Below are positions 1 to 64,000 of a stretch of 64,000 nt of DNA, in pieces. Both the position numbers and the translations under genes were made by a program. The first letter of the stretch is position 1. Every line of letters begins with the position of its first letter. The DNA lies in the NCBI GenBank assembly GCA_027972325.1, contig JAPMOS010000011.1:2501-66500 (forward strand). The letters run 5' to 3'. The notes under the pieces were generated by a model. It was not told the DNA's origin. It made no database searches and was given only the letters and a program-made list of their open reading frames with translations. Source of the DNA: Paratrimastix pyriformis (taxonomy: Eukaryota > Preaxostyla > Paratrimastigidae).

Positions 1-2
1 AG

Positions 3-71
3 AAGTTGATCGGGAGACGATTGGAGATCACCAAAATGCGAGTGGCCTGCGAGGTGACCGGCTCCATTTGA
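3..71 (+). CDS. possible 3' end of a gene cut by the left edge
   Basis: A short open frame runs in from the window edge and stops at a TGA at 69-71. Its last residues read MRVACEVTGSI. It is not recognisable, and with no upstream sequence it may be chance. It is listed only because the frame has no earlier stop and the next 300 bases hold no other candidate. Confidence 0.2.
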   Translation, partial: KLIGRRLEITKMRVACEVTGSI

Positions 72-396
72 TCAATTGAATCACTTGATTTCGTTTGCAA
101 ATGATCACCGGAAGTGGGAGCGCCATCGACTAGATTGGAAATCGCAGGGCCAGCCGGTTGAGCGCTTTCGGGCTTTTTTGGTTCGGACATTCCAGTTTTA
201 CAGGTTCTTCCCACCACAAGGCGCCAAAACGACCACAAACCGCCTCAACGCGCTCAGGGGGCTTGGGGACATTCGAACTGCTGTTGTGTTTCAGCAAGCC
301 GAGCATCCCGAGTCGGGGAGGGGCAGTACCGAGGCGAAGGGCGGCGACCAAATTTGAAAAAAGATGACAGCCCTCAGTTGCAGTTGCGGGGGTCGT
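72..396. other. stretch without a recognisable gene
   Basis: Several open frames cross this stretch on both strands, but none has a start, a domain or a splice pattern that I can support. It is probably the upstream region of the membrane-protein gene that begins at 397. Confidence 0.4.
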
Positions 397-1199
397 ATGC
401 ACTGTTCTCTGGAGAATGAGAAGACAGTCTCCGCCTGCCTTTTCCTGCTTTTTATTGTGATGGTGCTCCCGAGAACTCAAGGATGTTGCTGTACGGAATT
501 TGAACGGCAAGGCAAAGGAGATTTCCCAAGAATGCATCCATGCACTTCCAAGCTTTTGTGTGGTTCCAATTCTCGCCTTCCTGGAGGTCCGTCATTGCCG
601 CCTTGTTCCATCCTCCATTTTCCACCACAGCATCGACCCACAACAACGATGAACCGCCTCAACCGGAGCGGGGCTGGGTCGCACAGTTTTGGTATATTTT
701 CGTGGTTGGTGGTTGTCTCGTTCTGGTCAGTCTTGTCCTCGTTTGCCTTTTTTGTGGGTGCGTCTCCTGCGACTGCCGCCGGAGAAGACTCACCGGCCGG
801 AAAGCCCATGTCCCCGCGCCGCTGGTCTGTTCCTTGCACAGTCTGGCCCATCCCGCTTGACACCCCGCCCTGCAGAATTCATGGGCGCCATCCTCGGGTG
901 ATGCCCTCGTCACCATCGCCGTCACACCGACCTCCCTCTCCGCCCCTGTGGTCGACTTGCCGCCCCCCTCCGAGCGCCAGCTCCCCCTTGGGTGTCCCAT
1001 AGATGCATGGGGCAGTGGCACCTGCAAAGCCTCTGCGACGCCACTCGATGGCCCTGCGGAGGAGATGCTCGCAGTGACAAGCCCCCCGGTTGCACCCTCA
1101 CCGCCCCTCTCTTCGTCTCCGCTTTTGCCAGTTTCGGCAGGGGCGCCTGTCGAACCCCCGGAACAGCCTCCAACCGCGGCGGTCGTTCTGAATTCATAA
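397..1199 (+). CDS. small single-pass membrane protein with Pro-rich tail
   Basis: I do not recognise the family. The ATG at 397 opens a likely signal peptide (core ACLFLLFIVMVLP). After an intron of about 60 nt (near 491-550), the frame continues through a membrane span (FWYIFVVGGCLVLVSLVLV) followed by a Cys/Arg stop-transfer segment (CGCVSCDCRRRR). A second intron, GTCTGTTCC to CCTGCAG (about 823-873), leads to a Pro/Ser-rich tail that ends in VVLNS at the TAA at 1197-1199. A span, then a basic Cys-rich stretch, then a GTCTG-type intron is the same arrangement as in the CUB-like genes just downstream. This could be a relative that has lost most of its ectodomain. The first intron boundary is uncertain. 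Confidence 0.42.
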
Positions 1200-1458
1200 T
1201 CCTGGGATAGCCTTCCTTGTTTCGGCGTTGTTTTTTTCCTTTTTCTTCATCCAGCCCCACCACCCCACCCGACTCTCGACCGTTTCTCTTCGTAACCTGA
1301 TGATTCTCTTCTCCCTCCCCTTCTTCCTCCCCTCCCCTTCTCCATCGCTTTCCCGCGTTCCATATGATTTATCGCTTTATGTATGCTTGTTTTAGGTTTT
1401 TATTGGTGTTTTTGTTGACTTCTCTGTCCGATTTGATCGCTCGTCGTTCTCTTAGCCT

Positions 1459-1471
1459 CCTACGAGGCTGC
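1459..1471 (+). promoter_or_regulatory. shared upstream motif CCTACGAGGCTGC
   Basis: The 13-mer CCTACGAGGCTGC lies 32 bp before the start codon of the first CUB-like gene. It recurs exactly at 3585-3597, upstream of the second. Here it forms a small perfect hairpin, AGCCTC-CTAC-GAGGCT. Upstream placement in two paralogs suggests a promoter or 5'UTR element, but simple descent from a duplicated flank is just as possible. Confidence 0.35.
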
Positions 1472-1503
1472 TTAACGTGAGACACTGACCGAACCCATTT
1501 GAC

Positions 1504-3299
1504 ATGTCAAGACACTTTGCCCCGCCCGGCCGCCCGTTGGAAATGGTTTTTGCTGCTTGGGTAGGCCTTGCCCTGCTCGTCCTTGCTGCTCCTCTCGCTT
1601 CTTGCACTTGCACGGGGAAGGCTTCCATCACAGGAATTGACAGTGGAAACATCGTCCCTGGCACGGGCCCGTTTTCTGGTGCATGTACTTTTGAAATCAA
1701 GCCCGGGTTTCAACTCTCCGATCCTCAGCGAATTGTCATTGGCGTTCGAACGTGGGATTCGGCCAACAAATTCACTCTCAGCGTCTGCCCGCATTTTTTT
1801 CGTGCTGTACTCGCTGACGCTGACCATCGCGTAGGTTTATGACGGACAACCGACCGATGCGGATGCCCTCCTCTATTCAGTGACCCAGGGAAGCGCCAGG
1901 CCATTGGAAGTGCGGGCACGGCTACATTCTTTGGCCACCGTGGTTTTCACTCCCGATGTCCGCCGTCTTCACCCAACCGGAGCGCTCATTCCCTTTTCCA
2001 CTTGGGCGCCACCCACCACTTTTTTAGGCGGCCACGACCGACACATCCCTTGAGGTGTATTTTTACACGAGTACCTTGTGCAGCAACTCGGAAACTCCCA
2101 TGCTGACCGCCCAAGAGGGCACCCTGGGCAGCGGCCCCGGCCCGTACAAGAACACGATGCTGTGCAACTGGGTGGTGGCGCCCAGCTCGATCCCCTCGGG
2201 GTCCAAGCTCAGGTTCCAGATGACGTCTGTCTCCCGAGTCCGCCGCACGCATGAAGGCCTCGTCCAATCTGAATCACCCCGCGCCGCTCCGCTCCGCTCC
2301 CTCCCCGCAGGATGCTGGACACGCACGCCTCGGATGCCTGGGTGCGGCTGCTCGATGCCTCTGACAATAAGCTGGCGGAGTATTGGGGCGTCAGCCCGCC
2401 CCAGCAGGAGATCACCTGCCCCACGTCCTCCTGCAAGGTGGCCTGGCACACGGGCGATGTGGCCCACGCCAACACACACACCGGCTTCGGCATGACCTAT
2501 CGCGTGTCCTCTGGGAGTCCGCTTCTTCTCCTGCTTCTTCTTCTTCTCCCGCTCCTCCTCCTTCTTCTTCTTCTTCTTCTTCTTCTTCTTCTTCTTCTTC
2601 TTCTTCTTCCCCGCTTCTTCCCCCGCTTCTTCTTCTTCTGCACCTCCACCTCCCTCCTCACCACATACTCCCCGTCCCCACCATCCACCCGTTCATCGTT
2701 CACCTTCCCCCCCCCCCCCCCCCAACTCGCCCACGGCGCAGCGACTCCCACTCCGTCACCCACCGCTGTCCCGGCCGGGGGCGACTGGTGGATCTACGTT
2801 GTCGTCTTCGTGTCGGTGCTGGTTGTGCTGATGTTGATCGCGCTCTGCCTGATCTGTCGCTCCGGCGCCTGCCGACGCACCGCAAGGGCCCCCGCGGTCT
2901 GCGGCCCGTGTGATGGTTGGGGAGCGGTGGCTTCAACCCGGCGATCCGGCCAAAATCGTGTGGTCCTGGCATGAGGAGCAGACTCCTTCAAGCTGACTTT
3001 TTTTTCTCCCCTGCGTTTTTCTTGGCCGCTGGTGGTGCGTGCAGCGCTCCTGGGTCACCGACCAGTCCGACACACACATGGGCCCGTCTATCATTGTCAA
3101 GCCTGCAGTCGCCCCGGTGGCACCAGCAGCGCCTGTGTCCGCGTGGCGTGCGCCCGCTCAGCCGGGGTGGGGCGCCACGACCACGACCAGCACTTCCCAA
3201 CGGCAGTCGGGTTCCGACAGCTATTCACGGGGCGGTTACTCGTCTGGCGGATATTCCTCGGGGTATTCATCCGGTTACGCGCACACGCCATACTCGTGA
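1504..3299 (+). CDS. two-CUB-like-domain type I membrane protein, paralog 1
   Basis: First member of the tandem family. The start is the ATG at 1504; an in-frame ATG at 1543 would give a tidier signal peptide (MVFAAWVGLALLVLAAPLAS). The ectodomain has two CUB-like modules. The first includes IVPGTGPFSGACTFEIKPGF and VYDGQPTDADALLYS; the second includes GPGPYKNTMLCNWVVAP and MLDTHASDAWVRLLD. After an intron loaded with TTC repeats come a membrane span (WWIYVVVFVSVLVVLMLIAL) and a Cys/Arg segment. A last exon begins RSWVTD and ends TPYS at the TGA at 3297-3299. Unlike paralogs 2-5 it has no intron at the DSG-N junction. The likely role is surface binding or adhesion, inferred from CUB biology and topology; the ligand is unknown. 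Confidence 0.75.
2519..2636. repeat. TTC/CTT microsatellite inside an intron
   Basis: A pyrimidine microsatellite, mostly TTC, fills the intron between the second CUB-like module and the membrane span of paralog 1. It is followed by a C homopolymer at about 2707-2723. The repeat stays open in the coding frame, but no paralog has such residues, so it is intronic. Confidence 0.8.
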
Positions 3300-3584
3300 T
3301 TTCTTCGGCGTTGACGTTTTTAATTTGTTTCCCTTTGTTGTTCATGGGTTTCGTTGATGAATCTTTTTCGTTTTGTCCCCCCCCCCCCCCCCCCCCCGTT
3401 TATCTTGCTTCGTCCTCCCATTTTAACTTTGATGATATGCGAGACGAAAAGAGGCACCGACCGGCGATGACATTTGGCATGCATTTTTTCTTTGTTTTTG
3501 TTTTCGACTAACAATTGCAGTCTCCTCACATTTGATCGGGGGGGGGGGGGGTATCACCAGGTCTCCGTCTGCTACCCTCAGCGC

Positions 3585-3597
3585 CCTACGAGGCTGC
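3585..3597 (+). promoter_or_regulatory. second copy of CCTACGAGGCTGC motif
   Basis: An exact copy of the 13-mer at 1459-1471, upstream of CUB-like paralog 2. It now lies about 950 bp from that start codon because an 868-bp element has been inserted between them. Confidence 0.35.
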
Positions 3598-3663
3598 ATG
3601 ATATAACACGAGACTGGCGTTTGAAGTCATTTTTCAAATAAACCGGGCAGCGGGCCTCTCCGT

Positions 3664-4531
3664 AGAGTAAAGTCACAACGCCGTTATAACGCCTACAAAA
3701 ACGCGCTGCAACCCGGTGCGACGCGTCGCAACCCCATTTTACCCCATTTTAACCCCATTTTAACCCCTTACAACGCGCTGCCACGCGTTCGGACCGTTTT
3801 TCCCCGTTGCAACATCTGAACATGCATGCGTTTTTCCCCGTTTCAACGCGCTTTTCCCCGTTGCAACGCGCTTTTCCCCGTTGCAACGCGTTTTCCCCGT
3901 TGCAACGCCGTTGGGCCACCTGCCCTGCCCTGCCCGCGGCACATGTTTTCGAGTTACATTAATAGATCATTTTCTGCTTCGACACGATTCATTGCCTGCC
4001 CTTTCTAATGCATTACCACGGGCCCACCCATGTCGTCTTTCTGAGGCTGTCTTCGTGTCCAAAACCATTATTACGTTCATTTTCTCATCGAGCCTCACAT
4101 GGACGAGTTCGGGTTCCTCGTCTCGGAAGTGGAGTGGGGGGAAGTCGTATGAGTGAAGGATGCATCGGAAGAAGATTCCTGGAATTTCGCGGTTGATGGT
4201 TGGGTTGATGCACACGCAACCAAGTTGAAAGAAAGAAGAAGTTTCCCGTCTTGTTTCAACTGCGATGGCCTGTAAACGGGGGCAACGGGTCACAACGGGT
4301 CACAACGGGTCACAACGGGTCACAACGGGTCACAACGGGGTGCAACGGGGTGCAACGGGGTTGCAAACAGTATAACGGCATGCAACGGTGTTGAATGGCG
4401 TTGAGATGGTGTTGAAACGGGTTGTCACGCGGTGCAACGCGGTGCAACGCGGTGCAACGCGGTGCAACGCGTTGGGGCGGAAAAACGCGTTGCGGAAGAT
4501 AGGCGTTGTAACCCCGTTGTGACTTTACTCT
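3664..4531. mobile_element. 868-bp non-autonomous TIR element with internal CAACG repeats
   Basis: The ends are inverted repeats matching at 29 of 32 positions; both start AGAGTAAAGTCACAACG read inward. The trinucleotide CGT flanks both ends (3661-3663 and 4532-4534) and looks like a target-site duplication. The interior has no coding capacity. It is made of degenerate short repeats, such as GTTGCAACGCG on the left and five copies of AACGGGTCAC plus GGTGCAACGC units on the right. Removing the element and one CGT restores a flank like those of paralogs 3 and 4 (CTCCG-GGGTC-AGG before the start codon). It is MITE-like; the 3-bp duplication would fit several superfamilies, and I cannot assign one. 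Confidence 0.72.
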
Positions 4532-4543
4532 CGTGGGTCAGGA

Positions 4544-7075
4544 ATGACCCCCCGACTGCTCGCACGGCGTGACACTTGGTAGCCCGCATATTTGTATGGA
4601 CACTGTTAAACTCACCTCGCGGAGTTGTCCCAACACCCCAAAGGTTTGGTTCGGAAAGTCAGCGGTTGGGAAGATTTACGGCATTCTTTTTTGTCAACAG
4701 ACAGAAGGTTGCTGAATGCGAAAATGGACTTACCCACTTGCGTTTTGACGTTTTGCCTTGGTTGGTTGGGTCTGACAACTCTACGCGGTTCCGTTTTCGC
4801 ACCCCAGGCACCCAAACCGCCTTTCTCGGACGAACTCCGCTCAAGAAGTTCTCAGGCAAAGCCGAAGGGTGCCGCATGTTTTCTGCTCGCGGGGCTTCAT
4901 GCTCCTTGTTCCGGCTGGGGTCCTTGTTGACGACGAGCAAGATGTGCTCAGACCCCTGTTCATCTGTATATCTCGTCGCCGAGGTCATCGAGAAAGGTGC
5001 GGTTTGTTCAATTTCATCGGCACGCGTTTATCTCGCCGCATGAGCGGTGCCTTGCCTGAAATCAAAACCCCCACTTCTTGGCTGGCAGTTGAAGCGAATC
5101 GCCGCAGTTGATGCCCAGAAAGCAATACAACACCCCATTTTTTTGCGCGAAAACCATGCACCACCACAAAGTACACCCAAAATACTTGCTCTCTTTGAAA
5201 ACCCGGTCGTCGGCCGGTTGACCGTTCTTGACAGAGAAGACCGAGAGTCCAATGCTCGGTTCTAGCTACCAAGTGTCACGCCGTGGCTCGTTGTGCTGGG
5301 CTTGCTGCTCCTCGAGGCGCACCTCAGCCAGGGCTACTGCTCTGGCATGACCAAAATCGTGGGGCAGGATTCAGGTTCGTTTTTTTGATGCTTTTTCCTT
5401 GCCCTCATCGACGCCATCTCTAGGCACGATTGCACCTGGCGCTGGCCCCTTCACGGAGGCTTGCTCGTGGGAAATCAAGCCCGGGTTCCAACTGTCTGAC
5501 CCGCAGCGGATTGTCATCGGTGTGCGCACCTGGGACGCCAACGCCAAGTTCACGCTGAGCGTTTATGATGGCATGGCCTCGGACGGCACGCTGCTGTATT
5601 CGTACACGCAGGGTAGCGGTCGCCCGAGGGAGGTGCGTGCTCGGTTGCATTCTCTCGCGACGATTGTCTTCACCCCCGAAGTCTGTTGTGGTTTTCGCGC
5701 ACTGCTGCATCATTCTTCTCCGCACGGATTTTTTTTTGCAACCCCAAGGCCGGAACTGATTCCAGCGCCCTGGAGTTGTATTGGTACACCAGTGTGCTGT
5801 GCAGCAGCTCCGAGACTGTGACTCTGTCGGACCAGGAGGGCTCGATCGGCAGTGGCCCCGGCCCCTACAAGAACACCATGGCCTGCAACTGGCTCGTTGC
5901 CCCCGGCGGCGTCCCGGACGGGTACCACGTCGCATTCAAGATCACGTCTGTACGCGCATAGTTTTTCCTCTCTTTCAGAGTGTTTCATCCCCCCTCCTTG
6001 TGTGCTCTTGTTGCTCCCCCTCCCCTCCCCTCCCCCCCACCCCCCGGGATATGGTTGATCCGACGTAGGATGCTCGACACGGCCGCAGATGATGCTTACG
6101 TGCGGATTTCTAATGGGAACGGCGAAAAGCTTGCTCAGTACAGCGGTGCCGGTATTCCCAGTACGGAGATTGGCTGCCCCACCGCCAGCTGCCAGGTCCG
6201 CCCTCGCTGTCGTCGTCACCCCAATCGGCATCCTTCTCCTCCCCGAATGAATCGTTCGCTCACCCTCCCCTCCACCACCCTCTCTGTTCAGGTCTATTGG
6301 CACACGGGTGAGGTGAGCAACGGCAACATGCACACGGGTTTCGCCCTGCAATACTACCTGTCCAACGGTTGGTCGTTCCACTCCTCTGCCATGCCCTGTC
6401 ATGCCCTGTCATGCCCTGTCATGCCCTGCCATGCCCTGCCATGCCCTGCCAGGCCCTGCCAGGCCCTGCCATGCCCTGGCCCTGCCATGCCCTGCCATGC
6501 CCTGCCATGCCCTGCCATGCTCTGCCATGCTCTGCCATGCTCTGCCATGCTCTGCCATGCTCTGCCATGCTCTGCTCTGCTCTGCTCTGCTCTGCTCTGC
6601 TCTGCTCTTCCAAACAATGCTTCATGATCAGGGGAGTGGAAAAATGTGTGCGTTGTGTCTTGGTGGTGCCTTTGTGGCACGAACGGTTTCCTCCAACCTA
6701 TTTTGTTCACCGCCCATCCGCCCACCACAGGTGACGTTACCCCCGTTCTGGTGGACTTTCCCATCTGGGCCCTCGTCGTCGGCATCGTGTTTGTGGTCCT
6801 CATCGTGCTCGGTTTGATGGGGTATTGTGTCCGCACGGTTTTGAAAGAAACCTGCTGTCCCGGCCGCGGCCGTAGCAGCTCAAGCTCTTCTTCTGGGAAA
6901 ACCGTCTGTCTCTTACGCTCGCGTCGGCCTCGGGTTCGGGGCGTGGCGTGCGTGGCGTGGCGGGCCCATACTTACCCTTCTTTCTTTCTCCCTTCCCTCT
7001 CCTCCGCAGCGTTCATGGGATACGGACAGTTCGTACCGCCACCACCACAGCAGCGAGTCAATCAGCTACTCGTAG
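4544..7075 (+). CDS. two-CUB-like-domain membrane protein, paralog 2, interrupted by a transposon
   Basis: The ATG at 4544 begins a signal peptide matching paralogs 3 and 4 (MTPRLL, then VVLGLLLLEAHLSQG), but a 723-bp TIR element splits codon 7. Beyond the element all exons are intact: GTIAPGAGPFTEACSWEIKP; the second module through MLDTAADDAYVRISNGNG; VYWHTGEVSNGNMHTGF; the membrane span exon (FPIWALVVGIVFVVLIVLG); and a last exon beginning RSWDTD and ending SYS at the TAG at 7073-7075. Exons 2-5 are almost identical to paralog 4, which points to recent duplication or gene conversion. The gene is either inactivated at its signal peptide or relies on splicing the element out. The intron before the membrane exon holds a large 10-bp minisatellite. 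Confidence 0.72.
4563..5285. mobile_element. 723-bp internally deleted copy of a TIR DNA transposon
   Basis: Perfect 21-bp inverted ends (4563-4583 and 5265-5285; outer bases CACGGCGTGACACTTGG) bound the element. The 5-bp sequence GCTCG flanks both sides (4558-4562 and 5286-5290) as a target-site duplication. A second copy lies at 56127-57186. The two match almost base for base, except that this copy lacks 337 bp after the shared CACCCCAGGC. No transposase is visible. A CAC start and a 5-bp GC-rich duplication recall Transib elements, but that is a weak inference. The insertion is inside the signal-peptide codons of CUB-like paralog 2. Confidence 0.88.
6391..6610. repeat. 10-bp minisatellite (ATGCCCTGCC/ATGCTCTGCC) in an intron
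   Basis: About twenty tandem copies of a 10-mer, ending in repeats of CTCTG, fill the intron before the membrane-span exon of CUB-like paralog 2. Paralog 4, nearly identical in its exons, has an ordinary short intron here, so the array arose after those exons last shared sequence. Confidence 0.88.
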
Positions 7076-7424
7076 CCAAGACCCCGATCCCCCCGGTGTA
7101 TTTGCCATCTTTTTCAATTTGTTCGTTGTTTTTCGCTTTCACTTTTGCGGTGGCCTTCCACTCTTTTGGGCTGCTGACGGGCGTGGACCACCATGCTCAA
7201 CCATCTTCCCACCCACCCACTCACCCACCCACCTGCAGTGTCATATCCCCTCGTGCGTCTTTCAATTGTGTTTTGTTTTGTTGGTGTTCGGATTCGGATG
7301 TTAACTCCTTGTCCTGGGGGGGGGGGGGGGGGGTATTCGTGTTGTTCTGAGGACGGAGGGGAGGAGGAAGGAAGAAAGGAAATGATACAATGCGAAAAAC
7401 CAAAGGCGCGCGACTGCAGCCTCG
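7076..7424. other. intergenic stretch between CUB-like paralogs 2 and 3
   Basis: I see no gene. It contains a TCACCCACC-type short repeat and a G homopolymer of about 17 bases (7317-7334). A GCAGCCTCG near 7420 is the reverse complement of part of the motif found upstream of paralogs 1 and 2. Confidence 0.5.
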
Positions 7425-7476
7425 TTACTTTCAAAAAAACTTGCCGGCGGGTCGCTGGTGTCCGCGGTCGTTCAGG
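7425..7476 (+). promoter_or_regulatory. conserved 5' block before the start codon of paralog 3
   Basis: The roughly 50 bp before the ATG at 7477 are conserved with those before paralog 4 (9925-9976). Both have TTTCAAAA, then CCGGCG, GTCGC, TCCGCGG and TCGTTCAGG directly before ATG. Paralog 2 shows the same block split by the 868-bp element. It is a likely core promoter or 5'UTR, or recent common descent. Confidence 0.4.
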
Positions 7477-9354
7477 ATGTCCCCGCGACTGCTCGTTGTG
7501 CTGGGCTTGCTGCTCCTCGAGGCGCACCTCATCCAGGGCTACTGCTCTGGCATGACCAAAATCGTGGGGCAGGATTCAGGTTTTGATGCTGCCGCTTTTT
7601 TTCCCCCCTGACCTCCTCTCCAGGCACGATTGCACCTGGCGCTGGCCCCTTCACGGAGGCTTGCTCGTGGGAAATCAAGCCCGGGTTCCAACTGTCCGAC
7701 CCGCAGCGGATTGTCATCGGTGTGCGCACCTGGGACGCCAACGCCGCCAAGTTCACGCTGAGCGTTTACGATGGCCTGATGTCGGACGGCACGGTGTTGT
7801 ATTCTTACACAGAATACAACAGTCGTCCGGGGGAGGTGCGTGCGAGTTTGCATTCTCTCGCGACGATTGTCTTCACTCCTGAAGTCTGTTTTATCCCCCT
7901 CAATCCTCTCATCTTTTTGTTCTTCCCTCTCAACCAAGGTCGGAACTGACTCCAGCACCCTGGAATTTTATTGGTACACCAGTGTGCTATGCAACAACTC
8001 CGAGACTGTGACTCTCTCGGACCATGAGGGCACGATCACCAGTGGCCGCGGCCCCTACAATGAAGACATGGCCTGCAACTGGGTCGTTGCACCCGGCAGC
8101 ATCCCAGACGGGTACCATGTTGCATTCAAGTTCACGTCCGTTCTTAATTATTTTTTTTTCGCGGGGGTGTATGTTCGAACGCCGTTGTTCGGCCATTCCG
8201 GGGCTCTGGTGGCGTGGTCTTAGGATGCTTGACGCCGTTGATTATGACACGTACGTGCGGATTTCCAACGGGAACGGCGAGAAGTTGGCTCAGTACGCCG
8301 GCGTCGATATCCCCAGCAAGGAGATTGGCTGTCCCACCGCCGCATGCCAGGTCCGCTCGTCGTCCTCTAAAGCAGACGGAACGTTGTCCCCCAGGTCTAT
8401 TGGCACACGGGGGATGTTGAGTACGACAACTCTCACAAGGGATTCACCCTGCAATATTACCTTTCCGATGGTCGGTCCTCCTCCTCCTCCTCCTCCTCCT
8501 CCTCCTCCTCCTCCTCCTCCTCCTCCCCGCCCTCAATTCCATGTGGTCAATCGGTTCATAACACGAACGGTTCCCACAAACACACACCCTCCCTCCTCCC
8601 TCCCTCCCTCCCTCCCTCCTCCCTCCCTCCCTCCCTCCCTCCCTCCCTCCCTCCCTCCCTCCCTCCCTCCTCCCTCCTCCCTCCCTCCCTCCTTCCCTCC
8701 CTCCTCCCTTCCCTCCCTCCCCTTCCCTCCCGTAGGTGACGTCGCCCCCGTTGTGGTGTACTTCCCTTCTGGGCCATCATCATCGTGTTTGTGGGCATCC
8801 TCCTGCTCCTTGGCGCCCTGAACTGCCTCCACAAGTTCTGCGGGATGGACTGCTGGGGCGCCGACAGCAACAGCATGTGCAGCGGTGGCGCCAGCTGCTG
8901 CAGCAACAGTCTGTGCAGCGGCTGCGGCTGCTGCAATTCTGACAAGAACAGCAGCAACAGCAACAGCAGCAGCAGCGCCAGCAGCGCCAGCAGCGCCAGC
9001 TCTTCCGCTCGGAAGAAATCCGTCTGTCGCTTTCTCTTGGATCGGGGGGGGGGGGGGGGGGGCGGGGGGCGATGGGGCTGGGGGATGGTGCTGATCGATG
9101 GGCCGGTCTGCCTCTGTGCGTGTCTGTGGGCCACCTGTTGTCTTGCTCACTCCCCGGTCCTGGTGCCTTGGCGGACACTGCTTTCAGGCGCTTTGCGGGT
9201 CCTTTTCGGGCACTTGCGTCTGTCTGGTGGGCCTGACCGCTGCTCATCCCTCTCCCTTCCCCCTCTCCTGCAGCGTTCATGGGATACCGACAGTCCGTAC
9301 CATCACCACGACCATCGCCACAGCAGCAGCAGGGAGATGAGCAGATACTCGTGA
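7477..9354 (+). CDS. two-CUB-like-domain membrane protein, paralog 3, with an apparent frameshift
   Basis: Signal peptide MSPRLLVVLGLLLLEAHLIQ from the ATG at 7477. Two CUB-like modules follow (VYDGLMSDGTVLYSYTEYN; GTITSGRGPYNEDMACNW; MLDAVDYDTYVRISNGNG; VYWHTGDVEYDNSHKGF). The membrane exon starts DVAPVVVYFP, but one base seems to be missing near 8766. The hydrophobic segment (WAIIIVFVGILLLLGALN) and the long Cys/Ser/Asn-rich tail are in another frame. The last exon, RSWDTD to SRYS with the TGA at 9352-9354, is intact. Since tail and terminal exon are conserved, this could be a young null allele or a base error. It is more diverged than paralogs 2 and 4, yet its first intron is almost identical to that of paralog 4. 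Confidence 0.7.
8476..8741. repeat. TCC and CCCT microsatellites in an intron of paralog 3
   Basis: A run of TCC triplets followed by about 150 bp of CCCT/CCTC repeats fills the intron between the VYWHTG exon and the membrane exon. This is the same intron position that carries repeat expansions in paralogs 1 and 2. Confidence 0.85.
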
Positions 9355-9924
9355 CCAGGTGACCAGGACCCCGATCCTCCCGCCTCCCCGCCGAGTACCC
9401 ACCCACTCCCTCCATCCCTTCCTCCCTCCCTCCAGAATATACTCGATTTGTTCATTTTCCCCCTCCTTCGATGGCGAATTCATTTTTTAGTTTTTTGTTA
9501 ATTTGTTCAGTGTTTGCTTTCACTTCCCAGTGTTCCTCTCTCCTGGGCGTCCAGCGTGGGACTCGTGAACAGTCCCCCCCCCCCCCCCTGATTTCCTAAT
9601 GAACTTGTTTCCAATTTATTGTTCCGTTAATTTTTATTTTTCACGGGGATACAGTTCCTTTATCTAATTTGCCTTTTTTTTTTGACTCACTCAAAAAAGG
9701 AGAACTCTTGTTCCCATCGAGTTTGCGTAGTGGCGCCTCCGCAAGGTGATTTTGGCCCACACAATGCATAACTCGCACTGTTTGTTCTTGTTTTGACGGG
9801 CGGGCTATCGTGAGAGGCCCGCTTTTCCCATTCGTGGGGGTCGACATAGAATGAAAATTGAGGTGGAATGAGGGGCGAAGAATGAGAAAACTCCACCAAC
9901 CCCGCCGAACGAGGGATGTCATTT
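9355..9924. other. intergenic stretch between CUB-like paralogs 3 and 4
   Basis: No gene is seen. There is a C homopolymer near 9577-9590 and several T-rich runs. A minus-strand open frame at 9641-9922 has no recognisable motif or splice support. Confidence 0.5.
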
Positions 9925-9976
9925 TTCAAAACCGTCCGTCTCCGGCGAAGTCGCAGGTCTCCGCGGGTCGTTCAGG
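9925..9976 (+). promoter_or_regulatory. conserved 5' block before the start codon of paralog 4
   Basis: Matches the block at 7425-7476: TTTTTCAAAA, CTCCGGCG, GTCGCAGGTC, TCCGCGGGTCGTTCAGG, then ATG. It also serves as the intact reference for the flank disrupted in paralog 2. Confidence 0.4.
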
Positions 9977-11478
9977 ATGTCCCCCCGACTGCTCGTTGTG
10001 CTGGGCTTGCTGCTCCTCGAGGCGCACCTCAGCCAGGGTTACTGCTCTGGCATGACCAAAATCGTGGGGCAGGATTCAGGTTTTGATGCTGCCGCTTTTT
10101 TTCCCCTGACCTCTCCTCTCCAGGAACGATTGCACCTGGCGCTGGCCCCTTCACGGAGGCTTGCTCGTGGGAAATCAAGCCCGGGTTCCAGCTGTCTGAC
10201 CCGCAGCGGATTGTCATCGGTGTGCGCACCTGGGACGCCAACGCCAAGTTCACGCTGAGCGTTTATGATGGCATGGCCTCGGACGGCACGCTGCTGTATT
10301 CGTACACGCAGGGCAGCGGTCGCCCGAGGGAGGTGCGTGCTCGGTTGCATTCTCTCGCGACGATTGTCTTCACCCCCGAAGTCTGTTGTGGTTTTCGCGC
10401 ACTGCTGCATCATTCTTTCTCCGCACGGATTTTTTGCAACCCCAAGGCCGGAACTGATTCCAGCGCCCTGGAGTTGTATTGGTACACCAGTGTGCTGTGC
10501 AGCAGCTCCGAGACTGTGACTCTGTCGGACCAGGAGGGCTCGATCGGCAGTGGCCCCGGCCCCTACAAGAACACCATGGCCTGCAACTGGCTCGTTGCCC
10601 CCGGTGGCGTCCCGGACGGATACCACGTCGCATTCAAGATCACGTCTGTGTGCAGTGTTTTTTTCTTCTGGATGTTGCACTCTGCCTTCCGCCCCCGGTG
10701 ACGACGTAGGATGCTCGACACGGCCGCAGATGACGCGTACGTGCGGATTTCCAACGGGAACGGCAATAAGCTTGCTCAGTACAGCGGTTCCGATATCCCC
10801 AGTAAGGAGATTGGCTGCCCCACAGCCAGCTGCCAGGTCCGCTGTCCTCATCACCCAGAGACAAATTTCTTTCCTCCTCCTCCTCCTCTCACAAATTTCT
10901 TTCCTCCTCCTCCTCTCGACTCACCGCCCCAGGTCTATTGGCACACGGGTGAGGTGAGCAACGGCAACATGCACACGGGTTTCGCCCTGCAATACTACCT
11001 GTCCGATGGTCAGTCGGAACGCCCCCCCCCATCTTCTCCTCCCCTCCTTCTCATCTTCTCTGATTTCGCCCTCCTCCCCACCCACACCCCAGGTGACATC
11101 ACCCCGGCTACCGTGGACTTCCCCGTGTGGGCCATCATCGTCATCGTCTTCGTGGGCGTCTTCGCGGTCCTGTTCTTCTTTGGGTGTATCCGCAAGCTCT
11201 GCAAAGTCAGCTGCTGCGATTCCGACAGCAGCAGCAGCAGCAGCAGCTCGAGCGCCGCAACCGTCTGTTCCGTGACCTTTCGCTCTGCCCTTGCTGCTCA
11301 GTGCGGTCGGGCGGGGCGGTGACGATAACTGTTTCTGTGCGATTCTCTGGCTTTCACTTCATGCTGTCCTCCCTCATCTTCCTCCCTCTCTCTTCTCTCT
11401 CCGCAGCGTTCGTGGAATACGGACAGTACCTATCACCACCACCACCACAGCAGCTGGGAGTCGAGCAGCTATTCGTGA
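9977..11478 (+). CDS. two-CUB-like-domain type I membrane protein, paralog 4 (best-resolved copy)
   Basis: Seven exons add up to 333 codons plus stop: 9977-10079, 10124-10380, 10447-10643, 10710-10836, 10933-11008, 11093-11262 and 11407-11478. The order is signal peptide (VVLGLLLLEAHLSQG), CUB-like module 1 (TIAPGAGPFTEACSWEIKP; FTLSVYDGMASDGTLLYSY), module 2 (VTLSDQEGSIGSGPGPYKN; NGNGNKLAQYSG; YWHTGEVSNGNMHTGFALQY), membrane span (VWAIIVIVFVGVFAVLFFFG), then a Cys-containing juxtamembrane segment and a run of nine Ser. The tail is RSWNTD, a His stretch and SSSYS. Introns start GTTTTG, GTCTGT, GTCTGT, GTCCGC, GTCAGT and GTCTGT. CUB modules usually bind proteins or sugars outside the cell; the partner here is unknown. 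Confidence 0.82.
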
Positions 11479-11684
11479 ACAGGATACCAATCCTCAACGA
11501 TATTCTAATTAACATTCGTATTTCAAGCAGTGTAAATTTTCCCCCCGGACTTGTCATTGCCCCTGTTTTTTCTTTTTGTTTTGTTTCAGACGCAACAAAT
11601 GTGAAACCGAGCGGCATTGTTTTCCGGCGTGAGGCAGCTCAACACCGGGCCCAGGTTGCTGTTTCCTCTCCAGTGTCGTGTTCG

Positions 11685-13604
11685 ATGCGCCGCTCTGTGC
11701 TCCTTGCATTTCTATTGTGGGGGGCACATCTCTCCTTGGTCAATGGAGATTGCGGTGGCTCCATTCAAATCACAGGCGGGGATTCGGGTCCGCTCCTCCC
11801 GTCGTTTTAGCCTCTCCTCATTCCCTTGCTCTTTCAGGCTCCATATCGCCCGGAGTTGGTCCTTACTCTGGTGCATGTATATGGGAGATTCGTCCGAGCA
11901 TAGCACTTTCAGACCCTCAGCGATTAGTGATCGGCGTCCACTCTTTAGATACCGTCGCAAATTATTCGCTCCAGGTCTCCGAAACCCCACCGTGTTTGGT
12001 ACATGCCACCGGCTACTGTAGGTCTACGATGGGAACACCACAGAGACCCTCTTGTATAACTACACTTCCGGCAATGCAAAACCCGGGGAGGTGCGCGCCC
12101 GGCAGCACACTTTTGCCACCATCGTTTTTATTCCTGCTGTCTGTGTGCCAAACTCCCCTGCGATGATTGCTCATCAAGTCGGTTTCCCCCCGGCTCTACA
12201 GGCCACCGCCACCAATGTCTCCCTTGAGCTCTACTGGTACACGAGCGTCCTTTGTGGGGCCAGTGTCGTCCGGCTGGCAGACCCCGAGGGCAACATGACC
12301 AGTGGCCCGGGACCCTACAAGGATGGCATGCTGTGCGACTGGGTTGTTGCGCCGACCTCCATACCCAAGGGTTATCACGTCGCCTTCCTGGTCACGTCTG
12401 TCGACCTCCCCCTCTCCCTCCTTCCTTCCTTGCCACCCATCACATCATACACTCTGCCTCCCTCAACCACCGCAGTATGTTGGATACCCATTCGGACGAC
12501 GCCTATGTGCAAATCAACGATGCGAGTGACTTCCTGGTGGCCAAGTTCGCCTGCACCAACCTGCCCTCGGCCGAGATCGGCTGCCCCACGGAGTACTGCA
12601 AGGTCTACTGGCACACGACCGAGGTGAGCCCCGCCAACACCCACCGCGGGTTCGCCATGCGGTACTACCTGTCCGACGGTCTGCCTCCCCCCACCCATCG
12701 ACCCATCGACCCACCCGCGCCCACCCACCCACCCACCCGCGCTGCCACCCGTCCAGGTGGTGAAGGGTGTAGTGAAGGGGTGTGGTGAAGGGGTGGTGGT
12801 GGTGGGCCGAAGGGGACAGTGACAGTGACGACAGGGACAGAATCATTCGGGGGGTTCGGGAGGAAGGACCTGGGGAGATCCCCGTGGTGGGGTGGGGAGC
12901 TTTGCTTTGCAGTGCCGCTCAAAGAGCGGCCGCCCACCCGCGCCATGCCACCCACCCGGGGCCCCGCCTGACCACCTGACCCATCTGCATCCCGATGAGC
13001 ATCTCATCTCTCCTCACCTGCCACACACCCCACGACCGCCCGCCCGCAGGCCCGGTGGCGTGGCGCCCTCGGGGCGCCGCCTGACATCCTGATGGGGATC
13101 TCATCTCATCTCTCCTCCCCTGCCCCACCCGCCCACAGGCCCTGTGACGCCCTCGGGGCTGCACCTGACCATCTACATCCTGATGGGGATCTCGTCGGGG
13201 CTGTTTCTCTTCTTCCTGACCTGCTGCTCGTTCCGCTACTGGCGCAAGCACCCCAAGTGCTCCTCCCACTGGTGGTGGGACTGCTGCGTGGACTCCTGCT
13301 GCGACACCCTGTGCCCCTGCTGCCAGCCGGTGTGCCGGCAGAAGCCGCCCCGGGTCCGTCCAGCCCCCCGCGTCACCCCCCAAACCCCTCCCAGCGCATG
13401 GAACTTCCGCCCTCACCCCTGTCTCCGCCACACGTTCCTCGCGGCTTGTGCCCTGGGTTGGTCCCCCCCCCCCCCCCCCCCCCCCCCTTCTCATCTGCAC
13501 CCGACATCCCCCTCCCACCATGGCAGTCCTGGGAGACGGACGGGTCTCCATCACCCGCCGGCAGTCGCCCGGCCGGCCTTGCGCCGGCGGACGCCTACTC
13601 CTGA
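11685..13604 (+). CDS. two-CUB-like-domain type I membrane protein, paralog 5
   Basis: Signal peptide MRRSVLLAFLLWGAHLSLVN from the ATG at 11685. Module 1 reads SISPGVGPYSGACIWEIRP and VYDGNTTETLLYNYTSGN; module 2 has GNMTSGPGPYKDGMLCDW and MLDTHSDDAYVQINDASD. It lacks the intron before VYWHT that paralogs 2-4 have. A 460-nt intron then leads to a membrane span (HLTIYILMGISSGLFLFFL) and an unusually Cys/Trp-rich cytoplasmic region (HWWWDCCVDSCCDTLCPCC). The last exon starts SWETDG and ends DAYS at the TGA at 13602-13604. The long intron carries two decayed copies of the start of the membrane exon, near 12954-13018 and 13050-13115. This copy is clearly more diverged than 2-4. Confidence 0.75.
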
Positions 13605-14089
13605 ACCGGCCCACGGCAGATGCGATGTGATGTGAGGGGGATAGAGACCACCGTTTGAGCGCGGCTCTGTGACGACGGGTGACCGTCCCTTTGCCGTCTT
13701 GGCCAGGCGTGTTCGTGTTTTTTGATTTGCGTCTGAGTGTTTGGTCGCGATGATGGACGCATCTCCTTCCCCTCCTCTCCCTCGTGGTCTGATCTCCCCC
13801 TCCCCCGGAGTGGATGCCCATTCCCACTTTGCTCCATGGAGTTTCTTCCCCCGTTGAGTCCTCCCCAGACAGGAACGGACTCCTCGCCCCACCCCCATTT
13901 TTCCCTTTCCATTCATCGAAAGGTCGAGCGCCTTTTGTGTCTGTTCGCACATTTTTTGCCGCCTTTTTTTTATCATTGGCCTTGATATTTCGATGGCAGG
14001 CGAAAGGACCATCTGACATTTTTTGCTTGTGGCTGTCCCGTGCGTCACCGCTGGAGCAGTTCGCCAGCCACCAACAGCCCGACAGAGCA
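13605..14089. other. intergenic stretch before the phosphoesterase gene
   Basis: No gene is seen. The frame that leads into the phosphoesterase is open upstream to 13814, but it has no conserved sequence before the ATG at 14090. Long minus-strand open frames here overlap repeats and CUB introns and are not credible. Confidence 0.5.
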
Positions 14090-15024
14090 ATGGAAGCCAG
14101 AATGATCACCAAGGATGTGGGCCATTTGATGAACCGCGATACGTGGCTTATCAGCGACACCCACTTTTCTCACAAGAGAATCTCCGAACTGGTTCCCGCA
14201 AGACAAGCGGCAGTGGCCGCAGCCAATGCGCCGTCGCATGACGAATTTCTCACAGCTCAGTGGAACAGTGCCGTCCAACCCGACGACACCGTTTTGTGTC
14301 TGGGCGATTTTGCTTGGGGCGGCATCGAGCAGGCGAGCAAACAAGTCCAGGGCAAGAAAATTTTGATCCTCGGAAACCATGACCGAGGACGTTCTTCGTA
14401 CCTGTCAAAGGATTGGCTGGAATGTATTGCCAGTCCCATCGTTTTTATCGACGGCCTTCATTTCGCACATCTCCCCCTGGTTCAACCCCCGCCGCAAGCA
14501 CAAGCTGCTCCTGCCGCCAAGCATGCGGTTCCTCCTGCCGCCCTGATTTGTGATGTCGATGTCTGTCGGCCTCGCCTCGCCCGCTCGCCCAACCTCACCC
14601 CCCGCCCCTCCTCCTCCTCCTCCTCCTCCTCCAGGGTGTCCGGATTCTGTTCTCCCACTATGCGCTCTTCGATGCGGTGCCCGAACAGGTGGCCCACGAC
14701 AACGAGATCCGGCCCACCATTGAGCTCCTCGAGCGTCTTTATCGCACCTTCCAGTGCCAGGTCAACATCCACGGGCACATCCACGACAGTCTCAGCTCCT
14801 TCCCCGACGCGATCAACGTCTCGGTGGAGCGGATCGGGTTTCGGCCGGTGCGGCTGGGCGAGCTGCTGGACGGGTGGAGGAGGCGGGTCGCCGCCCGGAC
14901 GGGGGTGTCGACTCCTCCCCCCGCCGGCATCTCCCCCGCCACCGCAGCAGACGCACAACCTGCTCTTCCAGCCCCCATTCCAGCCTCCCCTGCCCCCACC
15001 CCCGCGGACGCACCCGCCCAGTAA
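14090..15024 (+). CDS. calcineurin-like metallophosphoesterase, COG4186-like
   Basis: The ATG at 14090 starts exon 1. Metallophosphoesterase motifs appear in order: ISDTHFSH (metal-binding D and H), GDFAWG, LGNHDRG, then in exon 2 FSHYALFD and NIHGHIHD. An intron near 14549-14634 ends in a TCC microsatellite and CTCCAG; exon 2 resumes GVRILFSHYAL. The body ends after NVSVERIGFRPVRLGELL, followed by an Ala/Pro-rich tail to the TAA at 15022-15024. The ISDTHF, GDF, GNHD, SHY, HGH sequence of motifs is that of small bacterial-type phosphoesterases. The substrate is unknown. Bacterial origin by transfer is an inference, since the gene now has an intron. Confidence 0.78.
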
Positions 15025-15157
15025 CAACTGAACCGAAGAAGACCTGAACTGTGTCCTGGTCGACCAATGATACAGAGAAAACCAAAAGATGCCAAGAGAA
15101 ACCTCGGAGGGGGGGAGGAGAGGGAGGGGGGGGAGGAGAGGGGGAGAGGGGGGAGAC

Positions 15158-16263
15158 TCATCCGAACTCAAGCCCGCCCTCGCGCACCTGAAACGGGTAC
15201 CGGACCGAGCTGGGCAGGCACTGCTGCTGCCCGAGGCTTGTCGGCGGGCCCCACCGGCCCCGGGTATACTCCGCCAGCGCCTGCTCGGTGACACTGAAGT
15301 CGCAGCTGAACGCGGCCTCGATGGGCGGGGGGAAGGTCGTCCCGGTGCGGCTCTGCCCGGGGAGGAGCAGGGCGGCCAAGGACATGGGCGGGGCGGGCGG
15401 GACGGCGGTCCGCTGCAGATCGAGCCGGTATGTGACGGCGGACTCCCAGGGCGGGTCGGCACGCAGCGGGAATTTGAACCGGGGGCGCGTCCCAAAGCAG
15501 ACGAGGTGGTGCCGCCGGGCGAACTCCGCCAGAAGGGAAAATGCCCGGGAGGAACACCTGGGGAATAGTGGAGAGCACCAGAGGAGGGGAGGGGGGAGGG
15601 AGGGAGGAGAGAGAGAGGTTGTTTTGCGGATGGGAAGGTCGATGTTGCAGAATGGTGTGCCCGTGAGTGTGTCTCCACCCGGGGATGCAGACCGGTCCGA
15701 GAACGGGGTGCCCCGCTCGTTCCAGTGGAAGGCCGTGACCGAGTCGACGCACAGCAGCCGAAGGGCGGGCCGCTGGGCGAGCAGCACGGGGATGAGATGC
15801 ACCGCGGCAAGAAAATGTTCGGCCGTGGGGCAGCGGATGACCAGAAGCCGGTGCAGACTCGCCTCGACCTCGGCCTCGGCTTGGTCGGGTGGACATGCCG
15901 TGCATCGGGTCAGTCGATCGTGCAACAACTGGCGGAGCCGAAGAATTTGAAGGCGCTGGTCGCAGTCGAAAAACAGGGCCGTCGCGCCAATGCCATCGTA
16001 TGGCTCGGAGAGCAGAAAAGTGACCAGGACGTTGAGCAGCAATTCGGTTTTCCCGCTCCCCGCAGAACCCACAACCTCAACGACGTCACCGTCGAGCCCC
16101 TGCGGCACCTCGTGGTCGAGCGCTTTGATGCCTGTATGAATGGGGCGCACCTGAAGAGCATTCCACCACCAGAAAGTCAAGGCTGCGGTCAAACCTGATG
16201 TGCACGAGTGAAAACCTCGAGGGCTGTTTCATCTGGGGTCAAGAGTTGCTGCCAATTCAGCAT
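15158..16263 (-). CDS. XRCC2: XRCC2-like RAD51 paralog, DNA repair ATPase
   Basis: Exon 1 (16263-16195) encodes MLNWQQLLTPDETALEVF. A 44-nt intron starting GTTTG leads to exon 2 at 16150. The Walker A is VGSAGSGKTELLL in the context GDVVEVVG, as in XRCC2. FFDCDQRLQILRLRQLL matches the XRCC2 IDTDYHFDMLRL region, and LRLLCVDSVTAFHW is the Walker B strand and DSLSAFYW-like motif. A probable intron lies around 15550-15690. The C-terminal part (FSLLAEFARRHHLVCFGTR; YPFQVREGGLEFG at the end) mirrors the human SGVEFC end. XRCC2 works with RAD51 paralogs in homologous recombination in the nucleus. It diverges from the TPGS1-like gene with only 32 bp between start codons. Confidence 0.82.
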
Positions 16264-16295
16264 GTCTCTTGCTGCTGGTGACACGTGTCGAACGG
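16264..16295. promoter_or_regulatory. 32-bp divergent spacer between XRCC2 and the TPGS1-like gene
   Basis: The two start codons (ATG at 16263 on the minus strand and at 16296 on the plus strand) are separated by 32 bp. Promoter and 5'UTR elements must overlap the neighbouring coding sequences, or the two genes share a bidirectional promoter. No obvious TATA box is present. Confidence 0.4.
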
Positions 16296-17555
16296 ATGTC
16301 AGAATCGGCAGAACCAAGAGCGACTCCCATCACCAGGCAGTTTTGGATGGGCACAAAACGGCTCGCTTTCCGTCTATCTGAAGAGGAATATCTTGATAGA
16401 TATGGAGTTGGAGCATACTTAAAAGATGTGGCGACGTTACTTCTCGAAAATCGCCCGGACGATCCTTGCGCATTCATCGAACAGTATTTTCGAAATGCAA
16501 TGCAGCAAGAAGGGTCTAACGACATAATGCGAGCGTACCGGTCAGAGTCTTCCTTCTTCCTGTTTTCAATTGCCAAACTTGTCGTGATGAATGATAAACC
16601 GCAGATATCTTAGGCTTGCTCCTTTTTCCATGCCAACCTTTCTGGACAATGTTGTCTCTGCATTTACAAATCTAACCACGCAGCACAACCTTGCCTCATC
16701 AGACTTTCTCCAGCTTTTACGAATGCTGTGTGAAGATCTTCCTCCTGGTCTGCCCCCCCCCCCCCTTCCCCCTTCCCCCTTCCCCGGAGTCGCTCACACT
16801 CTGGCAAGGTATCACCGACCAGCTTCTCTCCCCTTTGGAGACGAGGGCGCCATGCAGTATTAGCTTCGAAGAGGTCTCTCCTCCTGGATGAAGCTCTCAC
16901 TCACCCCCTCGCATCATCACAGTTTGTCACCTGGGTCAAACGAGTGTTAATATTCGAAGGTCTTGTGTTTCTTCCGGTTTCAACAAGCGAGCGTGCCCCA
17001 TACCCGCAGGCCTTTTCAAAGATGGCATGTCCAGGTGGAGAGCAGCAGCCCAGCCCCTCTCTGTTGACGCAGTCCTCCGGGAACTGCTCGGGTCCGTCTA
17101 CGGTGTGTGTGCGCGCGCGCGCACGTTTCCGGTTCGGATCGATGTGATCTTTTTTACTCTCGTTTTGGGAAGGTGGAGGGGAGGGGTGCCAACTCTTTTT
17201 TTCTGATTTTCACTTCTTGAAACCCCCAGATCTGCTTTCCGCGTTTCTGGATCTTCTCCACAACGCGATAAATTGTTACCAGACGCAGCGATCCTCGGCC
17301 TGGCCCTCATTAACGCAGTTCCAGATCCGCTGGCTCTCTCAGAAACGCGCGAGAATGCTGGATCCGTGCTGCTGCGACATGCTCCGCTCCAAGGCACCCC
17401 TTCTCGATGATTTTTGGCTTTTTTGTTCTTGGTTTTCTGCTTGCCCTATGGTCGAACAGCGTGTATTGACCACAGCGGGGCGATTTTTCTGGACTTCAAG
17501 ATTTGCGCAATTCTCCAAGGGCAGAATTGACGAACGCAGGCATGTTGACCGCTAA
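16296..17555 (+). CDS. TPGS1: TPGS1-like tubulin polyglutamylase complex subunit
   Basis: Exon 1 holds YLKDVATLLLENRPDDPCAFI followed by EQYF, which matches the N-terminal RIIa-like helices of TPGS1 (RPEEPIAFLAHYF). A clean intron (16541-16613, GTCAGAG to TCTTAG) joins YR to LAPFSMPTFLDNVVSAF, equivalent to LRLAHHSQRAAFNNNVSVAY in the human protein. Later exons read LTLWQGITDQLLSPLE, FVTWVKRVLIFEGLVF, FKDGMSRWRAAAQPLSVDAV and DLLSAFLDLLHNAINCY, separated by GTCTG-type introns. TPGS1 scaffolds the TTLL1 polyglutamylase on ciliary and neuronal microtubules. The 3' end is uncertain: the frame stays open to 17555 and would overlap the next start codon by 14 bp, so a last intron or an earlier end is likely. 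Confidence 0.62.
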
Positions 17556-18410
17556 AATGTTGACGTTTTTGCTCTTCCTTCTGGGCTGCCTTGCACAGAC
17601 CTTTCCAACATGTTCGGGAGTCAAAAAGATTCGTGGGCTGGACGAGGGGTCCTTCGGGTCTGGCGACGGACCATTCGAACCGAATTGCCTTTGGGAGATC
17701 CAGCCCGGTTTCGCTCTCTCTGATCCACAGCGTCTTGTGATTGGATTTAACGACTGGATCCATTCAGGTGACTTCAATCTGACTGTCTGTCGTCTCAAGA
17801 AAAACAACCAAGAAACATTTCGGTTTTAGGTCTACGATGGTGTGCCGGGTAATGGAATTCTCCTATACACCATGCAGAGCAAGGACCCTGCTCCTCGGGA
17901 GGTGCGTGCTCGATATCACACATTGGCAACAGTCATCTTCCAACCCAGCCGAGGCTCCACTGGCGGCTTTGAGGCATACTGGTACACGAGCGCGCTTTGC
18001 AACTCAACTCGCGTGGTCCTCAACAAGACCAACGGGTTGTTGACGAGCGGAAAGGGGCCCTATAAGAACTCGCAAAAGTGCTATTGGACTGTGGCGCCAC
18101 CTCTTCCCAAAGGGACCCATTTGGAGTTCGACCTTCGGTCTGCTGCTCGGTTCTCGTGCTTCTTTCGAACAACACATCGCGCCGCAGAGACCTTGATACG
18201 CATGCTGATGACTGCTACGTTCGCATCGACGACGAAAACGGGGTGCGGGTGGCCCAGTATTGGGGAACGGCACGGCCCGGTGGCCCCATCCGCTGCCCAA
18301 CGTCGTCGTGCGATGTCTACTGGCATACGGGAGTGGTCGATCCGTGGAATACGTTCACCGGGTTCTCCATGGAATACTCGGTGGTTTCGGGTCAGTGCTT
18401 GCTATTCTAG
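17542..18410 (+). CDS. two-CUB-like-domain protein, paralog 6, apparently secreted
   Basis: Start at the ATG at 17542 (a second in frame at 17557), signal peptide MLTFLLFLLGCLAQTFPTC. Module 1 (FGSGDGPFEPNCLWEIQPGF; VYDGVPGNGILLYT) and module 2 (LLTSGKGPYKNSQKCYW; LDTHADDCYVRIDDENG; VYWHTGVVDPWNTFTGFSM) align with the other paralogs. There are only two clear introns (both starting GTCTG). The introns after DSG, after FTPE and before VYWHT are absent. After VVSG the frame ends in QCLLF at a TAG, and no membrane exon or SWxTD tail is found downstream. It therefore looks secreted, or truncated, and is separated from the main array by four unrelated genes. Confidence 0.68.
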
Positions 18411-18741
18411 AAATGACTCATCGGCTCGCCCGCCATAGATCTAGACTCCGATGACTTTCAAGTGCCTCGCTCAGACTATCACGAGCGGGTCCATCACGGA
18501 CTTCGCCCGTAAGGAATGCCCTCCTGGTCGCGCAAGAAGCCAAATGGCTGCTGCCATCAACATCAGGACACGTTGTGAATGAATCGTCAGCAGTTGTGTA
18601 AATCTTCCGCAAAAGAAAGGGAAATAACAACAGATCACGAAGAACAGCCCGTGTCAACACAAAATTCGAACTGAGTTTTCACCGCTGTCACCCCGGCGTT
18701 CCTCTTTTCGATTTTTTTCGGAGGCAAAGGACCCTTTCACT
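18411..18741. other. intergenic stretch before CCT8
   Basis: No gene and no trace of the membrane and tail exons expected after CUB-like paralog 6. A minus-strand open frame at 18418-18660 has a hydrophobic start, but I cannot support it. Confidence 0.45.
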
Positions 18742-21473
18742 ATGCAACTCCTCAAGTCCGGCTCGCTTCCATTCTCTTGTTTCAACGGAGACGATGCTTA
18801 ATATCCATTAGGGAAGACACTCGGCGTATGATGGGCCAGGATGTTGTATTCAAGAACATCAGTGCCATCAATGAACTGTCGGCTATCCACCGCACTTGCA
18901 TGGGCCCTCATGGTATGCACATATTTTCTTAATCTCGTTGGGAAATTCATCGTTTTTTTCTGATCTTCTCAGGTCAGAGTAAGCTTGTTGTGACCCATCT
19001 GGGCCGGACCCTGATCTCCCGTCGTACCTCCACTATTGTTGAGAACCTCGCAGTTGAGCACCCTGCGGCCAAGCTCGTCGTCATGGCTGCCAACCATCAG
19101 GCCACCGAGGTCTGTGTTCTGGACATTCGAAGCGTCTCACGCATTTGAATTGGCTATACTTTGGCTGGAATAGGTTGGCGATGGCACCACCTTTGTCATT
19201 ACCCTTGCTGGCGAGATCCTCGAGAAGGTGAAGCCCTTCCTTGAAATGCGGCTCTCCATTAAGGACCTTGTTGAGGGCCTGGACATGGCTATGCGTAAGA
19301 CTCTGGAGATTCTGCCTGGTCCGTGAGTTCTCACGCATCACCGTCATCATCTTAACATCTTCTCCAGAACTCGCCGTCTTCAGCGTCCCCAACGTTGTTG
19401 ATATTCCCACTGCTACCCGCGTCATCAAGTGTGTTATTGGCACCAAGATGAACGGCTACGAACACACCCTCGCCCCCCTGGTTGCCCAGGCGTGTGCCGA
19501 CATCCTCCCCAGCGACCCCAAGAAGTTCCTGGTGGAGAACGTCCGCGTCGCCAAGGTTCTTGGGGGCAACATTGCCGACTCGAGTGTCATTCGCGGCTTC
19601 TGCCTCACCCGCGACACTGAGGGTCTGTCTCCCCGATCCCGGCGACCATTCGCCGCTCACCTTTGCGCAGGCACCGTGAAGCACATCCGTAATGCGAAGC
19701 TGGCCGTCTTCGGGTGCGCCGTGGACAAGGACGAGGGCGAGACCAAGGGTACCATCACCATCTCCAACGCCGACGAGCTGAAGAACTACTCGGTCGGCGA
19801 GGAGCAGCGCATGAAGCAGATCATCGACGATGTTGCCCGCACCGGGGCCAATGTGATCGTCACCGGGGCCACCTTCGGCGAGATCGCCGAGCACTTCATC
19901 GAGGCCCACGGGATGATGGCTATCAAGGTGCCCTCCAAGTTCGACCTGCGCCGCCTCTGCCTCGCCACCGGTGCCACGGCCCTCGTTCGCCTGGTCCGCA
20001 ACCCGCTTCTCCCTCTCACTCACGCCTGTGTGGGAGTCCGGTTTTGTCCTTGTGCTGGGTGTGCTTCCCTCCCTCTCCCCCTTGCTTGCTCGTCCAAACG
20101 TATTTTCTGCTTTTTGCTGTCCAGGGCGCCCCCACTGCCGAGGAGATGGGCCACTGCGCGGCCATCGACGCCCAGGAGGTTGGCGGCACCCGTGTGCTGG
20201 TGCTGTCCCAGGAGGGCGGCTCGGCCACCTCCCGCATCTCGACCATCCTCGTCCGGGCCGCCACCCAGAACACCCTCGACGAGATCGAGAAGGTCATCGG
20301 TCCGTCACGGGGCCCCCCCTTGCCCTTCTCGCCCCTGCAACCCCCCCCCCCCCCCCCCCCACCCGTCGTCAATCCGCGCCCCCATCATCTTCTTCCTCCC
20401 CCGTTTAGAGGACGGTGTCAACGTGTTCAAGACCATGACCCGCGACCAGCGCTTCCTGGCCGGCGCCGGTGCCTGCGAGATGGAGCTTTCCCACAGGCTC
20501 GAGGGCTACGGCCGCTCCATCCCCGGCCTGCAGCAGTACGGTGTGCGCGCGGTCTGTCGGACCCCCGGGATGCATGTGACTTTCCCCAGTCTTTCCTCCA
20601 ACTCCTCATTTTTTAATATCTATATTTTTTCCATTGATGGGATGTAGTTCGCCGAGGCTCTGGCGGTCGTCCCCAAGACCCTCGCAGAGAACGCCGGCAT
20701 GAACTTCAACGATGTCCTCAGCAACCTCCGCTCTGCCCACACCGCCGGCAAGGCCACCTGGGGCGTGCTTTCCATGGTCTGTCTTACGCATGCTTGACCC
20801 CGGTGGGCGAGGCGAAGCCCCCTCTTGGATGTTTTGTCGGGTGAGGTTTAGCAAGTATTGTCTGTGGGCAAGTGCGCTAACGCGTGCGATTCCCATCGGC
20901 AAGGTCGGGGGTTCGAATCCCGCCGGTCGGTTCGAGGATGAATCATTCAAATGTACGAGTAAAGGGGTAATTGAACCCACCTCTTTGTGCGTCCAACGGC
21001 GCGGTCCTCGGGCCCCGCAGGAGGGCAGCTGGCCTCGGCTGGTTGAACTCTTGTGGGACCACCTGGGGGCCGTTGCAGGCTGAGAACCGATTTTTTCCCC
21101 CTTTTTTTTTTTGAAAGGTGGTTTTGCCTCGTTTCCCCCGTCTTCATCGACTCACCCTCCCGTCCTCCTGTCCCCGCCTCCCACAGGAAAACACCATCGG
21201 AGACGCCGCGGCGGCAGGGATTTACGACTCCCTCCTGGCCAAGGAGTGGGCCTTCAAGTTCATCACGGAGGCCGTGCGGACGGTCCTCTCTGTCGACCAG
21301 GTCTGCATTCCCCCGGGTTGATGTGGGTCGCCGTGTCTGTGGTTCGTTCTTCGATCTTCATGTCCGTCTCCGCTCCCCTCCCCTGCCTCGCCCGTCTGCA
21401 GATCATCATGTCCAAGCCCGCCGGTGGCCCCAAGCCACGCGACCAGCAGGCTGGCGACGCTGGCGACGACTAA
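18742..21473 (+). CDS. CCT8: T-complex protein 1 subunit theta (CCT8), cytosolic chaperonin
   Basis: A 14-nt first exon (MQLLK, ATG at 18742) splices through GTCCGG to TTAG into EDTRRMMGQDVVFKNISAI, matching the LKEGAKHFSGLEEAVYRNI region of theta subunits. The chaperonin core follows: LVVTHLGRTLISRRTSTIV, then VGDGTTFVITLAGEILEKV (GDGT nucleotide motif). Further on come ETKGTITISNADELKNYS, TGANVIVTGATFGEIAEHF, EEMGHCAAIDAQEVGGTRV and GAGACEMELSHRLEGYG. The end, IIMSKPAGGPKPRDQQ, is the diagnostic theta C-terminus. CCT is a hetero-oligomeric ATP-driven folding machine for actin and tubulin. There are at least eight introns, most starting GTCTG; the one at about 20777-21187 carries a tRNA-like element. 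Confidence 0.93.
20858..20930 (+). pseudogene. tRNA-like Pol III remnant in a CCT8 intron
   Basis: A perfect B box, GGTTCGAATCC (20910-20920), lies about 45 bp after a plausible A box, TGGGCAAGTGCG (from 20865). Between them is a degenerate anticodon-like hairpin with TTCCCAT in the loop, which would read as Gly-CCC. No matching 5' acceptor strand exists for the 3' CCGGTCG. It is best seen as a decayed tRNA or the head of a tRNA-derived SINE lying within an intron. Confidence 0.4.
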
Positions 21474-22045
21474 ACGTCACCGCCCGCTCCGACCCCTCGT
21501 TGCCCATCGCCCCTGACGGGCCCCCATCCGCGGCAGCCCGCGACGGACGGGAGGCGGCAAGACCGCCTTCCTTCCCCCCCGTCAGCATCCCTCCCCCCCG
21601 ATCGCAGGACCATCCACTTCCACCACCACCACCACCCGGCAGCAACCTCTCCGCCACCACAACGCAACATCCCGTCAGGGCTGATGTGATATTTATCCTT
21701 TCGGACCCCACCCCAATTCCGCCTCCCTCCCTCCCCGCCCGCCCGTCCACCCGCCCGCCCACTTTGCAAGGGGCGGGACATGGCGACGCGCGCGGACCAC
21801 CCACCACCCTCGGAGGCGAAAGGGGCTCATGTGCCTCGGGGGGCACCGGTCCTGCTCGGCCCCCGTCATCGCCCCGCCGCCCCTCTTCTCCTTTTTTTAT
21901 TCACTTTGCGCCGTTCGGAAGAGACAGAGAGTTGCCTCTTCGTTCTTTTGGCCAGTGAATCCACGGCCAGGAGGGGAAACGGGTGGTGGTGACCCCTCCA
22001 TTCTGGCATGTCCTCCTCTGGGGGCCTCGGGGGCGATCCCGCCCG
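21474..22045. other. convergent intergenic region between CCT8 and ORC5
   Basis: No gene is seen. The stretch holds the 3' flanks of two converging genes, with CCACCACCACC and CCGCCCGCCC runs. Open frames on both strands are compositional. Confidence 0.5.
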
Positions 22046-24495
22046 TCAGCGGCAGAGCTGGCCAAGGTCCACATCGAAGGCCTGGGCCAGGGGCAGCATC
22101 TCGAAGGCGTTCCCCAGGAAGATGTACTGCTGCGAATGGCCCCCACGGGGCTGGAAGTAGGCCGGGTACGAGTGAATCTGGGCCGGGAGGCGGAAGGCGA
22201 AGAGCCAAAATGAGAGGTGTGACGCAAGCGGGGGTGCGGGGGAGACGGACCAGGGCGATGTACTCGGCCGGGAAATCCCACTGGGGCATGCCGGGTGCCA
22301 CAGGGTCCCGGCCCCCGTCTGGGTATGGTGGCTGCCCCCCCGCTGTGGCGACAATTCCAACCCCCGCCGTGCCCCCCCCGGCGTTATCTGCCCCTGGCCC
22401 ATCCTTCTCCCGGTCCTTCTCCCCGCCTTTCTCCTTGTCCTCCGACTCCTCGGCTCTGCTCCGCTTCTGGCGCTGCCGCTCCTCCTGTCCCTCCGCCGCC
22501 TCTTCGCGCGCCCCCTTGGCGTAGGCTGCGTCCAGCAGGACCAGCCGGCCGGCGGGGATGGCCGGGGGGCGCTCCAGGACCGAGAGGCAGGCCGGGCCTG
22601 GGATGTGCAGCGGGTTGCCGTGCTGCGGGGCGGACGAAGCCCGCTGTTGTTGTTCGTCCGCCTCGGGGTCGAGGTAAGCCTGGCAGAGCGCCTGGAAGAT
22701 GGCCAGCAGGCGCCCAAGGGGGAAGGGCCGCGGAGGTCCGTTGACGAGATCCGTCTGCCGGGTTTGCGTGGTGAAGGATGGGACGGAGACGATGGATGAG
22801 TGAGAGGCGGCGACGGTGGAGGTCGGAATGGCGGAGGCGAGCACTGGCTGGCGGGGTGGTGATCGTGGGATGGCGATGCGCACCTTGTGCTCATCGGCCC
22901 CGCGTCGGGCCCTGCGGCGTGACTTGACCCCGGTGAAAGTCTCCACATCCGACCGGGGCAGGGCGTGGGAGGCCACGAATCCCGCCAGGAAGAGCAGCCG
23001 CGCTCCACGGGGCAAGGCCGCAAGGGGGCTGGGCGCCTCGCGGAGCTGGTGGTCGGCAGCAAAGGTCAACGGTCGAACCGAATCGACGAAGGCCTGCCGG
23101 GCCGTGGCCAGCTGTCCATTCAGAGTAGCCCCTGCCAGAGAGCAGAAAGAGAAACAGTGGCACAAGCAGACGCGCAAATGTGTGTGTGTGTGTGGGGGGG
23201 GGGGAGGGGGATGAGGGGAGGGGAGGGAGGGAGGAGGAGGAGGAGGAGGAGGAGGAGGAGGAGGAGGGAGGAGGAGGAGGAGGGAAGGGGAGGGAAGGGG
23301 AGGGAGGAAGGGGAGAAGGGAGGGAAGGGAGAGGGGAAGAGGGGAGGGAAGGGGAGGGGGGGGAGGGGGAGGAGGGGGAGGGAGGCGAGAGCCGACCGAG
23401 GGACTTGCCGGGGAGGCGGGTCCGCTCCAACTCGCCCACGATCAGGTCGACCCGCTGCTCGAAGGCGCGCATCACCTTGCGGATGTCCCGGTCGATCTGT
23501 CGCCGAACAGCAGAGACGAAGAAAGGACAGGCTGGTCAGCTCGACCACTGAATACCCCCCCCCCCCCCCCCCACCCACCCACCCACACACAAACCACCAC
23601 CACCACCACCACCACCCACCCACACACGCACGCACGCACACGCACGCACGCACACGCACGCACGCACGTACACGCCGCCACGCAGGTGTGCACCAAACTG
23701 CGGACCGGGCGCGCGTACTGGATGGTGTGCGTGAGGATCCATTCGCCCACCTGCTCCCGGTCGACGCGCTCCGCCTCGGGGTATGGAGGCTGATGCGCGC
23801 GCAGGGTAGCCTTGTGCTTGGCCAAGAGGATTCGCTTGGCCTGTTCGTCGGTATATGCGTCGAAGTACACCACAGTCCCCAGGGCCCGAACCGGGCCGAA
23901 ACAAAACGGAAGCAGACGCGTGCTCAGGATGACCGAGAGGCGGTTCTGGGGCGGCAGACGTCGGATGAGCGACCGGGGGAAAAGTGCACAGACAGTCGCT
24001 GATGTGAGCATCTTTAAAAACAAAGGCCCGCCATCTGTGTTGAGCAGCCGTTCGGCCGAGTCAAGAATCTCCGAGGCACTCAGTGGGCGTGGGGTCTGGG
24101 AAAAGACAGACCAACAGAAGCGGGATTGGGTACTGAAACCACTGCCGATAGGCAACCTCCCAAAAAGTTTGAAACGATTTCAGGACTGGTATTTTGAGAA
24201 GAGGTCGGTCAGGATGCCTCCTCAAACTCTCGGAGAGAATTGCATTTATAATTTCGTTGAAATAGTCAGGGATTTGAAACATCGCCTCACAGGAGATCAT
24301 CACAGAGGAAACAGTCGGGGCCATGCGGCTCGAGAACTCACGAAGGATGGTGGACTTACCCGTTGATGCGGGTCCGTGCACGAAGGCTGTAAAAGATGGC
24401 CCTAACTGGGCTTGAGCAAAAAGAGGGTAGACGCTTTTTATTTGCTCCTCTCTGTCGGGATAGAGCCCTGCCAATTCCGGCACCGGGGAAAGCAT
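22046..24495 (-). CDS. ORC5: origin recognition complex subunit 5 (AAA+ ATPase)
   Basis: The ATG at 24495 starts MLSPVPELAGLYPDREEQI, followed by Walker A FVHGPASTGKSTILREF and SVMISCEAMFQIPDYFNEI. The next exon has SASEILDSAERLLNTDGG and RALGTVVYFDAYTDEQAKRI. The C-terminal ORC5 domain shows RPFPLGRLLAIFQALCQAYL (human PFPLDRLLAILYSIV) and ends LPLAQAFDVDLGQLCR at 22046. ORC5 is part of the complex that marks replication origins and loads MCM. Two introns are expanded: one with G/A-rich repeats (about 23185-23396) and one with CACC, ACGC and GCAC repeats (about 23557-23690). The 5' end could extend further upstream if another exon exists. Confidence 0.82.
23185..23690. repeat. purine-rich and CACC/GCAC low-complexity introns of ORC5
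   Basis: About 210 bp of GGGA, GGA and GGAGG repeats (23185-23396) and about 130 bp of a C run, CACCCACC, CCACCA and CGCACGCA repeats (23557-23690) occupy two ORC5 introns. A 37-residue frame of Glu/Gly across the first is a composition effect. Confidence 0.8.
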
Positions 24496-24817
24496 GACGG
24501 CGAGAGGCTGTGTTCCCCAAGGGAGAGGGATTCGAATCCGGACTTGGCGAAGCCATAAGAAAAACAACAAACCCCAAGAATGCGAAATAACCAAAAGGAG
24601 GAGGGAGAGGAGAGCAGGAACGGAGGAGTGTCCTCCACACCAGGTGAAGGGACTAGTCTGAGATGATGCAGAGAGGTTGCTGCGCGAGAGCGGGAAGGGA
24701 AACACACACGACCTCACCCGAAGATGAGGACAAAAATAATCCGAATAAACGATCCGGCAACGGATCCGGGGGGGGGGGGGACAAGGAGATGTACGCAGGC
24801 CCAGCCCATCAATCCGG
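24496..24817. other. intergenic stretch upstream of ORC5
   Basis: No gene is seen. GGATTCGAATCC at about 24527-24538 resembles a B box but lacks any tRNA context. A G homopolymer lies at 24768-24779. The stop codon of the first transporter gene is at 24818. Confidence 0.45.
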
Positions 24818-26333
24818 TCACAACTCGGCGCCCCGGAGTGGCGCCCGGTCGGCACGATCATCAGACAAACCGACCGAGGGGTTAGCCACCATGACGATGG
24901 GTGTCTGCTCAAACGGGGCAACAGCCGCCGGCATCGCCGCAGTCTGCTGGTAGCCCCCACCATGGTGGGGCACCATCGACACCACCACCGTCTCCTCTGC
25001 CCCTGGGGCCGTCAGCCGGGCCCTGGGGGGTTCGGGCAGCGTGACTGAGGGCAGCACTGGGGGGGACACGTGCGCACCACCAGAGGTCGCTGTCGGCGTC
25101 GCAAGATCGGTCAATTCGGTGCCCGCATGCACGGTGGCGGGCGACTGTGGGGCCGGGGTGGGAGCCGCATGGCCTGCCACCCCCGGGCGGCCCTTGATCT
25201 CGACGTGGCGCGCGTAGATGACCAGCAGCAGCGAGAGGACCACGATGAAGCCGCCGATCCAGTGGCGCACCGTGAGCGACTCGCCCAGGAAGATCACCGC
25301 CAGGGTGCACGTCAGGAAGGGCGCCAGGGCCCCCCAGAGCGAGAAGGCGGTCGGGCTAACATGGCGGGAGGAATAGCTGCCCAGCATATAGTTGATCACC
25401 GCCGCAAAGACTGCACGCGACAGAACGATGGCTAGGTTAGTATCCTATCTTCATCACCACCTCCCACCCCCACAGAAGGCGGAGGTCACAGACCGATGGC
25501 GTAGGCGAGGGCCACCCATGCCATGGGGGTGATCGTCAGCGGGGTGAAGTTCCCCCAGAAGAAGGGCGTCACCAGGAGCAGCATCCCGCCCCCGAGCAGG
25601 TTCATCCAGGCGTTGGCCATGGTCAACGGAAGGCGCTCCATCGTCTTCTGCATGTGCGGTGTTTCACCAACGCCGGGGTGAGGTCGACGGTGCCCGGAGA
25701 GAACGCGCGGACCTTTTGCGAGGAGCGGAGGAGGCCGCTGTTGAGGGTGTTCGCCAGGGCACAGGCGTACCCGAGGGCGGTCGACCAGGTCATGGGTTCG
25801 CTCACCGCGGCCGGGTCGAGCAGACCCAGGACGACCTGGTCGATGGAGAGCATGATCCCCGCCCCGACCAGGGCGAGGACGACAGCCCCCAGGCGCAGGT
25901 ACGAGAAGGCCTCCTGTTTGAGGACCAGCGCAAAACACATTGCGCAAACGGGGTTGAGCGGGCCGAACATGCTCTGGGGGTAGATGAGACAATATGAACA
26001 AAAGTGAGTGAATGGACAAACCACCACAGAAGCGGGGAGGAAGCGAAGCGCCAGCACGTACGAGAGCTGGTTAAAAAAGCCAGCCGTGAATGCATATAGC
26101 CATATGTGCGACCAATCGCCCTTCCGTGGCAACCACTGCGTGCCTTTCTTTTTGTTGAGAAGAAAGCTAATCGACATCAAGATAAGCATACCCCCGGTGA
26201 GGCGGAAGAAGGCAAAGATCACGCTATCGAATGTGGCCACGGCATTTTTCGCAAGTACCGAATAGCCACTCGAGATCAATTGTGTCGTCAAAAGCACTAA
26301 ATGGGCAACCGCCTGCTGTACAGAGTCTTTCAT
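24818..26333 (-). CDS. EamA/DMT-type multi-spanning transporter, copy 1
   Basis: The ATG at 26333 starts MKDSVQQAVAHLVLLTTQLI. The protein has about ten membrane segments in the two-fold EamA pattern, for example NKKKGTQWLPRKGDWSH before one span, FGPLNPVCAMCFALVLKQE (the conserved PxxA/E region), FLTCTLAVIFLGESLTVRHW (the LGExL motif of the second repeat) and WIGGFIVVLSLLLVIYARHV. A soluble tail of about 120 residues, Pro/Ala/Thr-rich, ends ADRAPLRGAEL at 24818. The substrate is unknown; plant and protist relatives move amino acids, nucleotides or sugar phosphates. Introns are at shared positions with the tandem copy downstream. Its neighbour at 26927-28539 is a close paralog on the same strand. 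Confidence 0.78.
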
Positions 26334-26926
26334 GATTGCTTCTTCAAGTGGTCCATCTGTGGTCACAGCGGCGCATGGGGGTCGATTTCGTTGTCGTGTT
26401 GATTCGTGCCTTGCGCACCGACACAGGCGCATGGACGAATGGCAGACAAAACGAAAGAGGGCCGGTGATGGGGTTGACAGAAGAATCCAGAGGAGGAGAT
26501 GGGAAGAAGCGACGACACCGTCGCCAAACACCCGCCCGAAGAGAAGGTGAGGAGGAAGAGGAGGAGGGAACACGGGAGCAGAGGAGGGCGGGCACAGAGA
26601 AAACCCAACTCAGAGAGACAGGTGCACAGACACACCCGAGACACAGACACCAGCGCACGGACAGACCGGACCGGCATGCACACAGGCACGCACGCGCCAG
26701 AGAACGGAGGGGGTGAAGGCCGCCCAACCTAATGGGGATGGGCGGGCGGGGAAGGCGGATGACAGACACCGGGAGGGATGGGTGGGAGGGATGCTGATTG
26801 AAGAGAGGGTGCGTAAAGGAGAGCCGGGGAGGGGGTGGAGAGGCACGCCAAGACGAGGAGATGGCGGGGGAGGGGCAGATAAACCGAGGAGAGGGGCAGG
26901 TCGACATAACCGGGGAGGCACCCCGT
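26334..26926. other. intergenic region between the two transporter genes
   Basis: No gene is seen. The plus strand is purine-rich, with GAGGAGGA and CACAGACAC runs. Long open frames on both strands reflect this composition. Confidence 0.5.
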
Positions 26927-28539
26927 TCAGTGGGCCGCGGCCCGGAGAGGCACTCGATCCCCCTCGTTCTCACCATCACCCATCTCCTGGGGTGCCACCG
27001 GGGCCGATGCGGGTGCCCGGTCGTCCGGCATCATCATGGCCATCGGGTGCTGTTGCATCCCGGCCGGGGGGTTAGCCACCATGACGATGGGCGTCTGCTC
27101 AGACGGGGCAACAGACGCCGCCGGGGGTTCGGCCGCCGCAGTCTGCTGGTAACCTCCACCCCCGACCCCACCATGGTGGGGCACCATCGACACCACCACC
27201 GTCTCCTCCGCCCCTGGAGCCGTCAGCCTGGCCCTGGGGGGTTCGGGCAGCGTGACTGAGGGCAGCACTGGGGGGGACACTGGCGCACCAGCAGGGGTCG
27301 GTGTCGGCGCCACCAGATCGGCCAGTTCGGTACCCTCCACGGGGACGGGCGACTGTGGGGGCGGGGTGGGAGCCGCATTGGCGCCCACCAGCGGGTCGAT
27401 CACCCGGGTCTCCGGGGCCCGGCCCTTCTTCTCGACGTGGCGCGCGTAGATGACCAGCAGCAGTGAGAGGACCACGATGAAGCCGCCGATCCAGTGGCGC
27501 ACCGTGAGCGACTCGCCCAGGAAGATCACCGCCAGGGTGCACGTCAGGAAGGGCGCCAGGGCCCCCCAGAGCGAGTACGCAGTGGGCGTCAGAATGCGGG
27601 AGGAATAGCTGCCCAGCATGTAAGCCACAACGGAGGCCAACACTAGAATGTGCGGATGAGGACGCGCGTCGGGGAAGCGTGGGTGCGCCACAAACCGATA
27701 GCGTAGGCGAGGGCCACCCAGGCCATGGGGGCGATCGTCAGCGGGGTGAAGTTCCCCCAGAAGAACAGCGACACACCGAACATCATCAGCCCACCCAGAA
27801 GGCTCATCCAGGCGTTGGCCATGGTCAGCGGAAGTCGTTCCATCGCCGCCTGCAGGGGGGTGAGTGGGGGCGGTGGATCGCACCAGCGGGAAGGGAGACA
27901 TGACCACCGGACCTTTTGAGTCGATCGGAGGAGACCACCATTGAGAACATTGCATAAGGCGCACACATACCCAAAAATAGTGCTCCACGCCATGGGTTCG
28001 GTCACCACGGTTGGGTCGAGCGAATTCAGAATGACTTGATCGATGGAAAGCATGATTCCCGCGCCGAATAGGGCGAGAATGACAGCAGCTAGGCGAAGGT
28101 ACGAGAACTTTTCTTTCTTGAGAATCAGGGCAAAACCCATCGCACAAACGGGGTTGAGCGGCCCGAACATGCTCTAAAAGAGACATCGGTCAGCACATGA
28201 GGAACAGGCTGCAGGTGTTGTGCAAACCACCACAGAAGCCGGAAGGAACCGAAGGGCCAGCACGTACGAGAGCTGGTTGAAAAAACCACCCGTGAAGGCA
28301 TAGATCCACACAGTTGCCCAATCGCCCTTCCGGGGCAGCCACTGCGTGCCATTCTTTTTGTTGAGAAAAAAGCTTGTTGCCATCAAGATACACATCGCGC
28401 CGGCCAGGCGGAAAAAGGCAAAGATGATACTATCGAAAGTTACTAAGGCGTTCTTTGCCAGCACCGAATAGCCACTCCAGATAAGTTGTGATGCAAGAAC
28501 CACAGCATGGGCGACTGCCTGTTGAACCGAGTCTTTCAT
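26927..28539 (-). CDS. EamA/DMT-type multi-spanning transporter, copy 2
   Basis: The ATG at 28539 starts MKDSVQQAVAHAVVLASQLI. It aligns with copy 1 throughout: NKKNGTQWLPRKGDWATVW, FGPLNPVCAMGFALILKKE, AMERLPLTMANAWMSLLGG, FLTCTLAVIFLGESLTVRHW. The tail is longer, with an added Met/Gly/Asn segment, and ends NEGDRVPLRAAAH. The segment from SLWGALAPFLTCT through ARHVE and the tail motif ERTVVVSMVPHHGG-like (here EETVVVSMVPHHGG) are nearly identical in both copies, while the N-terminal halves differ more. This suggests gene conversion at the 3' end or selection on the tail. As in copy 1, the substrate cannot be read from sequence. Confidence 0.78.
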
Positions 28540-28781
28540 TTTGCCCCCGGCAAGCGACAGTGACTATTCCCGATGGGGGACTTGAGACAAGTCAGGGGCT
28601 GTCATGCGAAAAGTGAGCGCAAGCCTGGCATCAAGGTTGGAACTCGAAATGAGTGTTTGTTTCACGAAATATCAAAACGATACATGGAGAAAAAACGAAC
28701 GTTGAGGAAATAATGGGTGACTGCCATTAAAATTGGACCAGGGGGAGAGGAGAAAAGCCGAATGTTCACAAGCATATTATC

Positions 28782-30192
28782 TCAAAGCTCCCGCAGATGA
28801 ACGTTGAGGGGATCCATGTACAAAATGTTGAGGTCCATCTCACCAGGTGTCACGCAGGGTAGGGTGGCCGTCGCAACCTAGAAACGGGTGAGCTCAACCT
28901 ACCACAACACCCGCGAACAGCACAGACCCGAACAGCGTAACGGAGGGACTGGGACACATTCCAGCCTTCGTAAAGCCCACACAGGAAGCCAGCAAGAAGG
29001 GCATCACCGGAGCCAACAGTCGAAATCAGCTGGACGGGGGTCTCCGGATCCAACTGCGCCCGTCAGACGGGAATTGAGTGAACAGAGTCAGCCAAGCCGG
29101 TGCGGGGTGCCGAGAGGTGGGGGACACCGACCTTGGCATGGATTCGGCCGTGTGAGGTGATATAATAGCACCCCTTGGGCCCGTCTGAGGCAAGGACGCG
29201 CATGCCCGGGTTGTAATAGGGGATTCGACTGGCGGCCTCGGCAATCCCGAGGGTGTTCACGAGGTCCTTGCCCACCAGCGTACAGAGTTCCTCCTTGTTG
29301 GGTTTGATAAGGTCAGGCGTCTCCGCGACGGCGGCCTTCAATGCGTCGCCGGAGGCATCCACGGCCACCAACATGCCCTTTTGCTTGCACATACGGACTG
29401 CCTCGCCCAGGGCCTCGGGAGGGAGGCCTGAAGAAGGGAAGGGAAGGGGGATGTGTCGGCTCCAAAGAGGGAACAAGGCCACTGACCTGGCGGAAGACTG
29501 CCACTGAAAACGACCCACTGACCAGACTGTGAGGTTGCAAGGATCCTCTCGAGGTGCGCTTCATCAGAAAACGGCCGGGACAGTGTGGCGCGATGCCAAC
29601 GAAGGAAAGGCAGACCTCGGAAAACCTCCAGTGTCACAGGGTAGCCCTGCTCGCGGATGTGCGTTTCTGGATGTGCAAATTGCGTGTGTGTACTCGGCGA
29701 GTGGAAGAGCCACAACAGACCAGTGTGCCGCTCCTTGTCAATCAATGTGGTGTTGACGCGGGTTCGTTGGGGCAGCACTTCCAAACAGCACTCCACAACC
29801 GTTGAAAGGTGGCTCTTGAAGAGCTGAATGGTATCCTCACCAACAAAACCTGGAGGAAACCGATGTGGGGAGAGAAGAGAAGAGACCAGACCGTAAAGTT
29901 TTGTGGGAACCCCCAGTTGTCCCAAGACGTGCGCTACATTTACAGCCTAAAGGGGGCACACTGTAAGGGACATTCTAGAAAGACAGGGAAGAGCAACCTT
30001 TCCGGCCGGGGATTCGGAAAGGATTTTGGCTTTGGAAATCTTTCCAACTTCGAAATTGCTGACTTCGAGCGTGCGATCAAGACAGCTGTTGAAAGAGACA
30101 CAAAGAATTGGGGGCTGTGTCCTCTGAGGGGGTTGTTGAGCCCCCTGTGCGGCGCCCGGTTGTGGCGGCTGTGCTTGTTGTTGTTCGGCCAT
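28782..30192 (-). CDS. PfkB-family sugar-phosphate kinase, 1-phosphofructokinase-like
   Basis: The ATG at 30192 starts a short Gln/Pro-rich leader, then ILCVSFNSCLDRTLEV and, across an intron ending CCCTTTAG, SPAGKAVNVAHVLGQLG, the substrate-binding region of the FruK/LacC branch. WVVFSGSLPPG and LIKPNKEELCTLVG follow. The catalytic motif VGSGDALLAGFLCGLYEGW carries the GxGD signature with its Asp. The last exon begins VATATLPCVTPGEMDL and ends HLRELstop at 28782. The enzyme should phosphorylate fructose-1-phosphate or tagatose-6-phosphate, feeding glycolysis. The GSLPPG and NPNxxEL motifs favour this branch over ribokinase. It diverges from the aminopeptidase gene with 136 bp between starts. 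Confidence 0.82.
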
Positions 30193-30328
30193 CCTCACCC
30201 ACAGGGAAACCTCTCAATTTCAACACAGGTCACTTTTTTCAGCATTCCAATTCTTTGGCTGGAACACACATTTTCTTCTTGTATTGCCGTCCCGGCAATG
30301 CTTATGTGTCCATGTTTCAACTAATAAA

Positions 30329-33300
30329 ATGTCATTGATCAGATCAATGACCTCTGCCCAGAAGTTCATCGAATTCCTGCGCGAGTCCCCTTCGGCCTAT
30401 CATTGCGTCCTTGCCTCGAAGAAGATGCTCGTTCAAGCTGGTTTCCAGGAGCTCGAGGAGAGCCAGGCGTGGAATCTTGTCCCGTCGGGCAAGTATTTCT
30501 TCACTCGTGGCGCCTCTGTCATGGCGTTTGCCTTGGGTGGCGCTCTCCAGGCAGGAGGTTCCTTTAAGATCATTGGTGCCCATACTGATTGCCCAACACT
30601 CAAGGTCTGTCGGGAATTTTCTGAGTTTCCATCCCATTTGTCACTTCCGTAGATCAAGCCCAACTCCGCCGTCAACCGGTCCAACTGCCTTTCTGTGGGC
30701 GTGCAAACCTACGGTGGTGGTGTTTGGACCACTTGGTCTGTTTTCCACCGGACCAGGACGATCCATCCCCCCATGTCGCTCCCCCCCCAGGTTCGATCGT
30801 GACCTCTCGGTTGCCGGTCGCGCCGTGGTGTCCACTCCGGAGGGCCGTTTCCAAGTGCGCCCCGTCAACGTGCACCGGTTTGTGTGTGCCCATGTCCCTC
30901 CATGGCGCCCTTCTTGTTCTCCCAATCCTCTCTCATCGTCTCTATCCCCCGGTTCCAGCCCCATCCTGCGCATCCCCAACTTGGCCATCCACCTGGACCG
31001 AGAGGCCAGCAAGACCTTCAACCCTCAGACACACCTGCTTCCCATGCTCGCCTCGGCCATCAAGGGGTCTGCCGCCACCCGCCTCGTCCTCCGGGTTCCG
31101 GCACTACCACACCGCCTGGTTCACCCCCCCCCCCCCCCCACACACACACACACACACACATGCGCACCGCAGGTCTCCGGCCCAGACGGGTTCGCACGAG
31201 TTCCACCACCCACTCCTGATGCGCCTCGTGGCGGAGGAGCTCCAAGTCCCCGGTCGGTCCCCTCGCCCCTCTCGCGTCCCACCATGCCCTGCGGCCAGCC
31301 ACTCTGACCGCTTCTTGTGCCCACCAACCCCCCCCCCCCCCCCCCCCGCGCACCCGTCCCCCCGTCCAGTGACCTCGATCGTGGATGTGGACCTGTCGCT
31401 GTACGACTGCCAGGGCCCCGTGGTGGGCGGTGCTCTCAACGAGTTCATCTTCGGCCAGCACCTCGATAACGCCATCATGTCCGTGCAGGGACCCCATCGA
31501 TGACCCTGTCCATGGCCCCATGACCACCCTCTGGCCCCGCGACCCTCTGACCCCACACATGACCCTCTGACCACATGACCCTCTGACCACACTCTGGCCC
31601 CATGACCCTCTGGCCCCATGACCACATGACCACATGACCACATGACCACATGACCCTCTGACCCCATGACCACATGACCACATGACCACATGACCCTCTG
31701 ACCCCATGACCCCATGACCACATGACCACATGACCCTCTGACCCCATGACCCCATGACCCCATGACCACATGACCACATGACCCTCTGACCCCATGACCC
31801 CATGACCCCATGACCACATGACCACATGACCCTGTGGCCCCACACATGACCCATGACCCTGTGGTCCTATGGTCTACCATACCAACGAACACGCCCGTCT
31901 CTGGCACACTCGCATGCGCTCGGGCAGGGCCTACTGCGGACTGGATGCCTTCGTGGGCAGCATGGGCAGCCTGGCCACCGAGCAGGGCGTCCGCATGTGC
32001 TGCTGCTTCGACCACGAGGTCCGCCCAGCCCGCCATCCCCGTCATCGCCCCGGCGTCACACCCCGCCATCAGCATCGGCAGCAGCAAGCGACATCGACAG
32101 CATCATCATCCAATCGTGCTCGGCCATCCAGCTCACCACCACCCATCGCCCCGTCCATGCGTCCCCATGTCGGCTGGTGCCCCGGTCTGGCAGGAGGTCG
32201 GCTCGCGGTCTGCCGAAGGGGCCGAGGCGACCACCCTGTACACCCTGATGAGCCGCATCCTCCGCGCCACCCCCGCCGTCGCCGCCGTCCGCACCCCGCC
32301 CACCCCCATCTGGCCCCCCTGTCCCCCGATTGTCCCCGATCGCCCGCCATGAGGAGTTGGTCCCCCGGGGTCCCGTCGAGTGGCCCCGTTCGATCTCCTG
32401 GCAGGTCCACCGCGGATGATGGTGCTGAGCAGCGGCTGCTGCGTGGGATCTTCATCTTCATGAAGGGCGATGTTTGTGGGCGGGCGGGCGGATGGGCGGG
32501 CGGATGGGCGGGCGGATGTGGGCGGGGCGGGGCAGGCCGAGGGGCTGCTGGACCGGTGCATCGCCCGCTCGATGGTCATCAGCGCCGATGTGGCCCACGC
32601 CCTGCACCCCAACTACTCGTCTGTCTTTGGCCGGCCCTTGCCCCCCCGCCCGCACCATCTCCTCTCATCCTGCTTCGGACTCATCGCTGCCACCGCCATG
32701 CCACCCGCCATCGTTTGACGGCCTCACCATCGGCATCGCAACCCGAGGACAATCACCCTCCTCACCAGCATCATCCGGTCGTCGTCGTTGTCGTCATTAT
32801 CATCGGCGTCGTCGTCGTCGTCGTCATCATCATCATGTTTCCGTCTCTGACGTCTAATGGTTGGTGTTTGGTGTTTCCCTGGGGGGGGGGGGGGGGGGGC
32901 GGGGCAGGAGAGCACGACGAGAAGCACCAGTGCCAGATGGGCGCCGGGCCTGTGATCAAGTTCGACACGTGCCAGCGCTACTCGACGGGCCTCGTGAACA
33001 GCTTCGTCCTCACCCAGCTGGCCGCCCAGGCCAACGTCCCCGTCCAGGTCCCCGCCGCCCCTCCTCATCCATCCCCATCCATCCCCATCCATCCCCATCC
33101 ATCCGGCATCCATACCCATCCGTACCCATCCATACCCATCCATCCGGCCATCCACCACCGCTCCTCTTGCGGGCATCGCCTATTGCCGGGGTTGGTCACC
33201 CATGAATGCGGAACGACCCATCTACCCCCCCCCCCCCCCCTCCCTCTCCCCCCCTTGCCCCTCTTGCTGACATACTCGGCACCTCCAGCGGTTCATGGTG

Positions 33301-34345
33301 CGTAACGACCCATTCACCCTCCCATTCCCTCTCGCTCCCCTCCCCTTCCCCTTCCCCTTCCCTTCCCTTGGCGCCTCCAGCGGTTCATGGTGCGGAACGA
33401 CTCGCCCTGCGGGTCGACCATCGGCCCCGCCATCGCCTCGGGCTGCCAGATCTCCACCGCCGGTCCGCAGCCCCGCCGCCGCCGCGCACATCGACACATA
33501 CATCGGCATCGGCCCAGAGACATAGACAGACACAGACACAGACACAGAGACATGGACACATGAACATGGACACAGAGACACAAAGACACAGAGACAGGCA
33601 CAGAGACAGACACAGAGACAGACACAGAGACAGACACAGAGACAGACACAGAGACAGACACAGAGACAGACACAGAGACAGACACAGAGACAGACACAGA
33701 CACAGAGACACAGAGACACAGAGACACAGAGATCTCTCCACCGCCGGTTCGCATCACACATCGGCACGCACCATCGCATATCATCACGTACGCCCCGCTG
33801 TTTCCCGTCGTTCCCTCGGCCACCTCCTCATACCAACCAACCAACCCCTCAGACCTGGGCATCCCCATCCTGTCGATGCACTCCATCCGCGAGCAGGCCG
33901 CCCTGGACGACATCGAGCACACCCTCAAGCTCTTCCAGGTCGGCAGCGGGGGCCTCATGGGGGCGTGCGTGCCGTCGATGGCCCCACACAGGGCACGGAC
34001 ACCGGTGCCTCCTTGGCACCCGCGCGCCGTGCATCGCCATCGGCGCCACTCCCCATCACCCACTGCCGATCATCATCCGCATCCGCATCATGCAATCATC
34101 CAGTCATCATCATCATCATCCAGTCATCATCATCATCATCCAGTCATCATCATCCAGTCATCATCATCCAGTCATCATCATCCAGTCATCATCATCATCC
34201 GGTTCTTCTTTTCCTTCCATTCCTTCCTTTCCTTCCTTCCTTCCTTCCTTCCTTCCTTCCTGCTCCCATCCACGCTCTGCCCGCCCAGCAATTCTACGAG
34301 GGCTACGACCAGCTGGCCGCCTCCATCGAGCAGCGCTCCGCCTAA
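30329..34345 (+). CDS. DNPEP: aspartyl aminopeptidase, peptidase family M18
   Basis: The ATG at 30329 starts MSLIRSMTSAQKFIEFLRES. Family M18 landmarks appear exon by exon: ESQAWNLVPSGKYFFTRG, the metal-ligand GAHTDCPTLK, VGVQTYGGGVW, LRIPNLAIHLDREASKTFN and VGGALNEFIFGQHLDNAIM. Then FDHE joins across an intron to EVGSRSAEGA, giving the catalytic Glu pair. The later part has SADVAHALHPNYS, GPVIKFDTCQRYSTG, VRNDSPCGSTIGP and GIPILSMHSIREQAALDD. It ends YEGYDQLAASIEQRSA at the TAA at 34343-34345. The enzyme is a cytosolic zinc aminopeptidase that removes acidic N-terminal residues. Many introns are swollen by minisatellites, so the gene is 4 kb for a protein that is usually about 470 residues. 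Confidence 0.92.
31503..31860. repeat. minisatellite of CATGACC units in a DNPEP intron
   Basis: About 350 bp of interlocking units (CCCATGACC, ACATGACC, CTCTGACC) fill the intron after LDNAIM. The array reads open on both strands, giving spurious Val-Met-Trp-Ser-Cys-Gly-His repeat proteins. Confidence 0.9.
33061..33150. repeat. CATCCATCC/CATACC repeats in a DNPEP intron
   Basis: Tandem CCATCCATCCC and CCATACCCAT units after the VNVPVQ exon. This is a simple repeat in an intron, followed by a C homopolymer at about 33226-33240. Confidence 0.8.
33522..33731. repeat. 12-bp minisatellite CAGAGACAGACA in a DNPEP intron
   Basis: About ten copies of the 12-mer, with degenerate flanks, fill the intron after STIGPAIASGCQIS. 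It is open in several frames (Arg-His or Cys-Leu-Ser repeats) but is not coding. Confidence 0.88.
34093..34265. repeat. CATCATCATCCAGT and TTCC repeats in the last DNPEP intron
   Basis: CATCATCATCCAGT units (34093-34200) followed by TTCC repeats up to about 34262, directly before the final exon that begins FYEGYDQL. Confidence 0.85.
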
Positions 34346-34378
34346 ATGCGGCCCTGTGGGGGGTCACAACCCAACCAT

Positions 34379-36306
34379 TCAAAACACGGCAATATCCGAA
34401 GATGAGGCAAGAGACAAGACGAGTCGGGGGGGGGGGGGGGGGATGCGGGGTCCCCGGCTGCCGGAGGGACCGGAGGACCACGAAGGAAGGTTCGCACGCA
34501 GCACGATGATGAAAGCATTTTCGATGGACGGAGCAGGGCTGGCCCCGTGACCCCGCAGCCCCTCCTCACCTTCACCTTGGCGGTCGCTGGGCCGAGGGCT
34601 TGGGCTGCTCCCCGGGGGTTGAAGTCGCCCCAGCCGGCGCCGCCTCCCGGGGGGCACACCGGGCGGCCCGGGCCAGGGCCCCCGCGACATTGGGGTCCTG
34701 GGCGGGCACCCGCCCGCCTGCAGGGCCGCCGCCAGGGCCCGCTCCCGGCCGGGGAAGTCCACCCCGATGAGGCCCCGGGCCGCCCCGGGCCGCACCAGGC
34801 GCAGGGCGTGGCCCAGCTTGTGCAGATCCACCGGGCACAGCCCCAGCGGCCGCCCGTCGAACTCGCCCAGGTGCTGGGGGCGTGCGGGTGTGTGGTGCCG
34901 TGGCAGCGGCGGGTGCGGAGGTGTTTGCGTGCGAGAGCGACAGGCGGAAGGCCGTGCCGTGCGGGGGGGTCGTGTCGGCAGGCCTGCGACAGACGTTGGA
35001 GCCGTTCATCAGGCAGCGGCAGTGGATGCAGTGGTGCATGCCGAAGATGTGCCCCAGCTCGTGGGTCATGACCTGCCCGCACACACACCCCGCCGCCAAA
35101 CCAACCAACCCGCGACAAGCGCATTGATGAGATGCCTGATCGAGAGTCGTGTTTGCCCCTGCCCCTGCCCCTGCCCCTGCCCCTGCCCCTGCCATCAATC
35201 ATGTCGGGGTGATCCTTGCCCAGTGTCGGGCGGGTCGGGCGAGATGCTGTGCCGGGGCGGAAGACGGGTCGGCGGGACAGACCTTGCAGCAGCGGGTGAA
35301 GAACAGGGCCCGGGCGGCGGGGTCGTGCAGACCCGGGGGGCCGCCGTTCCACTCGGGGAGATATCTGCATCACACACCCCGATCGTGGAAAATGGGGCAG
35401 ATCGGGCTCGGGTGTGAGCCACCAACCAGGGCACCTCGTACCCCCTCGCTCCGACCACCCGACCCGAGGCCATCGAGACCCCCCCCCCCCCTGCGCCTCC
35501 CGCGCCTCCCGCGCGCCCCGCCGGACCGGAAGAAGGAGTACACGCCGACCCCATCGAGCAGGCTCGCCTGGCCGAAGACGAAGTTCCACTCGGGGTCGGG
35601 GTACAGGTCCTCCAGCAGCACGGCCACCTCGCAGAGGACCCCCTCCCGGATGCGGTCCCTCTGCCGGTGGGAGAGCCACTCCAGGAAGGGTCCCGTCTGC
35701 CACTGGCGCTGGTGGGGCGGGAAGGGGGCCCGCCGGTTGACGAAGCCGCTTGTCTCGAGATCCACAGCCGGTTGGACCCGGACGGGGAGCTGTCGACGGG
35801 AGTGTCGGACAGAACCCGGGGGGTGATCGGACCTGGAAAAAGGCTTCGCAGTACTGCTTCAGGGGCGGAAGGACCCAGGCAACATCCTCCGGGAAATCCC
35901 GATCGCCCCTGAGCGTCCATAGTCGTGGCGGGGGAGCGCGAGAGAGACAGACTGTCGCCCTCCCGAGACAAAGGGCTGGATGCTGATGGTCTGGCATCGA
36001 TTGAAGGGAGAGGAACCTCCTTCTGTCTGAAACTGCTGGTAAGTTTGCCCCCTTTCTCTGTGTTCACGCAACCAGTCAGAAGGTCCGGGATTCTCGACGG
36101 GAGCGAAATCTTCGAGATTGAAAAGGGGTCTGAAATCGGGCGGCACATCGTCCAATGATCCCAGGGCCTGCAAAGCATAAAAACAACACGCAAGGCCTTG
36201 GACTGACCTGGATTTTCTTTTCGGGGCTCGGAGGAACAAATTTTGGCGGCATGAAAGTGGAACCCGGTAGATGGAGATCATCTCCTTGAGCAATTCTCTT
36301 CTTCAT
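34379..36306 (-). CDS. AMZ2: archaemetzincin-type zinc peptidase
   Basis: The ATG at 36306 begins MKKRIAQGDDLHLPGSTF. After a GTCAGT intron comes DVPPDFRPLFNLEDFAP. Next is the family-specific YPDPEWNFVFGQASLLDGVG (AMZ2 has DSWNFVFGQASLTDGVG). The zinc site is HELGHIFGMHHCIHCRCLMN, which fits the archaemetzincin pattern HExxHxxGxxHC with the following Cys and Met. The family's further Cys-x-x-x-x-Leu-His-Lys element appears as LCPVDLHKLGHALRL. It is a predicted soluble metallopeptidase whose natural substrates are poorly known. The C-terminus is uncertain: one frame stops at 34379 and another, reached by a late intron, at 34572. The gene converges on DNPEP, and its start codon lies 4 bp from a tRNA gene. 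Confidence 0.82.
35157..35194. repeat. CCTGCC hexamer repeat in an archaemetzincin intron
   Basis: Six tandem CCCCTG units. A minor simple repeat inside an intron. Confidence 0.75.
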
Positions 36307-36310
36307 GTTC

Positions 36311-36382
36311 GGCCACTTGGTCTAGGGGCATGATTCTCGGTTCGGGTCCGAGAGGTCGGGGGTTCGATTCCCCCAGTGGCCC
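36311..36382 (+). tRNA. trnP-CGG: tRNA-Pro (anticodon CGG)
   Basis: A full cloverleaf: acceptor GGCCACT pairs perfectly with AGTGGCC, and D arm sequence GGTCTAGGGGCATGATT is typical for proline tRNA. Anticodon stem CTCGG/CCGAG holds loop TTCGGGT, giving CGG, and T stem GGGGG/CCCCC holds loop TTCGATT. The discriminator base is C at 36382. There is no intron. The A and B boxes are intact and a T run follows at once, so it should be transcribed by Pol III. Confidence 0.95.
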
Positions 36383-36384
36383 AA

Positions 36385-36389
36385 TTTTT
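36385..36389 (+). terminator. Pol III terminator (TTTTT) after tRNA-Pro
   Basis: Five T residues start two bases after the tRNA 3' end, the usual RNA polymerase III stop signal. Confidence 0.75.
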
Positions 36390-36529
36390 CCCCATCCTTC
36401 TCTTTGTCAGTGGGGGTTTTTTTCCTCCGCAAACAGCGTGTTGCTGTCCGGACAAAAAAAAGAGCCACCACGCCACGCCACTCACGACCCCGTTGACTCT
36501 CGCACGATCCGTGGGTTCCCGCGGCTTCA

Positions 36530-39273
36530 TCATATGGGCTGCAGGCACCACCCCGAAATCGGAAGAAGGAGGTGAGCGCAAGCAGGGGCGAGACTGGCTG
36601 GAGCAGGGCCGAACGCGCAGACAGGCAAAGCGGGGCAGACCCCTTTATCGCTGGCCCCGATGGGGCGGAAGTTGGCCTGACGGGAGGCGTCGGGACGCAG
36701 GTCGTGGCCCTCGTCATCTATCCCGGGGGAAGGTCAGCATCATCGGAACGGGGGTCGGGCAGACAGACCGTCGTCGTAGAACTCGAGGGGATGCGTGACG
36801 TGTGCGTCCCGCTCCGCCACTGCTCCCGCCCGCCCGCCCGCCCCCCATTGCCACCGACATTCGTCCCCATTCAACCACCAGCCATCAATGAGAATTGCGT
36901 CATACAATCGCCACGGGACATGCGGATGTGGGCATGGAGCCATATGGGGCCAGGGGAGGGTGACGGACGGGAGAGGCGCTGGTCGGGGTTTGGCTCGTCC
37001 TCCTCCAGGGCCGCGTAGACCTCCGTGTCTGGGGGGATGTTATCCATCGAGACGCTGGGAGCGCCCTGGATCCGCCCCAGGTTGTCCAGCAGCCGGTTCC
37101 TGGGTGCGGATGGGACCGGGGACATTCCCGGGAGCGAGTCAGAAGTCATGAGTCAGGCATCGCGGTGGCAGCGGCGATGGGCGAACGGCACAGAAGATCA
37201 GATCGAAGAGGGAACAGGGTGGCCTGCGCTCCGGATCCATGAATCAAGGGAGGCAGGCAGGGAGGCAGGCAGGGAGGCAGGCAGGGAGGCAGGCAGGGAG
37301 GCAGGCAGGGAGGCAGGCAGGGAGGCAGGCAGGGAGGCAGGCAGGGAGGCAGGGAGGCAGGCAGGGAGGCAGGCAGGGAGGCAGGCAGGGAGGCAGGCAG
37401 GGAGGCAGGCAGGGAGGCAGGCAGGGAGGCAGGCAGGGAGGGTGGTGGGCGGAATCCATGATGGAGGGAGGGCGGGGAGGGCGGGATGGGTGCGGACAGG
37501 TTCTTCTCGAGCATCTCGGGCGTGTTGAGGTTATCGACGGGCTGCGGGGTGATGTGCAGCCGGAAGTGGGGCCCGTAGTACTGGAAGTAATCGTTGTAGG
37601 GCAGGTCTGGTCAGGGAACGCCGCGGGGGCGAGGGATGGGGGATGGGCGTGCGATGGGTGTAGTGTGGGAGAAACAACGGGGGAGAGGGAGGCGAGGATG
37701 GCCCTGGGAAGGATGTGGGACCGAGGCTGAAAACACGCGGCCAATGAAGCTGATGGCGTGCTGATGGCGAGGATGATGCCGTTCGTGCTGCGTGCCGATG
37801 ATGTTGGTGGGGTGGCGGGCCGCGGACCGTCCGAGATGGGCGTGTTGAGCAGGAGGGAGGTCTCGTAGGCCCAGCAGCGGGCCACATTGCGGATGGTGTA
37901 CCCGCCCCCGCCCAGCACCAGGGTGGGCAGGTGGAAGCTCTTCACGAACTCCACGCAGGCCCCGTGGCCTGGTCGGCGTCATTCGCACACCCAGCACCCG
38001 CACGTCACAGGTGGCGATGTCATGCCACGTGCGGGGGGGGGGGGGGGGGGGAGGGAGGGAGGGAGGAGGTGATATCGACGAACCCTTGAGGGAGAGGTTG
38101 AAGCAGCCCAGCCGGTCGCCCGAGAGCGAGTCCGCCCCGCACTGCATCACCACGGCGCTCGGCCGGTAGACCTCCATCACCTTCCGGATGACCTGCCGTG
38201 CCCCGGGGTGAGATCGATACACACAGTGCGGTGAGAAGGAGGGCGGTGGTTGAGAGAATATGTCCGAGCAGCAGCATCGGTTGGGGCGATAGCGTAAGCG
38301 ACAGACGGGTTGGAAGACCCGGGTGTAGCTCGAATCATCAATCCCATCCTTGAGGGGAAAATTCACCGCATAGTATTTGCCAAAGCCCGCACCGAGATCC
38401 TGGAAGAAGGATGGGGCGAGTCAGGACCGGTCGTGGATGCCGGGGGGGATCGAGACCTTGATGTTGCCGGTGCCGGGGAAGAATTCGCCATATTTGTGGA
38501 AACTGACGGTCATCACGCGATCGGTGGTGTAAAAGGCCTCCTCGACGCCGTCTCCGTGGTGCACGTCGATATCAATGTAGAGGACACGGGGGTGATGCCT
38601 GCACATGAAAGATGAGTAAGGTACGGGAGCAGAATCCAAGCAGACTTGAGAAGCTCCAAAATCCCCAAAACAATATCATTGATGTAGCAGAACCCAGAAG
38701 CTTCGGTCTTTTTCGCATGATGAAGGCCACCCATCCAGTTGATGGCAACATCGGCTTGGCCGGTATTCAACTTTACAGCACCAGCTGCAGTCCCGTGTGA
38801 ATGATTGGTAAAAGTGTTGGCATCAACAGACCAACTGAACCACCGGCAGAGAGCTGGCAGTACCGAAACACCCCATCGAAAACAGGACAGTCCTCGCCGA
38901 CGTTGACTGAACCCAAAAGACAACGTGTGAAAGCATCAATGGGCGTCACAGACATCGTAGAAGGTGATCTCGGAACTCGTGAGCATTATCGGGTGTCACG
39001 TGCTGGAGAAAATCGACGTACGCATCGGCATGAAAAGATTTCATCTCGCCAGGTGCTGCCAGAGGAGGACGCTAAAAAAACTGTGTTATTGCGTGACCCA
39101 TTTCCCCACCGAAGTTCACGGACGTAGATCTCCATCTTTTTGTACAAATCGTAATTGAGCAGAAGATTGTGGGTCATCCGAACACGGTGAGGTTTCATGG
39201 AGTGTCCTGGTCCATAGCTGTAATTCCCAAAATCCGGGTCGTAGTAGTAGACAACCCTTTCGCGGCCTGACAT
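36530..39273 (-). CDS. class I histone deacetylase (RPD3/HDAC1 type)
   Basis: The ATG at 39273 starts [20 protein letters not shown], then [19 protein letters not shown]. Spliced exons give [38 protein letters not shown] (catalytic HH), [19 protein letters not shown] (zinc ligands D and H), [40 protein letters not shown] (zinc Asp) and [20 protein letters not shown] (active-site Tyr). The acidic tail is reached through GTCCGT and GTCTG introns: [18 protein letters not shown], ending at a TGA at 36530-36532. The core is a nuclear zinc deacetylase of Sin3/NuRD-type complexes. The tail exons are less certain than the catalytic part. One intron carries a 12-bp minisatellite. Confidence 0.9.
37247..37441. 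repeat. 12-bp minisatellite AGGCAGGCAGGG in an HDAC intron
   Basis: About sixteen copies of a 12-mer in an intron between the HISPQPVDNL and [11 protein letters not shown] exons. It reads open as Glu-Ala-Gly-Arg or Leu-Pro-Ala-Ser repeats, which are artefacts. Confidence 0.88.
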
Positions 39274-39456
39274 TGCTCAGAACAAAAGACCCTGCACACA
39301 GAACGAGCGAGCCCGGGCAGCAAAGACTCTTTCTTTTCAGTTTATGCCAAGACTCTGGTTTCGTTTGTTGCCGAACAATCAGCTGCAAATGTCTTCAAAC
39401 GAAAAAGATCGAAGGATTGAGAGGCGAGTCGATGAGATTAATGCGACACCACGTGC

Positions 39457-42400
39457 CTACCGGGAACCATAACCTCCACCCCATTGCTGGGGACGTTGTC
39501 CCTGTCCCGTTTGCTGAGGCCGGGTCGGAGCGGGCTGGCAACGGGTGGGACATGCCGAACAACATTGCGACCATGCCTGATTGCACTGGGCCGCGCAGGC
39601 CCGCTCATCGGCGGCGCAACTGGCCAGCTGAGCGGGGCTGGGGGCTTTCCAATTAGCCCCCACCGCGATGCAGTTGCTGTACTGGCCGGCGCAGGTACCT
39701 GAGAGAGGACGACGCCGGGGAGAGGATGACGCAGGAGAGGATGACGCTGCGGAGGAGAGGATGGCGCCAGGTGGTCCGGACCAAGGCAATCCTGCCGCTG
39801 CTCGGCGCAGGTGGCCGTGCAGTCGTCGCCCGTGTCGCAGTCGGCCTGGCAGTCAACCGTCACGCCTGTGGAAGCGAGGAGGGTGTTGGTGAGGTCACGG
39901 GATTTGTGGGACTGGCGCGAGGGGAGGAACGACGACCAGGGGTGGACAGACTTTGGCAGAGGGTGCGGCAGGCGCGGCGGTCCTGGTAGCACTGGATCTC
40001 GCAGTCCATGGCGCACCCGCACCGGGAGAGGCACTCGTCGAAGATCGACTCGCACTCACGGACGCATTGCTGCTCGTCCGCCTGCACAGCGGCACGAACA
40101 AAGCGGTGGATGATTCGAAGGATGGTTGGGTGGTCCTCGTAGGGGTGGTGAAGGGGGAGGGGAGGGAGGGTGGAGCGGACCTCGCAGTCGCGCTGGCATC
40201 CCGAGCCCATGGGGCACTGGCTCAGGCAGCGCTGCTGGTTGCTGTCGCAGCCCATCTGGCACGTCCGTCGGAGGCCGTCACTGCCCCCCCCGCAGCAGCA
40301 ACAAGAACAGGGCAGCCGGGTGGCAGAGGTGGGTGTGAGTGGCCTGGCCAGTGCTGCTCATGGTGTCTGCGGCAGGGAGCACTCCGTGCATTTTGCGGAT
40401 GCGTGTCAGGTCAGGTGTCTGTGGGCGGCGCGGGGAAGCAGACCAGAAGATGGCGCAGTCGGTGCCGGCCGGGGCGCCCTTCATGACGCCCTGGGGGTCG
40501 CTCATGCACTGCTGCATGCACTGGCCCACCCCCCGGTTGCACGTGTCCAGGCAGTCGGTGTACTCCAGCGAGCAGACGTCCGGGCAGGCGGCCGCGGAGG
40601 CCCGGTCGCACTCCTCGATGCACTGCGCGGCCAGGTTCTCGCACTGTCGAGGGGCGGCGGGGATGGTGACGCGAAGGAGGGAAGTGAGGCATGGCGTGGC
40701 ATGGCATGGCATGGTGTGACGTACATGGTGGCATGGTGCGACGTATGGATGGTGGCATGGTGCAAATACACAGCATGTCTCTCTGACGTATGGATGGCAT
40801 GGCGTGACGTCTGGATGGTGGCATGGTGTGCCGTATGGATGGTGGCATGGCGGGGCGGGGGGCGGGGGCGTGGCGGGGCGTGGCGGGGCGTGGCGGGGTG
40901 GCAGGGTGGCAGGGCGGCACGGACGTTGTTCTGGCAGAGGCGCAGGGCCTGTTTGCACTGGGCCCGGTCACCCACCTCGAGCCGACTGCGGGGCCGCCCG
41001 CCGGGCGTCCGGTTCATGACCATCCCGCCAGGCCGTCCGCCCTGCTGCTGCTGCTGCTGGCCCGGTTGCTGCTGCTGGCCCGGTTGCTGCTGCGGGAGCT
41101 GGGAGTTCGGGAAGATGCGCCGCTGCGGTTGTGGCTGCTGCTGCGGGAAGGGCTGGTTGGGCTGCTGGCGCCAGGCGGTGGGCGGCCGGTCGAGGAGGGA
41201 TGGGCCCAGGCGGGCGTTGAAGGCCCGCGACCGGAAGAGCAGCGCCACCTCCTCGGCATCTGCCGCGCGATATGTGGAGGGCCGTGGGTGATGATGGGCG
41301 GGGGGAGAGTCGGCCCCTGGCGACACGACAGATGGGAGGGGGCGAAGCAGGGGAAGGGTCGAAGGAGCTGGGCTGAGGGGTGGAGCGAGGGAGGGGCCAA
41401 CGGACCGTCGCCGGCCATCAGCGAGGCCACCAGCGCCTCCAACTCGGGGTCATCTTCGAGCAGCTGCCCCACGGCCCCACGGCCCCGCCAATGCCGCGCC
41501 ATGCGCCCGACGACAGACGAGCAGAGCCATCCAGCAGTCAGAACAGCGCCACCGATTCCGGCCGGACCCCAAACCATGTCGCCACCGTCCCTCGGTCACG
41601 GCACACACGGGACGAACAGCCAGACCCCTTGGGCGTCGGGCTCGGTGGCGTTGCTGTCCGAGGGCTGCTCATCCGCGGCCTGGTCATCAGCCTGCTGGTC
41701 GCCCCCGGCGGCGGCGCTGTCCTGGCCCTGGTCCCGCTCCTCCTGGCCCTGGCCCTGGCCCTGGCCCTGGTCCTCTTGGTCCTGGCCCTGGTCCTCTTGG
41801 TCCTGGCCCTGGTCCTGGCCCTGGTCCTGGCCCTGGCCCTGGCTCTGATCCTCTTGGTCCTGGCCCTGGTCCTGGTCCTCCGACGGCTCCGCTTGATCCT
41901 GCTGCTGCTGCTGCCGGGGGGCGCGAGCCTCCCCGCCAACTCGGGTGGTGACCTCCTCCTCCTGCCGCACCCGGATCCGTCGCGGGGTCGTCTGCTCGCG
42001 CCGCTGGGTGGTCGTCTGCTGGTGCCGCGTCCGATCGCCCTGGTCGGCCTCACCACCACCCTCCTCATCCTCCCCCTGGCCCGCCCCTCCGCGGCGGCCG
42101 CTGTCGTCGCCCTGGGGAGCAGCCGCCCGGCGCACGAGGCCGCCTGCAGCCTGCCGATCGACTTCCGGGAGGGCGCGTGAGGGCCGCTGTGGGTGTTGCA
42201 CCTGTGGCGGCGATTGCTGCCTCTGCTGGGGGGGCTGGGGCGGGGTCGGGGGCAGCGGCCCGGGGGGCGATGGCGGCTCCGGGGGGCCGGGCGGGGGCTG
42301 GGGCGGGGTCTCCAGGCAGGACAGGTAACCTGGGGGAGAAGGGGAAGGAGGGAGGGGCGGGGGGGGGGGGGGGGGCGAGGGTCAGTCGGTGAGGCGAGCG

Positions 42401-43706
42401 GCGGCATCGGTGTGAACGGAGGGTGGGGGCACTACCGCCGCTAGGGATCGGGCCGTCCCCGACGGACCGTCGTGGCACTGGTCGAAGCAGAAGTTCTCGG
42501 CCACCTGCAGAGGGAAAGGAGTGGTCAGTATGGGGTGGACGGTGGGTGGGATGGGCGAGGCAGACCAGGCACTGCTGGGCGCAGGCGTTGTTCTCGACAT
42601 GGGTGCAGGTCACGCAGCACCGCGAGTAGTCCTGACCACACCCACGCCCACGCCCACGCCCACAGCACCATTCACGCCGATTGGATTTCAGGGTGTGTGT
42701 CACGACTCGGAGTCCAACGTGAGCTCCCTCCCACCCCACCAAACGACCCCACATCGGCACAGAGAGGACGGGCAGGGTGCGCAGCTGAGAGGACGGGCAG
42801 GGGAGCAGAGAGGACGGGCAGGGGAGCAGAGAGGACGGGCAGGGGAGCAGAGAGGACGGGCAGGGGAGCAAGAGGATGCCGCGGGAACGAACCAGGTCGC
42901 ACTTGGCGAGGGCGTCCTGCTTGGCCTGCAGGCAGCGGGCCGGGCACAGGACCGGGTCGACGGCGTCGGGGGGCGGCGCCTGGCCTCCCTGGCCCCCGCA
43001 CCGGGCCCCGCACTGGGCCGCGTCGGTCTCCGTCTGGGCGAGGCACTTCTCCAGGCTCAGGGTGCAGCCCTGCTCGCAGGTGCACCCGGTGGCCGTCTGG
43101 CGGCCGCTGCAGGCAGCCTGGGATGATATCGGTGGATGGAGGGGAGGCAGGAATGATGAGATGATGCGAGTGGGCGGGGGGTGATGAAGACGGCGAAATC
43201 GAGGCACCCGACGTGGGGGCCGACCTGGCAGCCCTGGAAGGAGCCCGCGCATGATCCGGAGCACTGGCGCCGCTCGGCGCGGCACGTCTGGGCGCACTGG
43301 AGGTCGCCGCAGGGGCTGCGCCACCAAGCAGAGGGCGGGCGGAACGGCGTGTCCCGCAGGGGTGTCCATGCGCACCGCGAGGGAGACATTGGAGAGGAGG
43401 AAATCCACGCCAACGGGTTTGCACCAGCAGGGAGAGGGCTGCATGGGGCGCAGTGTGTGTGCCTGTGCCGGCGGACCAGCTCTCGATGCAGTTGAAGTAG
43501 TTTGATGAGCAGCCCTCCTCGCAGGCGAGCACGCCCCTCTGGCACCGGGCCGTGCAGACGTCGGCCTCCTGGCGGCGGGGCGGCGCCTTGACGCTGCCGC
43601 ACCAACACACACATGTGAGCGCGAAGGCACATGGGCACAGACAAGCGGTTGGGGATGGTGGCAATGATGGGCAGACTTCGACTGGGGATCGGAACCTGCA
43701 TCCCAA
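39457..43706 (-). CDS. large cysteine-rich protein with Q/P-rich and DQ-repeat regions
   Basis: I do not recognise the family. At least eight exons each encode short helical Cys-rich units: RRQEADVCTARCQRGVLACE, CAQTCRAERRQCSGSCAGSF, CTCEQGCTLSLEKCLAQT, CPARCLQAKQDALAKC, CVRECESIFDECLSRCGCAM and CIEECDRASAAACPDVC. The pattern is mostly CxxxC. Between them lie a Pro-rich stretch, an Asp/Gln repeat region (units such as QDQGQDQEDQ, about 41740-41880) and a Gln-rich stretch (QQQPGQQQQPGQ). The protein ends QPAPTRPQQ, then a Gly-rich GGGYGSR at 39457. There is no clear signal peptide, and the true N-terminus lies between 43490 and 43884. The stop of the upstream Val-Gln-Pro repeat gene is just upstream on the same strand, and both proteins are Q-rich, so they may work together. 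Confidence 0.6.
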
Positions 43707-43884
43707 GCGCGGGTCCCATCCAACACCCCACCGGACCCACCCAAAGGCACCGCCGTGTCCCCGGCCCGACCCGGAGGGGGATGATGGTGAGATGGGGCCT
43801 CACGATCTCTTCGGAGAACCAGAAAGAGATCACGAGGGGTGGGGGAGCGGGGACGGGTGGGTTGAAGCCGGGGGGGATACCGGC

Positions 43885-46800
43885 TCACTCATCAGCACCC
43901 AGCATGGCCATCACGGCCAGGGTGGCCATCAGACCGGGGGAACTCTGGGCGCCGTCGGGCTGCTGCTGCTGCCGCCGCTGGGCAGGGGCGGCCGCTGCCG
44001 AGGCGTCCTCATTCCCCCCAGGTCCAAAAAAAGACCGGGGGGCCACACCGCGCTGATACATCATCGGCGGGGCCACCCGGGGCTCCTGGGCCGTGTAGTA
44101 GGCGGGCGGCCCGAGGATTTGGCTCGCCCCGGGTAAGACCCCCGGCTGGGGCGCACCGGGTTGCTGCTGCTGCAGTTGGGGGACCACCTGCTGCTGCGGC
44201 ACTTGCTGGGGGAGCTGCTGAAACTGCTGCTGCGGCACTTGCTGGGGGAGCTGCTGCTGAAACTGCTGCTGAGGGAGCTGCTGTTGCTGCAATTGGGGGT
44301 ACTGCTGCTGGTACTGCTCGGCCTGGATGGGCGCGGTCTGGGCCTGGGGCGCCAAGATGGGGACCGTTTGGTGGGCGTAGCTCTGGCCCTGCAGGGCCGT
44401 GGGCAGGGACTGGAGCGCCTCGTACATGTCGTCCTCGTCCATGGCCTCATCGCCCTCCTGCTCGTCGTCATCGTCATCCTCCTCATCGCCGCCATGTTCG
44501 GCCTGCCTTCCGCCCGCGGCTAGGGGCTGCCGGCCGGGCGTGTCGGTGGGCAGCTCAGAGGGGTTGTACCGCAGGCCGCCCTGGCTGTACTGGGCCGGGT
44601 TGCAGATGGGGCAGTTGACCTGGGGAATGGTCCCCCGGAAGTGGGTGCAAGGCGCTGCAGACGGAGAGGCGGCGGAGGGAGGAAGATAGAAAGAAGATGT
44701 GAGGAACGGATGACGAAGCAAGTGTGGCCGGGATGCCGCCGTGTCGGTTTTCCTGTGATTCGGGTGGCCACCGTCCACCGGCGGGCCAGGAGAGGGCACC
44801 GGGGCGGACATTGCTGGATGTAGTTCTCCTGCTGGACCACGGGCTGGAGGACCGGCGTCGTCACGGGGGTCACCACCGGCTGGCGGACTGCAAGGACGAG
44901 GAAGACAACAACAGCGGGACAACGGGCCGTCATCCAGCTGGCACTCGAGGCGTGCGGTGGCGTTGGGAGCGCGAGCACGGGCGAGTGTGGGCTGTGGGCA
45001 TGGACGCAGACTGGGCTGGATGATGGGCTGGGTGCTGGGCTGGAGGATGTTCTCCCGCTGGTAGACGGGCTGCATCACGGGGGTCGTCACGGGCTGCACC
45101 ACCGGCTGTCGGACTGTGCGGAGAGGCCAAAAGCGGGGAAGGGGCGGACCGGGTGAGCACAAGTGGCGGCCAGAGGGCAGACGGACCGGGTTGGTAAATG
45201 GGCTGGGTGGTGGGTTGCACGTAATTCTCCTGCTGCCACACGGGTTGCACGACGGGCGTGGTGACGGGCTGAACGACGGGCTGTCTCACTGCGGCCAGTC
45301 AAAGGGAATGCGACCCGTGGTCAGGTGGTGGTGATGAGAAAGAAGAGGCGGACCGGGCTGGTAAATGGGCTGGGTGGTGGGCTGCACGTAGTTCTCCTGC
45401 TGCCACACGGGATGCACCACCGGGGTCTTCACGGGCTGGATGACGGGCTGCTTAACTGTGGAGACGGTGGTCGGGTCAAATCATGGGTGAGGAGTGGGGG
45501 CGGACCCGGTTGGTAAATGGGCTGGGTGGTGGGCTGGACGTAGTTCTCCTGTTGCCACACTTGTTGCACCACAGGGGTCGTCACGGGCTGGATGACGGGC
45601 TGCTTAACTGCGGAGACGGTGGTCGGGTCAACCAGGAATGGGGATGGGAGGACGGCGGGCGGACCGGGCTGGTAAATGGGCTGGGTGGTGGGTTGCACGT
45701 AGTTCTCCTGCTGCCACACTTGTTGCGTGACGGGGGTCGTCACGGGCTGGATGACGGGCTGCTTGACTGCAGGGGCGAAAAATAAAAGAAAACGCCATCA
45801 GCTCAATGGCCGGAGCGGGCCGCCCAGCTCGGAGGTGAGGGGGGCCAGGAGAACAACGGACCGGGTTGGATGATGGGCTGGGTGGTGGGCTGGATGATGT
45901 TCTCCTGCTGGATCACGGGTTGCACCACGGGGGTCGTCACGCGGTTGACAACGGGCTGCCGGACTGGTGACGAGCGATGGGATAGGCGCGAGGCAGTGAT
46001 GAGAGGGGGCCTCGGCAGGAGGAATGCTGCGACAGACTGGGCTGAACCACGGGCTGGGTGATGTGCTCCACGTAGTTCTCATTGTTCACCACCTCTTGGA
46101 CGAAGGGGTGCGTGATCTCCTGGACAATGGGCTGCCGCACCGGTTGGATCTGCACGGGGGGGGATGATGGTGAGGGTGATGAAGGCGGGGTCAGGTGACG
46201 TTAAAAGAAGCAGCTGCGATCCGAGTCCGAGCGGATCGGGGGGCGGGACATCATGTCCGAACGGACCACCGGCTGGATGGTGCGCTGCACTTGGTACTCG
46301 TTCTCGATCACGGGCTGAATGACCGGCCGTGTGACGGGCGTGATGATCGGCTGTTTGACCGGTTGCACCTAGCAAGACGAGTGAGGGGATGAGAGCGGTG
46401 CTGTGCGAAATGGGATGAAGGCAGACCACAGGTTGAATCTTCTCTTGGATGTAGTTTTCATTCTCCACGACAGGCTGCACCACCGGGGTAATAACCGTGT
46501 TGATGACGGGCTGTTTGACTGGTGGGGGAAACGAGACTCGAGAAAAATTCTTGGATCCCGCACAAACCAGGTTGGATAATCGGCTGGGTAATGTGCTGCT
46601 CTGTACTGCACTCCTGATAGGCGGGAATCACCTGGGCGTCGTAGACGGTCGAGTGGACAACAGGAGGGCGGATCTTGGCGGGCAGCACCACGGCGGGGTT
46701 GGTGCGATAAGACTCCTGATACCCACAGCTGGGCTGAGTAATCGGAGGGTTGCAAACGGGGGACTCTTGCACCACGGGCTGAACGATCGGGGAGTTACAA

Positions 46801-47321
46801 ATCGGGGTGGTGGTGATGGGTGGGTTGGTCGTGATGGGGCACGCTTGGACGGGTGGGGAACACGCCGGGACGGCGGTCTGGAACGAGACGGGAGCTGGTC
46901 AGGCAGTGAGACGATTTCGTGGGTTTGGGGGGGCTTCCAGACCCTCAGATCGCGCAACCACAGGGACAGCGAAGCCAACACGGGGAACTGCAGCAGGGAC
47001 CACTGTTGTGACTCCTGCCGCCAGAGTGGTCGCAATTCCCGGAGCCGGAGGCGGAACCACAGCTGGGGCTAGAGCCGCAGCCGCCGGGGGGCACTGAGCT
47101 GGCCCTGGACCGGGTGGCGGTGGTGCAGCAGCAGCCACCACAGCCTCGGGAGGAACAATCGGAACAGCACGGTCGTATTGCACAACGGCGAAGCGCCTGC
47201 CAGAACGCCCAAAAATGAATGCAGGCGATCGGTAAGGCGAGGGTGGGATAGTGACTTGATCAATCTATCCACGAATAGCCACAGACCCAAGGAGAGGGCA
47301 GCAAAAAAAGACAATGTTCAT
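43885..47321 (-). CDS. Val-Gln-Pro repeat protein, candidate membrane-skeleton component
   Basis: The ATG at 47321 gives MNIVFFCCPLLG; an intron starting GTCTGTGG joins it to RFAVVQYDRAVPIVPPEAVV. A Cys/Pro exon (PACSPPVQACPITTN; SCGYQESYRTNPAVVLP) follows. Then come about ten exons of one 33-35-residue repeat each, of the type VRQPVVQPVTTPV, QPVWQQENYV, QPTTQPIYQP. The C-terminal part has CPICNPAQYSQGGLRYNPSE, an acidic run, a long Gln-rich region with QQQLPQQQFQQQ blocks, and ends TLAVMAMLGADE at 43885. Alternating Val/Pro repeats recall alveolins, articulins and epiplasmins of protist cell cortices, but I do not see their exact motifs, so this is an inference from composition and periodicity. 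The gene may be lineage-specific. Confidence 0.68.
44800..46520 (-). repeat. tandem array of about ten one-exon repeat units
   Basis: Units of about 150-190 bp (exon about 105 bp plus intron) repeat through this stretch, near 46520, 46375, 46150, 45965, 45765, 45611, 45452, 45290, 45114 and 44889. Neighbouring units share intron sequence too (for example GGAGACGGTGGTCGGGTCAA in two successive introns), so exon and intron were duplicated together. Confidence 0.8.
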
Positions 47322-47324
47322 TGA

Positions 47325-47642
47325 TCAACTAAGAGGAGAATCGTTCGAAAGAGGAGTGCAGACCACTAATCGAGGCAAAAAAGCCTGCAAGGTCTCCGAC
47401 TCGTCTTCGTCTTCGTCCGGTTCGTCGTCATCATCGAGATCAGGCTCCTCGTCCTCATTCAACTCTGGATCGTCAGTAGAAACCTCTTCCTCTTCATTCT
47501 GATCTTCTGGGATATTTTCTGTCGGATCTTCATCGGATTTTAAGGCGGAATCATGAAGATAATCGGAATACCACGACGGAAGGACGATAACACGAGCTGA
47601 TACAAACAAAAATAGAAGAAAAGCTACGAAAAGCCTCCTCAT
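47325..47642 (-). CDS. small acidic secreted or membrane-anchored protein
   Basis: The ATG at 47642 starts a strong signal peptide or anchor (MRRLFVAFLLFLFVSARVIV), then a short LPSWYSDYLHDSALKSDED segment and a very acidic region (DDPELNEDEEPDLDDDDEPD). It ends SNDSPLS at a TGA only three bases before the ATG of the Val-Gln-Pro repeat gene on the same strand. No family is recognised. It may be an independent small gene, or an upstream exon or leader of that gene; a GTCTGC donor just before its end would allow splicing. Acidic ER or vesicle proteins look like this, but that is speculation. Confidence 0.48.
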   Translation of the reverse strand: MRRLFVAFLLFLFVSARVIVLPSWYSDYLHDSALKSDEDPTENIPEDQNEEEEVSTDDPELNEDEEPDLDDDDEPDEDEDESETLQAFLPRLVVCTPLSNDSPLS

Positions 47643-47816
47643 CACCAGGAAAATGCTGCCGATCCCTCTTCGGTTTTCAGCGGGTGACACGGCCTGTCTT
47701 CTGTTTTTTACATGGTCGATCTAACCTGACGGGGTGAAGCGACAAGCCGGTGGAAAAATGTGCTGTTAGAGAAACTCGAGGAAAATGTAAAATGCACCCG
47801 ATGGTGGAGGAGCAGC

Positions 47817-50335
47817 TCACTTTTTGACACTGGAAGAAAGCATCCGAAGGACCCGTTGATGATCGATCTGAGGCAGCCAGCCGCGCCGAGTGGCATACCA
47901 GGCGAGAAGGCATAGGAAAGCCAGAAGAACAACCCAAGCACAGAATGGTGCCCCTGTTTGGCGAGAAAAGACTCGTGAGCGAGGAGAGTCGCAAACGAAA
48001 TGTTGGCAGACAGCTGCGGCGCCACTGTTTGGGCTGGGTGACGGCACAAGTCGCGTCGAGTCCCACCGAAGCAATAGGCGGCGCCTTGCCACGAGGAGGC
48101 AGGACAACAGCGTCGGCGTCATCGTTCAGAGCAGGGGCAACATGCGCTCGGAAAGCCAGACTCGTCACCGGGCCTGCAGGGTGTGGCTGCACAGCAGACA
48201 GTTGCAGCGGCGGAAGGACGAACTGGCAGACCTTGCTATAGCCCAGATACTTCCCGGTCGCGTTGTACAGGTAGATTGTACCCGAGGCAATCCCACCCAC
48301 TCCCAAGGCCACAAAACGGCAGTCCGAACTAAGAAACAAAAGGCAAGGCAAAGTGGCAGGTCGGGCGAATGGAGGGGCAATACTGACCTCATATCCCAGC
48401 TAGTGACAATGGCCTCCTCGGGCAGCTGGATGCGAACCCGTTTGGCAGGGCCCACAGCAAAGAAGTCTCCGCCCAGGAGGAGTCGACGCGCTTCCGGCCC
48501 CGGGACCGTCACGGGGCTCCTGGTGTCGGCATGAATCTCCAGGACCGCCAGCACCCCGCGCGCGGCCAGGGCTGCCGGAACGGGGGTGCTGCCCTCGGGC
48601 AGGTGGACAGGCAGCCGGTCCAGGGCGCTCGCGTGGTCGTCGGTCTTCTTCTCCCCCTTCTTCACGGCCTCGTCGGCTCCCTCATGCGGCTTCCTTGGGA
48701 CGGCCGTTGCCGACCCATCGTCGGGCCGGTCGGCGCGGCGGCGCAGTTCGGGCTGGGGCGAGGACCCCGGGGTGCGCGTGGTGGCGGGTGTCTCCCCGTC
48801 GCGGACGGCGGGGGCTTCGAAGAGGCCGCAATCGAAGACCAGTAGCTGGGCGAGGGGCTTCTGCAGGCTCGTCTCGAGGAGGTAGAGCCGGTGAGGGTAG
48901 TGCGGGTCGAACCTGTTCCCATCCCGAACAGCACCAGTCGTAGATGAAACGCAAGTTGAGAGAGACGATCGATGGGCATGCTGACCGGCATCCGCGGAAG
49001 CTGAAACCGGCGGAGGGCTTGATCGAGGCCACTAGAACCCAAGGGTGAGAAGGCCGTGAACCACCTCCAGGAAGGCAGACCCGTCGAGCACTCGGCCACC
49101 GAGTGGAGCGAGGCCGACTGGCCCGAGACGGAGCAGATCTACCGGTAGACGTGTGGTGTGGGTGCGATGCCAGGGGCGCATCCAACAGACCATCTGGTCG
49201 CCCCAAGAGAAGTCCACCTCGCGGATGAGCTCGCCCGGGGGGATGCGCAGCTGAGCGGCCGGGAAGGGCTCCACACGGACGGGGTACCCCTCCACGTCCT
49301 TCGGGATCCCCTGCCCTGCCTCCCGGTACAGATAGCGGGGTGGCAGCGGTACGTCGACCGTCCCCTTCAGAGTTTCCTTCACCTTGGGGTCGGGTAGATA
49401 TTGCTGCAGCGGGGCCGGGAAGGGGCTCTTCTTGCTGTACCGGAGCGCGCCCCCCGGGGCGCGGGCGGCGAAGAGCATCGACCCAACCCCGGTCGTTGGC
49501 GGGGGCTCCTCATCTTTGGGTTCGGGCCGGCTGATCAAGGTCGTGGCCAGCAGGGCGGGAGCGGCGGTGGGAGCCACCGGGCTGGTGGTGAAACGCAGCA
49601 TGGTGGGCAACTCCACCCGGACGGGCGGAGGGACGGGCAGCGGGGCGGGGGGTGTGGGCGGGTGTTCCGCTGGGTGGGCGTGAGTTGCTTCCTCCGATTG
49701 TGAGGTGGACGCAGTTGGGGCTGGAGCAGCATCGCCGCCAGGGGTCTTCACATCAGGCTTTTCCACCTCGGGCGGGGGCGGAGGAGACGCCTCTTCAGGG
49801 GGAGGCGCGGGAGTTTCCATGGGGGTAACGGCCTGTTCGCCCAGTTTTGGCCGGGAGAAGACACGCAGGCTACCATCGGCACCGCCGACAACGAGGTGGG
49901 CCTGGCCCACAGCGAGGGAGCGCTGCCCGAAGAGAAGTGATCAGCTATAACATCAAGTCTCGCAAAGGCGAACCTGGGGAGCCGTGATCATTGAATCCCA
50001 TGACGCCGCAGGGACAAGTTTGCCTTCTGGTCCAAGGGAAAAGATGGCATTTTCGTGGCCGATGCCGCAGATAAGGGCATCCTACGAGACAATCGGAACC
50101 CGGCAGACAACGCGCAGATCCAGACGTGAGTACGAGTCATGCACCATATCGTATTATTGGAAACCCAATGTTCGGCCCGCTTCAGCCCATTGGGTTGAGC
50201 GGGGTCGATTCTGTACATTGACAAGCCATTGAGGACGCCACTTTTGGTGACTCCACCTCCTCCGCCCACAAGAACGGTGTGATCGTCCTTCCATCCCACA
50301 CTATACAGAGGGAACGTTTCACGCTCGGCCATCAT
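47817..50335 (-). CDS. SEC12: SEC12/PREB-like WD40 exchange factor for SAR1
   Basis: The ATG at 50335 starts MMAERETFPLYSVGWKDDHT, then VLVGGGGGVTKSGVLNGL, the N-terminal hallmark of SEC12/PREB (its GGGG K-loop binds potassium and SAR1). WD-type blades follow: DALICGIGHENAIFSL, VGQAHLVVGGADGSLRVF, EAIVTSWDMR and FVALGVGGIASGTIYLYN. The blades are interrupted by a long Pro/Ala-rich insertion between the second and third. Near the C-terminus is a membrane anchor, FCAWVVLLAFLCLLAWYATR, followed by a short lumenal end RMLSSSVKK at 47817. SEC12 sits in the ER membrane and loads SAR1 with GTP to start COPII budding. It diverges from the pyruvate kinase gene with 65 bp between starts. Confidence 0.82.
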
Positions 50336-50400
50336 CGTAAGCTGTCAAACCGCGCTTTGCCGGGTTCTTTCTGCAGTCTTGTTGTTGGAGAACGAGCGAA

Positions 50401-52073
50401 ATGTCCGCCAACCCCTTCACTATCATCGCCACTGTCCCGAATATGGAGCGCGTGGAGGCCATTCTGGGTGCCGAGGGCGCTCGTCCCGATTATTTCCGCC
50501 TCAATCTGTCTCATTGCACTGTCCAGCAGGCCGTTGATTTTCTGACTGCCTATAACCAGCGCTGCGGCGATATTCCCATCTTCCTCGACCTCCAAGGCAG
50601 CAAGATTCGTCTTCTTCGCGAGCAGCCCACCATTACTGTCAATGCGGGTGAGGAAGTCGTCGTCTGCAGTGCCCCGATCGCAGGGAAGACGTGCCTGCTT
50701 GTTGATGGTCTTTCCTTTCTTCTTCTTTTGCTCTTGCAATTATCTCCCAATACAGCCCAGGTGGTCCGGACTTGCATCGAAGCCTGCGGGACCCACCCTT
50801 CCATCACGGCCTTGATCGATGATGGTCTGTCCCTGTTCAGTGTGGGTCGTGGTTCATTCTCACCCAACTCAGGCAAGGTCGAACTGCGTCTCCTTCACCC
50901 AACCTCGGACGCCTTCGGTCTGCTCCCCCCGCCTAATCCCCCGTCTGACTGACCCCGGTCGCATCGCCTAGTGCCTGCCACTGTCGTTCGTGGCGGCAAG
51001 GTTCTGCCCCGCAAGGGCTTCAACCTGTCCCCCCACCCGATCTGCCTGACCACCCTGACCACCGTCGACCACGAGTTCGTCGTCAAGACGCGCGTCTTCC
51101 CCTGCGTCCGCTATGCCCTGTCTGTCGTCGCTTCCCCGGGGTGGTGGGTGGGGTGGGGTGGGGTGGGGTGGGGTGGGGTGGGGTGGAGGGGCGAGCGGGC
51201 CGACACTCCTCCATCAATTCACCACCCGCTTGCACGGGTCGCCACCACCTCGGGGCGATATCCACTCATCGCCAGGTCGTTCGTCTCTGACCCACGGGAG
51301 ATCGTGGCCCTCCGGGAGACGGTCGGCCGGGACGCCCCCTGCAGCCGCCACGCCCGGGGCTGCTTCGTGGCGGCCAAGTTGGAGCGGGCCCTGTCCGTGG
51401 CCGAGACCCGTGCCCTGGGGGCAGTCTCCGACGAGATGTGGCTCTGCCGGGGCGACATGGGCTCCCAGCTGGGCCTCCCTGGCCTGGGTCTGGAGCCGGC
51501 CTCCCTTCCACCGGGGGGGGGGGGGGGGGGGCTGATCAGTGGCGCTGTCAAATTCGGCATCTGCAGCGGGGATTGACCTGGCCGCCGTCCCTTGGGGGCC
51601 CTTGGGCTGGTGCGCTCACGCAACCCCCCCGCCCATGATCCACAGCCCAGTTCTACCGGGCCTTCGTGCACGTGATGCCCTCCTTCGGATGCCCCGTCAT
51701 CCTCGCCGGTCTGTCGACATCCCCCCCTCTCCTCCTTCCCCCGTCGGATATGTCCCCCGCGGCAACTCACCCACGGGACGGTGTCGACATTCCCCCCCCC
51801 CCCCCCCCAGGCGAGGTCCTGGACCACATGCCCATGGCCGGGATCAGCACCCGGTCCGAGGTCTGCCATCTGGCCGACGCCGTCGAGCGGGGCTACACGG
51901 GCTGCGTGCTGTCCAACGAGACCGTCTGCCCGTCGACCGACAACGCCCTGGCCGCCATCCGCCTGGTGCGGGCCGTCACCGCCGCCGCCCAGGCCGACCG
52001 CATCGTCGGCTCGCCCTTCGGCGACTGGTGGGCCGAGGCACAGCGGGCCCTCGCGGAGGCCAAGAAGCACTGA
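50401..52073 (+). CDS. pyruvate kinase lacking the C-terminal domain
   Basis: The ATG at 50401 starts MSANPFTIIATVPNMERVEA. The barrel motifs are FRLNLSHCT (active-site Arg, Asn, Ser), IPIFLDLQGSKIRLLREQ (in place of DTKGPEIR), GGKVLPRKGFNLS, GCFVAAKLERAL (the catalytic Lys and metal Glu of xKIE), MWLCRGDMGSQLGL (metal Asp of ARGDLG) and CPVILAG joined to EVLDHMPMAGISTRSEV. It ends after CPSTDNALAAIRLVRAVTAA and WWAEAQRALAEAKKH, where normal pyruvate kinases still have a C-terminal domain of 100 or more residues. Catalysis looks possible; fructose-bisphosphate type control does not. The intron before the RSFVSDPREI exon has a GGGGT repeat at 51140-51185. Several motifs are off-consensus, so a related but altered function is possible. 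Confidence 0.78.
51140..51185. repeat. GTGGG pentamer repeat in a pyruvate kinase intron
   Basis: About nine GGGGT units in an intron. A simple repeat with no further structure. Confidence 0.75.
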
Positions 52074-52499
52074 GCGGCCGGTGGACATCACCCCCCCCGG
52101 TGGTGGCGCGCACCTCGCTGCTCCCTGACACCTCCCCGGCCCTTGGGAAATGTCTTCCTCGTGGGAGCCGCCCCAACATGAACACGCCCACGGCCCATTC
52201 GCCTTCGGGTCGGTCCAGTTGTTTTGACCCAGCCGTTATGACACCCCACGGGGGGGGGGGGGGGGGGGGGACGCCCAATTAGGATGGTGGGGAGGAGAGG
52301 AGGGAGGGTGTGGTGGTCCCCCATCTCACACGGCCGGGTCAGCTGCCAGGGGGGGGGAGGGGGATGGGGGGGGGGCAACCACCCCGCTCGGTCATGGGTG
52401 CCTGCCGGCCTGGTGGTTGCCACCATCCACCACCTGAGGTGAGGTCCACATTGTGCCAGGCCTGGGTGCGCGCCGTCGGATGTGTGCCGCCTCTCCGCG
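52074..52499. other. convergent region between pyruvate kinase and TFIIH p52
   Basis: No gene is seen. A G homopolymer lies at about 52251-52270. The 3' flanks of two converging genes meet here. Confidence 0.5.
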
Positions 52500-55400
52500 T
52501 CACCCCTGGGGCGGCAGGGCCGCGGCCCGGGTCATGAGGTCCACGATGTGGGCGTGCACGGGCCCCTTCTCGGCCTCGGGCACCACCAGCAGCCCCTTGG
52601 CGGCCACCTCGCACAGCAGCACCCCTGCGCCCGCCCAGCCACCAGCCGACGAGGTGGCGACGGTGGGCGAAAAGTGTGCCAAAATATGCCCCTGGGGGGC
52701 ATCTCGAGGGGGGGGGGGACCGGGAAGAGGGACGGACCCTGCTCCCTGGCGAAGGCGACGGCGGCCTGGTGGACGGGGGGCGGCAGGCCCTCGAAGACGG
52801 CCGCCCGCTGGAAGAGCAGCCGGTTCCGCTCGGCCTCCCACAGGAAGATCTGCGCGCGCACAGACAAGACAGGCACACAACAACGGGGGGCGAGCAACAA
52901 AGGGGAGAAGGGGAGAAGTCAGGGGCGGGAACAGGGCAACAGGCACCACCCCCACCACCGAGGTGGGTGGGCGCGGCCAGGGACGAAAGCGCCTTGGGCA
53001 CACCCACCCACCCACAAAAGGCAACGCGGAACAGACGCAGGCGCAACAACGGGCAGGGTTGGAGGTGGGGGGACGAGACCTGGTCGCGGACGGCCTCGGG
53101 GATGACGGGGCGCCGCAGGCGCTGCTGCGGGTGGGCGTGCTGGTACAGGAAGGACGTGATCTGGGCCCCCCGATCGGCAGGCGGCGCGCCAACGGGTGGC
53201 GGGTGGCGGGTGGCGGGCGGGCGGGTGGCGGGCGAGCGCAGGGGGACAGGGGCGGGGAGAAGGTGGCAAGAGGGGAACCCGGTGAGAGGTGGCCGCGAGG
53301 ACAGCAACAAGCGCGCAGATGGGGTTGTGACACTGCCGGGTGGGACCCCCGCTCGCTTTGACGTCTGTTGTGTGCGTGGGCGTGCGTTGGATAGAAGCAG
53401 AAGGAAAACGGGCATGCGTGTGTGTGGGGGGGGGGGGGGGGAAGGGAGGGGGGTAGCAGACCAGGTCAGCGGTGAGGCCGAGCATGAGCGCCCGTGCCTT
53501 GCTGTGGGTCGGCTTTTGTGTCTGTGTGTGCCTGCGTTCCTGTCTGGGTGTCTGTGTCTGTGTGTCTGTGTCTGTGTGTCTGTGCCTGTGTGGCAGTGGT
53601 GCGGGTCGCAGACCTGGTCGGCGGTGATGCCGAACATGAGGGCCCGCCGAACGGACTCGAGGGTGACCGAGCCCACCACCAGGTTGGGCAGCCGGTACTG
53701 CAGCTGCACAAAGAGCCAAGCGTGGCCACGTGCAGGGCGCTGCCCGTGTAGCCGTACACCTGCGCCCGGGGCCGGGGTGAGTGTATGTGCGCGTGCATGG
53801 GGCAACATGAAAAGGGCAACGGGGCACGGGGCACGGGGCACGGGGCACGGGGCACGGGGCACGGGGCACGGGGCACGGGGCACGGGGCACGGGGCACGGG
53901 GCACGGGGCACGGGGCACGTTGTGGACTCGACCACGATCCAGCCCTGCTCCAGGTCGGTCGGGCCCCCGCGGGCTGCTCCGGGGCAGCGGCGCCGCGCCG
54001 GCCGTGACGAGGGTCGCGCTGGGGCGGCCGCGCCCTCGAGGGCCAGCACGGAGACCAGCGGGGTCGGGATGAAGTGTGCAGCCCCGTCCTGAGGTAGCCC
54101 CCCACACACACACACGCACACATACACACACAGATACACGGCCGCACCACCCAACACCAGCCGTTCCACGATGAGATCGGGCAGACAGGTGGTGGGGCGG
54201 CATGAGGGTGATAGGCGGGTGGCAGCGTTGTTGTGGGCGTTGTGCGTGGGCGGGTGGGTGACTGACGGGTGCGTGAGTGGCAACCAGAAAGGGAGAAGGA
54301 AGGCGAAGATAAAATGATTGAGGCAGACGAGCCTGTGGGTGGTGGTGGTGGTGGTGGTGGTGGTGGTGGTGGTGGTGGTGGGGTGGTGGGGTGGTGGGGG
54401 AGGGGGGGGGGGGGGGAGCGGACCTTGCGCTGGTAGATGAGACCGAATGCGCGCAGGTCGCGCATGACCTGCATCTGGGTGGGCGTCAGGGCGGCGGCCT
54501 CCTGGGGCCGCCCCACGGTCATCATGGTCAGCCGGAAGAGGAACCCCAGCGCCTCAACCAGGGTCCGGTCCTCCTAAGGGGGTACCACCCCGGCGGTGAG
54601 ACATGCTGCTCCCTCCACCCAACCGGGGCACACACAACCTTGCGTCCCCAAACCGCCACAACCACCCCCGGCAGCAGCAAGCAGGGGCGGACCCTGAAGC
54701 CCTTCAGGTAGCTGATCATGAAGGTCCAGAGCTGGGTCGAGGCCCGCTTGAGGAGAAACTGGTACCCCTCGCCGGTCGTCTCGTAGCGGCCTGATGCCGG
54801 CGTGGGGGGCGGGGGTGACGGCGAGGGGGCGGGCCGCTTGGAGAACGGGGCGGGACTCGGCCCGGGGGTGGTGGCAGTCGAGGTGGAGGGAGCCACCGCG
54901 CCGACAGGGCTGCGGGGCGCGGCGGCGCCCGGGCGAATGGGAGATGCATATGGCATATGTCAGATGTGGGTGGCCTGTGGCCTGTGTGGCCTGTGGCAAG
55001 CGTGGTAAGTGTGGCATGTGTGTGTGCAAACAGGAAGCAAGAAGGAACGAGAAAAGAAAAAAAGAAAAGAGGCAGAAGAGACGCGAATTCGCATGCGTGT
55101 GGCATGCGTGTGGCATGCGGCGGGCGGGAGATGGCAGCGGGGTCCGGACCGCATGAGACCCAGCCTGACGAGCAGCTCCACCTGGTCGGTGGCCCCGGGG
55201 GCATCTTCCAGCGACAGAGCGCGCTGCTTCTTGCCCGCCGCTGCCTCGAGGCAGCAGGGCCGGTAGTGGAGCGGCCCAGGGGCGGCAGCGCTTGGTGGGA
55301 GGCCGGTGAGCGGGGGTGGCGAGGGGGGCAGCGGAGTTGTGGGGGTGGGGGTAGGGGTGGGGGTGGGGTGGGAGATGCCCCAGGGGATGGCGTGATCCTG

Positions 55401-56092
55401 GGAGGCGGCGGCGGGGTGGCTCCGATGAGATGGTAGAGGACCGATTCCCACCTAGGGGGGAACAAGCAGTTAGGTGAGGTGGCTATCCCCCCAGGTCGGC
55501 AAGACCAACCGAAACTGCGCGTACTGCTGGAGCTGGTCCAAGGTCGGGACGTGGTGAGGGGCGTGTTGTACGGGCAGGTTGGCGTCCGAGCTACAAGAGG
55601 GTGGGATCGGGCAGCGAACCCGGGGGACGCAGACTTGTAGAGCGCAAAGACGAGGTGCTGCCGAAAGTACTGTGACAACGCGACCATTCTTTGGGAAGCA
55701 ACGAGGCGTTGAGAAGTGAGCGGAGGTTTGCCAGACTTGCTGCCTTTTGGGCCAAGCACTTGGAAAATGCGAAATGAGTCGAGCCTTTTGATCGCTTCGG
55801 CATGCATCCGAATAGAGAGCGGATCGGGGAGTGACCATTGTTTTAACGATTCCAGGGGACACGGAGACGTCGCAAAGAACAGGCGAAAGACATAGTCCTT
55901 GGCCAGAGGGGTCAAAAACCGAAACATGCCGCGGACTGTGTATGGATTGTCATAAAAGCCCTCAATCCGTGTCCCAAATGTTGACAGGAACTGCGCTAGC
56001 AGGCTCTGCCGCTCCCCGCTGTCACTCTTCAGGGGAGTCTGCACTTTTGGTTTGTGTCTTTCACGAGAAGAGTCGGTAGGGCCCAAAGGGTT
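52500..56092 (-). CDS. GTF2H4: TFIIH subunit p52 (GTF2H4/TFB2)
   Basis: The first identified exon starts after an acceptor CCAGTAG at 56093-56095 and reads NPLGPTDSSRERHKPKV, then LLAQFLSTFGTRIEGFYDNP and LTPLAKDYVFRLFFATSP. This matches the p52 start ([20 protein letters not shown]). Later exons give GYQFLLKRASTQLWTFMIS, FGLIYQRK, GWIVVEST, LFVQLQYRLPNLVVGSVTLE with SVRRALMFGITADQV, and ITSFLYQHAHPQQRLRRPV. It ends IFLWEAERNRLLFQRAAVFE and VAAKGLLVVPEAEKGPVHA at 52500. p52 anchors the XPB helicase in TFIIH for transcription and nucleotide excision repair. No in-frame ATG precedes the conserved start, so a 5' exon is missing. A transposon sits directly upstream at 56127. Confidence 0.88.
53818..53917. 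repeat. 7-bp minisatellite GGGGCAC in a p52 intron
   Basis: About fourteen perfect copies of GGGGCAC in the intron after the GWIVVEST exon. Confidence 0.9.
54333..54420. repeat. GGT trinucleotide and G-run repeat in a p52 intron
   Basis: GGT triplets followed by GTGGTGGG and a G homopolymer, just before the GLIYQRK exon (minus strand). The minus strand reads as polyproline, which is an artefact. Confidence 0.85.
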
Positions 56093-56126
56093 CTACTGGT
56101 TACAGGCGTTCTGGATCGGCGCCCAT

Positions 56127-57186
56127 CACGGCGTGACACTTGGTAGCCCGCATATTTGTATGGACACTGTTAAACTCACCTCGCGGAGTTGTCCCAACAC
56201 CCCAAAGGTTTGGTTCGGAAAGTCAGCGGTTGGGAAGATTTACGGCATTCTTTTTTGTCAACAGACAGAAGGTTGCTGAATGCGAAAATGGACTTACCCA
56301 CTTGCGTTTTGACGTTTTGCCTTGGTTGGTTGGGTCTGACAACTCTACGCGGTTCCGTTTTCGCACCCCAGGCGAGACATTTTCCTCCTGCCAACCTTGC
56401 CAGGTGCTTCACCGCCAGAAGAGAAATTAATCCTGCTTGCTTTTTCCGAATTTCCTTCCAGTACATTGGTGATGTTCACCGTTTCACATCAAGAAATTCT
56501 TGAAGACATCGTTGCGGTGGATCGGCAAGAGCTTCGGCTTTGTTCGTGTCGTTTCTCAGGTCATTAACAGATGAATTGAAACATCTCCGGAACAGCTCCA
56601 CATTCTATCTTTCGGTTGAAGGAGGTTGTTCTTCAATGTTATTGGCAGACACATGAGCGCGATCTTGTCTCAACTCTTTTCCAACACGTCTATACCTCAC
56701 CCACAAAAGCACCCAAACCGCCTTTCTCGGACGAACTCCGCTCAAGAAGTTCTCAGGCAAAGCCGAAGGGTGCCGCATGTTTTCTGCTCGCGGAGCTTCA
56801 TGCTCCTTGTTCCGGCTGGGGTCCTTGTTGACGACGAGCAAGATGTGCTCAGACCCCTGTTCATCTGTATATCTCGTCGCCGAGGTCATCGAGAAAGGTG
56901 CGGTTTGTTCAATTTCATCGGCACGCGTTTATCTCGCCGCATGAGCGGTGCCTTGCCTGAAATCAAAACCCCCACTTCTTGGCTGGCAGTTGAAGCGAAT
57001 CGCCGCAGTTGATGCCCAGAAAGCAATACAACACCCCATTTTTTTGCGCGAAAACCATGCACCACCACAAAGTACACCCAAAATACTTGCTCTCTTTGAA
57101 AACCCGGTCGTCGGCCGGTTGACCGTTCTTGACAGAGAAGACCGAGAGTCCAATGCTCGGTTCTAGCTACCAAGTGTCACGCCGTG
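56127..57186. mobile_element. 1060-bp copy of the CACGGCGTGACAC TIR transposon
   Basis: It has the same perfect 21-bp inverted ends as the copy at 4563-5285 (here 56127-56147 and 57166-57186), with CCAT on both sides as a 4-bp duplication (or a 5-bp one with a lost base). It contains 337 bp absent from the other copy, around 56374-56710; the shared parts differ at only a base or two. No transposase is present. One short plus-strand frame (MDLPTCVLTFCLGWLGLTTL) resembles a signal peptide but is probably chance. It separates the p52 coding exons from whatever 5' exon they use. Confidence 0.88.
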
Positions 57187-57190
57187 CCAT

Positions 57191-57633
57191 TCGAGCAGCA
57201 TGCGACCATCTCCATTTCTCGTATGGTTCCTTTGGCCAAGTTGGACACCACAGACTCAGAACTCCTGCCGAATTGGTGGCAAGAGCTCCTCTCCCCCCGC
57301 GGTGAGTGATGACGACACAGTTGCGCTCCTCGTCTTCCATCCGCCTCCTCCATCCGCCTCCTCCATCCGCCTCCTCCATCCGCCTCCTCCATCCGCCTCC
57401 TCCATCCGCCTCCTCCATCCGATCCCCACCCACCCATCAACATCCCCCCGAGGAGGTTTGCCCTGTTTTGCCAATCATGCGCACTTCGCCGCCCGGATTT
57501 CCTTGTTGTTAATGTACATGTACAACAAAACAAAATCATGTCTCGTCTGGGATGGCCACTTGCACCGGCTCATACTCTCCGCTTCCGTCTTCCTTCCTGT
57601 GCGTGAAAGGGCACAAATCAAAGGATGACCGCC
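57191..57633. other. stretch between the transposon and the elongin-B-like gene
   Basis: No gene is recognised. It may contain the missing first exon or promoter of TFIIH p52, but I could not find a start that splices in frame. It holds a 13-bp minisatellite, listed separately. Confidence 0.4.
57341..57424. repeat. 13-bp minisatellite CCGCCTCCTCCAT
   Basis: About six copies. The minus strand reads as repeats of MEEADGGGGWRRR, which is an artefact of the 13-bp period. Confidence 0.88.
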
Positions 57634-57855
57634 TCAAATTACAAACCTGTACCGAAGGAAAACGACCTCACCTCCGCGTAGCCTAAGGCCAGCCGCCTCG
57701 TCGTTTGGGAGGTCCCTCTCTCCGAGTGTCAGCATCTGCTGGTCGGCCGGGACGTTGAGAATGGCTTGAAGTTTGAGCTTCAAGTCTTGCACTCGTTCGG
57801 CAGGGTCAAAATGCAAAAAAACAGTCTGCTTCTTTCGTTTGATTCTGGGTACCAC
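57634..57855 (-). CDS. ubiquitin-like protein resembling elongin B
   Basis: The single clear exon reads IKRKKQTVFLHFDPAERVQD, then LKLKLQAILNVPADQQML, the ubiquitin-fold pattern of elongin B ([31 protein letters not shown]). It ends GGEVVFLRYRFVI at 57634, near the elongin B segment ATVGLAFR. No in-frame ATG is present. An acceptor TACCCAG at about 57845-57851 suggests a short 5' exon that I cannot place. Elongin B pairs with elongin C in CUL2/CUL5-type ubiquitin ligases and in the elongin elongation complex. Other ubiquitin-like proteins are possible. It diverges from the SRI-domain gene. Confidence 0.55.
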   Translation of the reverse strand: MVPRIKRKKQTVFLHFDPAERVQDLKLKLQAILNVPADQQMLTLGERDLPNDEAAGLRLRGGEVVFLRYRFVI

Positions 57856-58041
57856 AACGAGAGATGATATGCCGAGGGAAATGACAGATCAGACCGAAGG
57901 TAGCTTGCCTATTTAAGGAAAATCACAAATTGTGTTACAATAAAACGCAAACCATTTGTGGAATCGCTCCCGGTCCTGTGAGCTCGAACTGCGGCGGAAT
58001 TGGACTGACCCCGTCGTGAGAATCCATTCTTGCGGGTGCAG

Positions 58042-61000
58042 ATGTCCCTACGTTCGCTTCTCCTGGGGGAGGGCGCGATGGATGATGAAGAGGGGGGAGC
58101 AATGACAGGACCACCCTCTAATTTACCGAACGAATTTTCCGGGTCTTCTGCCGATGCTGCCCCCAAACCTGATGCGACCGGTCCGTCGCCTGATGCACAG
58201 AAGCCAATCCCGTCAGAAGAAATAAATGCACCAAAAATCCTTCCGTCCACCGAAATAGAAGCCCCACTCACCATGGGGCCTCAGATCATCACCGATGAAG
58301 TCGAGGTCTGTCGCCCCCCACACACTGGCTGTGAAATTGGGTCCTTATCGGGTTCAGGGATCTGCCCTACCCATCGTTTCCGAGCAGACTACGCAAGGCT
58401 CGCCGCCCCCGTCGCCCCCTCCCGAGGTTCCCTCCGCCCCGGTCGTCACTCCCCCTCCACATCCTCCCGTGAGGATGCGCATCGAAGACGATGACGATTC
58501 GGACGACGGGGAAGAGGCGAAGAAGAAAAAGAAGCCGGTCGGCAAGGGGAAGGCCGACCCCGCCAAGGGGAAGGCCGACCCCGCCAAGGGGAAGGCCGAC
58601 CGCTCCAAGAAGCGCGCCGCCGTCAAGGAGGACGAGGCCCCGGCAGCGGACGAGAAGAAGAAAAAGGCAATGCACAAGAAGGCGCGCAAGGGTGGCGACG
58701 ATGACGATGAAGACCGCGAGGAGGATGGTGAGGGCGAGGAGGATGAGGGCGAGGAGGAGGGAGCAGCGGGGAAGGGCGAGGCCGACGACGAGGAGTCCAA
58801 GAAGGCCGCCCGCAAGGCCGCCCGCAAGGCCGCCAAGAAGGACAAGAAGAAGAAGAAGCAGGCCGAGAAGAAGGCCGAGCAGGCCGAGCAGGAGGAGGGC
58901 GGTGAGGAGGTGGCCGGGAAGGCCGAGCACGACGATCCGAAGAAGAAGAAGCAGGGCACGAAGGGCTCCACCAAGGCCGCCCACCCAGCCGACCAACCGG
59001 CCGGCGCCAAGCAGGAGCCCATGGTGGCTGCCACCCCCGCCCCGGCCCAGGCAGCAGCCTCAGCTCCTCTCCCTCCCTCCCCCTCCGCCGCCGCCGCCGC
59101 CCCGGCGCAACCCCGCGCCTCCTCGCCGGCCGGCAGCAAGCCCAGCCCGGCGCCCCCTCCTCCTCCCGGCCGGCGGCTGCGCAAGAGCGAGGACCATCGC
59201 GAGTCCCGGTCCCGGTCCCGGTCCCCGCACGGCCGCCGGTCGCCCTCGCCGCCCCGCCCCCAGCGCGACACCCGTGGTGGGCCCCCGCCCTCGCGGCCCG
59301 CCGGCTCGCCCCCGGGCGATGAGGCAGCCCCCGCCCGCCGGCGGTCGCCCTCTCCCCGTCCCGCACCGGCCACCCGCAGCGGCACCGCCGCTGCCGCCAC
59401 CACCAAGGGACCGGCCCGCAAGGGCGGCCTCCGCTCCTCACACAGCCGAAGCCGGAGCCGGAGCCGGAGCCGAAGCCGAAGCCGAAGCCGGAGCGGCTCG
59501 CCCGCCAGCCGGAACCGCAGCCGAAGCCGAAGCCGAAGTCGCAGCCGCAGCAGCCGCAGTCGGAGCCACAACCGCAGCCGCAGCCGCAGCCGCAGCCGGA
59601 CTCCCGGTCGCCGTGGGCCGCGCTCGCCGCCCCGCCGGCCGACCCGCTTCTCGGACCGGCCCGTGGCGGGCGACTCGGACTTCTTCGCGCAGCACTACCT
59701 GGCCGCCGCCAGCCCAGGGGCCGCAGCCGGTGGCGGGCCGGGCGGGCCGGCCGCGGGCAGCATTGTGGTGGTGCCCATCCCCGGGCCGCCCGGGACAGCC
59801 GGCAGCCCCCCCGCCCCGCCCCCGCGCACCATGCCCAGCATCTCGTACGAGCAGAAGCGCTCCGGGTTCGCCGAGGCCATGGCTCTTAAGTCCGCGCGCT
59901 CCCCACGCCGCCGCCCTTTCTGGGGTGGAGAGAGAGGGGGGTGGTCAGTTGCCTCTCCTCACCCCCCTCCCTCCTCTCTCTCTCTCTCTGCAGGGTGCGC
60001 CAGAGCGACATGGAGCGAGAGCGAGAGGAGGAGCGCGAACGGGAGCAGCAGCAGCAGCAGCAGCAGCAGCGCCGGTCGCGGTCCGTGCCCCCCCCCCCCC
60101 CCCCGTCCGCATCCCGCACCCCCGTGTACTCATTCGCTCACCATCGCTCCCCACCCGTGGCCCTGTGCGTGCGTGTTTGCATGCACGGCGCAGTTTCACC
60201 GATGCCGGCGTCATGCCGCCCAGCAGCAGCCCTCAGGCCTCCTCGGGCCTGCCGCCCCCCCCTGCCAACTCCCCCGCGGCCGCCCTCGCCGCCGCCGCCG
60301 CCCAGGCGGCCGTCCTCGCGGCCATGCAGCGCCGCAGCCTGGATATCCCGCCTCCATCCCCGGCCCCGGCCCCGGCCTCCAGCCAGGCCAACGGGCGCTC
60401 CCGCGAGAGCCCCGCGGGTCCGCTGGGCCCGAGCCGCATGGGGAACAACCCGAATCTGACCCCCCTCGGGCCCCCGCCCAAGTCCGGGCTGCCCTTCCCC
60501 ACCCTGTCCGGCCCCACCACCTCGTCCCCCGGCCCCAGCGGCAGCGGCGGCAGCGACGGCGGGTGGACCTCGGTGCCCTTCCCCGCCCCGTCGCCCCCCG
60601 CCAAGCTCTCGCCGACCCCACCCAGCGCCTCCACCCCCACCGGCCCCTTCGCCTTCCGGCTGCCCCAGCTGGTGTCGCCCCCCAACCCGGCGGCCGCCGC
60701 CCCGGCCCCCGAGCCCATCACCCTGCTGGACGACATGGACGATGACGACAGCCCGGTCCTGGTCACGGGCGCCAAGGCGGCCCCCGAGAAGGCCCACTCC
60801 CGGCAGCAGCCAGCCGGGGGCGACTTCGACACGGACATGTTTGCCGAGCTCGACGCGGCCCCGCTGGCCCCGCCCCCGCCTCCGCCACCACCCAAGCAGC
60901 CCGCCCCAGCCCCGGCCGCCCCAGCCCCGGCCTCCCCGGCCGCCCCACACTTCCCCGGCCTTTCCGGGGCCGGCCCCGCCCCGCCGGGCGGCCCGCTGTC

Positions 61001-62376
61001 CATGATGCAGCAGCCCGCAGGGGGCTTCCCGGGCCTGGGTCTGGGGCCCCTGCCGCCTCCACCCCCGGGGCTCTTCCTGCCGGGCCTGCTCAACCCGGGC
61101 GGGAGCCCCCCGCCCCCGGGCGCCCCCGGCCTCCCGGGGATGGGCATGGGCGCCCCCGGGATGCCCTCGCTGCTCGAGCTGCTGGCCAAGATCAAGGGCG
61201 GCATGCCCCCGGGGATGCCGGTGCCCCCCATGCCCATGCCCATGCCCATGCCCGGCATGGCCCTGGGTGGGCCGGCCATGCCCCCCGGTATGCCGCAGGC
61301 CTTTGGGCTTCTCATGCCCCCGCAGCTGCCACCCCAACAACAACAACAAGAACAACAACAACAACAGCAGCAGCAGCAGCCACTCCGGGCGCAGCAGCCC
61401 ATGGCGGTCCGTGCATGCCGCTGACCGTCGGACCACCCAGGTGCCTGTGCCGCCACTGGCCGAGGAGAGTGATCCAGGGTGGAGTTGTGCTCGCGTGCGT
61501 GGGGGTGTTGTGCGGGGCCACGGGCGCTCCTGATTTTTTGTTGTCCTGCTTGATTTCTCGCGCCCGTCTCGCCCTCTCACTCACCCCCCGCTTCTCCGTC
61601 TGCTGGTTCCCCGATCGGTCGGCTGTGCAGGCTGGCGACATGGACATGGATATGGACGAGCGGCCCTCGTCGGCCCACCCGCCCCTGCCCTCCCACCCCG
61701 GGCAGCCCGGCCCTCCTCCCCCCTCATTCCCCTTTATGCCTCTTCTTCCCACCCCGCCGCCGCCGCCGCAGCAGCAACAGCAGCAGCCCCCGGCGCAGCA
61801 GCAGCAGCCCCCGGCGCAGCAGCAGCAGCAGCCACCGCAGTCCGGCAGCGCGCCCGCTCCCCCGCCGCCGCCACCCCCGCCCCCCACGGGCCTCCCCCCA
61901 CCCCCGCCGCCCCCCCCGGCGTCCGCAGCGACTCCGCCGCCGCCACCCGTCGACCGGAATGCTCCGGTGAGCATCCCCTTCCTCCCGCCGCCCCCGCTGC
62001 CAGCCCCGGCCTCCCCGCAGGCCAGCCGGACCTTCCGGGAGCAGGTCGGCCAGGAGGTCGTGCAGACCCTGAGCAAGCACTACCACCAGAACCGGATCGC
62101 CTCCAAGGACGAGTTCAAGCACCTCTGCCGCAAGTACACCCACATCGTCATGGAGAAGGTCTGGTTGACCTCCCCCCGGGGAGGATCCTCCACAGCTAGC
62201 TGACTGTTATTTTCCTTCTTGGACCCCAGGAGCATGGCAACACCGCCTGGACCGAGGAGACCCCCATCAAGATCAAGAAATTCGTGGAGGCCAGCTTCGC
62301 CAAGTACCTCAAGGCCCATCCCCCACAGAATCCCCTCGCCGACCTTCCCGATTTCGACAACATCCCTCCCATTTAA
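58042..62376 (+). CDS. RS-rich protein with C-terminal SRI domain (RNA polymerase II CTD binding)
   Basis: The ATG at 58042 starts MSLRSLLLGEGAMDDEEGG; an ATG at 58078 is the alternative. Five introns with GTCTG or GTCCG donors join the exons. In order there are an acidic start, a Lys-rich block with repeated GKADPAK, Ala-rich and Pro-rich linkers, and a long Arg-Ser region (HSRSRSRSRSRSRSRSRS). Next come a Glu-Arg and poly-Gln coiled segment (DMEREREEERERE), a low-complexity Pro/Gly/Met region and polyQ/polyP. At the end is a full SRI domain: TFREQVGQEVVQTLSKHY, EFKHLCRKYTHIVMEKE and IKIKKFVEASFAKYLKAH. SRI domains (SETD2, SCAF1, PHRF1) bind the doubly phosphorylated CTD. With RS repeats and no SET domain, this resembles SCAF-type splicing/CTD linkers. 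Confidence 0.85.
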
Positions 62377-62640
62377 GGCCAATTTTTGGAGTTCATTTTT
62401 TTAAATATTTTTTTCCGTGCCGTTGTACAAGAGAGGTAAACAGACGACGCCAGAAGAACGAAGGCCGGACGGGCGAGAAAAGCAGAGTCGGGGACTCAAG
62501 CAAGCGCAACGGGAGCAAGCGCGCCCACATGAGAAACTCTGGTCGCCACACGCAAGGTGGCCACCACAGTCGAGATTGCCATGCGACGGTCGAAAAAATC
62601 GGCCGAAATCCAAGCGAGTTCGCTTTTGCGGATTCCGGCT
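62377..62640. other. 3' flank region of the SRI-domain gene
   Basis: No gene is seen between the TAA at 62374-62376 and the small minus-strand candidate ending at 62641. Confidence 0.4.
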
Positions 62641-62957
62641 TCAAAAGACCCGCGGGCAGATGCCGACTGATTCGTGGTCACCGCTATCCGACGAAAGCTG
62701 CAGGAAACCGGTGCGAGAAGGCTCACTGCTGCTCCAGCCGTTCTTGGCCGCATCAATCAGGTTGGCCTTAATGGCCACACTGCACGGCAAAAAAGAGAAG
62801 GAAGAGTATAAAAAAAAAATGTGGCAAATAACACAAAGCGTCGCAGAGGAACGGGGACGGGGGGGCCGACCTTAGGGCAAACATAAACGACACATCATCC
62901 AGAGCGCTGGGCCTGGAGAGCAGTTCCGCAGCGAGGGCACTTGCGTTGAGACATCAT
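62641..62957 (-). CDS. candidate small protein of about 60 residues
   Basis: With introns GTCTCAACG to CTCTCCAG and GTCGGCC to GCCGTGCAG, the minus strand from the ATG at 62957 reads MMPSALDDVSFMFALS, VAIKANLIDAAKNGWSSSEP and SGDHESVGICPRVF, stopping at 62641. The second exon looks like real coding sequence. If the first intron is retained, the same ATG opens MMSQRKCPRCGTALQAQ with a CxxC zinc-ribbon-like start but stops soon. I recognise neither reading. Confidence 0.32.
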
Positions 62958-63676
62958 TTTCTGAACAAAGGGGATGAAAAGTGTAAGCGAGGAGCAAAAG
63001 GAAAGGGAAAGTCCGGACGGACCGAGAGTGTTTTTCGCGGAGAAATCACCAATGTGTTGGAGAGACCACAACCAGATCTTCGGGATGGCGACCCAGATTT
63101 CGTCTCACGCGCCCCCGTTCGGTCCGGGTGGCAGCAAGATCTGACCGGGCTCTCCTCTCCTCGGAGCTTTCCTCTCTGGGCCGCGCATTACATATATTCC
63201 AAGACCGGGCATTTTTTGAGGTCTCGGCGCGCGGGGAAGGTGGGGCCAGATCCGGCCAGATCGGGTTGGTGCTGGGTGGTGGGGTCGCCGCCGCCTCCGC
63301 CGTGGCGCCGCAGCTCCGCCGGGGCAATCGGGCAGGTGCATCGAGTCGGCGCCGGAGGAGGCGATGGAGTCGACGTCGGTCGGGAGTTGTCGTGGGGGCG
63401 GTGTGGTGGGGCGGCCTTTCGAGAAGTGTGAAAATTCGGAAACTTTCTTTGTCACCCCTCCCTCCGGGCGCTCCCCTTACCCCTTCCTTCCCACTTCTGA
63501 GCACTCTTTCCTTTGACGGGCCCGAGTTTTCGTGGGCACGGGCATGAACGCGACTGGGTGGCGGTGGACAGAGAAAGTGCACCGCGAGTCACAAAAAAAA
63601 AAACAGCAACAAAACGGATGAATACAATAAGAAGAGGTTTTCCGTCCGTACTTTATACAACGTGGTTGGCCCCCTT
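62958..63676. other. stretch without a recognisable gene
   Basis: Arg-rich and Pro-rich open frames cross both strands but show no family motif and no convincing splice structure. There is an A homopolymer at 63592-63602. Confidence 0.45.
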
Positions 63677-64000
63677 TTAGTCGTGCGAGAGGGAGATCGC
63701 GTTGACGGGGCAACCCTCGATGCACTGAAACCGTTCCATCATGAAGAAGAGCAACCAAACAGGGGTACAGACATGGTGGCAATGGGTGCACTGGGAGATG
63801 TTCTCCATGTCAAAAACCGATTTGCCCTCAGCGTTCAGAGAGTACAGGGACTTCGGGCATGATCCAACGCAGTTGCCGCAGCCTATCGAACCCCTGGTGA
63901 AGCAGCCCGTCGGTTCTGGGACACACAGACCAACGCACAACGCTGTATCGATCCGCGGAAACTCGTTGGAGCGGCGGGCAGGCGCCGCGTCCTTGGGGTC
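63677..64000 (-). CDS. 2[4Fe-4S] ferredoxin-domain protein, partial at right edge
   Basis: From the window end the minus strand reads NEFPRIDTALCV. An intron starting GTCTGTG and ending TCGATAG then joins CVGCGNCVGSCPKSLYSL, and SVFDMENISQCTHCHH joins across a GTCTGTACC intron to CIEGCPVNAISLSHD, stopping at 63677. Both clusters have the full CxxCxxCxxxCP pattern (CVGCGNCVGSCP and CTHCHHCIEGCP) once the introns are removed. The start lies outside, so it may be a small ferredoxin or the C-terminal domain of a larger redox enzyme. Low-potential ferredoxins of this type are frequent in anaerobic protists. Confidence 0.82.
   Translation of the reverse strand, partial: DPKDAAPARRSNEFPRIDTALCVGLCVPEPTGCFTRGSIGCGNCVGSCPKSLYSLNAEGKSVFDMENISQCTHCHHVCTPVWLLFFMMERFQCIEGCPVNAISLSHD

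Follow-up and report, generated by a model that had tools for sequence, protein, structure and literature searches.

Introduction

The extracellular proteins of animals are where CUB domains are most familiar. Four cysteines arranged as two pairs define the classical subtype, a common yet not required feature in which the second pair occupies the Cys3-Cys4 position, and a calcium-binding subtype uses Glu/Asp/Asp ligands. In Neto1/2, two CUBs are combined with one membrane span, a short tail, and an LDLa module; neuropilin, PCPE-1, and cubilin bring in coagulation-factor, NTR, or long CUB-array parts. If a metamonad had membrane-anchored proteins with tandem CUBs and one cytoplasmic motif in common, they would allow the origin of receptor-like architecture beyond animals to be examined. 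They would also offer a way into the recognition of prey or self in a lineage with little-studied surface biology.

The window analyzed here is a stretch of 64,000 nucleotides (positions 2501-66500 of contig C13, forward strand) in the 56.06-Mb assembly of Paratrimastix pyriformis. Passages of the genome paper (PMC10703272) describe a genome of 56.6 Mb with 60.94% G+C, Nanopore and Illumina sequencing, a polyxenic culture, and RNA-seq intron hints that went into the deposited gene models. An earlier note on this window had proposed a tandem family of six surface proteins. We give about an even chance to the reading that this family, with nine loci in the genome, consists of type-I tandem-CUB surface proteins whose likeliest ligand is bacterial or particulate.

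Results

Six paralogs (P1-P6) were located from 1504 to 18512 (Table 1). Five are adjacent and P6 begins 3.9 kb past P5, as the earlier note had described; the family end that it placed at 18410 moves to the end of P6 at 18512. The common plan assigned to all six (signal peptide, two CUB-like modules, membrane span, Cys/Ser-rich juxtamembrane part, short tail) is complete in P1, P4, and P5 (3/6), but not in P2, P3, and P6. The juxtamembrane part is mostly Ser-rich in the family, but that of P1 contains cysteines and is not Ser-rich; P5 has 11 Cys past its two modules and five N-glycosylation sequons. Three further claims stood: between paralogs the exons are conserved and most of the introns are not, near-identical stretches occur (the P2/P4 tract), and parts have been lost, P6 lacking the membrane span and tail, as does PAPYR_2879.

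Table 1. Features of the family and of inserted elements in the window
Feature	Position	Strand	Description
P1 (PAPYR_2875)	1504..3299	+	404 aa hand model, 6 exons, full plan, tail RSWVTD...YS
P1 exons	1504-1782, 1835-1957, 2028-2224, 2311-2516, 2742-2896, 3045-3299	+	
Second TIR element	3664..4531		32-nt arms, 91% complementary, just upstream of P2
P2 remnant start	4544..4562	+	ATG and first codons, ends in target-site duplication GCTCG (4558-4562)
TIR element in P2	4563..5285		723 bp, 21-bp perfect TIRs, GCTCG duplication, splits P2 signal codons
P2 body	5286..7075	+	second GCTCG copy 5286-5290; open to tail RSWDTDS...SYS
P2 exons	5287-5374, 5424-5680, 5749-5945, 6069-6195, 6292-6367, 6731-6903, 7010-7075	+	
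Conversion-like tract, P2 exon2-intron2-exon3	5424..5945	+	99/94/99% identical to P4 10124-10643
P3	7477..9354	+	frame change near 8766 in membrane-span exon
P3 exons	7477-7579, 7624-7883, 7939-8135, 8224-8350, 8395-8470, 8736-9021, 9274-9354	+	
P4	9977..11478	+	333 aa, intact, 7 exons, module 2 matches Pfam CUB at 30.1 bits
P4 exons	9977-10079, 10124-10380, 10447-10643, 10710-10836, 10933-11008, 11093-11262, 11407-11478	+	
P5	11685..13604	+	348 aa, intact, 7 exons, no Pfam CUB match
P5 exons	11685-11787, 11838-11974, 12022-12138, 12202-12395, 12476-12678, 13139-13353, 13527-13604	+	
P6 (PAPYR_2879; deposited start 17557)	17542..18512	+	275 aa, two modules, no span, no tail
P6 exons	17542-17784, 17830-18137, 18188-18390, 18439-18512	+	

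Exon models of P1-P9 were drawn by hand via comparison among the paralogs. Deposited family proteins on contigs C13, C157, and C267 are PAPYR_2875, 2879, 5215, 5216, and 6264. From its second Met, P6 is identical to PAPYR_2879 including the last exon, which backs the splicing of the hand models. P1 equals PAPYR_2875 through exon 5 and diverges thereafter; the deposited model omits the RSW exon and, as read by eye, its end enters the second TIR element. Since the omitted exon encodes the family tail, the hand-built end of P1 is the likelier one. PAPYR_5215 (P7) continues in a different frame past the P7 frame change, and the N-terminus of PAPYR_5216 (P8) is unlike that of the hand model. Among the matches listed in protein searches run with length limits, P2-P5 (four of the six window genes) had no separate deposited proteins, which suggests gene-model corrections at this locus.

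The hand models have unusual donor sites. GTCNG was found at 36 of 44 sites in the nine loci (last introns of P3 and P7 excluded), a count that leans upward because ambiguous donors were chosen with this consensus in mind; GTA or GTG was found at none of the 44. Counted independently over the window, GTCTGT has 83 occurrences, the most of its 60 anagrams (mean 32) and against about 26 in 20 simulations, and GTCCGC is not enriched (54 vs. 55). Eight U1 snRNA candidates scored 50.8-60.2 bits, under the Rfam cut-off of 69.5. All six that were read, one of them on the minus strand, start ATACAGACCTTG, the complement of which includes GGTCTGTAT; the usual U1 snRNA start is ATACTTACCTG. According to passages of PMC1501061, the oxymonad Streblomastix has A, U, and G at +3 to +5, so the altered donor may be confined to the Paratrimastix lineage. 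Among the matches listed in a thin literature search, no report of a Paratrimastix GTCNG donor or U1 change was found.

Module 2 is assigned the CUB fold on concordant Pfam, PDB-sequence, profile, and structure results. In a scan of P1 and P4-P9 against PF00431 (curated cut-off 21.4), it exceeded the cut-off in P4 (30.1 bits), P6 (26.2), P7 (25.4), and P8 (24.2); P1 was just below (19.0-19.3), and P5 and P9 gave no match. The Pfam search with spliced P4 and the structure prediction, both proposed earlier as checks, thus agreed for module 2, which matched CUB beta-sandwich folds. Neuropilin a1a2, PCPE-1 CUB1-CUB2, and cubilin were the top Foldseek matches at ~20% identity, and cubilin was also a PDB-sequence match. 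No non-CUB family exceeded its Pfam cut-off in the nine sequences scanned, the one exception being a CUB relative in the metagenomic protein P0005.

The claim of two CUB-like modules holds less directly for module 1, which probably has the CUB fold judging from its profile and the P6 model. In no paralog scanned did it score above the PF00431 cut-off, and alone it had no PDB sequence match at E up to 10. Its profile matched the CUBs of one metagenomic protein (54.4 over 106 columns, probability 96%), with 30 shuffled controls reaching at most 16.2 and the reversed profile 20.0. With the P6 model, multi-CUB chains aligned across both modules in 15 of 50 rows. The pLDDT of module 1 was about 53-78 in the P6 model and confidence was low in the P1 model, the two models being built from shallow alignments of 14 and 4 rows, respectively (10 of the 14 rows were single exons). 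Module 1 as a repeat of module 2 was rejected: only 33 columns aligned, at a probability of 68%.

The paralog count across the genome, another check proposed earlier, added three loci to the six. Nine were obtained with each of three queries (P4 protein, P6 and P1 ectodomains), six on C13, P7 and P8 on C157, and P9 on C267; this number is a lower bound, as the genome search used no intron model. Matches between different paralogs lie well outside chance: the P4 query found the P6 locus at E 8.5e-42, and the P6 query the P4 locus at 1.9e-24. Many further matches of P4 were weak and lay at the span and Ser-rich stretch; considered as a common tail on unrelated receptors, they look like low complexity. 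Weak matches of P4 and P1 on C485 and C46 (E 0.014-0.089) were separate CUB stretches on inspection. These multi-CUB genes (C485 at ~843 kb, C46 at ~226 kb) have a CSWVIAP-like part resembling the start of module 2, but they are closer to common CUBs in sequence and stand outside the family. A genome Pfam CUB search by exon (8 candidates scored) found C485, C444, and C135 and none of the nine loci.

In the family tree, two branches are starred (P1+P9 and P7+P8), and those of P6 and P9 are long. Beyond P. pyriformis, a metagenomic four-CUB protein was the only relative among the matches listed in protein searches, a weak negative for other Preaxostyla given that two of the searches covered about 8000 candidates each and that one deposited paralog used as query returned only itself, its deposited paralogs being 42-49% identical. 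Literature searches, with preprints and most subscription journals outside their scope, found no work joining P. pyriformis and the CUB domain, and only unrelated work on CUB domains in metamonads. In the parts of PMC10703272 covered, the matches listed for 'cub' (12 of 19) were cubane or journal DOIs.

In the assembly, four of the nine copies (P2, P3, P7, and P9) look damaged. The P2 remnant start translates as MTPRLLARRDTW, followed by a stop within the TIR element, and no in-frame start codon was found from the stop TAG at 5263 to 5287. Both blocks of the 723-bp element recur at 99-100% identity in five other places in the genome, one within the window, so this insertion family is young. 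In P3, the span and Cys/Ser part remain open in a different frame past the frame change, and P9 carries an internal stop and a frame change. The frame changes of P3 and P7 may be assembly errors, since they lie in or beside short homopolymers (CCC, GGGG). P6 and P8 are shortened, and both lack the RSW tail. Such damage and tail loss would count against a strict need for every part.

The same defects, from the transposon insertion in P2 to the shortening of P6 and P8, could belong to a mostly decaying family of duplicates without lasting function and with one or two copies in use. We consider this rather unlikely: the ectodomains of P1, P4, P5, P6, and P8 stay open, two of the frame changes could be artifacts, and most differences even between P2 and P4 are silent (dN/dS 0.16). 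The active, expanding family described earlier is partly borne out, by the nine loci, the conversion-like tract, and signs of recent change; with four of nine copies apparently damaged, birth and death is the better description.

Comparing dN/dS among the paralogs had also been proposed, and no evidence of values above 1 emerged: all 25 finite values of 28 pairs lay at 0.16-0.49, and the exons are under constraint. Ten pairs among P2, P3, P4, P7, and P8 cover this whole range; the other pairs are at or near silent saturation. Module 2 exceeded module 1 in dN/dS in all seven close pairs split by module. The ratio pN/pS was above 1 in two of 43 overlapping windows, both in module 2, with a peak of 1.17 at the start of that module. 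This peak was reached by 158 of 1000 shuffles, and positive selection is not significant.

The P2/P4 stretch from exon 2 to exon 3 is best called conversion-like. Intron 2 shows no substitutions over 65 aligned sites, whereas introns 1, 3, and 4 differ at 17/44, 27/66, and 52/96 sites, and introns 5-6 and exons 6-7 differ as well. Because exons 1 and 5 differ little as well (at 1/88 and 2/76 sites), the ends of the tract cannot be placed by exon identity alone. Judged from exons alone, conversion is not clear, the 224-base run being reached in 189 of 10000 shuffles; it is clear only with introns included (0 of 10000 shuffles), an outcome that faster intron evolution favors.

Divergent copies of module 2, mixed by conversion, could serve as compatibility labels in self or mate recognition. 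The faster evolution of module 2, its two windows above 1, and the tract would fit such a role. We nevertheless regard it as unlikely: every finite whole-ectodomain dN/dS is below 1, the peak is readily matched by shuffling, and the comparison rests on one assembled genome.

Signal peptides were judged by eye, and a 19-residue hydropathy window was computed for six proteins. At the N-terminus, values above 1.6 were obtained only for P1 and P6. The span is strongly hydrophobic in P1, P4, P5, and P8 (windows of 2.1-3.5), and a surface location would fit the signal-like N-terminus and span of these four. The tail motif RSWxTD was found in seven of nine loci (P1-P5, P7, and P9; tail exons of P3, P7, and P9 read from DNA), ending in YS in six and in YA in P7. 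Searched for exactly, the tail pattern matched at a single place beyond the nine loci (C2:820742, with no CUB and no family plan in three forward frames); the pattern covers CGN and TCN codons only and fails to find P1 and P5, and further tails may likewise escape it.

One common tail with varied outer parts would also suit an accessory subunit of another membrane protein, in which the CUB pair holds the partner and the tail anchors it. The resemblance to Neto, whose chains are among the fold matches, favors this idea, but no LDLa module was found by Pfam in the sequences scanned, Neto is not the best fold match, and several copies lack span or tail; we judge it as improbable as recognition of self. 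More doubtful still is a family of lectin-like proteins that are secreted or shed, P6 being the active form: P6 does combine a hydrophobic N-terminus with two modules and no span, in the deposited model too, but the strong spans of P1, P4, P5, and P8 and the tail exon kept in P1-P5, P7 (C157), and P9 (C267) speak against it.

Discussion

On the evidence of sequence and models, the family plan is probably that of a receptor or adhesin. In the preferred reading, that of type-I surface proteins, two tandem CUBs would form the ectodomain, followed by one membrane span, a Cys-containing, mostly Ser-rich juxtamembrane part, and a short cytoplasmic tail starting with RSWxTD and mostly ending in YS. 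Module 1 would act as a conserved scaffold at the cell surface, and ligand would be bound by the more freely evolving module 2. The Cys cluster may be lipid-modified, and through the tail all members could be coupled to a single cytosolic partner. A small set of variants would be maintained by tandem duplication, conversion, and loss. For a free-living anaerobic flagellate kept in culture with bacteria, the likeliest ligand class is the surface of bacteria or particles, encountered in food capture and uptake; on the basis of family plan and lifestyle, prey binding would be the likeliest role. More tentatively, the family may represent tandem-CUB receptors that a metamonad built independently of the animal lineage, in which the signalling tail (RSWxTD...YS) is shared and module 2 is varied by conversion for food or self recognition.

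Compared with the CUB superfamily (PF00431), the family departs from the classical four-Cys subtype: module 1 has a single Cys pair, and module 2 keeps the first pair and has an atypical second one, CPTxxC, near the domain end. Of a calcium site, module 2 retains two Asp invariant in five rows (P4 D189 and D194) with no third ligand in a like place, and module 1 keeps no Glu/Asp/Asp-like set, both as read from sequence. The coagulation-factor, NTR, and long CUB-array parts of neuropilin, PCPE-1, and cubilin are absent, Pfam finding neither coagulation-factor nor LDLa domains in the nine sequences scanned; what the family shares with these animal proteins is the tandem arrangement of CUBs. With Neto1/2 no sequence kinship was seen beyond the CUB fold, but a pair of CUBs, a single span, and a short tail make up the plan of both.

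Transposable elements and neighbouring genes

The features located in the window and the candidate U1 snRNA loci are compiled in the table below. The family of terminal inverted repeat (TIR) elements that interrupts P2, one of the tandem double-CUB paralogs, is young and looks non-autonomous. Approximately 335 bases present in five near-identical copies are missing from the P2 copy, and the longest open reading frame overlapping the other window copy encodes 128 amino acids (among the frames listed). The inner repeats of the second TIR element are CAACG-type units. Very long GAT/ATG-type simple repeats were observed in P9, a decayed family copy on another contig (L035, C267).

In the reading frame upstream of the paralog P1, a hydrophobic stretch followed by cysteine and basic residues was noted by eye; no CUB domain was seen there by the same inspection.

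Features and loci of this section (window positions; C, contigs of the same assembly)
Feature	Position	Strand	Remark
Reading frame upstream of P1	~361-1195
Second TIR element	3664-4531		32-nt arms
TIR element, copy in P2	4563-5285
TIR element, other copy	56133-57185
Metallophosphoesterase	14090-14542	+	between P5 and P6; 29.1 bits, exceeds cut-off
Rad51-like ATPase reading frame	15161-16228	-	between P5 and P6; under cut-off
RIIa-like reading frame	16212-16610	+	between P5 and P6; under cut-off
Candidate U1 snRNA copies (L060-L065)	C212, C231, C349, C441, C482, C495

U1 snRNA and 5' splice sites

Of eight candidate U1 snRNA copies, the six that were read all begin with ATACAGACC, a 5' end complementary to the GTCTGT-type 5' splice sites that serve as donors in the CUB gene models. 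U1 snRNA and the donor consensus have apparently changed together, possibly a bigger surprise than the CUB family itself.
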